This document shows positions 1 to 42,816 of a stretch of DNA of 42,816 nt, piece by piece. The notes under the pieces were generated by a model. The model was not told where the DNA came from and searched no databases. It saw nothing but the letters and a program-made list of their open reading frames with translations. How positions within the stretch are numbered: the stretch's first letter is position 1; each line of letters begins with the position of its first letter. This stretch comes from Candidatus Gastranaerophilales bacterium (GTDB lineage: Bacteria; Bacillota; Clostridia; Lachnospirales; Lachnospiraceae): positions 1-42,816 of the forward strand of contig JAMPHU010000023.1 of the NCBI GenBank assembly GCA_023663225.1, read 5' to 3'. The translations under genes and the position numbers were made by a program.

Positions 1-104
1 TCGTCCTGATACCTTACTTCTTTCAATTTTTCATAGTAGAATTTCTCATGTGCATTGCTGATAAAAATAATCGCTCTCTCTGCTCCTAACGCTGTACTAC
101 TCAT
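1..104 (-). CDS. Partial hypothetical protein (N-terminal 34 residues), possibly DUF6075-like
   Basis: The reading frame starts at ATG 104 and runs off the left edge, so only about 34 residues are visible. A GGAGG ribosome site lies 8 bases upstream (113-117), which favours this start over an in-frame ATG at 119 that lacks one. The fragment contains the stretch NAHEKFYYEKLKEVRYQD. From memory this resembles the start of small clostridial DUF6075-type proteins of unknown function, but I could not check it. It is separated from lysS by a terminator, so it is a distinct transcription unit. No promoter is evident in the short gap. Confidence 0.55.
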   Translation of the reverse strand, partial: MSSTALGAERAIIFISNAHEKFYYEKLKEVRYQD

Positions 105-138
105 GCTTTTTTCCTCCATTCTTTGATGATTGACCATA

Positions 139-185
139 ACAAAAAAGGACACTTCTCTAAAATCTTCTTTTAGAAAAATGTCCTT
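139..185 (-). terminator. Intrinsic terminator of the lysS operon
   Basis: Two 18-base arms (145-162 and 168-185) pair around a 5-base loop. On the minus-strand transcript the two mismatching positions become G-U pairs, so the stem is continuous. It is followed on that strand by a run of six T (complement of 141-146). It ends the long housekeeping operon about 140 bases after the lysS stop codon. Confidence 0.85.
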
Positions 186-262
186 GTAGGTACAAATATT
201 AGAATGTATCAGCACAACAATAAACGTACATGGAAGTATTATTCCGTATTATTCGTTTAAAA

Positions 263-282
263 TTTGTTGCACTTTTGTTGCA
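263..282. repeat. Pair of 9-bp direct repeats (TTTGTTGCA)
   Basis: TTTGTTGCA occurs at 263-271 and again at 274-282, an 11-base period placing both copies on the same DNA face. It lies in the lysS 3' region just outside the coding sequence. It could be a protein-binding site or a remnant recombinase site; nothing in the window decides this. Confidence 0.4.
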
Positions 283-325
283 GTAGCATGATAGTAGGTG
301 CTTCAAACCCGCATAAACACTGGCT

Positions 326-1813
326 TTATTTGTCCAACGACTTCATTGTCGGGAACAACAGCACATCCCTGATCGCCGGACTGTTTGTGAGCAGCATCAC
401 CAGCCTGTCGATGCCATAACCGATCCCACCTGTGGGCGGCATACCGATCTCCAACGCGTTTAAGAAATCCTCATCCGTATGGTTGGCCTCCTCGTTGCCC
501 TGAGCCAACTGCCTCTCCTGCTCCTCGAAGCGCGCTCTCTGATCGATCGGGTCATTCAACTCCGAATACGCATTGCACATCTCACGCCCATAGATAAACA
601 ACTCAAAACGCTCCACGTATTCCGGCTTGTCCGGCTTTCTCTTGGTCAAAGGTGAAATCTCCACCGGATGATCCATGATAAAAACAGGCTGAATCAAATG
701 TGACTCCACGTATTCCTCAAAGAACAGACTTAAGATGTCCCCCTTGGAATGACGCTCCTCATAGTGCAACCCTTTTTCATCCGCCGCTTTCTTCGCCGCA
801 TCGGTGTCCGGAATCTGGTCAAAATCGACGCCTGCATATTTTTTTACGGCATCCACCATCGTCAGCCGCTCAAAAGGCTTCCCCAGATCGATCATTTCCT
901 CCGCATAGGGGATCAAGGTCGTACCGCATACCTCATTCGCCACATAGCGGAACAGATTCTCCGTCAGATCCATCATGCCATAATAATCTGTGTATGCCTG
1001 ATACAGCTCCATCAAAGTAAATTCCGGATTGTGCCTGGTGTCCAGACCCTCATTGCGGAACACCCTGCCGATCTCAAAGACGCGTTCCAATCCGCCTACG
1101 ATCAGTCTCTTTAGATACAATTCCAGCGAGATGCGCAGCTTCACGTCCTCATCAAGTGAATTGTAATGGGTCTCAAAAGGTCTCGCCGCTGCACCGCCCG
1201 CGTTGGGCACCAGCATGGGAGTCTCCACTTCCAAGAATCCCTGCCCCTCCAAAAATGTCCGAATCGCGCTGATGATCTTGGAACGTTTCACAAAAGTGTC
1301 CCGCACCTCCGCGTTCATAATCAGATCCGTATAGCGCTGACGATAACGGATATCCGTGTTGGTCAGACCGTGAAATTTTTCGGGGAGTATCTGCAAGCTC
1401 TTGGACAACAGTACCATTTCCGTCGCATGTATAGAGATCTCTCCGGTCTTGGTGCGAAATACCGTACCTTCCATACCGACGATATCCCCTACATCATATT
1501 TCTTAAAATCCGCATAGGACTCCTCACCCACGCTGTCCCTCGCCACATAAGCCTGAATATTGCCGGGCAAATCCTGGATATTGCAGAAAGACGCCTTGCC
1601 CATAATGCGTTTGGACATAATGCGCCCTGCAATACGGACGCTCTTCCCTTCCAACTCATCAAACTGTTCCTTGATGTGGGTACTGTGATGAGTCACATCA
1701 TATTTTGTTATCTGGAACGGGTTCTTTCCCGCCTCCTGCAATGCCGCCAGCTTTTCACGTCTCACCTTTAAAAGCTGGTTGATATCCTGATTCTGATTCT
1801 GTCCCTCTGCCAC
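326..1813 (-). CDS. lysS: Lysyl-tRNA synthetase, class II
   Basis: Charges tRNA-Lys with lysine using ATP in the cytoplasm. The 495-residue length fits the bacterial class II enzyme. An OB-fold anticodon-binding domain spans roughly residues 55-140, followed by the class II catalytic core. Motif 2 is seen as VFRNEGLDTRHNPEFT (251-266) and motif 3 as GGIGYGIDRLVML near 460-473. The start is GTG at 1813 with AAGGAG nine bases upstream. It is the last gene of the operon, 17 bases after greA and before a strong terminator. I see no T-box leader, so expression probably follows the greA promoter. Confidence 0.97.
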   Translation of the reverse strand: MAEGQNQNQDINQLLKVRREKLAALQEAGKNPFQITKYDVTHHSTHIKEQFDELEGKSVRIAGRIMSKRIMGKASFCNIQDLPGNIQAYVARDSVGEESYADFKKYDVGDIVGMEGTVFRTKTGEISIHATEMVLLSKSLQILPEKFHGLTNTDIRYRQRYTDLIMNAEVRDTFVKRSKIISAIRTFLEGQGFLEVETPMLVPNAGGAAARPFETHYNSLDEDVKLRISLELYLKRLIVGGLERVFEIGRVFRNEGLDTRHNPEFTLMELYQAYTDYYGMMDLTENLFRYVANEVCGTTLIPYAEEMIDLGKPFERLTMVDAVKKYAGVDFDQIPDTDAAKKAADEKGLHYEERHSKGDILSLFFEEYVESHLIQPVFIMDHPVEISPLTKRKPDKPEYVERFELFIYGREMCNAYSELNDPIDQRARFEEQERQLAQGNEEANHTDEDFLNALEIGMPPTGGIGYGIDRLVMLLTNSPAIRDVLLFPTMKSLDK

Positions 1814-1830
1814 GCTTCTTCTCTCCTTGC

Positions 1831-2313
1831 TCAGTTACTCCTCTGGATCTCCAGGATCTTGTACGCGAATGTTCCCGCTTGTGTCTCCACTTCCACCGTC
1901 TCGCCAATCTTGCGTCCGATCAACGCCTTGCCCACAGGACTCTCGTTAGAAATTTTACCCTTCAGGCTATTCGCCTCCATGGAACCCACGATCTTGTACT
2001 CCAGCTCCTCGCTGTACTCGATGTCCAACAGTCTGACCCTACAGCCGATGTTGATCTGGCCCAGATCCACTTCATCCTCCAAAACCACCTCGGCGTTTTT
2101 CAAAATTTTCTCAAGTTCCTCAATCCTCGCTTCGATATCCCGCTGCTCGTCTTTTGCCGCGTCGTACTCCGCATTCTCCGACAGATCGCCCTGTTCCCTT
2201 GCCTCCTTGATCTTTTGAGCTACCTCCTGACGCTTTACCACCTTCAGCTCATGCAGCTCGTCCTCATACTTTCTCAACCCCTCATAAGTCAAGATGTTCT
2301 TTTTCTCCTGCAT
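1831..2313 (-). CDS. greA: Transcription elongation factor GreA
   Basis: Rescues backtracked RNA polymerase by stimulating cleavage of the nascent RNA. The 160-residue length is standard. An N-terminal antiparallel coiled coil (about 10-80) carries the acidic tip residues D43 and E46 within DLSENAEYDAA, which reach the polymerase active site. The C-terminal half (about 85-160) is the FKBP-like domain. The start ATG 2313 has an AGGAAGG site nine bases upstream. Its own near-consensus promoter lies about 80 bases upstream, and lysS follows after 17 bases, so the two are surely co-transcribed. Confidence 0.97.
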   Translation of the reverse strand: MQEKKNILTYEGLRKYEDELHELKVVKRQEVAQKIKEAREQGDLSENAEYDAAKDEQRDIEARIEELEKILKNAEVVLEDEVDLGQINIGCRVRLLDIEYSEELEYKIVGSMEANSLKGKISNESPVGKALIGRKIGETVEVETQAGTFAYKILEIQRSN

Positions 2314-2390
2314 CTTAATACACCTTCCTATCCTTCTATTTCTTTCAAATTGCCTTCCGCTTCTTCCATTTTCTTCTCATTAACTTTCGT

Positions 2391-2419
2391 ATTATACCCA
2401 TTTTTCACCTTAGTGTCAA
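2391..2419 (-). promoter_or_regulatory. Near-perfect sigma-A promoter for greA-lysS
   Basis: On the minus strand TTGACA (2414-2419) is followed after exactly 17 bases by TATAAT (2391-2396); both hexamers match consensus. The -35 box overlaps the stop codon of the upstream hypothetical gene (2416-2418), so greA-lysS can be transcribed independently of the longer operon. Confidence 0.85.
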
Positions 2420-3201
2420 GGCGGAGCGGGTTCTTTTTGCGCCTGTTTCCATTCTTTTTTTAGAGAAACATAACGCACACTGCCGCCCCGAAGCTCCATG
2501 CGCCGCCATTTTTCCCAATCGGCCGAAAAATCCAGCCATATGCTGCCCGGCGGCACAATGGAGGAAGAAATTTTCTCCTCACCGGAAAAATCCAAAACAT
2601 TACATGGGAACGGACAGAGCATCTGTAGCCTCCTGTAATCCGACTGCTCCTCCAACGGCAGGATGTTGGCCGCAATGCCGTATTCCAAAAGCAGTTCCTC
2701 CAAAAGCTCCTCCAACGCCTCCGTGATATCCGTCTCGCGCAGCACAAAGCGCAAGCCCTTCATCCTCCGGGCATACCGAGGGAGCACATACGGCAGACAT
2801 TCCGCATTGCCCAACACCACAAAATGCGGTTTTACAGCATACGGCATCAGCCGTTCTACCCACTTCTCCTCTCTGTAATCGGTAAACTTCCAGCCGGAAA
2901 ACAGCTCCAAAGGCGGCTCGCACACGCACCAGGTCTCGCAGGGCGACCCCCACAATTCCTCTATCTGCGCCAACAGTTCCTTCTTTTCCTTTGCCGCCTT
3001 TTTCTTTCTCGCCCGCCGCTTCCAGGGCATCTCCAAGCGCTTTTTTACATACATCCTCTCCCCGTTAAGCAGTCCGATCTGTCCGGCGTTCAATCCGATT
3101 CGTACCAACGTATAGTCTGATAATTGATATGCCTTTGAGCAGATCCGATCAAAAGATTCGTTTTTTTCCTGTGTCTTATAAAAATAGAGTATCGTGTCCA
3201 T
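2416..3201 (-). CDS. Conserved-type hypothetical protein, 261 residues
   Basis: I do not recognise a family. The protein is soluble with no signal peptide or membrane segment. It has a short basic, lysine/arginine-rich helix (about residues 53-75) and many aromatic residues. A motif LVRIGLNAGQIGLLNGERM lies near the N terminus. The middle section (VVLGNAECLPYVLPRYARR) and the end (PPGSIWLDFSADW) look like alternating strands and helices. It sits 46 bases after dusB and before greA, and its stop codon lies inside the greA promoter. The ribosome site before ATG 3201 is weak. Position in the operon is the only clue to function. Confidence 0.75.
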   Translation of the reverse strand: MDTILYFYKTQEKNESFDRICSKAYQLSDYTLVRIGLNAGQIGLLNGERMYVKKRLEMPWKRRARKKKAAKEKKELLAQIEELWGSPCETWCVCEPPLELFSGWKFTDYREEKWVERLMPYAVKPHFVVLGNAECLPYVLPRYARRMKGLRFVLRETDITEALEELLEELLLEYGIAANILPLEEQSDYRRLQMLCPFPCNVLDFSGEEKISSSIVPPGSIWLDFSADWEKWRRMELRGGSVRYVSLKKEWKQAQKEPAPP

Positions 3202-3247
3202 GCCCTAATATATGTGGTTTTCTCTCTTTTTAGACCGGACACATTCC

Positions 3248-4216
3248 CTATGCTCCAAAAATCCTGTTCACTCCATCTATCAATTCTTCCATCTTCTCCA
3301 TGGTATTGATCATCTGACGAAAACGGGCAGAATGAGGCATACCGGAAGTATACCATGATAGATGTTTTCGCATCTCCCGCACGCCGGTGTATTCTCCCTT
3401 ATATTTTAACTGCAACGCTGCATGGCGCAGGATCATCTCCCTCTTCTGTGACGGTTCCGGTCGCTTCGGAATCGTCCCTGTCTCCAAAAACTGGACGACC
3501 TCTCCAAAAATCCACGGATTCCCCTGCGCTGCACGTCCGATCATTACCCCGTCACATCCTGTCTGTGCCAACAGTCGCGCCGCCGCCTCGGGACTGTCCA
3601 CATCCCCATTGCCGATCACAGGAATCTTCACCGCATCCTTTACCTGTGCGATAATATCCCAGTCCGCTTTCCCGCTATAATACTGCTCTCTGGTTCTGCC
3701 ATGCACCGCTATGGCCGACACGCCGCAACTCTCTGCCATTCTGGCGATATCCACGGCATTGACATGCGCATCATCGAATCCTTTACGAATCTTCACCGTG
3801 ACAGGCTTATCCGTGGCTTTCACCAGAGCGGTCAACACCTGCTCCGCCAACCTGGGATTTCTCATCAACGCCGATCCCTCCCCATTGTTTACCACTTTCG
3901 GCACAGGACAACCCATGTTAAAGTCCAATATGGCAAAAGGCTGCTCCTCTATCCTTCTCGCCATCTCTCCCAAGATCGCGGGATCGGAGCCAAAAAGCTG
4001 CAGCGAGGTGGGATGCTCATCGGGATGCATCTCCATCAGACTGTCCGTATTTTTATTTTTGTAATAGATTGCCTTGGCGCTAACCATCTCCATGCAGACC
4101 AGCCCCGCCCCCTGTTCCCGACACAGCAAACGAAAAGGCAGGTCTGTCACACCTGCCATGGGCGCCAAGATCACGTTATTCTCCAACACCACGTTACCTA
4201 TTTGTAGTCTCTTCAT
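3248..4216 (-). CDS. dusB: tRNA-dihydrouridine synthase
   Basis: Reduces uridines in tRNA to dihydrouridine using FMN and NADPH. The 322-residue length fits the DusB branch. The FMN-binding start APMAGVTDLPFRLLC is at 18-32. The catalytic cysteine is C103 in MGCPVPKVVNNGEGSALM. Phosphate-binding motifs GNGDVDSP and IGRAAQGNPWIF appear later, followed by the helical tRNA-binding domain. The start ATG 4216 has GGAGG six bases upstream. Which dus subtype it is rests on general resemblance only. Confidence 0.95.
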   Translation of the reverse strand: MKRLQIGNVVLENNVILAPMAGVTDLPFRLLCREQGAGLVCMEMVSAKAIYYKNKNTDSLMEMHPDEHPTSLQLFGSDPAILGEMARRIEEQPFAILDFNMGCPVPKVVNNGEGSALMRNPRLAEQVLTALVKATDKPVTVKIRKGFDDAHVNAVDIARMAESCGVSAIAVHGRTREQYYSGKADWDIIAQVKDAVKIPVIGNGDVDSPEAAARLLAQTGCDGVMIGRAAQGNPWIFGEVVQFLETGTIPKRPEPSQKREMILRHAALQLKYKGEYTGVREMRKHLSWYTSGMPHSARFRQMINTMEKMEELIDGVNRIFGA

Positions 4217-4257
4217 CCTACTCCTCCATGTCAGAGCAGTTTACTGCAATGACACGC

Positions 4258-4288
4258 GATGAGAAATTCGCGAAGGCGATTTCTCGTC
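4258..4288 (-). other. Intercistronic hairpin between coaX and dusB
   Basis: Arms 4258-4271 and 4276-4288 pair around a 4-base loop with one bulge and one mismatch. There is no T-run, so it is unlikely to terminate; it may be an RNA processing or stability element within the 83-base gap. Confidence 0.45.
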
Positions 4289-4299
4289 TGCCATCAAGG

Positions 4300-5070
4300 C
4301 TATTTCCGGTTTTTGTCATAAATAATGCGCAGTCCATCCAAGGTCAGGGAACTGTCATAGATATCGATCGCATCCGTCTCATCCGCGATCAGCCTCCCCA
4401 ACCCTCCGGTGGCTACCACTTTCAGATTGTCTATTTTACTTTCTTCCTTCACTTTTTTGACGATATATTCTGTCTGCCCGATCTGACCGTAGACCAGGCC
4501 CGCCTGCATACTGCTTATCGTCTCCTGCGCCAGGATCGTCCTTGGCTTTTTGATCTCGATATTGGGCAGCTTGGCGGTCTGTTTCCACAGCGCTTCGGAG
4601 CTGATACGGATGCCGGGCGCGGTGATCCCCGCGGCAAACTCTCCCTTTTCTGTGATCAAATCGTAGGTGGTCGCCGTGCCAAAATCCAGCACCAGAACCG
4701 GCCCTCCATGTTTCTCATAAGCAGCGACCGCATCCACAATACGATCCGCGCCGATCGCCCGCGGATCCTCCGTGATAATGCGGATGCCTGTCTTGATCCC
4801 CGGCCCCACAATCAGCGGCTGTGTTCCGGTGTAACGCACAATGCCTCCCACAAGAGCGTGCATCACATCCGGCACCACACTGGCGATCACAGAACCTTCC
4901 AACGCCTTCGCATCGATATTACGGTTTTGCAATAATTGTGTGATCACCACCCCGTATTCATCAGAAGTTTTGGGAGTCTTGGTGGTCAGACGAAAAGTGG
5001 CCGCCAAATCCTGTCCGTCAAACACTCCGAGCGTCAGGTTCGTATTACCCACATCTATCACTAAAATCAT
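4300..5070 (-). CDS. coaX: Type III pantothenate kinase
   Basis: Phosphorylates pantothenate, the first step of coenzyme A synthesis. The 256-residue length is normal. It belongs to the ASKHA fold: the N-terminal phosphate loop [10 protein letters not shown] is at 6-15, GADRI lies mid-protein and [11 protein letters not shown] marks the second nucleotide motif. I chose ATG 5070 rather than an in-frame GTG at 5082. ATG 5070 overlaps the upstream stop codon as ATGA, has GGAGG five bases upstream, and gives the canonical start [11 protein letters not shown]. Translation is therefore probably coupled to the DUF6145-type gene. Confidence 0.95.
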
Positions 5071-5420
5071 AACGACCTCCACTCCGGATTCTGCGCAACG
5101 CCTTCCTGCAGCACCATCACCCGATAATATAGACTTAAAGACTCAAAAAGCTCCTGCCTTTGCCTGCGGATCTCCGAAATCAAAAGGCCGCTGGACACTT
5201 CATCATAATAAATATCGTCCTCTTCCGCATCGGTCTCCATGGCGATCGTACCATCCTCCTCAAAGACGATCGTGAACACACCTCCCACTTCCTCCGTAAA
5301 CAGCACGCATATAATATGCAGCTCGTCCTTGATCGAATCGGGAATCTCCTTGAACGCCTCATTAAAATAATATTTTTTCTCGTAGGCACTGGCGCCACAG
5401 AGCACCGTTCTACCCTTCAT
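5067..5420 (-). CDS. DUF6145-type protein, unknown function
   Basis: A 117-residue soluble acidic protein. It begins [19 protein letters not shown] and carries a strand-rich centre ([20 protein letters not shown]) and a helical end. From memory this is the pattern of DUF6145, a small family of Lachnospiraceae and relatives; no function is known to me. It overlaps coaX by four bases and follows birA by 18, an arrangement that suggests a cofactor-linked operon role. AAGGAG lies nine bases before ATG 5420. Confidence 0.8.
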
Positions 5421-5438
5421 TCTTCCAGACTCCTTCCG

Positions 5439-6440
5439 TCACGCATATCCATAGAGACCGCGCACGGACACTTCTCCCGCGAACACTTCTCTGATCGTGC
5501 CGTCCGCCAGTTCCACGATCAGCTCTCCGATGTCGCTGATCCCCTTCGCAACGCCTTGATACTCGCCGTGGGGATCCAGGACGCGGACCTCCTTGTCTTT
5601 GTTGACCAGACGCTTATTATAATCCTTGCGCTGTCCTGACAGATCCCCCTTCCGGCAGAAGGTCTCGTAGTCCTTCTCAAAACTTTCCATGATATTGGCG
5701 ATCAAAGTACATCTGGATATCTGTACGCCGCTCTCCGCCTCGAGGCTGGTAGCCTTCTTGGCAAGCTCTGGTTCAAACTCCTGCTTTTTCACATTGATTC
5801 CCACGCCCACGACAACATTTTGAATATAATCATGCTCGATGCTCATCTCCGTCAGGATCCCGCACACCTTTTTCCCATTGACCACCACATCGTTGGGCCA
5901 TTTGATCTCCGGGCGAAGCGCCTCATCACCTCTGTCGCCAAATGTTTTCTCCATCCCCTTCGCCACGGAAAGTCCCATGAGAAGCGTCAGCATAGGAGCC
6001 TTATCCGGCGAAAAATCCGGCTTCAAGATCAAAGTATAATATATATTTGTGTTAGCAGGACTGCTCCAAGTGCGGCCTCTCCTCCCTCTTCCGGCGGTCT
6101 GCATATCCGCCACAATCAGTGTGCCGGCCGCCGCGCCGTTTTCCGCCTCAATTTTCGCCTGAGCATTGGTGGACCCCAACTCGCTGTAAAACTTCGACTT
6201 CTGCCCCACCCACTTTGTCCGCATACGGCTGCCTAACTCATTCCGCCCATATACATCCTCAGTCTCCTCCATCAAACGGTAACCACGATTCTGCACCGCT
6301 TCGATGGGGTATCCTTCCTTCTTTAATTGATTGATGGCCTTCCAGACTGCGGTGCGGGATACTCCAAAATATTCGCTCTGCTCCTGCCCTGACACATAAT
6401 CAGCTCGTTCCCTCAAAAGTGCAAGTATTTTTGCCTTCAT
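5439..6440 (-). CDS. birA: Bifunctional biotin-protein ligase / biotin repressor
   Basis: Joins biotin to acceptor carboxylase subunits and, as biotinyl-AMP-bound dimer, represses biotin genes. The N-terminal winged helix-turn-helix (about 1-60, with EYFGVSRTAVWKAINQLKKE) marks the repressor type. The catalytic core shows GRGRRGRTW (117-125), KWPNDVVVNGKK (180-191) and GVGINV. A C-terminal SH3-like domain follows, for 333 residues in total. The start ATG 6440 has a GGAG site. It lies 15 bases after argF. A likely target is bioY in this same window, whose promoter overlaps an inverted repeat resembling BirA half-sites. Confidence 0.95.
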   Translation of the reverse strand: MKAKILALLRERADYVSGQEQSEYFGVSRTAVWKAINQLKKEGYPIEAVQNRGYRLMEETEDVYGRNELGSRMRTKWVGQKSKFYSELGSTNAQAKIEAENGAAAGTLIVADMQTAGRGRRGRTWSSPANTNIYYTLILKPDFSPDKAPMLTLLMGLSVAKGMEKTFGDRGDEALRPEIKWPNDVVVNGKKVCGILTEMSIEHDYIQNVVVGVGINVKKQEFEPELAKKATSLEAESGVQISRCTLIANIMESFEKDYETFCRKGDLSGQRKDYNKRLVNKDKEVRVLDPHGEYQGVAKGISDIGELIVELADGTIREVFAGEVSVRGLYGYA

Positions 6441-6455
6441 AATCTCTCCACTCTT

Positions 6456-7439
6456 TTACAATGTAGCAGCCATCACAGCCTTAATGGTATGCATACGGTT
6501 TTCAGCTTCTTCAAATACCTTTGACTGTTCGGACTCGAAAACCTCGTCCGTCACTTCCATTTCAGAGATCCCAAAACGTTCGCCCATCTCAGCGCCGATC
6601 TTGGTCTTCAGGTCGTGGAAAGCGGGAAGACAATGCAGAAAGATCGCCTGCTTTCCGGCACGCTCCATAACAGCTCTGTTGACCTGATAGGGGGACAGCT
6701 CTCTGATACGCTCCTCCCATACTTCCTCCGGCTCTCCCATGGAGACCCATACGTCCGTGTACACGACATCCTGATCCTTCGTACCGGTCTGCACATCTTC
6801 CGTCAATGTGATGCTGCCGCCGGTCTGCGCGGCAATCTCTCGGCATTGCTGCACCAGCTTTTCATCCGGAAAATACTTGGCTGCGGTACAGGCGGTAAAG
6901 TGCATCCCCATCTTGGCGCATGTCACCATCCAGGAATTGCCCATATTGTAGCGCGCATCACCCATATAAACCAGCTTGATGCCCTGCAGACGCCCAAAAT
7001 GTTCTCTGATCGTCAACAGATCCGCGAGCATCTGCGTGGGATGAAATTCATTGGTCAATCCGTTCCACACGGGCACTTTGGAATATTTCGCCAATTCTTC
7101 CACAATGGACTGCTCAAAGCCGCGGTATTCTATCCCTTCAAACATTCCCGCAAGCACTCTCGCCGTATCGGCAATACTCTCCTTCTTGCCGATCTGAGAA
7201 CCCGTCGGCTCCAGATAAGTGGTGCCCATTCCCAAATCATGGGCCGCCACCTCAAAGGCACAACGCGTGCGGGTACTGGTCTTTTCAAAGATCAACGCCA
7301 CGTTTTTCCCCCGTAGAGTGTCCACGGCAATGCCTCGCCTTTTCTTGTCCTTCAGCTCGGCCGCCAAATCAACCAAATAAACAATCTCTTCCGAGGTAAA
7401 ATCCAATAGTTTCAAAAAATCCCGTCCCTTTAAATCCAT
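6456..7439 (-). CDS. argF: Ornithine carbamoyltransferase
   Basis: Transfers carbamoyl from carbamoyl phosphate to ornithine to give citrulline in arginine metabolism. At 327 residues all signature sites are present: STRTR (55-59) for carbamoyl phosphate, HPTQ (133-136), SMG (233-235) for ornithine, and HCLP (269-272). The start ATG 7439 has GGAGG eight bases upstream. It is the first gene of the operon. No arcA or arcC neighbour is present, so a biosynthetic role is favoured over the arginine deiminase pathway, but sequence alone does not prove this. I found no clear ArgR box. Confidence 0.94.
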
Positions 7440-7483
7440 CTGTCGTGCCTCCTCGCTTGTCTTTTACCTGTCTCCTACTTATT

Positions 7484-7512
7484 AATATACTGCATTATAG
7501 ACGGTTTATCAA
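7484..7512 (-). promoter_or_regulatory. Promoter of the argF-birA-coaX-dusB operon
   Basis: TTGATA (minus strand, 7507-7512) and TATATT (7484-7489) are separated by 17 bases, each one base from consensus. A TATAAT also occurs inside the spacer but has no well-placed -35 box. Confidence 0.6.
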
Positions 7513-7576
7513 GTTAAATTTGTCATATACGCAAAAATCCGGTAACATTTCAGACGCGGCGGTTGAACCAACGCGC

Positions 7577-7607
7577 AAAAAGGAGACCGCCTCCTTGGGC
7601 AATCTCC
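7577..7607 (-). terminator. Intrinsic terminator after spoVG
   Basis: Ten-base arms 7582-7591 and 7598-7607 pair on the minus-strand RNA with two G-U pairs around a 6-base loop. They are followed by five T (complement of 7577-7581). It ends the glgC-glgD-spoVG unit about 30 bases after the spoVG stop. Confidence 0.85.
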
Positions 7608-7637
7608 TGCTAATGCGAAATATTTTGACTTTGATCG

Positions 7638-7913
7638 TCATAGTTCTGCGTCCGGTTCCAACAACACTCTCTCGTAATGCTCCAGAATGATCTTTTGAAT
7701 ATTGTCCCGCGTATGGGAATTGATCGGATGCGCAATATCCCTGTACTCGCCGTCCGCAGCCTTTTTGCTCGGCATAGCGATAAACAGACCCTTCTCGCCC
7801 TCAATCACTTTGATGTCATGCACTACAAATTCGTCGTCTAACGTGATTGACACAATAGCCTTCATCTTTCCTTCTTTCGTAATTTTCCGAACACGTACAT
7901 CTGTAATCTGCAT
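7638..7913 (-). CDS. spoVG: Septation/RNA-binding regulator SpoVG
   Basis: Small nucleic-acid-binding regulator that in Bacillus affects asymmetric septation and in other Firmicutes affects virulence or envelope genes. The protein starts [11 protein letters not shown] and contains FIAMPSKK and [12 protein letters not shown], all typical, and is 91 residues long. I chose ATG 7913 rather than the ATG at 7919. The AAGGGGG site (7921-7927) sits 7 bases from the former but only one base from the latter. It lies 45 bases after glgD with no obvious promoter of its own, so it is probably co-transcribed with the glycogen genes. Confidence 0.95.
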
Positions 7914-7958
7914 ATGCATGCCCCCTTGCTCAATGGTGCTTTTGCTATGTTACCAGTG

Positions 7959-9077
7959 CTATAACCAATACCTCTCGCCGCGCTCCACCAGAACTCGGAT
8001 ACTGCCCTCGCCCGTGAATCTGGAGTCCGCGCGTATCGTACTGCGGCTTTCAACGATACAGTCCGCAATACAGGCATTGTCGCCAATGTATACATCATTC
8101 AAAATAATAGAATTTTTTATCACACAATTGTTTCCAATATAGCAATTTTGGAAAAGAATCGAGTGTTCCACCTTGCCGTTCACGATACATCCGCCGGAGA
8201 TCAGGCTGTTCTTCACATCTGCGCCCACATTATACTTGGCAGGCGGCAGATCCTCTACTTTAGAGTAAACATTCGGATACTGCCTGAAAAAATAATTGCG
8301 CACCTCGGGTTTTAAAAAATCCATATTGGCGCCGTAATAATCTTCCACGGACGCGATATTCCTCCAGTAATCTCGGATCAGATATCCATATATCCTCTTA
8401 GCGCCCTTATAGCGGATCAAAATATCCCTCACAAAATCATATCGTTCTTCCCGCGCACACCGCTCGATCAATTCAATCAACAAGCGACGGCGTATCACAT
8501 AGATCCCGCAGGATATGGTATTGGTCTTTGCCTGGAGAGGCTTCTCCTCAAACTCTTCTATCCGGTTCTCTGTATTCATACTGACAGTGCCGAAGCGTTC
8601 TACGTTCGCGCCTGGCTCCATATCACGGCACACCACCGTGATATCCGCCTTTTTATCAATGTGATACTCCAACAGCTTGTTAAAGTCCAATTTGTACACA
8701 CAATCACCGGAGGAAATGATCACATAGGGCTCATGGTTATCCTTCAAAAAGCTTAAATTCTGGTATATGGCATCCGCAGTCCCCTTATACCAGTTGCTGT
8801 TGTTCGCCGCGGCCGCCGGCGTATAGACAAATACGCCTCCCTGCTTACGCCCGAAATCCCACCATTTTGAGGAGTTCAAATGTTCACTCAAGCTTCGGGC
8901 GTTATACTGTGTGAGTACCGCCACCTTCTGGATGTGGGAATTGGACATGCTGCTCAGAGTAAAATCGATACTGCGGCAACTGCCCCCGACAGGCATCGCG
9001 CAGATCGCCCTGTCTTCCGACAACTCCTTCATTCTGTGGTTATTGCCGCCCGCCAAAATCATTCCGATCGCTTTCAA
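7959..9077 (-). CDS. glgD: GlgD-type glucose-1-phosphate adenylyltransferase subunit
   Basis: Partner subunit of ADP-glucose pyrophosphorylase in glycogen synthesis. The 372-residue protein has the nucleotidyltransferase domain (about 1-235) and a left-handed beta-helix C terminus with hexapeptide-like repeats. Typical GlgD features are AGGNNHRMKELSEDRA in place of the catalytic GlgC loop, the stretch VAVLTQYNARSLSEHL, and SGDCVYKLDF. GlgD is known mainly as a regulatory or poorly catalytic subunit that needs GlgC. It overlaps glgC by four bases (ATGA), implying coupled translation. It looks intact here, unlike its GlgC partner. Confidence 0.93.
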   Translation of the reverse strand: MKAIGMILAGGNNHRMKELSEDRAICAMPVGGSCRSIDFTLSSMSNSHIQKVAVLTQYNARSLSEHLNSSKWWDFGRKQGGVFVYTPAAAANNSNWYKGTADAIYQNLSFLKDNHEPYVIISSGDCVYKLDFNKLLEYHIDKKADITVVCRDMEPGANVERFGTVSMNTENRIEEFEEKPLQAKTNTISCGIYVIRRRLLIELIERCAREERYDFVRDILIRYKGAKRIYGYLIRDYWRNIASVEDYYGANMDFLKPEVRNYFFRQYPNVYSKVEDLPPAKYNVGADVKNSLISGGCIVNGKVEHSILFQNCYIGNNCVIKNSIILNDVYIGDNACIADCIVESRSTIRADSRFTGEGSIRVLVERGERYWL

Positions 9078-10270
9078 CGCTGTTCACCTGCCTTAATCAG
9101 AGTCTTGCCGCCCGCAAGATGGGCCGCCTCATAATCCGTTATGACAGTCTCCCCAAAGATCACGGCATTTCTACCCACGATCACACCGTCCGGAATAACG
9201 CTCCTCTCTCCGATCGTGACGATACCGTGATTATATATATGCGGCGCCGTGTTGTTGTCTATTTCCTCTCCGATGCCCAGCTTCACATTGCCGCCCATTT
9301 TCACATTCTCTGCCACGATTGCCTTATCCAGCTCACAGCCTGCCCCGATTTGGGTCTGGTTCATAATGATGGAATCCCGTACTACCGTGTCCTCCCCGAT
9401 CATAACGCCACGGCCAATGACGGAGTTGTATACTTTACCATAAATCTCTGAGCCTTCCCCTATGATGCTGCGCTCCGCCACACTTTGCGATGCCAGATAC
9501 TGCGGCGGACAACTCTCACTCTTTGTATAGATTTTCCAGTATTCCTCATAGAGATTAAACTCCGGAACAATATCGACCAGTTCCATATTAGCCTTCCAGT
9601 AGGAATAAAGCGTACTCACATCCCTCCAGTAGCCGTTGAACTCATACGCACACAGCGAAAAACCTTTCTCGCGACAATAAGGAATCACATGCCTGTCAAA
9701 ATCTAACATCGGCTGATCCGCCAAAGCCGCCAGCACATCCTCCAAAACCTTCCTGTCAAAAATATAGATACCGATACCGGCGAGACGGTCAGTACCCTCC
9801 GAACCAGCCATGACTGCGACAGTCACATCGGCTCCATTCGCCTTGTGAAAATTCAGCATCGCCTCATAATCCATCTTGTAAATATGAGCGCCGGACAAGA
9901 TAAGCACATAGTCTGGATCGTAGCTCTCTATGTATTCCAGATTGTGATAAACATCATTCGCCATGCCGGCCTGCCATTCGCCGCTGTCGGCTCTCTCACA
10001 GGGTGGCAACACCGTGATCCCGCCGACATTGCGATCCAGATCCCAAGGAATACCGATACCGATGTGTGCATTTAACCGGAGGGGCCGGTATTGTGTCAGG
10101 ACGCCGACGGTATCTACCCCCGAATGGATACAGTTAGAAAGAGGGAAATCTATGATACGATACTTTCCTCCAAACGGTACGGCAGACTTGGCCATTCTTG
10201 AAGTAAGCACCCCCAGACCATTTCCCTGCTCTCCCGCCAACAGCATGGCAATCATTTCCTTCTTGATCAC
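9074..10270 (-). CDS. glgC: GlgC-like ADP-glucose pyrophosphorylase subunit, catalytically degenerate
   Basis: By family this should make ADP-glucose from ATP and glucose-1-phosphate. The frame is intact (398 residues, GTG start at 10270, upstream AGGTGAGG) and VPFGGKYRIIDFPLSNC is conserved. Key residues are not. The usual GGQGSRLG loop reads GEQGNGLG (E14, G18), losing the catalytic arginine. SGDHIYKMDY reads SGAHIYKMDY, with A128 replacing the catalytic aspartate. Some 30 residues carrying the FEEKP glucose-1-phosphate lysine are missing after about residue 155. The beta-helix domain and the coupling to glgD remain. It is probably a structural or regulatory subunit, or a gene in early decay. 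Confidence 0.85.
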   Translation of the reverse strand: MIKKEMIAMLLAGEQGNGLGVLTSRMAKSAVPFGGKYRIIDFPLSNCIHSGVDTVGVLTQYRPLRLNAHIGIGIPWDLDRNVGGITVLPPCERADSGEWQAGMANDVYHNLEYIESYDPDYVLILSGAHIYKMDYEAMLNFHKANGADVTVAVMAGSEGTDRLAGIGIYIFDRKVLEDVLAALADQPMLDFDRHVIPYCREKGFSLCAYEFNGYWRDVSTLYSYWKANMELVDIVPEFNLYEEYWKIYTKSESCPPQYLASQSVAERSIIGEGSEIYGKVYNSVIGRGVMIGEDTVVRDSIIMNQTQIGAGCELDKAIVAENVKMGGNVKLGIGEEIDNNTAPHIYNHGIVTIGERSVIPDGVIVGRNAVIFGETVITDYEAAHLAGGKTLIKAGEQR

Positions 10271-10314
10271 GACCTCACCTCTATCCTCGCGAACAAAATA
10301 CTATTTTGTATCTA

Positions 10315-10343
10315 ATTATATCACAATAAATCTCGAAAGTGAA
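10315..10343 (-). promoter_or_regulatory. Promoter of glgC-glgD-spoVG
   Basis: On the minus strand TTCACT (10338-10343), a 17-base spacer and TATAAT (10315-10320) are preceded by TGA, giving an extended -10 (TGATATAAT). It lies about 45 bases before the glgC GTG. Confidence 0.7.
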
Positions 10344-10518
10344 TATTTATCGCCAAAAAAATCTTAAAAATTTTCCTTTTTATCTCCATTTTTTATACTT
10401 ATCAGTCGTTGATCTGCACCTATTAAAAAAGGATGACTAAATATAAGTCCTGTTTTTGCTCTATTTTTGTGCATCTTTTACAATTAGTTTGCGAGCGTTG
10501 CAAATTGTTGTTTCCGGT

Positions 10519-10547
10519 TTGTTTTTTTGAAAAGATATGTATATAAT
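10519..10547 (+). promoter_or_regulatory. Promoter of murC
   Basis: A perfect TATAAT (10542-10547) lies 38 bases before the murC start. A weak -35 (TTGTTT, 10519-10524) is at 17-base spacing. Confidence 0.55.
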
Positions 10548-10584
10548 GTAAAGGAATAGGATTCTAAGACAAGGAAGTGTCAAT

Positions 10585-11967
10585 ATGTACAAAATAGACT
10601 TTAATCATCCCATTTCCATCTATTTTATCGGCATCGGAGGCATCAGCATGAGCGGCCTTGCCGAGATTTTGGCAAATGCCGGTTTTCAAGTATCCGGCTC
10701 CGACCGTCAGGCTTCCGCCATCACCACAGCGCTGGAGGCAAAAGGCATACAAGTCCAATACGGCGAGAGCGCAGATCATGTGACGGACGATATCGACTGC
10801 GCGGTCTTGACCAGCGCGGTTCACGACAATAATCTGGAATTTTGCGCCATTCGAGAGAAGGGGATTCCCTATCTGTCCCGCGCGGAACTTCTGGGGCAGA
10901 TAATGAAAAACTATGATACACCCGTCGCCATCAGCGGCACTCACGGGAAGACCACTACCACCTCCATGGCGTCCGAGATCTTGCTGCGCGCCGGCGCGGA
11001 TCCCACACTCTCCATAGGCGGCATCCTAAAGACGATCGGCGGCAATGTGCGCATTGGCGGATCCGGCTGCTTTGTGACGGAAGCCTGCGAATACACCAAC
11101 AGCTTTCTGAGCTTTTTCCCAAAAATAGGATTGATACTTAATATAGAAGAAGATCATCTGGATTTTTTCAAAGACCTCGCTGATATTAGACATTCTTTCC
11201 GCCGTTTTGCAGAGCTCTTACCTGCAGACGGCTGTCTGATCATCAATCGAGATATTCCCGATTACCGTGAGATCACAAACGGACTGCCCTGTCGCGTGAT
11301 CACTTATAGCCTAAGCGATCCTAGCGCCGATTACTACCCCGCAGACGTTCGGTTTGACGATCACGGACATCCTTCCTTCCGGCTGCACAGCTCTTACTGC
11401 GAGGAGGAAACTTTCACACTGAATGTCCCCGGTCTACACAATGTAAGCAATGCCATCGCCGCCATCGCTCTTGCAGATCTGTTGCGGGTGGACAGAAAAG
11501 TCACCGTCTCCTCCCTCGCCGCATTTGCGGGTACAGACAGGCGTTTTGAATACAAGGGAACCATGGCGGGCGTGACCATAATAGATGATTATGCCCATCA
11601 TCCCACCGAGATCACTGCCACCCTGAAAGCCGCGGCCAACTATCCGCACAATACGCTCTGGTGCATTTTTCAGCCCCATACCTACTCTCGAACAAAGGCC
11701 TTCTTGAAAGATTTTGCCAAAGCTCTGACGCTGGCAGACAAGGTCGTGCTGGCAGACATCTATGCGGCGAGAGAGACGGACACGCTTGGAATTTCCTCCA
11801 AGACGCTGCAGCACGAGATAGAAACTCTGGGAAAGGAATGTTACTATTTTCCCTCCTTTGAAGAGATTGAAAATTTTCTTAGAAAAAATTGCATAACCGG
11901 AGACTTGTTGATAACTATGGGCGCCGGAGACGTGCTTAAAATCGGGGAAAACCTTCTTGAAAAATAA
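10585..11967 (+). CDS. murC: UDP-N-acetylmuramate--L-alanine ligase
   Basis: Adds L-alanine to UDP-MurNAc, the first peptide-forming step of peptidoglycan synthesis. The 460-residue Mur ligase shows the N-terminal UDP-binding GIGGISMSG (16-24) and the ATP P-loop GTHGKTTTT (118-126). It also has EACEYTNSFL and EDHLDFF in the central domain, and DDYAHHPTEI with QPHTYSRT in the C-terminal domain. An AAGGAAG site precedes ATG 10585. It is transcribed alone, away from other mur genes, followed by a DnaA-box region. Confidence 0.97.
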   Translation: MYKIDFNHPISIYFIGIGGISMSGLAEILANAGFQVSGSDRQASAITTALEAKGIQVQYGESADHVTDDIDCAVLTSAVHDNNLEFCAIREKGIPYLSRAELLGQIMKNYDTPVAISGTHGKTTTTSMASEILLRAGADPTLSIGGILKTIGGNVRIGGSGCFVTEACEYTNSFLSFFPKIGLILNIEEDHLDFFKDLADIRHSFRRFAELLPADGCLIINRDIPDYREITNGLPCRVITYSLSDPSADYYPADVRFDDHGHPSFRLHSSYCEEETFTLNVPGLHNVSNAIAAIALADLLRVDRKVTVSSLAAFAGTDRRFEYKGTMAGVTIIDDYAHHPTEITATLKAAANYPHNTLWCIFQPHTYSRTKAFLKDFAKALTLADKVVLADIYAARETDTLGISSKTLQHEIETLGKECYYFPSFEEIENFLRKNCITGDLLITMGAGDVLKIGENLLEK

Positions 11968-12136
11968 TTTTCCACATATCCACAGGCGGATGCATATTTT
12001 TTTGCTTCCAAACCTGTGGATATTTTCCATCTTCTATGTGGATATCCTCCATTCCAAATTTTTGATTCCAACCAGTGTCATATATGGTTTTCTCCAAAAC
12101 AATATTTAGTTTATCCACATTTCCACACTATCCACA
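11968..12136. promoter_or_regulatory. Cluster of DnaA-box-like sites upstream of dnaD-dnaI
   Basis: Seven sites resemble the DnaA box TTATCCACA. One is perfect (12111-12119). Five differ by one base: 11968-11976, 11976-11984, 12128-12136 on plus, and 12015-12023, 12037-12045 on minus. One differs by two (12119-12127). The 11976-11986 and 12013-12023 sites form an 11-base inverted repeat. The cluster sits 70-240 bases upstream of the -10 element for dnaD. DnaA binding is inferred from the motif; it could regulate the primosome genes or titrate DnaA. Confidence 0.7.
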
Positions 12137-12204
12137 GTTCATCGCAAGATCCAGCGCCCGCAAGGCTTTCCGGCAATTTGTCTCTTTTCTTTTTGTCACC
12201 CCTA

Positions 12205-12213
12205 TGCTATACT
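12205..12213 (+). promoter_or_regulatory. Extended -10 promoter of dnaD-dnaI-prs
   Basis: TGCTATACT is an extended -10 element about 50 bases before dnaD. No good -35 box is seen at normal spacing, which would fit activation by a bound protein such as DnaA upstream. Confidence 0.45.
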
Positions 12214-12261
12214 ATGAATTGCTTTTGAGGGGAATCGGATTGAAGAAAGGATTTTGCAAGG

Positions 12262-13392
12262 ATGGCTCGCTTGACGATATACAAAGACAACAACACAGAC
12301 GCGACTACTGTTCCCAATTTATTTATTGACAAATATATGAGCGACGCCAACGACGCGCAGCTCAAGGTATATTTGTACCTTCTGCGCATGTTCGGTGCAG
12401 GTCAGGCTACCAGTGTATCCGATATAGCCGACAAGTTCAACCACACCGAGAAGGACGTGATCCGCTCATTGAAATATTGGGAGAAGCGCCAACTCCTGAA
12501 TTTGGAGTATGACGAGAGCAAGAACCTCACAGGTATTCTCCTGCGCGATTTGAGCCGCACCGCCGCACCGGCATCCGGAGAATCCCTTTCCTTGGCGTTG
12601 TCCGCACAGCCCGTGCCCGATCAGCCTATGCCCAATCCGGAAGACAGGCGTTCTATGTCCAATCCGGAGGACGGACGACCTCTGTCCAATCGCATATCAG
12701 ACTCCGCAGAAGTCTCTTATGAGTCTGCTTTTGCCAAGCCTGTCTATTCGCCCGATCAGCTCCGCGCTTTCAAGAGCCGTGAGAATACCGCGCAGTTGCT
12801 TTTTATCGCAGAATCCTACATAGGTAAGCCTCTGTCTCCTTCCGAGATGAAGTCTATCCTTTTCTTTACGGATGTTCTGCATTTTTCGGATGACTTGATC
12901 GACTACCTGCTTCAATATTGCGTGGATCGGGGCAAGAAGGATTTCAAATACATAGAAAAAGTGGCGGTCAACTGGGCGGAAGCGGGCATTACTTCCCCCA
13001 AACAGGCTCAGAAATACGCCACCCGTTATGATAAAAATGTGTATGCCATTATGAACGAGTTGGGCAAGAGTGGTTCGCCCACCTCCAAGGAGTTGGAGTT
13101 CATCAACCGTTGGCTCAGAGAATACGGTTTTTCCATGGATATCATAGCTGAAGCCTGTGAGCGCACGGTTCTCGCCACGGACAAACATCGTTTCGAGTAT
13201 GCGGAAAGCATTTTGAACAGTTGGAAACAGGAGAACGTACATCAAAAGGCTGATATCCACAGGATTGACGACCTCTATCAGAAACAGAGAGCCTCCCGCT
13301 CCGCAAAGCAGAGTTCTTCCAACAAGTTCAATCAGTTCACACAGAACCATTATGATTTTGACGCTCTGGAGAAAGAGCTTCTCAGCAACTAG
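12262..13392 (+). CDS. DnaD-domain primosome/replication initiation protein
   Basis: DnaD-family proteins help load the replicative helicase at origins or during restart. The 376-residue protein has an N-terminal winged-helix domain (about 15-95), then a proline-rich linker (100-165) with a short tandem repeat. Two DnaD C-terminal-type domains follow, each ending in the YxxxIxxxW-like signature: FKYIEKVAVNWAEAGI (228-243) and FEYAESILNSWKQENV (311-326). Two such domains in one protein is common in clostridia. The next gene is a DnaI-type helicase loader, and the promoter region carries DnaA boxes, both supporting a replication role. AAAGGA lies 10 bases before ATG 12262. Confidence 0.92.
   Translation: MARLTIYKDNNTDATTVPNLFIDKYMSDANDAQLKVYLYLLRMFGAGQATSVSDIADKFNHTEKDVIRSLKYWEKRQLLNLEYDESKNLTGILLRDLSRTAAPASGESLSLALSAQPVPDQPMPNPEDRRSMSNPEDGRPLSNRISDSAEVSYESAFAKPVYSPDQLRAFKSRENTAQLLFIAESYIGKPLSPSEMKSILFFTDVLHFSDDLIDYLLQYCVDRGKKDFKYIEKVAVNWAEAGITSPKQAQKYATRYDKNVYAIMNELGKSGSPTSKELEFINRWLREYGFSMDIIAEACERTVLATDKHRFEYAESILNSWKQENVHQKADIHRIDDLYQKQRASRSAKQSSSNKFNQFTQNHYDFDALEKELLSN
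12626..12690 (+). repeat. In-frame 27-bp tandem repeat in the DnaD linker
   Basis: Two full copies (12626-12652, 12653-12679) and a partial third (12680-12690) encode the repeated peptide (S)xxNPEDxRxx in the linker between the winged helix and the DnaD domains. Copies differ by several bases. Copy number could vary between strains without breaking the frame. Confidence 0.65.
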
Positions 13393-13405
13393 GAGGAGAC
13401 CGGCC

Positions 13406-14398
13406 GTGTCACTAAACAATACTCAATATGAAGCTATTATGAAAGGCTATGGACTCACCCGCGACAAAAACCGTAGACTCCTGGAGGAGCGCAGGCGGCA
13501 GATTTACGCTCTGCTTCCCTCTCTGGAGACATTGGACGCTTCTGTGGGCAGTCTCTCTGTCACACAGGCAAAGCTTTTGCTGGACGGGGATGATGCCGCC
13601 CTCGCCAGGCTGCATGATTCGCTGACAGATATCTCCTCCCGCAGACGCACTCTACTCGCTCAGGCAGGCTATCCTGAGGACTATTTAGAACCGATATACG
13701 ACTGCCCTGATTGCCAGGACACAGGTTATATACAGAGGGCGGACGGCACACGGGCAAAATGCCGATGTTTTCTCCGCCAGGAGATCGCGCTGCTATATGA
13801 ACAGTCCAATATTCAGGCAATGATCGCCAAAGAAAATTTTTCTACGCTCTCTTACTCCTATTATCAGGGAGAAGATCTGGAACGCTTTCAAAAGGCTGAG
13901 CAAATCTGCCACAATTTTATACAAAACTTCAAAGAGGACTACCAAAATCTCTTTTTTTATGGTACAGTAGGTACGGGAAAGAGCTTTTTGTCCGGTTGTA
14001 TTGCAAACGAGCTTTTGCACAAGGGCATTTCCGTGATCTATTTCAGCGCTGCCGGATTGTTTGAGACTTTGGCAAGGTACTCCTTTCACAGCAAAGAAAA
14101 GGAGGCTCTTTCTGATTTTTACAACGACTTATACAACTGCGACCTGGTGATCGTGGACGATCTCGGCACAGAGGTAACCAATGCATTTGTCGCCTCCCAA
14201 CTGTTTGCTTGTCTGAACGAGAGACATTTGCGCCGAAAACCCACCATAATCTCCACCAACTTAAATCTGGAGGAACTGCGGGATCGCTATTCTGACAGGG
14301 TATTTTCAAGAATTACCAGCAATTACACCCTCTGCAAGCTTACCGGCCCCGATGTACGCATGTACAAAAAGCGAACTCACCACGCAGACCAAGACTAA
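13406..14398 (+). CDS. dnaI: DnaI/DnaC-type helicase loader ATPase
   Basis: AAA+ ATPase that loads replicative helicase. The start is GTG 13406, seven bases after AGGAGGAG (13391-13398), which overlaps the dnaD stop codon; this gives 330 residues. A zinc-binding set C100, C103, C119, C121 (CPDC...CRC) precedes the ATPase domain. Walker A is GTVGTGKS (186-193) and Walker B is DLVIVDDLG (246-254). STNLNLEELRDRYSDRVFSR shows the sensor and arginine-finger region. It is coupled to the DnaD-type gene. Whether it equals Bacillus DnaI or the phage-like DnaC branch is not settled from sequence. Confidence 0.92.
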   Translation: MSLNNTQYEAIMKGYGLTRDKNRRLLEERRRQIYALLPSLETLDASVGSLSVTQAKLLLDGDDAALARLHDSLTDISSRRRTLLAQAGYPEDYLEPIYDCPDCQDTGYIQRADGTRAKCRCFLRQEIALLYEQSNIQAMIAKENFSTLSYSYYQGEDLERFQKAEQICHNFIQNFKEDYQNLFFYGTVGTGKSFLSGCIANELLHKGISVIYFSAAGLFETLARYSFHSKEKEALSDFYNDLYNCDLVIVDDLGTEVTNAFVASQLFACLNERHLRRKPTIISTNLNLEELRDRYSDRVFSRITSNYTLCKLTGPDVRMYKKRTHHADQD

Positions 14399-14437
14399 AA
14401 CAAGACAACTCAACGTTAGAAAGCGAGGATACTTCTT

Positions 14438-15622
14438 ATGCCTAACCGTGAGGAAAAGCGAAATCTGGAAACAATCCCTGTCGGATCCCTTGGGATTATT
14501 GCTCTGACAGGATGTAAACCCCTGGGAGAAAAGGTCGATGAATTTCTTGTGAAATGGAGAGCCGAGCGAGAGAGCGAACACAAAGGTTCCCTCGCGTTTT
14601 CCGGCTACCAGAGAGACTCCTATTTATTAAACGCCAATCTTCCCCGTTTTGGATCGGGTGAGGCAAAAGGCATTATCATGGAATCTGTGCGCGGCACGGA
14701 TCTGTATTTACTGGTGGATGTCCTAAACTACTCTATGACCTACTCTCTCTGCGGACATGAAAACCATATGTCCCCTGACGACCATTACCAGAACCTAAAA
14801 CGCATCATTGCCGCCGTGGGAGGGAAGGCCCGCCGCATCACGGTGATCATGCCCTTCTTGTACGAGAGCCGCCAGCACAAGAGATCTTCGAGAGAGTCCT
14901 TAGACTGTGCCTTGGCTCTGCAGGAACTTGTGCGTATGGGCGTTGACAATATTATCACCTTCGACGCTCACGACCCCAGAGTCCAGAATGCGATCCCCCT
15001 GCACGGTTTTGAGACAGTACAGGCATCTTATCAGTTTATCAAAGGTCTGCTCAAGCATGTGACAGATTTGCAGATCGATTCCAATCACATGATGGTCATC
15101 AGCCCTGACGAGGGCGGCATGACCCGCGCTATCTACATTGCCAACGTACTGGGCCTGGATATGGGCATGTTCTACAAGAGACGAGATTACACCAAGATCG
15201 TAAATGGCCGCAATCCCATTGTTGCCCACGAATTTCTGGGAACCAGTGTGGAGGGCAAGGACATGATCATCATTGACGATATGATCTCCTCCGGCGAGAG
15301 TGTGTTGGACGTGGCAGCCAATCTAAAGGAGCGCAAGGCAAACAAGATTTTTGTGTTTGCCACTTTCGGTCTGTTTACCAACGGATTGGAGAAGTTTGAT
15401 CGGGCTTATGAAAATGGCATCATCGACAAAATACTCACCACCAACCTGATCTATCAGACCCCCGAACTGCTGCAGCGCGAGTGGTATATCGACTGCGACC
15501 TGAGCAAATATATCGCTTATCTGATCGACACCTTGAACCACGATTCTTCCATCAGTGATCTGTTGAATCCGAATGAAAGAATCCAAAGTATTGTATCCCG
15601 GTACAAAAACGGAGAGTTGTGA
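14438..15622 (+). CDS. prs: Ribose-phosphate pyrophosphokinase, long variant
   Basis: Makes PRPP from ribose-5-phosphate and ATP for nucleotide, histidine, tryptophan and NAD synthesis. At 394 residues it is about 75 longer than the classical enzyme. The PRPP loop is IIIDDMISSGES (277-288), the metal/ATP histidine lies in FDAHDPRVQNAIP (175-187), and the flexible catalytic loop has KRRD (247-250). Extra length is at the N terminus and in an insert near HENHMSPDDHYQ (107-118). From memory this long form is usual in Lachnospiraceae. It follows the dnaI-type gene by 39 bases, with GAGG before ATG 14438. Confidence 0.88.
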   Translation: MPNREEKRNLETIPVGSLGIIALTGCKPLGEKVDEFLVKWRAERESEHKGSLAFSGYQRDSYLLNANLPRFGSGEAKGIIMESVRGTDLYLLVDVLNYSMTYSLCGHENHMSPDDHYQNLKRIIAAVGGKARRITVIMPFLYESRQHKRSSRESLDCALALQELVRMGVDNIITFDAHDPRVQNAIPLHGFETVQASYQFIKGLLKHVTDLQIDSNHMMVISPDEGGMTRAIYIANVLGLDMGMFYKRRDYTKIVNGRNPIVAHEFLGTSVEGKDMIIIDDMISSGESVLDVAANLKERKANKIFVFATFGLFTNGLEKFDRAYENGIIDKILTTNLIYQTPELLQREWYIDCDLSKYIAYLIDTLNHDSSISDLLNPNERIQSIVSRYKNGEL

Positions 15623-15724
15623 TGCAGTCTTAAGATAATCGTGCCGACCATTACATCCGATATCCCTTTCAGTCAACAACCCCGATACAAGCATGGCGAT
15701 TTGCTCATTGCTCGTGGGAATCAA

Positions 15725-15763
15725 ACAGCCTCTCCTTGCTACAGACTGCCAAGGAGAGGTTGT
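15725..15763 (+). terminator. Long hairpin after prs, possible terminator
   Basis: Fourteen-base arms (15725-15738 and 15750-15763) pair with one G-U around an 11-base loop, 103 bases after the prs stop. The T-run is weak (TTTT starts six bases later), so termination is likely but not certain. Confidence 0.5.
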
Positions 15764-15806
15764 CCAGTTTTCACGATTGTTAAAATATATTGTCTTAATA
15801 TTGATT

Positions 15807-15838
15807 ATTGTCAACCATCACCATTAACGATTGACAAT
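15807..15838. promoter_or_regulatory. Inverted repeat resembling a BirA operator
   Basis: ATTGTCAACC (15807-15816) and GATTGACAAT (15829-15838) form an inverted repeat matching at 9 of 10 positions. The arms resemble known BirA half-sites (TTGTnAACC / GGTTnACAA). The right arm contains the -35 box of bioY, so binding would block transcription. Caveat: the 12-base spacer is shorter than the roughly 14-16 I recall for characterised sites. Confidence 0.5.
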
Positions 15839-15859
15839 TTATTTTTGCTGTGCTATGAT
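15831..15859 (+). promoter_or_regulatory. Strong promoter of bioY
   Basis: TTGACA (15831-15836), a 17-base spacer and TATGAT (15854-15859) preceded by TGC give a consensus -35 and an extended -10. The bioY ATG follows 24 bases later. Confidence 0.8.
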
Positions 15860-15883
15860 GACAACACTAGAGAGGAAATTACT

Positions 15884-16441
15884 ATGAGCACAAAAACAAT
15901 CAGAGACAGTAAAAAAGTTCTTAACCTTTCCTATATCGCGGTTTCTGCAGCCTTGATGGCAATCTGTTCCTGGATTTCCATTCCCACTGTGGTACCGTTC
16001 ACTCTGCAGACATTTGCCGTATTTTTGACCGTTGGCTTCTTGGGCGGAAAACGCGGAACCGCCGCCGTGGTCATATACATCTTGCTGGGCGCGATCGGGA
16101 TCCCTGTATTCAGTGGTTTTTCCGGCGGCCTCCAGGTATTGCTTGGCAACACGGGCGGGTACATCATCGGTTTTGTGTTCTCTGCCCTGATCATGTGGTT
16201 TATGGAAATCATGTGGGGACGAAAAACATGGGTTCTCAATCTTTCCATGATTCTTGGACTCATCGCCTGCTATGCGGTCGGCACCGTCTGGTTTATGACG
16301 CTTTATATGAAAACAGAGGGCGCGATCGCCCTCTCCACCGTGCTTGGCTGGTGTGTGTTTCCCTTTATCTTGCCGGATCTGATCAAGATCGCATTGGCCA
16401 GCGTACTTGTCAAACGATTGAGAAAGGTAATCCCCGACTAA
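15884..16441 (+). CDS. bioY: BioY family biotin transporter substrate-binding component
   Basis: Membrane S-component that captures biotin; it works alone or with the ECF module (EcfA/A'/T), whose genes are not in this window. The 185-residue protein has about six membrane segments. Characteristic BioY sequence is seen in VPFTLQTFAVFL, LLGAIGIPVFSGFSGG and GNTGGYIIGF. I chose ATG 15884 because AGAGGAA lies eight bases upstream and the family start fits; the frame is open further upstream but that part reads through the promoter. It stands alone behind its own promoter with a BirA-like operator and faces the next gene convergently. Confidence 0.95.
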   Translation: MSTKTIRDSKKVLNLSYIAVSAALMAICSWISIPTVVPFTLQTFAVFLTVGFLGGKRGTAAVVIYILLGAIGIPVFSGFSGGLQVLLGNTGGYIIGFVFSALIMWFMEIMWGRKTWVLNLSMILGLIACYAVGTVWFMTLYMKTEGAIALSTVLGWCVFPFILPDLIKIALASVLVKRLRKVIPD

Positions 16442-16475
16442 CCCCCGTTAGCCTGCAGGCTCACGAGAAACGCCG

Positions 16476-19013
16476 CTACTCTCCCCATACATAGGTGATA
16501 AAACTGTTGCCATTCTCCGCAAACCACTCTGTGGAATCGTTCATGCCTTTTTTGTATAAAGTGCCGGTTACGGGATCCATGATCACCACATTATACTCGT
16601 TAAAACCTGTCACCAGTACAGCCTCCCCGTTCTTCAAGAGCGCCAGCACCGGAATATCCTGATTCACATAGTACAGGATTGAATCCAGATTACAACCGGT
16701 CAGATCCAGTACCTGCGCTCCATCCAGATTCCTCTCTAATATCTCTTTCACAGACTGACCTTGTCCCAACAGATACTCCGAATTGCGGATCACTCCCTCA
16801 AACTTTAACATCGTATCCAGACATACTGCCAAACTATCTTTCGTTCCTGTCACGGTCTCCTCTTTGATCGCCATGATCTGGTTCCTCAACACGCGATTTC
16901 CTTTCAGCCAGATACATTCGCCGTGATCTCCGATCACCACTCCCGAAATGTCGTAAGCAAGGTTGACTGCTGTGGCAGGAGCGCTGTAAATCCCACTCAC
17001 ACCATATGGCCCATAGACATAATATCTTGGCGCACTGCTCTCCGTGTCCAGAATCAGTTCACGTCCTCCCTCAAATACGACTTCCTTGGGCGTCAAAATC
17101 TTTATATTTTTACTGTCAATCGTAGTTCTGGTCTGTATCTGCACATACCTCTCGTACACATCGATATCTGCCGCCACGATCACATTTTTCCCATTGTCCG
17201 TCTCCATATTGTTCATGATCTGGTCATCCGCGGTATCTATATAACTGCCATCCTCCAACCGCTTCTGACGGATCAGACTGATCTGATTGCCCACAATCGT
17301 GCAGTCTGTCACATAGATATCACTCTGCTCATAGGTTTTTAAAAGATTTCCGTCAGAGTCACAGATACATACCTTATACATAGGGAAAACGATTCTCCCT
17401 GAGTTCTCCTCCACAATATCATTTGTCCGAGCGACGCCATATATGATATCCTCTCCCATAAACCCTAAAGGCCGAAGGGCCTCCCCCGACCTCACGGAAA
17501 TAACGTTCTGCGTCTCATTGTTTAAGTTCTGCACGCTCATTTGCGTACAATGGTAAATATCTGTCCCTTTATCCCAGAGCAGGGATACTAATATCCTGTT
17601 GTTGTCGGATACCTGAACCGTGTTGTCCTGCGTGACAGTAGTCATCTTCTGATAAGTCTTCTCCATCAGATCGATACAATAAATGGAATTTTCCAGAGAC
17701 AGATATAATTTCTGCGCTCTGTTCAGATACAACAGCCGATCCATCTCAGCCTGAAGCACCGCGTAGTTTTTGTCATAAGGCAAGTACACGCTCTCCTCGA
17801 TGGTGTTTAACTCGCTGTTATAATTGTATAGCGCAATGCCCACTTCCCCCTCGTGTCTTCCCCTGTTCATATAGCCATACACGGCAAACCATACATTGCC
17901 GCCTTCGTCCACATCCAGAATCTTGACGCGGTGAGCGTCATACAGCGTCCTGTAATCCGCATTTTCCTCGTCATAAAAACTGAAAATAACAGCCAGCTTG
18001 TTGGTAGTCACATTGTAGCTGAGCAACCGATCCGCTACTTCAAATACTATAATATTGCCATCTTCACTCTCCCGCATGGGAACGTTCGTATCCGTGATTC
18101 CCAGCAGGATCTTATCATTGCCATACATATTGTCCACATCAGGGATCTGTGTCATGGTTCTCTCATAATCCAAAAGATATACACGATCTGTCGTGTATCG
18201 AATTCTATAATACTCTTTTACTCGATAATAGACCCGACTTTGTCCCTCTCCGGTGGCCACCATATAATCCACCAGCATGGAAGATGTCTGACTGGCAATT
18301 TCGGTCAACTGGATCATAGGGGCGTCGATCTCCGACACCGGCAGTTCTCCCCATGTGATCTGTCTGAAACTGCTGTGTATATTTACCGTGTGAAAAGAAC
18401 TGTTATCCTCCAACTGGCCGTTGGTCTCAAGATAGATCGCCAATTCCCTCGCCGCTTCCCTGTCGTAAAGCTTCCCATGGAAATCCAACACAAAAGCCAG
18501 TTTTTCATCTGTATACAGCTTGTCGCTCCAGATCACTCTGGTATAATAGCGCACCTCCTGCTCCTCGTCCAGCTCCAAAAGGATCGTCATCATATATTCC
18601 GTATCGCGATCGATCAAATCTTTCAACGCGATCGCGCCGCGGATCAGATCACCATCCACCGTATAATCCTTAAGCGGCGTGCTCTCGATCAGCCGCGTGC
18701 CGTCTATATTTCTGACTTCAATGGAAATCCCTGTCACATTTCGTCCATAAGTATTCACAATATACCCCGTACCGCGATTTTCTGTCAGGGGAGTAACCAC
18801 ATCCCGCTGAAAAGCAGGATTCATTGCATTGTTATAACCATGGAGGCGATTATACTCCACACCGTTCCTCTCCATCGTGATCACAGGCAGAGTCGCCTGA
18901 GTCATCTCCATGGTGATATTGTCATGTCCTTTATTCATAATCTTTCCGATGACGATCAGCGACACCATAAATGTGATCACAAAGAGCGCCATCTTGATCA
19001 ATTTTTTTTTCAT
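16476..19013 (-). CDS. Large membrane-anchored extracytoplasmic protein with degenerate C39-like C terminus
   Basis: I do not recognise a named family. The 845-residue protein has one N-terminal membrane segment (about 5-24, ALFVITFMVSLIVIGKIM), so the rest is probably outside the cell. Residues about 280-700 are strand-rich with recurring WFAVYGY / LYNYNSELN / NSIYCIDL-type blades, suggesting a beta-propeller. The last ~120 residues resemble a C39-like peptidase fold: LAVCLDTMLKFEG, then VLALLKNGEAVLVTGF, then VVIMDPVTG. The expected Cys and His positions appear to be Ser and Glu, so it is probably inactive. It follows the atp operon and a 129-residue gene but has its own promoter. Confidence 0.75.
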   Translation of the reverse strand: MKKKLIKMALFVITFMVSLIVIGKIMNKGHDNITMEMTQATLPVITMERNGVEYNRLHGYNNAMNPAFQRDVVTPLTENRGTGYIVNTYGRNVTGISIEVRNIDGTRLIESTPLKDYTVDGDLIRGAIALKDLIDRDTEYMMTILLELDEEQEVRYYTRVIWSDKLYTDEKLAFVLDFHGKLYDREAARELAIYLETNGQLEDNSSFHTVNIHSSFRQITWGELPVSEIDAPMIQLTEIASQTSSMLVDYMVATGEGQSRVYYRVKEYYRIRYTTDRVYLLDYERTMTQIPDVDNMYGNDKILLGITDTNVPMRESEDGNIIVFEVADRLLSYNVTTNKLAVIFSFYDEENADYRTLYDAHRVKILDVDEGGNVWFAVYGYMNRGRHEGEVGIALYNYNSELNTIEESVYLPYDKNYAVLQAEMDRLLYLNRAQKLYLSLENSIYCIDLMEKTYQKMTTVTQDNTVQVSDNNRILVSLLWDKGTDIYHCTQMSVQNLNNETQNVISVRSGEALRPLGFMGEDIIYGVARTNDIVEENSGRIVFPMYKVCICDSDGNLLKTYEQSDIYVTDCTIVGNQISLIRQKRLEDGSYIDTADDQIMNNMETDNGKNVIVAADIDVYERYVQIQTRTTIDSKNIKILTPKEVVFEGGRELILDTESSAPRYYVYGPYGVSGIYSAPATAVNLAYDISGVVIGDHGECIWLKGNRVLRNQIMAIKEETVTGTKDSLAVCLDTMLKFEGVIRNSEYLLGQGQSVKEILERNLDGAQVLDLTGCNLDSILYYVNQDIPVLALLKNGEAVLVTGFNEYNVVIMDPVTGTLYKKGMNDSTEWFAENGNSFITYVWGE

Positions 19014-19055
19014 TCCGTCCTCTTTTATTCTAAATCATTTTCTTCGAGTATTCTT

Positions 19056-19084
19056 ATTGTAATAACTTTGCGGAAAATGTACAA
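19056..19084 (-). promoter_or_regulatory. Promoter of the 845-residue protein gene
   Basis: TTGTAC (minus, 19079-19084), 17-base spacer, TACAAT (19056-19061); a modest match about 45 bases before the start codon. Confidence 0.45.
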
Positions 19085-19101
19085 CTATATTTTTTAATGT
19101 T

Positions 19102-19491
19102 TTAAAAAAACTTTCTTCTCCCTCCATGTCTTCTCTTGTATATCTCATCACACAAAAGCACTTGTATCATATCTGTGATCCAGTTCCACTTTTCTTCGGA
19201 AGTCGCTTGCCCCTCCCCCAACTCTTCCTGCCTGATGACGCGCATGATACTGTCCGCCAAACGCTGCAGGGAATAGCGGTCTGGAAACTCATCGTATATC
19301 ATACTGCCCTCATAATCCAATTTATCCAATATTTCCGCTATCTTTCCCTGATAGCGCCTCACGTCCTGGGGATATGTCTGTTGTAAATATTCCAGATCTT
19401 GAAGTATCGCACTCTCCTGTGCGGAACTAAGATAACCCGGATAAGTCATATAGAATGGTAAGGGATGTAATAATCTTTTACTAAAATCCAT
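19102..19491 (-). CDS. Hypothetical protein, 129 residues
   Basis: I do not recognise a family. It is a small soluble protein, mostly helical, starting MDFSKRLLHPLPFYMTYPGY, with an acidic middle (LDYEGSMIYDEFPDRYSLQRLADSI quoted in part: DEFPDRYSLQRLADSI) and a basic end (YKRRHGGRRKFF). Its ATG 19491 has GAGG eight bases upstream. It is 100 bases downstream of atpC on the same strand and is probably the last gene of that transcript. Its start codon is partly buried in an 11-base stem (separate entry). Confidence 0.7.
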   Translation of the reverse strand: MDFSKRLLHPLPFYMTYPGYLSSAQESAILQDLEYLQQTYPQDVRRYQGKIAEILDKLDYEGSMIYDEFPDRYSLQRLADSIMRVIRQEELGEGQATSEEKWNWITDMIQVLLCDEIYKRRHGGRRKFF

Positions 19492-19560
19492 ACGCAGTAC
19501 CTCATGCCAGAAAGAAGCGATCGTGTGATCACTTTTTTATAGCATATTCGTACTGCGTAT
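19490..19560 (-). other. Inverted repeat spanning the leader and start codon of the 129-residue gene
   Basis: ATACGCAGTAC (19490-19500) and GTACTGCGTAT (19550-19560) are perfect 11-base arms separated by 49 bases. On the minus-strand RNA the 3' arm includes two bases of the start codon and abuts the GAGG site, so pairing could limit translation. The loop holds a smaller GTGATCAC palindrome. Confidence 0.5.
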
Positions 19561-19591
19561 GAGTTGTTACTCTATTGTCGTTAAAATCCGT

Positions 19592-19996
19592 TCACTTTAA
19601 AGCCTGTATACGTGCCATTGCACGCAGCAGCGCCGTCTCTGCTCTGGCGATATCCGTCTCGGGCGTCTTGTTCTGCAGACGCTCTTCCGCACGGCGTAAC
19701 GCCGCCTCAGCGCGCTCTACGTCGATCTCTTCAGGCCACTCGACGATCTCGGCGAGAATGGTGATGCCATCCGGCAGGATCTCTGCAAAACCGGAGTGAA
19801 GTACTGCCTTCTTTTCCTCATTCTTCTCGTGGATACGCAGGATGCCGGGTTTGGCGATGACAGTCAGCGGAATATGTCCGGGAAGGACGCCTATCTCTCC
19901 CTCCGTGGTGTTAAACTCCACCATATCCGCCTCGTTCTCATAGAACACGCGCTCCGGTGTAATAATGCGCAGCCTGAACTCACGATTGTCTGCCAT
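19592..19996 (-). CDS. atpC: ATP synthase F1 epsilon subunit
   Basis: Part of the F1 central stalk; links gamma to the c-ring and can inhibit ATP hydrolysis. The 134-residue protein has the N-terminal beta-sandwich (FRLRIITPERVFYENEADMV, about 6-25, then GEIGVLPGHIPL) and a C-terminal two-helix domain (about 88-134). Nothing is unusual. It starts 15 bases after the atpD stop and is the last F1 gene. Confidence 0.96.
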   Translation of the reverse strand: MADNREFRLRIITPERVFYENEADMVEFNTTEGEIGVLPGHIPLTVIAKPGILRIHEKNEEKKAVLHSGFAEILPDGITILAEIVEWPEEIDVERAEAALRRAEERLQNKTPETDIARAETALLRAMARIQALK

Positions 19997-20011
19997 ACTT
20001 ACACCTCCACA

Positions 20012-21436
<1,425 letters not shown>

Positions 21437-21457
21437 TTATGAAATATCTTTTACTAC

Positions 21458-22315
21458 TTATCCAAGTGCTTCCGCGCCTGCTATGATCTCCGTCAACTCT
21501 TGTGTGATGGAGCCTTGTCTTGCCCTGTTATACTTGAGCGACAGATCGCTTATCATCTCCTCGGCATTGCTGGTGGCATTGTCCATCGCCTGCATACGCG
21601 CTCCGTTCTCGCTGGCCACCGCCTCCATCATCGCGCCGTAGATCAGGCTTGTGATATACTTCGGAATAATCATATCCAAAGCCTCCACATCCTCCGGCTC
21701 AAAATTCATCAGCGCATTGCTGCCTGCCGTATCCTTCTCAGGATCACACTCCACGGGCAGAAGCTTTAACAGCTTCGGTTCATGGCTGACAGTGTTCTTA
21801 AAGGAAGTGTACGCTAAATAAATCTCACCGATCTCATTGGCGGCAAAAGCATCCAACAATCTCTTTGACAAGAGCATGGCATCCACATAGGCCGGCTCCT
21901 CGATGATGTCAGGGATAGCCTCCTTGATCTCGTAGCCGTTTCTCTGCAATGCATCCCGACCTTTGTTTCCGATCGCATAGATCAAAAGATCTTCCTTCTT
22001 CCACTCCGGATGTCTGGTGATCAGCTTCACGACATTGGAGTTGTAGCCTCCCGCCAGACCTCTGTTGGACGTGATGACGATCACAGCCTTTTTGCTGACG
22101 TCACTGGGAAGAAGAAATTTGTGCTCCACATGCCCTACTCGGGACAGGATACTGTTCACCGTGTTGTACATACAGTCGAAATATGCCTTGGAACGCTCCG
22201 CACTTGCTCTTGCACGCTGTAGCTTTACCGTAGAGACAAGCTTCATGGCCTTTGTGATCTGCTGAGTACCTTGAATACTGCTTCTGCGGCGCTTTATATC
22301 ACGCATTGATGCCAT
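21458..22315 (-). CDS. atpG: ATP synthase F1 gamma subunit
   Basis: Rotating central shaft of F1. The 285-residue protein begins MASMRDIKRRRSSIQGTQQITKA (quoted in part: MRDIKRRRSSIQGTQQI) and ends with the matching helix (NRARQGSITQELTEIIAGAEA), which together form the coiled-coil shaft. The Rossmann-like centre has VVITSNRGLAGGYN. The ATG at 22315 has GAGG seven bases upstream and is preferred over the internal ATG at residue 4. It lies 23 bases after atpA. Confidence 0.97.
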   Translation of the reverse strand: MASMRDIKRRRSSIQGTQQITKAMKLVSTVKLQRARASAERSKAYFDCMYNTVNSILSRVGHVEHKFLLPSDVSKKAVIVITSNRGLAGGYNSNVVKLITRHPEWKKEDLLIYAIGNKGRDALQRNGYEIKEAIPDIIEEPAYVDAMLLSKRLLDAFAANEIGEIYLAYTSFKNTVSHEPKLLKLLPVECDPEKDTAGSNALMNFEPEDVEALDMIIPKYITSLIYGAMMEAVASENGARMQAMDNATSNAEEMISDLSLKYNRARQGSITQELTEIIAGAEALG

Positions 22316-22338
22316 AGTTTTCCCTCACTTCCAACTGC

Positions 22339-24408
<2,070 letters not shown>

Positions 24409-24421
<13 letters not shown>

Positions 24422-24948
24422 GTGCTATCACCCATCTCCTTCAGAGTCTCATCGATCAACTGATTCTGCACGGTCGTATCGATGGAAGCGGACACGACCT
24501 TACCCGCCATAACCGACGCAAGGACTACCATTTCCCGCTTCACCTCATCCGACAGCTTTTGTTTCTCCAGCTCGGCTTCGACACGCGCTCTCTCAATGAT
24601 GCGGGCGGCCTCCTCTTTGGCCTGGGCGATAATCTGATTCTCATTTGCCAGAGCACGCTTGCGGGCGTCGCTCAAAATGCCTTCCGCTTCCTTATCGACA
24701 TTTTTCAGCTTGTCCTCATACTGTGCCTTCAGGCTTTGAGCATCTTCCATGCTCTGCTTCGCCTCTTCCAATTCGCCGTGGATCTTCTCCTTGCGGGCAT
24801 TCAGCATCTTTCTCGCCGGATTGAACAAAAAATAGCTCAGCGCCAGGAACAAGACGAAGACTGCAATAATGGAGAGACAGGAATCAGCCAAAAGCTGCCA
24901 GTCCAGGTCAAACAGCCTTTCCATGGACTCGCCTGTTAAAAGTATCAT
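24409..24948 (-). CDS. atpF: ATP synthase Fo b subunit
   Basis: Forms the peripheral stalk. The 179-residue protein has one membrane helix (about 23-43, LSIIAVFVLFLALSYFLFNP), then a long charged coiled coil rich in alanine, lysine and glutamate (about 50-150) with ARKMLNARKEKIHGELEEA. Start ATG 24948 has GGAGG five bases upstream. A single b gene implies a homodimeric stalk. Confidence 0.95.
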
Positions 24949-24996
24949 TGTTGCCTCCTTTCCACCATCTCACAAAAATCGTAGTCGATTCTGCTA

Positions 24997-26027
<1,031 letters not shown>

Positions 26028-26039
26028 AATTTCACCTCC

Positions 26040-26588
26040 TTATTCTATTTTTGTGGAAATCAGAGTGGACACTCCCCCTTCTTCCGGAATCTCAGCCCCA
26101 TTGTCCGGCTGCGGAGAAATCTCCTCTTCCGGCTGCGGGACAGGGTCCGTCTCATGAAATATAATATTATAGAACTTATGGGTAAACGGCTGCATAAGCG
26201 CCGTCACTTTCAAACTCATATACGCCATAAAGACCACCAGCGGATTGAGGACCTCGGTCACCATTATGATACCCAAAATGATGATGAGCGCCGCGTACCG
26301 AGTCATATATCCTCGAAACATCAGCTTGGAGGCTGTCTTCTCTTCAAAATCTAACGCCCTGTCCAATGTGCGGTACATATGCAGAGTACTCACCATAGCA
26401 AGCAGGATTCCAAACCAGAGACTCAACGCGTAATCAAGCTGATCCTTTACCAAAAAAGCTCCCACCAACTGACAGATCACTCCCAGCACAAGGATACCGG
26501 TCCACATCTCCAAAAGCGTCCTATTCACCTTTTTGAGCGTCTCTGCCACCTTCCTCCCTGCCTCCCGATTTTTCCTGTTCAGCGGCAC
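26040..26588 (-). CDS. ATP synthase subunit I-like membrane protein
   Basis: Probable AtpI/AtpR-type accessory protein for Fo or c-ring assembly, inferred from position and topology. The 182-residue protein has four predicted membrane segments (about 29-48, 55-72, 94-115, 118-133). Its C-terminal tail (about 145-182) is proline- and glutamate-rich, unusual for the family. The start is GTG 26588 with GGAGG six bases upstream, giving a 68-base overlap with atpZ in another frame. I prefer this start because internal alternatives lack a ribosome site at proper spacing. Confidence 0.75.
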   Translation of the reverse strand: MPLNRKNREAGRKVAETLKKVNRTLLEMWTGILVLGVICQLVGAFLVKDQLDYALSLWFGILLAMVSTLHMYRTLDRALDFEEKTASKLMFRGYMTRYAALIIILGIIMVTEVLNPLVVFMAYMSLKVTALMQPFTHKFYNIIFHETDPVPQPEEEISPQPDNGAEIPEEGGVSTLISTKIE

Positions 26589-26835
26589 CTGCTACCTCCT
26601 CCGTCGGCTTATCATAGACATGCTTCGCCATACGGTAGACATTCTGCCCGCCGGCGATGGCGCCCACAAAAAACAGAATGATCATAACGTAAGAGGTGCC
26701 GAATTTCTGATCCAAAAAGATCCCCAATGCCGACATCATACAGATCGGAACCAGCATATTGATGCCAAACTGCATGATCAACGCAAAAGATCGGTATACG
26801 CTTTTGTCAAAACCTCTCTTTTTCCTCCCGGCCAT
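26521..26835 (-). CDS. atpZ: AtpZ/AtpI family protein
   Basis: Small membrane protein found at the head of ATP synthase operons. The 104-residue protein has two membrane helices (about 17-40 and 48-68) with a conserved glycine-rich join GIFLDQKFGTSYVMI and GAIAGGQNVYRM, typical of AtpZ. The tail is charged and glycine-rich. I chose ATG 26835 because GGGAGG lies seven bases upstream; an in-frame ATG at 26850 has no ribosome site. It is the first gene of the operon. Confidence 0.85.
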   Translation of the reverse strand: MAGRKKRGFDKSVYRSFALIMQFGINMLVPICMMSALGIFLDQKFGTSYVMIILFFVGAIAGGQNVYRMAKHVYDKPTEEVAGAAEQEKSGGREEGGRDAQKGE

Positions 26836-26865
26836 GTCAAATCCTCCCACATTGGGACGGTCATC

Positions 26866-26882
26866 GGTGAACTTGGTTCACC
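26866..26882. promoter_or_regulatory. 17-bp palindrome in the atp leader
   Basis: GGTGAAC-TTG-GTTCACC is a perfect 7-base inverted repeat with a 3-base centre, lying between the -10 box and the atpZ start. It could be an operator or an RNA hairpin; no T-run follows. Confidence 0.5.
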
Positions 26883-26901
26883 CACTAGTTTACCTTAGTA
26901 A

Positions 26902-26930
26902 ATTATACCTAAATATTTCCTGTTTGTCTA
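26902..26930 (-). promoter_or_regulatory. Promoter of the ATP synthase operon
   Basis: TAGACA (minus, 26925-26930), a 17-base spacer and TATAAT (26902-26907). The leader is about 60 bases long before atpZ. Confidence 0.8.
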
Positions 26931-26981
26931 GAAAAAAACGACACATAAATCAAAAAAGCTAAAAGCTTTCCTCGAAATTTG

Positions 26982-27011
26982 TTGACGGAGATACCCGCCT
27001 GAGAGTAAGAT
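26982..27011 (+). promoter_or_regulatory. Possible promoter of the DUF402 gene
   Basis: TTGACG (26982-26987) and TAAGAT (27006-27011) at 18-base spacing; the -10 is weak. It lies just before the AGGAGG site of the gene. Confidence 0.4.
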
Positions 27012-27032
27012 AGAAAAAAGGAGGTAGTATCC

Positions 27033-27512
27033 ATGGCAGATCTTCAGATATACCGCAAACGCATTATTCCGCAGGAGTGTATTCTATTAAAGGATGACAT
27101 CATCATAGAGCAGAACGACAGACAGATTATCACAAAATGGAATACTTTAAATCCCAAGACTACCTTTTCTCATGGCTGCTCGTGCTATTTTTTGAAAGAG
27201 GGCATCAAGGTCGGCAAATTTTACCGAGATGACAATTCCCTGCTCTATTGGTATTGCGATATCGTAGATTACGATTTTGACCAGGAGGCAAACACACTCA
27301 CTGTGACAGATCTGCTTGCAGATGTGATCTTGTATCCCGACGGCAGAGTGAAAGTAGTGGATCTAGACGAACTTGCCGATGCCAAGGAGGGCGGTCTGAT
27401 AACAGATGAACAGATGTGCCTATGCCTGAGACGCCTGAACAACCTCCTGACGCTGATCGACCGAGACAAATTTGACAAGTTGCAGGCTTGCCTGGACGTA
27501 CACGGCTTATAG
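27033..27512 (+). CDS. DUF402-domain protein
   Basis: The 159-residue protein matches the DUF402 barrel: YWYCDIVDYDFDQE, then LTVTDLLADVILYPDGRV and the acidic DLDELADA. Some family members are metal-dependent nucleoside di/triphosphate hydrolases, so a phosphatase role is possible, but no specific substrate can be assigned. A strong AGGAGG site precedes ATG 27033. It is monocistronic, divergent from the atp operon and convergent with the GGDEF gene. Confidence 0.8.
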   Translation: MADLQIYRKRIIPQECILLKDDIIIEQNDRQIITKWNTLNPKTTFSHGCSCYFLKEGIKVGKFYRDDNSLLYWYCDIVDYDFDQEANTLTVTDLLADVILYPDGRVKVVDLDELADAKEGGLITDEQMCLCLRRLNNLLTLIDRDKFDKLQACLDVHGL

Positions 27513-27527
27513 CTTGTTAAGTCAATA

Positions 27528-27571
27528 CCTCACTGCAGGCATGGCCGCCTGGCCCATTGCCCGCAGTGGGG
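27528..27571. terminator. Hairpin between convergent genes, possible bidirectional terminator
   Basis: CCTCACTGC (27528-27536) and GCAGTGGGG (27563-27571) pair with one G-U in one orientation. A second imperfect GC-rich stem lies inside. No T-run follows on either strand, so termination is plausible by position only. Confidence 0.45.
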
Positions 27572-27588
27572 GTAACAGCCGTTATGTA

Positions 27589-29367
27589 TTAGTCGCACTC
27601 CCCGCTGAGCATCCTGCCGAGACAGCATCCGATCATGCCCAACAGCTCGATATCGTTGTCCGACCACTTGCGGGTCTGATTGAGGATATCAAAGTCTATC
27701 ATAGCAAAGGGCTTGCCGCCTTTTTTGGCGATACATTGAACCGTTGCGCCAATCTCCTGCCTGGTAGCCACCTCATATGCCGGATGATTGATTACCTTCA
27801 ACTTTTCCATCGTGGGTATGGCAAGCACATTTTTCTCACCGAACATTTCCATATATGCAGCATCCTGGAAGGCATAACGGATATCCTCCGGCTCGCAGAC
27901 ATAATTGCCGTTGCGGCATAGCACCTTATTCCCATACTCGGAGTAAATGGTCAGACCATCCAAGTCAAACAATCCCCGGATATTCTTCTGCACGTCCTCC
28001 TGATCGATAATATAACTCGCTCCCTTGAGATACAACTTGCTCATAATATCGATCAGCGCATCGCGCCTCTTCTCTCTGGACATGGCGTAAGTCACAGCCT
28101 GCGCGTTGACACTGTCCTCCGTGTATGCGCCATGAAGTCTTTCCTCGTAGATCACATGACGGTTCTTCCCCTTCTCCTTGGCAATATAAAGCGCCTTGTC
28201 GGCCATGCCGAACAATTCTTCAAAATTAGTGCTATTCACCGGATACTGACTGACACCGATGGACGCCGTCAGCTTACATTTGGGATCAAATGCCGCCGCC
28301 AGCCGTTTGACCACCGTCTTGATCAGCATTTTCAGATCTTCTCTGCTCTCCACTTTTTCCAGCATCACAAAAAACTCGTCTCCGCCGAAACGTCCCACAA
28401 TGCCTCTCTGTCCGACCACGTTCCGCAGCGTATTCGCCACTTCGCGCAACACTTCGTCTCCGAACAAATGTCCGAAGGAATCATTGATATTTTTGAAATC
28501 ATCGATATCCATGACCAGAAACCACATAGTCTTGCCGGACGCCGCCTGTATCTTTTCAATCGCGTACTCGGTGGACGCCTTCTTGTTGAGAAGTCCCGTA
28601 CCCGCATCCTTGGCAGCCTCCGTCAGATAATAGACCTCTTTGACGTCTCTCCTGTCAGGCATGAAAATACCCGCCAGCAGTTCCAGATTCTTGTAACAGA
28701 CTCCACCCTTGACACTGCAAGTCCCAAATTTTCCGCTGGGATCCTCTGTAAATTCCATCTCAAAAAATCGACTGTTATTTTTCAAATGAGAACGGAATGT
28801 GTTCAGTTGGTCGATACTTTCCTGCGTGTGTTCCGAATCCTTGATCTTCTCATCCACAAAATCATCCAGATCAGCATCCAACACCTTTATCGCGCGTTCA
28901 TTCACATACTTATAAACCTGCAGCAGATTGTTCTTCTGTGTGTATTCAAAATAATAATCCTGTTTTAATGTCAGGAAATAGCGATATTTAGCTATATGCC
29001 GCTCCATGTAGAATCTGCGGGCCTCCAAATCCAGAACATCCTGCATCGTGATCTGATAGAGACGATTGCCGTCCTCCGTGAGGTCACAATTCTCCAGACG
29101 GAGATAAATGTTGCGGAAGCCATCTTCCCTGCGATTCGCAATCCTGGTGTACACTTCCACAGGCTCGGTCAGGTCTGCGATCGCCTCTTTTAAGACGGCG
29201 GCGTCTTCCTCATCCACCAGATCCGTGACAGGCAGATAGGAATTGATGCCCACATATTTGTAGTACCACTCGGAAGCGGAGACGACTGTAAAATCCTGCC
29301 GCACAAAAATCTCGCACTGTAAAAGCTGCCCCCCTGTCCGCACTTCACCCGTTCTCAGAATCCTCAT
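27589..29367 (-). CDS. Diguanylate cyclase (GGDEF) with N-terminal sensor and C-terminal GAF-like region
   Basis: Predicted to make the second messenger cyclic di-GMP. The 592-residue soluble protein has PAS-like segments (about 1-115 and 135-255) and a GGDEF domain (about 265-420) with the intact active site RFGGDEFFVML and the metal-binding DIDDFKNIND. The last 150 residues look GAF-like. The inhibitory RxxD site is absent (GQRG at its place), so product feedback is probably missing. There is no EAL domain. GGAGAG precedes ATG 29367. It follows the SleB-like gene by 61 bases and may share its transcript. Confidence 0.88.
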   Translation of the reverse strand: MRILRTGEVRTGGQLLQCEIFVRQDFTVVSASEWYYKYVGINSYLPVTDLVDEEDAAVLKEAIADLTEPVEVYTRIANRREDGFRNIYLRLENCDLTEDGNRLYQITMQDVLDLEARRFYMERHIAKYRYFLTLKQDYYFEYTQKNNLLQVYKYVNERAIKVLDADLDDFVDEKIKDSEHTQESIDQLNTFRSHLKNNSRFFEMEFTEDPSGKFGTCSVKGGVCYKNLELLAGIFMPDRRDVKEVYYLTEAAKDAGTGLLNKKASTEYAIEKIQAASGKTMWFLVMDIDDFKNINDSFGHLFGDEVLREVANTLRNVVGQRGIVGRFGGDEFFVMLEKVESREDLKMLIKTVVKRLAAAFDPKCKLTASIGVSQYPVNSTNFEELFGMADKALYIAKEKGKNRHVIYEERLHGAYTEDSVNAQAVTYAMSREKRRDALIDIMSKLYLKGASYIIDQEDVQKNIRGLFDLDGLTIYSEYGNKVLCRNGNYVCEPEDIRYAFQDAAYMEMFGEKNVLAIPTMEKLKVINHPAYEVATRQEIGATVQCIAKKGGKPFAMIDFDILNQTRKWSDNDIELLGMIGCCLGRMLSGECD

Positions 29368-29428
29368 ACCCTCTCCTTCTCCGCCCTTTTATGGACAGCA
29401 AACGGCAAACTTGCAGGCCGCTCAAGGT

Positions 29429-30607
29429 TTAATAAAATACATGACCGCCTATATTGATTCCCGACAATCCCTCTATCGGCGTTCTAAAATAGACACAGTT
29501 CCCCACATTGGTCACACCGGACATGGCCTGGTCAGCCGCCCGATAACAGCGCTCCGTCGCCCGATTCTCAGCCAGCGCCAACGCCAGCCTGCCGCTGGCA
29601 ACCGGTGAAAATTGCCTGTTTTGATAAATCACACCCGTTACCGTATCTGGATATACCGAACTCAACACCCGATTGATCACCACACTGCCCACGGCCAACT
29701 GCCCTTCATCCGGCTCTCCGCCGGCCTCGCAATAGATCAGATTTGCCAATAAATAACGGTCTGTATCTGCGAAAGTAACTTCGGAAATATCCCGCCACGT
29801 GGAACTTGCCGCCTGTTGCGACATCGCAATCTCCTGCGCCAACCGTTGCCGCAATGTTTCCAAATTTTCGTCGGCTTTGCGGATCTCCTCTTCCTTCTCT
29901 AATATCTGTCTTTCCACATCGGAAATATTGCTTTCATACTGAGCGATGCTGTTGGAGGTCTGACTGATCAGTCCGTTTACGCGGTTCTGCTCAGCGAGCA
30001 CCTGAACCTTCAAATTCTCAAGCTCCGCCTTGTCCGCCTGAAGCACAGCCTCCCATTCTTCGATCAAACGGCGGTTCTCTCTAAATTCATCCAGCTTTAA
30101 CTGACTATACTCGGCAATTCTTTCAAATCGATCCGCTGTCGTGACCATATCGGAAAAACTGCCCGCGTTCAACACAGCATCCATGTAACTGATGTCACCA
30201 TACTCGTACATATTCCGAATCCGCACGATCATACTGTTATACTGCCACTCTTCTATCTCCCTGGCTTCGTCCAGAGCATCCTGCGCTTCCGCAATTTCCT
30301 GTTCCTTGTCCCTGATCTGTTGTTCCAGGTCGCTTAAGTTGTCACTCACAGCCGTCAACTCTTCGTTCAGATTGCCCAACTCTCTCTTCAGCGTATTGCT
30401 CTCTCCCTGAAGAGTCTGCAGATTATTTTGGTTTTGATTCAACTCGTTTGCCAGCTCTTCACGTTCCTGCTCCTGCTGCTCGATCTCCTGCCTGGTAGTG
30501 GAAGTCGCATTGACCTCCAACTTTTCGTGCGCAGATCCAAAACCGCCTATCAGAATCGAAACAGCCAGCACAGCAGCTATTAAAACCCTTTTTCTTCTAC
30601 GAAACAT
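29429..30607 (-). CDS. Secreted coiled-coil protein with SleB-type cell-wall hydrolase domain
   Basis: Predicted peptidoglycan hydrolase. The 392-residue protein has a basic N terminus and signal/anchor helix (about 7-25). A long glutamine/glutamate-rich coiled coil (about 38-270) follows, as in PcsB/EnvC-like division proteins. The C-terminal SleB/CwlJ-type domain (about 285-392) has LIYCEAGGEPDEGQLAVG with the likely catalytic glutamate, then SVVINRVLSS and NRQFSPVASGRL. SleB enzymes act in spore germination, but the coiled-coil form may act in vegetative growth. It overlaps rpiB by 11 bases. Confidence 0.88.
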   Translation of the reverse strand: MFRRRKRVLIAAVLAVSILIGGFGSAHEKLEVNATSTTRQEIEQQEQEREELANELNQNQNNLQTLQGESNTLKRELGNLNEELTAVSDNLSDLEQQIRDKEQEIAEAQDALDEAREIEEWQYNSMIVRIRNMYEYGDISYMDAVLNAGSFSDMVTTADRFERIAEYSQLKLDEFRENRRLIEEWEAVLQADKAELENLKVQVLAEQNRVNGLISQTSNSIAQYESNISDVERQILEKEEEIRKADENLETLRQRLAQEIAMSQQAASSTWRDISEVTFADTDRYLLANLIYCEAGGEPDEGQLAVGSVVINRVLSSVYPDTVTGVIYQNRQFSPVASGRLALALAENRATERCYRAADQAMSGVTNVGNCVYFRTPIEGLSGINIGGHVFY

Positions 30608-31031
30608 CTTCTATCATCCCTACCCTGCGCAAATGCTTTTCCTCATTGGAAAAAGGCGTGTTCAGAAAAGTATCCACAATCTCTTTGGCAAGATTGACTC
30701 CCACGATGCCGCCGCCCAACGCAAGCACATTGGCGTCATTGTGAAGCCTGGTCATCCTTGCCGTCAAAGGATCGGTACAGACCGCACAGCGGATCCCCTT
30801 CACCTTGTTGGCCGCCATACTGATCCCGATGCCTGTCGTGCAGATCAAAATGCCCTTTTCACACTTTCCGGACACCACCTCATCGGCCACCGCCCGCGCA
30901 AATACCGGATAATCACAGCTCGCCAGACTGTCGCATCCCAAATCTTTTACCTCGATACCCTTGTCCGTCAGATGCTCTATCACTTTCTGCTTCAGCTCAT
31001 AACCGCCGTGATCACTTCCGATCGCTATCAT
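30597..31031 (-). CDS. rpiB: Ribose-5-phosphate isomerase B
   Basis: Interconverts ribose-5-phosphate and ribulose-5-phosphate in the pentose phosphate pathway. The 144-residue protein starts MIAIGSDHGGYELK, has the catalytic cysteine C64 in ICTTGIGISMAANK and H97 in TRLHNDANVLALGGG. I chose ATG 31031 because GGGAGG lies close upstream and it is the family start; the frame is open further upstream without a good site. First gene of a unit with the SleB-like and GGDEF genes. RpiB/AlsE/LacAB relatives are hard to separate, but motifs favour RpiB. Confidence 0.92.
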   Translation of the reverse strand: MIAIGSDHGGYELKQKVIEHLTDKGIEVKDLGCDSLASCDYPVFARAVADEVVSGKCEKGILICTTGIGISMAANKVKGIRCAVCTDPLTARMTRLHNDANVLALGGGIVGVNLAKEIVDTFLNTPFSNEEKHLRRVGMIEDVS

Positions 31032-31122
31032 TTTGCGTCCTCCCGTTTTTGCATATTCATCATCTTGATTAGCCTCACACCCGCGAGAATACACTTTTTC
31101 AAAGAAATTTATAATTATAATT

Positions 31123-31131
31123 AGTATACCA
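31123..31131 (-). promoter_or_regulatory. Extended -10 promoter of rpiB
   Basis: TGGTATACT on the minus strand is an extended -10 about 90 bases before rpiB; the -35 region is poor. Confidence 0.45.
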
Positions 31132-31193
31132 CAGCTTAGGGAAAAATGAAAGAGTACATTTTTACAGATAATAGATGAAAACCATTCAGAAAG

Positions 31194-32081
31194 TCATAGA
31201 TCGGGCTGCAAAACAGACAGAATGATCCGAAACGTTCCCTCGTTGACCTCAGCTTTCACTTTTCCGCCCATTTTCTCCGCAAGCTCCCGCACAATAAACA
31301 ACCCAAGCCCGGAGGATCCTTTCCTCCGAGCTGAATCTGCCTTGTAAAATCTGTCAAACAATAATTCCGTATCCGGATGACTGTCCTCCGAAAGAGCATT
31401 TTCAAAAATAAGGTTAGATCCTTTCTGTGTGATGGATAATCCTCCCTCACCGTGAATCAGCGCATTTTGGATCAAATTCAGGAAAATCCGTCTCAGCGCC
31501 TCCTCATCCGCCAATATCGAGAGTTCTTCGGATTCAAATTCCACCTTGGGCGTCACACCTTTTTCTTCAAAACAGTCATACAACCCCAAAAGACAGTCGC
31601 TCAGAAGTGGAAAGACTGGTATCTTTGCCACAGAAAGTTCAAAGTCTTCGCTGATAAGCTTGGTATACAAAAACATCTCCTCCAGCATGTCTCCCAACTC
31701 CGCAAGCCGTCTCTCCGCGGCGCGCAAATAGCGTTCACGTCTGCCTTTCTCCTCACATTCCCCGGCCATCTGTACATATCCGGACGCCCCGGTTAGAGGT
31801 GTGCGGATATCATGTGCCAACCCTGCGATATTCTGTTTTAACTGCAACTCCGCCCTCTCATACAGGATACGATCCGCGTCCCTGGATGACAGCACTTGAT
31901 TCAGTCTGCGGCACAGCGCAAGCAAAGGCTTTTGACGGCAGTTCACCGTGATCTCCATATGACTTCCCCGCTCGATCTCTTCTAATTGTCCGCAAAGAAA
32001 AAAGATCTCTTTTCTAAGCCTGAGATAAAAAACGCACAAAACAACCAAACCAATGCCCAATACCGCCAACATCACTTCCAT
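31194..32081 (-). CDS. Sensor histidine kinase with minimal membrane anchor
   Basis: The 295-residue kinase has one N-terminal membrane helix (about 3-21) and no extracellular domain. The phospho-accepting H90 is in GLAHDIRTPLTG. The N box is NLIQNALIHGEGG, the F box LFDRFYKADSARR and the G box GSSGLGLFIVREL. A kinase without its own sensor domain next to an ABC exporter often listens to that transporter, as in Bce-type modules (inference). It is the last gene of the cassette, 13 bases after the permease, and has GGAGG before ATG 32081. Confidence 0.92.
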   Translation of the reverse strand: MEVMLAVLGIGLVVLCVFYLRLRKEIFFLCGQLEEIERGSHMEITVNCRQKPLLALCRRLNQVLSSRDADRILYERAELQLKQNIAGLAHDIRTPLTGASGYVQMAGECEEKGRRERYLRAAERRLAELGDMLEEMFLYTKLISEDFELSVAKIPVFPLLSDCLLGLYDCFEEKGVTPKVEFESEELSILADEEALRRIFLNLIQNALIHGEGGLSITQKGSNLIFENALSEDSHPDTELLFDRFYKADSARRKGSSGLGLFIVRELAEKMGGKVKAEVNEGTFRIILSVLQPDL

Positions 32082-32094
32082 TTCCGCCCTCCGC

Positions 32095-32901
32095 TCAGAT
32101 ATCCTGCTTTGTTATAGACCATGCAGCCACCAGAGAATAAACTCCCACAAATATCAGTCCAAGAACATACGGCTCCAGATCCTTCGCAGACGAAAAACTG
32201 GCGGAACCATCACTCAGGCTAAAATAAATGGTGTACTTGGCCCAACCTCCCGCATGAAACAGGTTCATAATGGAAGACAGCGCAACCACTACCACCCCGC
32301 TTCCAAAGAGCACCACCGTCATAACGCCTGCCACAGCGCTTTTGGTGAGCACACATACCATAACCGTCAACGCCGCAAATGCCGTTGTCAAAAGCCACGC
32401 CCACCCCATATAAAACAGCGTGTCTCCCAAGCCGGAAACCGGCACCATATGACGAAACAACACATTTAACAGCAGACTCCATGCATAATTGAACGCCAGA
32501 TAACAGAAATTCACGATTCCCGCCGTGATCAGCACGCTGACGATGTACTTCCAACGTTTTCTGTGCAAAGTCATAATATTTTTCATATATCCGCTATGAT
32601 AGTCCATACAGACAAACAGCACCATAAGCGTCCCCAACACGACACAGTACATTCCGCCGTCCATAAAAGATTCTCTGAACATCTCCAGAGTATCCACACC
32701 CTCCAATATTTCAGTGCCCTCCACCACCTCCGACAAAGTGGCCATTCCAATTTTGACAGCCACTCTCTGCCCGTCCGGTGTGCCCATCAAATATAACATT
32801 CCATAACACAGCAAGACGATCCCCGCCAAAATAGCCAGACATACATAGAAAGCCTTGCTTCGTTTCACCCTGTACAGATCCATACGCAATAAATTAATCA
32901 T
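32095..32901 (-). CDS. ABC-2 type transporter permease
   Basis: The 268-residue protein has six predicted membrane helices (near 18-40, 85-105, 118-150, 157-182, 190-216 and 235-255) and no large extracellular domain, as in ABC-2 exporters of the peptide-antibiotic immunity kind. It begins MINLLRMDLYRVKRSKAFY, the usual cytoplasmic lead-in. It starts one base after the ATPase gene stop, so the two surely form one transporter. The exported substrate is unknown; antimicrobial peptide defence is a guess from the gene set. Confidence 0.85.
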   Translation of the reverse strand: MINLLRMDLYRVKRSKAFYVCLAILAGIVLLCYGMLYLMGTPDGQRVAVKIGMATLSEVVEGTEILEGVDTLEMFRESFMDGGMYCVVLGTLMVLFVCMDYHSGYMKNIMTLHRKRWKYIVSVLITAGIVNFCYLAFNYAWSLLLNVLFRHMVPVSGLGDTLFYMGWAWLLTTAFAALTVMVCVLTKSAVAGVMTVVLFGSGVVVVALSSIMNLFHAGGWAKYTIYFSLSDGSASFSSAKDLEPYVLGLIFVGVYSLVAAWSITKQDI

Positions 32902-32902
32902 T

Positions 32903-33844
32903 CTACTTTTCCTCCTGCTCTTCTATGCGGCCGTTGTCCATCCGGTTTAAAAAATATTCCTCCAGATCCATACAATGAAATCCCGACGAATAGACCTGCA
33001 CCTGATTTTCGACAAGAAGCCTGTTCACCCATGTGCCCTCTTGCAGATCATAGAGGCGGATCGAGCGCTTATCGCACACGCTCGCCTCCACCTGTGGAGC
33101 CTGCTCCAGGATCAACGCCAGAGCGCGCTCCACATTGTCCACCTCCACCTGAAAATAATCCCGACATTTTCCTTCCAGGACTTCTCTGCTCATCTGCTCC
33201 ACCAGTTCTCCGTCCCGTATAATGCCATAGTGAGTGGAAATCTTGCTCAATTCTCCCAAAATGTGCGAACTGATAATAAATGTCTTGCCCGCTTCATTCA
33301 ACTGAAAGATCAGTTTTCTGATCTCTCTGGTCCCCTCCGGATCCAGGCCGTTGATCGGCTCATCTAAGATCAACAGATCCGGATTGCCCAACAAGGCCAG
33401 CGCGATACCCAACCGCTGCTTCATCCCCATCGAAAAATGTCCGGCTTTCTTATTCCCTGCATCCGACAGGCCGACGATATCCAACACTCTATCCACACTC
33501 TTATCGTCAATAAGTCCCATACATTTTGCCTTCGCCACCACGTTCTGTCTTGCGGTCATACGAGGATATAAACCGACCGACTCAATCAGGCAGCCAACTC
33601 TTCTTGCAGCCATTTCGTCCTCCACCGGTCTGCCAAACAATCGCACTTCTCCCGAAGTAGGCCTTGCCAGTCCGCATAACATTTTCAAAGTCGTAGATTT
33701 TCCCGCGCCGTTTCTTCCAATAAAACCATAGATCGCACCCTCTCTCACCTTCATATCCATATGGCTTACCGCCGCCTTGGCGCCATACATCTTGGTCAGA
33801 CCGGACGTCTCCACGATGAAATGCCCCTGCTCTCTAGTCATCAC
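32903..33844 (-). CDS. ABC transporter ATP-binding protein
   Basis: Motor subunit of the ABC-2 exporter. The 313-residue protein has Walker A GRNGAGKS (43-50), signature FSMGMKQRLGIA, Walker B LLILDEPINGLDPEG and the H-loop in ISSHIL, all intact. A C-terminal extension of about 90 residues resembles that of bacitracin/lantibiotic-type exporters. The first codon is taken as GTG 33844, eight bases after AAGGAG; ATG 33841 is the alternative. Upstream lies a direct-repeat region that is probably bound by the neighbouring response regulator. Confidence 0.93.
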   Translation of the reverse strand: MMTREQGHFIVETSGLTKMYGAKAAVSHMDMKVREGAIYGFIGRNGAGKSTTLKMLCGLARPTSGEVRLFGRPVEDEMAARRVGCLIESVGLYPRMTARQNVVAKAKCMGLIDDKSVDRVLDIVGLSDAGNKKAGHFSMGMKQRLGIALALLGNPDLLILDEPINGLDPEGTREIRKLIFQLNEAGKTFIISSHILGELSKISTHYGIIRDGELVEQMSREVLEGKCRDYFQVEVDNVERALALILEQAPQVEASVCDKRSIRLYDLQEGTWVNRLLVENQVQVYSSGFHCMDLEEYFLNRMDNGRIEEQEEK

Positions 33845-33888
33845 TTACCTATCTCCTTCCGTATTGATATGATACCTATTGTAAACGG

Positions 33889-33930
33889 GAAAGGTTTAAA
33901 AAGTGCTCAGAAAGGTTTAAGAAAGATTAA
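33889..33930 (-). promoter_or_regulatory. Direct-repeat operator candidate upstream of the ABC exporter
   Basis: GAAAGGTTTAA occurs at 33889-33899 and 33910-33920, and a variant GAAAGATTAA at 33921-33930. The starts are 21 and 11 bases apart, i.e. two turns and one turn of the helix. OmpR-family regulators bind such direct repeats. TATCAT or TACAAT downstream on the minus strand could be the -10. The gene for an OmpR-type regulator is adjacent. Confidence 0.6.
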
Positions 33931-33951
33931 AGATTTGCCGTTCAAAAGACA

Positions 33952-34620
33952 TCAGGACAGCTTGAAGCCTATGCCCCAAACCGTCTGAATATAGGAATCC
34001 GTTCCGCTCTCCTTCAATTTCGCCCGAATATTGCTGATATGCACATTGATCGTCTTATCCTCCGCCAAATATTCCTCACCCCAGGCATACTCATAGATCA
34101 TCTGCTTGGAAAACACTCTGTTCGGATTGCGGATCAAAAGCTCCAAAATCAAAAACTCATGCTTTGTCAGTTCAATTTTTTTACCTGCTGCCGTCATCTC
34201 CTGCGCGTCCGGATCCAACATCCAATCTTTGTATTGACGGATCTTTTTCTCGTCCTGCACAGTTCTCCCACGACGCCTAAGCTGAACCTGGATCCGCACC
34301 AGAAGCTCAGGCAACTCAAAGGGCTTACAGATATAATCCTCCGCCCCCGCCGTAAGCACATCCACCTTACTGTCCAATCCGGTTTTGGCCGACAATACGA
34401 TCACCGGAACCTGTTTTGAGAAAAGAGAGACCAGTTCCTCCCCCGAAATGCCAGGAAGCATCAAGTCAAGCAACACCAGGTCAAACTCTTCCATGGAAAA
34501 GAGCAGCTTTCCCTCGCTGCCGGAAAATGCCTGCGTACAGACATACCCATGCTCCTCCAAATATTCCTTGAGCATCTGACTGTTGGAGGCGTCATCCTCC
34601 ACGAGCAGCAAATGTTCCAT
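33952..34620 (-). CDS. OmpR-family response regulator
   Basis: The 222-residue DNA-binding regulator has a receiver domain (1-115) with acidic pocket D9/D10, phospho-acceptor D52 in LVLLDLMLPG and the conserved lysine in VLSAKTG. A winged-helix domain (about 130-222) shows LTKHEFLILELLIRNPNRVFS. I chose ATG 34620, which follows the upstream stop codon by one base and has AAGGAG nine bases upstream. Its likely partner kinase is at 31194-32081 and its likely target the repeats just downstream, before the ABC genes. Confidence 0.93.
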   Translation of the reverse strand: MEHLLLVEDDASNSQMLKEYLEEHGYVCTQAFSGSEGKLLFSMEEFDLVLLDLMLPGISGEELVSLFSKQVPVIVLSAKTGLDSKVDVLTAGAEDYICKPFELPELLVRIQVQLRRRGRTVQDEKKIRQYKDWMLDPDAQEMTAAGKKIELTKHEFLILELLIRNPNRVFSKQMIYEYAWGEEYLAEDKTINVHISNIRAKLKESGTDSYIQTVWGIGFKLS

Positions 34621-34621
34621 A

Positions 34622-35857
34622 TCAGTCCACTCCTTCCAGCAAATACGCATCATCCGCAGAAATGCGACGTTCTTTCGTATAGATCAGCCAGTCTGTGATC
34701 CGTTCAAAGGGATAGGCGCCCTCGCTGCCCTCATGCATATCTTTCACATAGTAAGGTTCTTGCGTCAATCGGCAGAACAGACTCTCTCCCCTGACCTCCA
34801 AGAGTTCAAACCAGATATGCTCCCACTCGTTCTGCTCCTCTCTAAATTCTTCGTCGATGGCAATCCCGATCTTCACCAAGATCTTATTCTCCGGATTCTC
34901 AGCCGCTTTCAACATATAGGGCAGACGCTCTGCCGCCAACAGTTTCATCCGCTCCGTCTCACGGTTCGTGATCATATAGATCGGATTATTCTTCAAATAT
35001 TGGTCAAAAACCGATATGGGAGAACAGACCTTATCCTTGATATTTTGATTGGAAATATAAGCAAAAATGCAACAGGTATTCTGATTATGCCCTTCTTTGC
35101 GGTCCGCTTTGCCGCCCAGCATATCCTCCGGAAACCATTCCACCGCTTTCTCCCATTCCGTCAGGGTGATGATCATAGGAAGATTCGGCGCCACATTCGC
35201 CAAAAAGAACGGTTCTCCAAAGTCCGGCGCCTCTTTTTCCTCCAAAAGCCGGTTTGCAAGGCACTCCAAAATATTATAATGTTGGTTGTAATTTTCTTTT
35301 GTGGAATTTAACACTTCCAGCTCCGTGATCCCACAGCGGTTCAAACCATGGCTGTGCAGCCAAACACAGGTATCCTCCCCTGACACAGCCTGCACCGTAT
35401 AAATATATCGGGGAGCAGGCGGCACCTTGGACCCCGCTGCCAATACCACCCATTTGCCGGACAGGATCTTTTCGGAGCTATAATCTACAACGGCCAGCAT
35501 ATCAGGCACAAGAGCCGCCATGATCCGCAGTTGGGCATGGTAGGACTGCAGCGCATCCTCTCCAAACTCCATCCCCACTTCTAAGCCTACGCTCGCACTG
35601 TCTAACGCTTCCACATCCACATCCGGAAAAATATGCTGCGTTCTAAATAACTGCGGCATCTTCCATTTGGTGGGATACATTTCTATCTCATATTCCGCCT
35701 CATCCACCGTCAAAGCGATCTTGAGACCTTCCTCCATCTCGTGAGATAAAATTTTGATTCCGCGAGCCTGAGATAGTTGTTCTATCATATCTACCGCGGA
35801 CTTCAGATCGGCGGCCCTTCTGGGCACCGCACACATATATGATTTTTCCTTAGTCAA
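34622..35857 (-). CDS. DUF4026/DUF2314-type protein, unknown function
   Basis: The 411-residue soluble protein looks like a DUF4026 protein with a DUF2314-like C terminus: WEHIWFELLEVRGESLFCRL, then YYVKDMHEGSEGAYPFERI and DWLIY. These assignments come from memory of the patterns. No catalytic motif stands out. The start is TTG 35857 with GGAGG six bases upstream. Its stop codon lies one base before the response-regulator start, so translation is probably coupled, and it heads the regulator operon. A role in sensing is possible but unproven. Confidence 0.75.
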   Translation of the reverse strand: MTKEKSYMCAVPRRAADLKSAVDMIEQLSQARGIKILSHEMEEGLKIALTVDEAEYEIEMYPTKWKMPQLFRTQHIFPDVDVEALDSASVGLEVGMEFGEDALQSYHAQLRIMAALVPDMLAVVDYSSEKILSGKWVVLAAGSKVPPAPRYIYTVQAVSGEDTCVWLHSHGLNRCGITELEVLNSTKENYNQHYNILECLANRLLEEKEAPDFGEPFFLANVAPNLPMIITLTEWEKAVEWFPEDMLGGKADRKEGHNQNTCCIFAYISNQNIKDKVCSPISVFDQYLKNNPIYMITNRETERMKLLAAERLPYMLKAAENPENKILVKIGIAIDEEFREEQNEWEHIWFELLEVRGESLFCRLTQEPYYVKDMHEGSEGAYPFERITDWLIYTKERRISADDAYLLEGVD

Positions 35858-35922
35858 TGGAAGCCTCCTTCTCTGCCGCTTGCTGCAACGCCGTCGAGCA
35901 GTTCGAAAAATTTTCTTTCCTT

Positions 35923-35951
35923 ATAATATCATATTTTGATGCAAATGAAAA
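35923..35951 (-). promoter_or_regulatory. Promoter of the DUF4026-type gene and response regulator
   Basis: TTTTCA (minus, 35946-35951), 17-base spacer and TATTAT (35923-35928) preceded by TGA, an extended -10. The remainder of the gap up to 36077 is AT-rich with two short hairpins (around 35956-35969 and 35970-35990) of unknown role. Confidence 0.5.
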
Positions 35952-36077
35952 CCCTGGGGGAACACCCCTATTCCTTAAAATTGGAATATTAAAATAGTAT
36001 AGAAGATAATCAAAAATTATGGTAATATAAGATTAAACAAAAAGAAATATAATAGTATTTGACAGAAAGGCGAAAAT

Positions 36078-36674
36078 TTGAACAAGGATAATCTGAACCA
36101 ACCCAAAGATTTTATGAAAAAGATTAATATAACTGATGTGGCGATCAGCAAAGTTCCTTATATAGAATATAAAGGGTTTTCAGAAAAGCAAAATATTATT
36201 ATGCGGAGACTGACACAAGAAGTGCTCATTCTGTCAAAAGAAGAAAATCACAACAATGAAGTAGCGATCACTTTTGACATTTTCTCTGACAACCCTTTAG
36301 AAAATTATGGCATCAGTTATGGTGATGAACATAGTGTAACAATCGCGGCTGATACACTGTCAAATCATCTACTTGTATCGCAGGACAGTATTGCGGTTGT
36401 CATCTTGCATAATCATCCGTCGATACAAACATTTTCTTTGACAGATATTTCTTTTTTTCTGCAATATGATAACGTGAAAATGATGTCAGTAGTTTCAAAT
36501 TATGGCAAAGTACACTATTTGTATAAAGATAAAAAATTTGACTTAAACGAGGCGATTATTCTTTGGAAAAAATGCACCGCAGAACTTGACAGTAAATCAA
36601 CAGTAAAAGAATTGTATTATGCAGCGCTTTCTTTTCTTGCAATATGCAGTGAATCCGGAATATATTATAATTAG
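36078..36674 (+). CDS. RadC/JAB-type (JAMM) metalloprotease-like protein
   Basis: The 198-residue protein carries a JAMM metal motif, HNHPSIQTFSLTD, with H111, H113, S120 and D123; E61 or a nearby glutamate could be the catalytic base. RadC-like domains have this motif, but the helix-hairpin-helix part of RadC is missing. Relatives occur in mobile elements and toxin or ubiquitin-like systems. The start is TTG 36078, seven bases after AAAGG; a -10 TATAAT lies at 36048-36053. Its AT-rich coding contrasts with both neighbours, suggesting transfer. The function is unknown. Confidence 0.75.
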   Translation: MNKDNLNQPKDFMKKINITDVAISKVPYIEYKGFSEKQNIIMRRLTQEVLILSKEENHNNEVAITFDIFSDNPLENYGISYGDEHSVTIAADTLSNHLLVSQDSIAVVILHNHPSIQTFSLTDISFFLQYDNVKMMSVVSNYGKVHYLYKDKKFDLNEAIILWKKCTAELDSKSTVKELYYAALSFLAICSESGIYYN

Positions 36675-36739
36675 ATAGATAATTCCTTACTGCCTGTAAA
36701 AGGTATTACCAATAATATATTGTAGTAGGAGGTATGATT

Positions 36740-36922
36740 ATGTCAGCAGATATTATTTTAGATGATTGGGCATTACCTGCACCAATTGATATTCTTAGAA
36801 ACAATCAATCGAAGTATAAAATAGACAAAAGTGAATTAGACAAAAATATTCAGCAGAACCAAGAAATTATAAAACGTATGCGAAATAATGTGAAGTATAA
36901 AAAAATGTTGCAAGAAGTATAA
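36740..36922 (+). CDS. Small hypothetical protein, 60 residues
   Basis: I do not recognise it. The charged, mostly helical protein starts MSADIILDDWALPAPID and ends with a lysine-rich helix (KRMRNNVKYKKMLQEV). ATG 36740 is seven bases after AGGAGG and is preferred over ATG 36734, which is too close. It follows the JAB-type gene by 65 bases in the same AT-rich patch and may be its partner. Confidence 0.6.
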   Translation: MSADIILDDWALPAPIDILRNNQSKYKIDKSELDKNIQQNQEIIKRMRNNVKYKKMLQEV

Positions 36923-37059
36923 AGAGACGTACCATAATATGATGAAATACGAGATAGACCGCGAATTAACCAGGCTTGCAAAGCTGACAGCAATATTTGG
37001 GAAAGCGTATTTGAGAGATCAAGAGCCTGAAATGAAAGATGATCAACAAGGAGGTTATT

Positions 37060-38532
37060 ATGCAACAGGTTACGGAACAACAGATTCAGGCCATGGCTCC
37101 CAACGCGGCAGCCGCGGCAAACGGCCGGAAAATATCCCAAAAGGGCGGTTTTGTGCGGTTGGAATGTTCTGCGGACGACACCTTTTATCTGGGAGAATGT
37201 ACCGGCAGCGGGAAAAGCAACTACATTACCACCGTGGATTTCATAGACCCTGACAATCCCGTGTGCCGATGCTCCTGTCCCAGCCGTCAATTTCCCTGCA
37301 AGCATGGTCTTGCGCTTCTCTATGAGATTCTTGCAAAAAAGAATTTCGGTGTCTGTGAGATACCGGAAGATATCCTGAAAAAGCGGGAAAAGAAGCAGGC
37401 GAAAGAGGCAAAGAGCGCCACGGCTCAGAGCGCGGACGAGTTGACCGTCAGCGATCCGGAGGCGGCCAAAAAGAAAGCGTCCGCCGCCAAGAGCGCGAAG
37501 ACCGCCAAAGCCAAAAAGTTAAAAAAGCAGTTGGAAGGTCTTGATCTGGCGGCCAGACTGATACGGGAACTGACCAGAGCCGGACTCGGCGCCATGGGAG
37601 GCACGACGCTGAAAAATTATGAGCAGCTCGCCAAACAGTTGGGAGACTATTATCTGCCCGGCCCGCAACGACTGCTGAACGGATTGATTTTGGAGATCGC
37701 CGCTTTCCAGAAGGATGGCAGCGAGGGACATTACGATGCGGCGATTGCCCTCTTGGAGAAGTTCCGTACACTGGTCAAGAAATCCCAGCAATATCTGTCG
37801 GATAAATTAAAACAGGAGGATGTGGAACAGGACGATTCCCTTCTCTATGAAGAGCTGGGCGGCATCTGGAAGCTTTCCGAGCTGGAAGCTCTGGGCAGAG
37901 GAAAAGCGGATATGGATCTGATCCAACTATCCTTCTGGGTCGATTACGACGCCGCCAGAAAGGAATACATAGATACCGGATGCTGGGCGGATCTGGCGTC
38001 TGGAGAGATCTTCGTCACACACAACTATCGTCCGGTCAAGGCGTTAAAATATGTCAAGCAGGAGGATACTGTTTTTGGCGTGGCGCATGTTCCCATGGCC
38101 GTCTGTTATCCGGGGGAGGGTAATCTGCGCGTCCGCTGGGACGGCGCAAAGCTTCGTCCTGTGGAGAGCGAGGATCTGCAGAAACTCCGCACGCTGTCGG
38201 GCACTTCCCTCACAGCGGAGGCAAAGACCGCCAAGAATCTGCTGAAAAACGCCCTTGCCGATCCCTTGCATATACGCCTGATCTCATATGCCCTGTTGGG
38301 CCAGGCCGAAGAAGGCTTTGCGCTAAAGACTGAGGAAGGAGAGACTATTGCCCTGGGGGATGCGCCGGGCATGGAGCCTTCCACGGACAGGCTGGCCCTG
38401 CTGCCTGATCAAGATTTATTACAACATCAAACGCTGCTGGGAGCCTTTTATTATGACAGCGAGGCCAGACGCCTGAAAATACAGCCTCTCAGTATCATCA
38501 CCCAAGAGACCATCGTGCGTCTGCTGTATTAA
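37060..38532 (+). CDS. SWIM zinc-finger protein (YehQ-like role)
   Basis: The 490-residue protein has a SWIM finger near its N terminus: C71, C73, C80 and H82 in CRCSCPSRQFPCKHGLALL, a CxC...CxH zinc site that binds DNA or protein. A lysine/alanine-rich linker (about 105-155) follows, then a long, mainly helical region of unknown fold. AAGGAGG lies before ATG 37060; I prefer it over upstream ATG 37039. It heads a co-directional set with a helical protein, a MoxR ATPase and a DUF5682-type gene, the same kind of set as E. coli yehLMPQ, where YehQ is the SWIM member. Confidence 0.85.
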   Translation: MQQVTEQQIQAMAPNAAAAANGRKISQKGGFVRLECSADDTFYLGECTGSGKSNYITTVDFIDPDNPVCRCSCPSRQFPCKHGLALLYEILAKKNFGVCEIPEDILKKREKKQAKEAKSATAQSADELTVSDPEAAKKKASAAKSAKTAKAKKLKKQLEGLDLAARLIRELTRAGLGAMGGTTLKNYEQLAKQLGDYYLPGPQRLLNGLILEIAAFQKDGSEGHYDAAIALLEKFRTLVKKSQQYLSDKLKQEDVEQDDSLLYEELGGIWKLSELEALGRGKADMDLIQLSFWVDYDAARKEYIDTGCWADLASGEIFVTHNYRPVKALKYVKQEDTVFGVAHVPMAVCYPGEGNLRVRWDGAKLRPVESEDLQKLRTLSGTSLTAEAKTAKNLLKNALADPLHIRLISYALLGQAEEGFALKTEEGETIALGDAPGMEPSTDRLALLPDQDLLQHQTLLGAFYYDSEARRLKIQPLSIITQETIVRLLY

Positions 38533-38555
38533 GAAGGATAAGGAGGAAAGCATCA

Positions 38556-40505
38556 ATGGATATTTCACCGTTATATGAGCTGCGTGCAAGACTCCGCGCC
38601 GCCATGATCGCAGGCGCCGGTCTGCTCTCGGAGGATTTCCGCCTGAGGCGGGCGGCGGAATCTTTCGCGCCTTTGGAAAAAGCTTCGCCGATTTTTGCCA
38701 AGATCGGGCAGTTGACAGCCGCGCTCTTATCGCCGGAGACGGAGGACAAAGAGGACGCTCTGCTGGACGCAATCACCCTGACGGATGCTGTGCTGTGCAC
38801 CCAGGGAACCGTGTCAGTGGAGGGGGAAATAGAACCGATTGCCTGCAGCGGATGGGGCAGCGTCGTCACCAATGCGCCTTATTCCGTGGTCAAGACATTG
38901 ACAGAGTCTCTGACGACTTCCGGCAGCGGACATTACAGCTATGTGGAAGAAATCCACAGAGACCACCCCGAACTTTTTAAGGATTATCGCGTCAAGGCCG
39001 CCATGATCCAGGCGCTCGGCGCTTCCTACACAGAGCTTGCGGACGCGGTGACTGGATGGCTGAAAGAGGAGGATGCATCCATTCTGCCCCTGTTATGGAA
39101 AGACTTTGATCCGAAAGGGAAAAAGGAAATGGTTCGCCGCATCCATGTGATGTCGGCGATAGACGCGAAAGCATCCAACGCATTTTTTGTAAAAATGCTG
39201 CCGGAAGCGGAGAAAGAGGTACGCCAGGCTTTGATTTTTGCGCTGCGCTGCCACCCCGAAAATATAGATCTGCTTCTGGATCTGACTAAGACGGAAAAAG
39301 GAAACGCCAAAAAAATCGCCTACTACGCTCTGGCATATATGGAGGACGCGAAAGCGGAAGCTGCTTTCACAGAACTTTATGAGAAAAAGCCTGAGGAGGC
39401 CATGCAATATCTGGTTTATGTGGAAACGAAATGGGCTTCTCGTTTTGTAGCCCAAAAGCTAAAGGAACAATTATCGCCCTGGACAGAGATAAGCGCCGAA
39501 CCTGTATTGACTCCAGAACAGGAAATCCTGTTGGGCAAGATTCTGGCGGCTCTGCCCGGCAAGAGCGGCGAGGAAATCTGCGATAGTTTCCGCATGGCTG
39601 CCAATTTGGAGGATCGTCTGCATGTCGCTTATAAGGGACAAGTCACTGTGTGTGTTGTCGGCGGCGTCAGAGACATCATCATGGCAGGCATGAATTTGCG
39701 AAACAGAGAAAACACTTTTACGTTTCAGACCGCGATCCCCTATCTGCTGCACCAGGCATTGCACTGTCACCCGGATGAAGCGCTCTGCGCCCTTGCCGTG
39801 GAACTGTACGAGGCAGAGGGCAGGCGAGAGGGCAAACGCAAGGCATATTTTCCCGCCGCGTTGACGGCACAGCTCTTGACATCAGGAGACTGCTGCGACT
39901 GGCTGGAAGAACAATTAAAAAAGAAACTGTTGCAATCCAATCAAGACTTCTATCCTCTTCTGGCCAGAGGAATCGACGGTCTCAGATTCAGCGAGAGGGA
40001 AAATGCATATGTGCTGCGCATAGAGCGGCCCCACCGCCCCCATCCTTCGGGAGAATCGATGCCGGAATATTGTCAGCCGGTCAAACAAGATATCACCGGA
40101 CGCTTTACGGACATTCTCACTCGCTGTCAGGATCAAGATATCGATCAGGGATTGATGAACTGCATCAACAGCGAGGACGAAGCCTACTGCCGCAAGTTGG
40201 GGGATTATTTTTACAAGCGCGCTCCCAAAATAAAAGCTTCCAGAGATTATCTGCTGGCCCTGAAACGTTGCAAGTATCCCAAGTGTGAGGGTCTCGCGGT
40301 CAGTTATTTCTCCGATATGGGTTATACTCACTATTTCTCGGAGATTTATGGCTACGCGGCGATATTGCCGGGAGACAAGGCTGCTGTCTATGAGGAGATA
40401 CAGAGAGTCTACGACCTATATAAACAGGGACGGATCAAAATGCGGGACTCCGCCCAGGCGGAAGAGCGATTTTTGACCTATTTAGAGGAATTACGCACTT
40501 CATAG
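38556..40505 (+). CDS. Large helical (HEAT-like) protein of the SWIM-MoxR set
   Basis: The 649-residue soluble protein is predicted mostly helical. Repeated helix pairs around 150-330 (for example VRQALIFALRCHPENIDLL and AKKIAYYALAYMEDAKAEAA) suggest HEAT-like repeats and a scaffold role. No catalytic motif was seen. In similar clusters this position is often occupied by a DUF5691 or HEAT-repeat protein; I cannot confirm membership. It starts 23 bases after the SWIM gene with an AAGGAGG site and is followed by the ATPase after 47 bases. Confidence 0.75.
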   Translation: MDISPLYELRARLRAAMIAGAGLLSEDFRLRRAAESFAPLEKASPIFAKIGQLTAALLSPETEDKEDALLDAITLTDAVLCTQGTVSVEGEIEPIACSGWGSVVTNAPYSVVKTLTESLTTSGSGHYSYVEEIHRDHPELFKDYRVKAAMIQALGASYTELADAVTGWLKEEDASILPLLWKDFDPKGKKEMVRRIHVMSAIDAKASNAFFVKMLPEAEKEVRQALIFALRCHPENIDLLLDLTKTEKGNAKKIAYYALAYMEDAKAEAAFTELYEKKPEEAMQYLVYVETKWASRFVAQKLKEQLSPWTEISAEPVLTPEQEILLGKILAALPGKSGEEICDSFRMAANLEDRLHVAYKGQVTVCVVGGVRDIIMAGMNLRNRENTFTFQTAIPYLLHQALHCHPDEALCALAVELYEAEGRREGKRKAYFPAALTAQLLTSGDCCDWLEEQLKKKLLQSNQDFYPLLARGIDGLRFSERENAYVLRIERPHRPHPSGESMPEYCQPVKQDITGRFTDILTRCQDQDIDQGLMNCINSEDEAYCRKLGDYFYKRAPKIKASRDYLLALKRCKYPKCEGLAVSYFSDMGYTHYFSEIYGYAAILPGDKAAVYEEIQRVYDLYKQGRIKMRDSAQAEERFLTYLEELRTS

Positions 40506-40552
40506 CAAGTGTCATTATGCGAATGGTATAAAGAAAGGAACCCTACAAAGTT

Positions 40553-41635
40553 ATGGAAGAACAATTACAACGGCTGCCGGCCGAGCAGCTTTTTCAAAGA
40601 GAACTTGACGCGCTGGCCGCTGCCGAGAAAGATCCCGTTCCCACGGGTTGGCGGATGTCTCCCCGCTCCGTCCGCACATACATCTGCGGAGGCAAAGTGG
40701 GGGATATGGAGATCACCCCAAAATACATCGGACATGAACGGCTGGTGGAAATTGCCATAGCCACTTTGGTCACAGACCGAGCGCTTTTGCTGATCGGAGA
40801 GCCGGGCACGGCTAAGAGCTGGCTCTCAGAGCATCTGACCGCCGCCATCAACGGGGATTCCACCAAAGTGATCCAGGGCACGGCCGGAACCACGGAGGAA
40901 CAAATCCGCTATTCCTGGAATTACGCCATGTTGATCGCAAACGGCCCTTCCAGGGAGGCCATGCTGAAAAGTCCTGTGTTTCACGCCATGGAGACGGGAA
41001 CCATCGCCAGACTGGAAGAGATCTCCCGATGCGCTTCCGAAGTGCAGGATGCGTTGATCTCCATTTTGTCGGAAAAAAGGATCTCCGTGCCGGAACTCAG
41101 TATGGAAGTTCCCGCCAAGAAGGGTTTTGCCGTGATCGCCACAGCCAACACCAGAGACAAGGGCGTCAATGAAATGTCCGCGGCGTTGAAGCGTCGTTTT
41201 AATATCGTAGTGCTCCCCACTCCCGCCGATCTGGAATCTGAAATGGAGATCGTCCGCACCAGAGTGGCACAGCTTTCCGCCGGACTGGATCTGAACGCCT
41301 CTCTGCCGGAGTCCGAAGTGGTGGAAAAGGTTTGCACGATTTTCAGAGAGCTTCGCAGCGGAGAAACTTACGACCGCAGTCAGAAGTTAAAACCCACTTC
41401 GGGTGTGCTCTCCACTGCGGAGGCGATCTCTCTGTTATGCAACAGTATGGCTCTGGCGGGGAGTTTTGGCAGCGGGCATATCAGCGACGAAGATCTCGCC
41501 GCCGGACTGCAGGGGGCCGTCATCAAAGACGAAGAAAAAGATAATGTAGCCTGGAAGGAATATCTGGAAAATGTGATGAAGAAGCGGGGTTCCCATTGGA
41601 GCGGATTGTATCAGGCATGTAGAGGATTATTATGA
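40553..41635 (+). CDS. MoxR-type AAA+ ATPase (YehL-like role)
   Basis: The 360-residue ATPase has Walker A GEPGTAKS (82-89), a Walker B-like segment IARLEEISR (151-159), sensor 1 ATANTRDKG with N199, and a likely arginine finger in ALKRRF (211-216). Walker B reads EE where most MoxR proteins have DE, so the metal-binding residue is a glutamate. MoxR ATPases usually work with a von Willebrand A protein to remodel or insert cofactors into targets. Its stop overlaps the next gene start (ATGA), so coupling to the DUF5682-type protein is strong. Confidence 0.9.
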   Translation: MEEQLQRLPAEQLFQRELDALAAAEKDPVPTGWRMSPRSVRTYICGGKVGDMEITPKYIGHERLVEIAIATLVTDRALLLIGEPGTAKSWLSEHLTAAINGDSTKVIQGTAGTTEEQIRYSWNYAMLIANGPSREAMLKSPVFHAMETGTIARLEEISRCASEVQDALISILSEKRISVPELSMEVPAKKGFAVIATANTRDKGVNEMSAALKRRFNIVVLPTPADLESEMEIVRTRVAQLSAGLDLNASLPESEVVEKVCTIFRELRSGETYDRSQKLKPTSGVLSTAEAISLLCNSMALAGSFGSGHISDEDLAAGLQGAVIKDEEKDNVAWKEYLENVMKKRGSHWSGLYQACRGLL

Positions 41636-42816
41636 CACACCCTTATGTATTTGGTATTCGTCACCTGTCGCCTGCGGGCGCATGGCATCTGCGGCGATTT
41701 TTGACAGAGAAACAACCGCGTCTGGTTCTGGTGGAAGGGCCCGACGATCTAAGTGAATTGATGGCGGATATCACTCGGCCGCAGACAAAACCCCCCATCG
41801 CCATCCTTGCCTACACAAAGGAGGCTCCCGTGCGGACGATCCTTTACCCTTTTGCGGAATATTCCCCGGAATACCAAGCGATCGTTTGGTGCAAGGAGCA
41901 TGGGGTACCGTGCCGCTTTATCGATCTGCCGTCCGATGTTTTTCTGGCGCTGCCATCCGGCCGGCGGAACCAGACGGAGGGAGAGGAACGGCGCGTGAAC
42001 GCTTATGAACTTTTGGATCGCCAGACAGGGGCGGACGGGCAGGAAAGTTTTTGGGAACGAACCATGGAACATGCGCAGGACGCGGACGGATATTACAAAG
42101 GCGCCGCGCTGTTTGGCTCCAATCTGCGGGAACTCAACCAGGAATCGGGGCAGGATGCAGACTGGCCGGAGACTCTGGTGAGAGAAGCATATATGCGGCG
42201 TCAGATACAGACTGCGCTGAAGGAAGGATTTGCGCCGGAAGAAATCGTAGTCATCACGGGCGCTTATCATGTGGCCGGACTTTTGTCGGAGGACGCTCTG
42301 CCCATGACGGCGGAAGAATCGGCCTCTCTGCCCCGAGTGGAGGCCAGCCACACCCTCATGCCCTATTCCTATTACCGATTGTCCGCCCGATCCGGATATG
42401 GGGCCGGCAATAAAGCGCCGGCATATTATTCCCTGCTGTGGGAAGCCTTGCAGAGAGGTGATTTGCACTATGCGTCACAGGCTTATCTCTCGCGGATCGC
42501 CGGATATCAGAGAGAACATGGAACCCCCGTATCCTCTGCAGAGGTGATCGAGGCTGTCCGCCTGGCTGACTCGCTGTCAGGAATCAGGGGCGGCAAAGCT
42601 CCCGTTCTGCGCGATCTGCGGGATGCGGCAATCACTTGTCTGGGCGGGGGCAGCTTTTCTGCCGTCAGTCTGGCCGTAGCGGACACAGAGATCGGCGCCG
42701 CTATCGGTTCTCTGCCGGAGGGTGTCAGCCGCACCAGTATTCAGGAAGATTTTTACAGACAAATGAACTACCCCGCAGCAAGCTGCGGGGTATCGAAGCT
42801 CCGCGCTCGTCACATA
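41632..42816 (+). CDS. DUF5682-type protein (YehM-like), partial or interrupted
   Basis: The frame is open from ATG 41632 to the window end (395 codons, no stop). It begins PYVFGIRHLSPAGAWHLRRF and LVLVEGPDDLSELM, and later has VVITGAYHVAGLL; the GIRH and GAYH motifs vaguely recall the TraB/Tiki/EreA fold (speculative). The family is usually about twice this length. The last 16 codons (from 42769) read through a perfect palindrome and no longer look like the family, so the gene may be interrupted there. It overlaps the ATPase gene by four bases. A von Willebrand A gene would be expected next. Confidence 0.8.
   Translation, partial: MTHPYVFGIRHLSPAGAWHLRRFLTEKQPRLVLVEGPDDLSELMADITRPQTKPPIAILAYTKEAPVRTILYPFAEYSPEYQAIVWCKEHGVPCRFIDLPSDVFLALPSGRRNQTEGEERRVNAYELLDRQTGADGQESFWERTMEHAQDADGYYKGAALFGSNLRELNQESGQDADWPETLVREAYMRRQIQTALKEGFAPEEIVVITGAYHVAGLLSEDALPMTAEESASLPRVEASHTLMPYSYYRLSARSGYGAGNKAPAYYSLLWEALQRGDLHYASQAYLSRIAGYQREHGTPVSSAEVIEAVRLADSLSGIRGGKAPVLRDLRDAAITCLGGGSFSAVSLAVADTEIGAAIGSLPEGVSRTSIQEDFYRQMNYPAASCGVSKLRARHI
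42769..42792. repeat. Perfect GC-rich palindrome at the window edge, possible REP-like or element end
   Basis: TACCCCGCAGC (42769-42779) and GCTGCGGGGTA (42782-42792) are perfect 11-base arms around AA. It lies inside the DUF5682 frame. The design resembles dispersed palindromic repeats of clostridial genomes, but only one copy is visible here. Confidence 0.6.

Follow-up and report, generated by a model that had tools for sequence, protein, structure and literature searches.

A five-gene MoxR-VWA cassette of Clostridia with a predicted Tiki/TraB-type hydrolase domain in its DUF5682 protein

The N-terminal domain of DUF5682 proteins, approximately their first 230 residues, matches the TraB/Tiki hydrolase superfamily in profile comparisons, and this predicted superfamily assignment is the main new result of our analysis. 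The window (the whole stretch of 42,816 nucleotides that was analysed) holds four of the five parts of a gene cassette at its right-hand end. The fifth, a von Willebrand A (VWA) gene that an earlier note on this DNA had predicted, was found on another contig of the assembly, C109, where it follows the remaining piece of the DUF5682 gene. As judged from their sequences, the parts comprise an intact MoxR AAA+ ATPase, a VWA protein with a MIDAS motif, a SWIM finger protein, a fast-evolving HEAT protein, and a DUF5682 protein with the Tiki positions. We tentatively propose, with somewhat less than even confidence, that these five proteins form an ATP-driven YehL-type machine for remodelling and cutting, in which the remodeller would serve a Tiki-type hydrolase. 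The features of the window are as follows.

37060..38532, plus strand: SWIM zinc-finger protein, 490 aa, with a single CxC...CxH finger
38556..40505, plus strand: HEAT-repeat helical protein, 649 aa (Pfam HEAT_2, E 9.4e-7)
40553..41635, plus strand: MoxR-type AAA+ ATPase, 360 aa (Pfam AAA_5, E 5.4e-38)
41632..42765, plus strand: 5' part of the DUF5682 gene, comprising the Tiki/TraB-like domain and then the start of the C-terminal region
42762..42816, no strand assigned: contig-end repeat with a hairpin, at which the DUF5682 frame departs from the family

The ORF coordinates confirm the described layout: four co-directional genes, the first three separated by 23 and 47 bases and the last two overlapping by four. 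The mechanical ORF start of the SWIM gene is 37039, but the ATG at 37060 is preferred because a Shine-Dalgarno-like AAGGAGG stands upstream of it. A Pfam profile search of the window proteins matched SWIM (PF04434, E 8.6e-7), HEAT_2, MoxR-type AAA and DUF5682 (E 1e-87, profile positions 1-361 of 727), in keeping with the identities first read from the sequence.

When the N-terminal domain of DUF5682 was compared with TraB/PrgY/GumN in hhalign, a motif-filtered alignment gave a probability of 95% and a score of 64.5, and the same comparison without motif selection gave 93% and 66.9 (the filtered alignment took in 18 of 20 loci; the row of locus L137 was empty in the unfiltered repeat). Among the controls, 20 column shuffles scored 9-20 and 12 further shuffles 12-16, six unrelated alignments scored 15.5-26.4, and a reversed alignment scored 15.3. 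Four residues of DUF5682 (His, Glu, Arg, and His) are identical in all 56 aligned rows, 52 of them distinct, which represent Lachnospiraceae, other Clostridia, Fusobacterium, Deinococcus, Rhizobium, Methylosinus, Agrobacterium, and E. coli YehM; in the window protein they are H11, E35, R184, and H213. A spacing pattern does not fit 4 of 47 DUF5682 sequences, though the residues are conserved in those four. According to the available text of PMC6254334, these positions match the catalytic His-Glu pair, the Arg and the second His of a Tiki-superfamily peptidase. The residues assigned in DUF5682 are the first His, one of the two Glu of the 2His/2Glu motif, the Arg, and the second His. The TraB/PrgY/GumN and ChaN families of the Tiki superfamily share the pattern GxxH, E, RxxxM, GxxH with the DUF5682 N-terminal domain, whereas DUF5682 adds a long C-terminal region and sits beside MoxR, and the likeness is at the superfamily level only. 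The Pfam ChaN model matches 8 of 36 DUF5682 relatives (best E 1.8e-4) and the TraB model 3 of 36; the TraB match of the window protein, at 15.1 bits, lies below the Pfam cut-off of 26.8. E. coli YbaP was not recovered by a DUF5682 HMM (E 1.4), and DUF5682 has no sequence match in the PDB.

E. coli YehM shares the H, E, R, H residues with the window type. Should the DUF5682 assignment be correct, E. coli K-12 would carry in an operon a predicted hydrolase whose catalytic residues can be named; it could then be studied by point mutation and by activity assay, and a widespread bacterial system of putative role could be tested at the bench. The open-licence literature searched yielded no study of YehL function and no mention of DUF5682 or DUF5691.

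The window MoxR protein carries a Walker A motif, GEPGTAKS, at residue 82 and the motif ALKRRF at residue 211; a first Walker B pattern fits 20 of the 80 MoxR proteins, and a looser one fits all 80. It shares 40% identity with E. coli YehL over 357 aa and 20% with RavA over 120 aa. By sequence it is therefore closer to YehL than to RavA, two of the seven subfamilies having been compared, and is assigned to the YehL subfamily, one of the seven recognised for MoxR in the accessible part of PMC3893208. As expected of the YehL type, it belongs to an operon with DUF5682 and VWA genes, the VWA gene of the window's genome being on a separate contig. The D-x-S-x-S (MIDAS) motif is present in all 69 VWA proteins and a GGGTD pattern in 56 of the 69; the VWA protein matches VWA_CoxE (E 1.1e-43) and has no significant sequence match in the PDB. 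RavA-ViaA, NorQ-NorD, and CoxD-CoxE likewise pair a MoxR ATPase with a VWA partner. The system's own VWA protein has the VWA_CoxE domain and shares 22% identity with ViaA over 143 aa, the sequence comparison with these pairs covering RavA and ViaA. All three pairs are without DUF5682.

Characterised MoxR-VWA pairs act for the most part in maturing proteins or inserting metals and not in proteolysis, which counts against a remodelling and cutting machine. The cassette could instead be a maturation system, in which MoxR and VWA insert metal into DUF5682 or fold it, DUF5682 works alone, and the HEAT and SWIM proteins are assembly factors; we consider this rather unlikely. It would fit the typical service of MoxR-VWA pairs in remodelling and metal insertion (available portions of PMC13036017 and PMC3893208), the VWA_CoxE match, and the position of DUF5682, which adjoins MoxR in every locus showing both, as a client could. 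Tiki is metal dependent and another member of its superfamily is not, as stated in the text available from PMC6254334. A metal ligand set in DUF5682 would be hypothetical. The fast evolution of HEAT, together with the tandem copies of its gene in 8 of 80 loci, suggests variable clients and not one fixed client.

Under the preferred remodelling and cutting reading, MoxR would assemble as a hexamer and the VWA protein would couple it to the client, as NorD does for NorQ, the two functioning as a pair (PMC13036017, available portion). The SWIM and HEAT proteins would recognise or hold the client, with specificity conferred by the variable C-terminal part of HEAT, and DUF5682 would cut a peptide or ester bond in the remodelled client. 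HEAT is the fastest-diverging component, with a median pairwise identity of 33% against 81% for MoxR across 53 loci (the 53 of 80 with five full-length genes, to which rate comparisons were confined), and its N-terminal part is better conserved than the C-terminal part. The low conservation could mean weak constraint and not specificity, since HEAT divergence rises with MoxR divergence (rank correlation 0.74, 53 loci). Pfam HEAT_2 is found in 37 of 45 relatives of the HEAT protein, and its PDB sequence matches include alpha-helical repeat proteins. Among the 80 loci, all 62 SWIM proteins with a length of 430 aa or more have the finger; the SWIM protein has no PDB sequence match.

The cassette is kept across genomes, in support of the earlier note's reading. 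All five components are present in 59 of the 80 fetched loci that make up the comparison set, and 47 of the 80 have one copy each in the order SWIM-HEAT-MoxR-DUF5682-VWA. The overlap of MoxR and DUF5682 is exactly four bases in 20 of 78 pairs. Locus L071 has three HEAT genes, and the 4 kb upstream of them shows no SWIM gene.

Kinship with E. coli yehLMPQ, as the earlier note had proposed, is borne out by the 40% identity of MoxR to YehL, by the 31% identity of the VWA protein to YehP, and by the homology of DUF5682 to YehM. The more specific idea of a clostridial yeh version with an added HEAT subunit did not hold, as both the gene order and the closer protein matches point to the SWIM-DUF5691-MoxR-DUF5682-VWA cassettes of other phyla, and other genomes of the genus carry a distinct yeh-type operon (MoxR-DUF5682-VWA-SWIM-DUF4132). 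These same-genus operons and E. coli yehLMPQ with its yehI (DUF4132) have homologous MoxR, DUF5682, and VWA genes in the same mutual order. In the yeh-type operons, however, the SWIM gene lies downstream of VWA instead of upstream, its protein shows two CxC...CxH motifs in the alignment where the window SWIM has one, DUF4132 stands where the window type has HEAT, and the MoxR identity is lower (40-46%). The window cassette has neither a SWIM gene downstream of VWA nor a DUF4132 partner, and no relationship of its SWIM protein to YehQ was detected (no BLAST match; hhalign probability 1.8%). A comparison of HEAT with DUF4132 gave an hhalign probability of 7%, but over 61 helical columns the score was 35.9, higher than any of 15 shuffles (maximum 25.5), and the two may be remotely related through their repeats. 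That type A and the yeh type are mutually exclusive was suggested by the first 61 genomes, and this was dropped because both score classes of DUF5682 gene, assigned by bit score alone, occur together in G531, G594, and G625.

The same five-gene order and direction are found on the Deinococcus taeanensis plasmid p_TS293_3 (L182; MoxR 57%) and the Rhizobium sophoriradicis plasmid pCC511_2 (L183; MoxR 54%), in both of which SWIM, MoxR, DUF5682, and VWA are homologous to those of the window system; the window SWIM protein is homologous to that of DUF5691-type cassettes. The Deinococcus cassette has an extra small gene between MoxR and DUF5682. On sequence grounds, the window cassette shares the order and homology of the SWIM-DUF5691-MoxR-DUF5682-VWA cassettes but lacks DUF5691 itself, which fills the HEAT slot in both plasmids and shows no detected similarity to HEAT. 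The idea of HEAT as a DUF5691 relative was not supported (hhalign 18.9 against shuffles of 11.1-19.0), and no DUF5691 Pfam match was found in the window HEAT protein, nor in two divergent HEAT proteins at E 10. Filled across phyla by unrelated or unrecognisably diverged proteins, the HEAT slot marks where specificity may lie.

The suggestion of a DNA-stress or defence machine found little support. The MoxR-vWA ternary systems (Kaur and others 2020, PMC7159879), which in the available text are proposed conflict systems, likewise combine a MoxR and VWA pair with further components, and the cassette could be a conflict or defence system akin to them, with DUF5682 as effector and SWIM and HEAT as sensor. 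The window MoxR matches the Pfam bpMoxR model above its cut-off, the distribution is patchy, HEAT is variable, and nuclease-like cargo occurs in a few loci (HSDR_N in L102 and L104, AAA plus PD-(D/E)XK in L066), with RtcB in L099. We nevertheless regard this as quite unlikely. Effector swapping, a mark of conflict systems, is not seen, DUF5682 being constant; the window-type Pfam matches are without VMAP, iSTAND, FtsH, or beta-propeller, and the VWA protein is without a fused effector domain. SWIM and TraB are absent from the available text of the same eLife study. PADLOC 2.0.0 matches none of the system proteins at E 0.001 (the best of the weaker matches has E 0.0018), and of ten flanking representatives, eight have no PADLOC match and two match via shared ATPase or response-regulator domains. 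No relative was found among viral contigs. Mobile or viral carriage was likewise rejected, the single match in a phage collection being MT835988, an unverified metagenomic contig on which the neighbouring ORFs look chromosomal by eye.

SWIM fingers are able to bind nucleic acid, and a role in DNA damage or nucleic-acid remodelling would have the SWIM finger and HEAT bind nucleic acid while the ATPase clears protein-DNA complexes. WGR and DUF4132 proteins, which are yeh-type partners, are induced in Deinococcus radiodurans when the DdrO repressor is lost (PMC8533742, available text), but they belong to the other arrangement and none was found in the type-A core, which also has no helicase or nuclease. 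We consider such a role improbable.

A more specific pathway is suggested by ClpS-ClpA(-Aat) of the N-degron pathway, which lies downstream in 11 of 80 loci (47 of the 80 show at least 4.5 kb past VWA), the distance from VWA to ClpS being 1.8 kb in L070. On a tree of 78 of the 80 loci plus the window, the ClpS-linked loci need only two changes, so the linkage is probably one gain and one loss in one lineage. In the first genus sample, 16 of 37 genomes have the system and all seven ClpS genomes belong to these 16 (Fisher p 0.0011), and in a family sample ClpS occurs in 9 of 43 genomes with DUF5682 against 22 of 353 without (p 0.003); both values are uncorrected for kinship and genome size, and both samples include G000. 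The module might be an ATP-driven maker of N-degrons, in which SWIM and HEAT select, MoxR and VWA remodel, DUF5682 makes an internal cut, Aat tags the N-terminus so created, and ClpS hands the product to ClpA to be degraded, but to this we give little credence. If true, it would represent a selective protein-clearance pathway in Clostridia and hint at the role of YehLMPQ in E. coli. A yeh-type operon is present in four of the seven ClpS genomes of the genus sample, ClpS occurs without DUF5682 in G386, which is of the same genus, and outside the genus only one of six ClpS genomes has DUF5682. In the three type-A genomes examined (G000, G005, and G036), ClpS-ClpA lies on a different contig from the system, and G000 has no Aat match.

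The window contig terminates inside the DUF5682 gene, whose homology stops near 42765, and the rest of the gene (profile 372-716) lies on contig C109 (L008) at 5510-6562 on the minus strand. The last bases of the window form a hairpin (z -3.74; 0 of 200 shuffles better), and 53 bases (42762-42814) are identical to positions 1-53 at the end of contig C34 of the same assembly; a similar GCAGCAAGCTGCGGGG stretch was seen directly at the edge of C109. We infer that the repeat at 42762..42816 is the end of an inserted repeat element. Since the DUF5682 gene is split at a repeat, this copy of it may be broken and the window's cassette inactive. That the cassette is a decaying pseudogene copy without present function would accord with the split over two contigs and the hairpin repeat at the end of each piece, yet the split could be an assembly break at the repeat, the remaining four reading frames are intact, and DUF5682 is uninterrupted in relatives. 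We think this very unlikely, and it bears on the window's genome and not on the system.

No RNA element reached its gathering score within 33000-42816. The AT-rich patch reported beside the cassette is present, with 31-35% G+C in 500-base windows starting at 35750-36500 against 49-60% from 37000 on, and the accessory location that it was taken to hint at fits the patchy presence of the system in 16 of 37 same-genus genomes.

The last 5.8 kb of the window hold four co-directional genes whose spacing, as first read from the sequence, is confirmed on the ORFs. Pfam identifies three of them as encoding a SWIM zinc-finger protein, a protein of HEAT repeats and a MoxR ATPase; the fourth is the 5' part of a DUF5682 gene. 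The contig, C27, belongs to an assembly of 3.29 Mb in 111 contigs, and near position 42765 the DUF5682 frame departs from its family, where a hairpin repeat starts. The von Willebrand A (VWA) gene predicted by the earlier note was found on another contig, C109 (396 aa), together with the rest of DUF5682. The hairpin repeat, ACCCCGCAGCAAGCTGCGGGGTA, is shared by three contig ends:

Window 42762-42816: end of the contig.
Contig C34, 1-53: end of the contig, where 53 bases of the repeat reappear.
Edge of contig C109: similar hairpin sequence at its start.

The simplest reading is that an inserted repeat element broke the assembly, and perhaps the DUF5682 gene too. The repeat copies may be the ends of an IS200/IS605-like element. 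By eye, the gene just after the C34 copy is PIN-domain-like. A near match of 28-29 bases (96-97%) to the HEAT-MoxR junction (window 40501-40529) occurs on two other contigs of this genome, C20 and C56. Upstream of the cassette lies an AT-rich ORF of 198 aa (36078-36674, + strand), whose HNHPS...S..D stretch resembles a JAB/RadC-type metal site by eye; its sole matches were DUF3242 in Pfam (E 0.009) and capP in PADLOC (E 0.014).

Genomes were scanned by MoxR alignment, and the best 80 of at least 494 relatives (80-96% identity) were retained, with names from Lachnospiraceae, Oscillospiraceae and other Clostridia. The cassette proved to be conserved, as all five components occur in 59 of these best 80 loci and the exact order SWIM-HEAT-MoxR-DUF5682-VWA in 47, sometimes with intervening genes. 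In most of the remaining 21, genes are cut off by a contig end. The HEAT gene is present in two or three copies, full-length or nearly so, in 8 of the best 80; locus L071 has three HEAT genes and no SWIM gene was seen within the 4 kb before them, and in locus L123 VWA sits upstream. Fusobacterium vincentii has the identical five-gene order with a HEAT-type protein. Distribution is patchy: DUF5682 was detected in 43 of 396 family genomes and 8 of 299 phylum genomes (five exceeding the family cut-off), and within the window's own genus 16 of 37 genomes had a window-type or yeh-type system.

Within one genus, six genomes, some partial, carry the window's order, and ten (one cut after DUF5682) carry MoxR-DUF5682-VWA-SWIM-DUF4132, which resembles E. 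coli yehLMPQ plus yehI. Because DUF5682 genes of the two score classes occur together in three genomes, the arrangements are separate systems rather than alternatives. In a plasmid collection, 8 regions with related MoxR were inspected of 40 records found; SWIM-DUF5691-MoxR-DUF5682-VWA was complete in two (Deinococcus, Rhizobium) and partial in Methylosinus and Hymenobacter. The window's MoxR, VWA, DUF5682 and SWIM proteins are closer to this group than to the yeh group (for SWIM, hhalign 99.7%, E 2e-26 as a single comparison), and the HEAT protein therefore fills an existing slot. As a DUF5691 relative, HEAT scored at shuffle level; against DUF4132 it reached a probability of 7% with a score above shuffles, an unconvincing resemblance. 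DUF5682 and DUF5691 were not found in the open-licence literature searched, where yeh gene names co-occur in two unrelated genome papers; subscription papers lie mostly outside it, and an existing study could be missed. An unverified 'Bacteriophage sp.' record (MT835988.1) holds MoxR-DUF5682-VWA among neighbours that look chromosomal by eye, and is probably a misfiled bacterial contig.

Judged by sequence, DUF5682 has a predicted Tiki-type domain. Pfam models matched its relatives weakly (ChaN in 8 of 36, TraB in 3 of 36), and profile-profile comparison with TraB/PrgY/GumN gave 95%, or 93% without motif filter or trimming on either side. E-values of these comparisons refer to single comparisons; shuffled, reversed and unrelated control alignments fell far below the match. 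In the alignment, GxRH lies against GSxH, RExxM against RNxxM and GxYH against GAxH, and the Glu of VEGP coincides with that of the VE motif in TraB. The aligned His, Glu, Arg and second His are invariant in all 56 DUF5682 rows (52 distinct), E. coli YehM included. The matching residues are required for activity in a Tiki-superfamily peptidase (PMC6254334). The likeness covers the His-Glu pair, Arg and second His of the peptidase motif, which also includes a second Glu.

Walker A and ALKRRF are each present in 79 of the best 80 MoxR proteins, and D-x-S-x-S in 69 of 69 VWA proteins. By analogy with NorQ-NorD (PMC13036017), a MoxR ring would act on its VWA partner. SWIM and HEAT might choose or hold a client, and DUF5682 would cleave it. 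In the main rival, MoxR and VWA instead mature DUF5682. A defence role, raised by the earlier note, is less supported, since the system's proteins lacked a PADLOC family match at E 0.001 and a relative was not found on viral contigs. So is DNA repair, the published damage link (PMC8533742) belonging to the DUF4132 and WGR proteins of the yeh-type arrangement.

Where all five genes were full length (53 loci), median pairwise identity was 33% for HEAT, the most divergent component, 56% for SWIM, 62% for DUF5682, 75% for VWA and 81% for MoxR. The first ~280 HEAT positions are more conserved than the rest. Weak constraint is a possible cause of the divergence; we prefer a putative conserved docking half joined to a variable recognition half.

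Downstream of VWA and in the same direction, 11 of the best 80 loci carry ClpS and ClpA, with Aat as well in 10 of the 11, and the spacing from VWA lies between -20 and 107 bases in all but one:

L059, L060, L064-L067, L070-L072, L075, L079: ClpS-ClpA(-Aat).

The nearest model to these ClpA proteins is NCBIfam ClpA, slightly below its cut-off. The linked loci form one group in the tree, interrupted by three members without the genes. ClpS occurs in 31 of 396 family genomes, and N-degron genes in few sampled relatives; co-occurrence of ClpS with the system is raised in both genome samples, uncorrected for kinship and with counter-examples. Some loci carry further genes inside the cassette:

L099:3499-4695 and L102:13398-14594: RtcB RNA ligase between DUF5682 and VWA, in two close relatives.
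L102:14482-15834 and L104:4327-5532: type I restriction HSDR_N-like cargo between DUF5682 and VWA.
L066:4417-5988: AAA plus PD-(D/E)XK nuclease-like cargo within the cassette.
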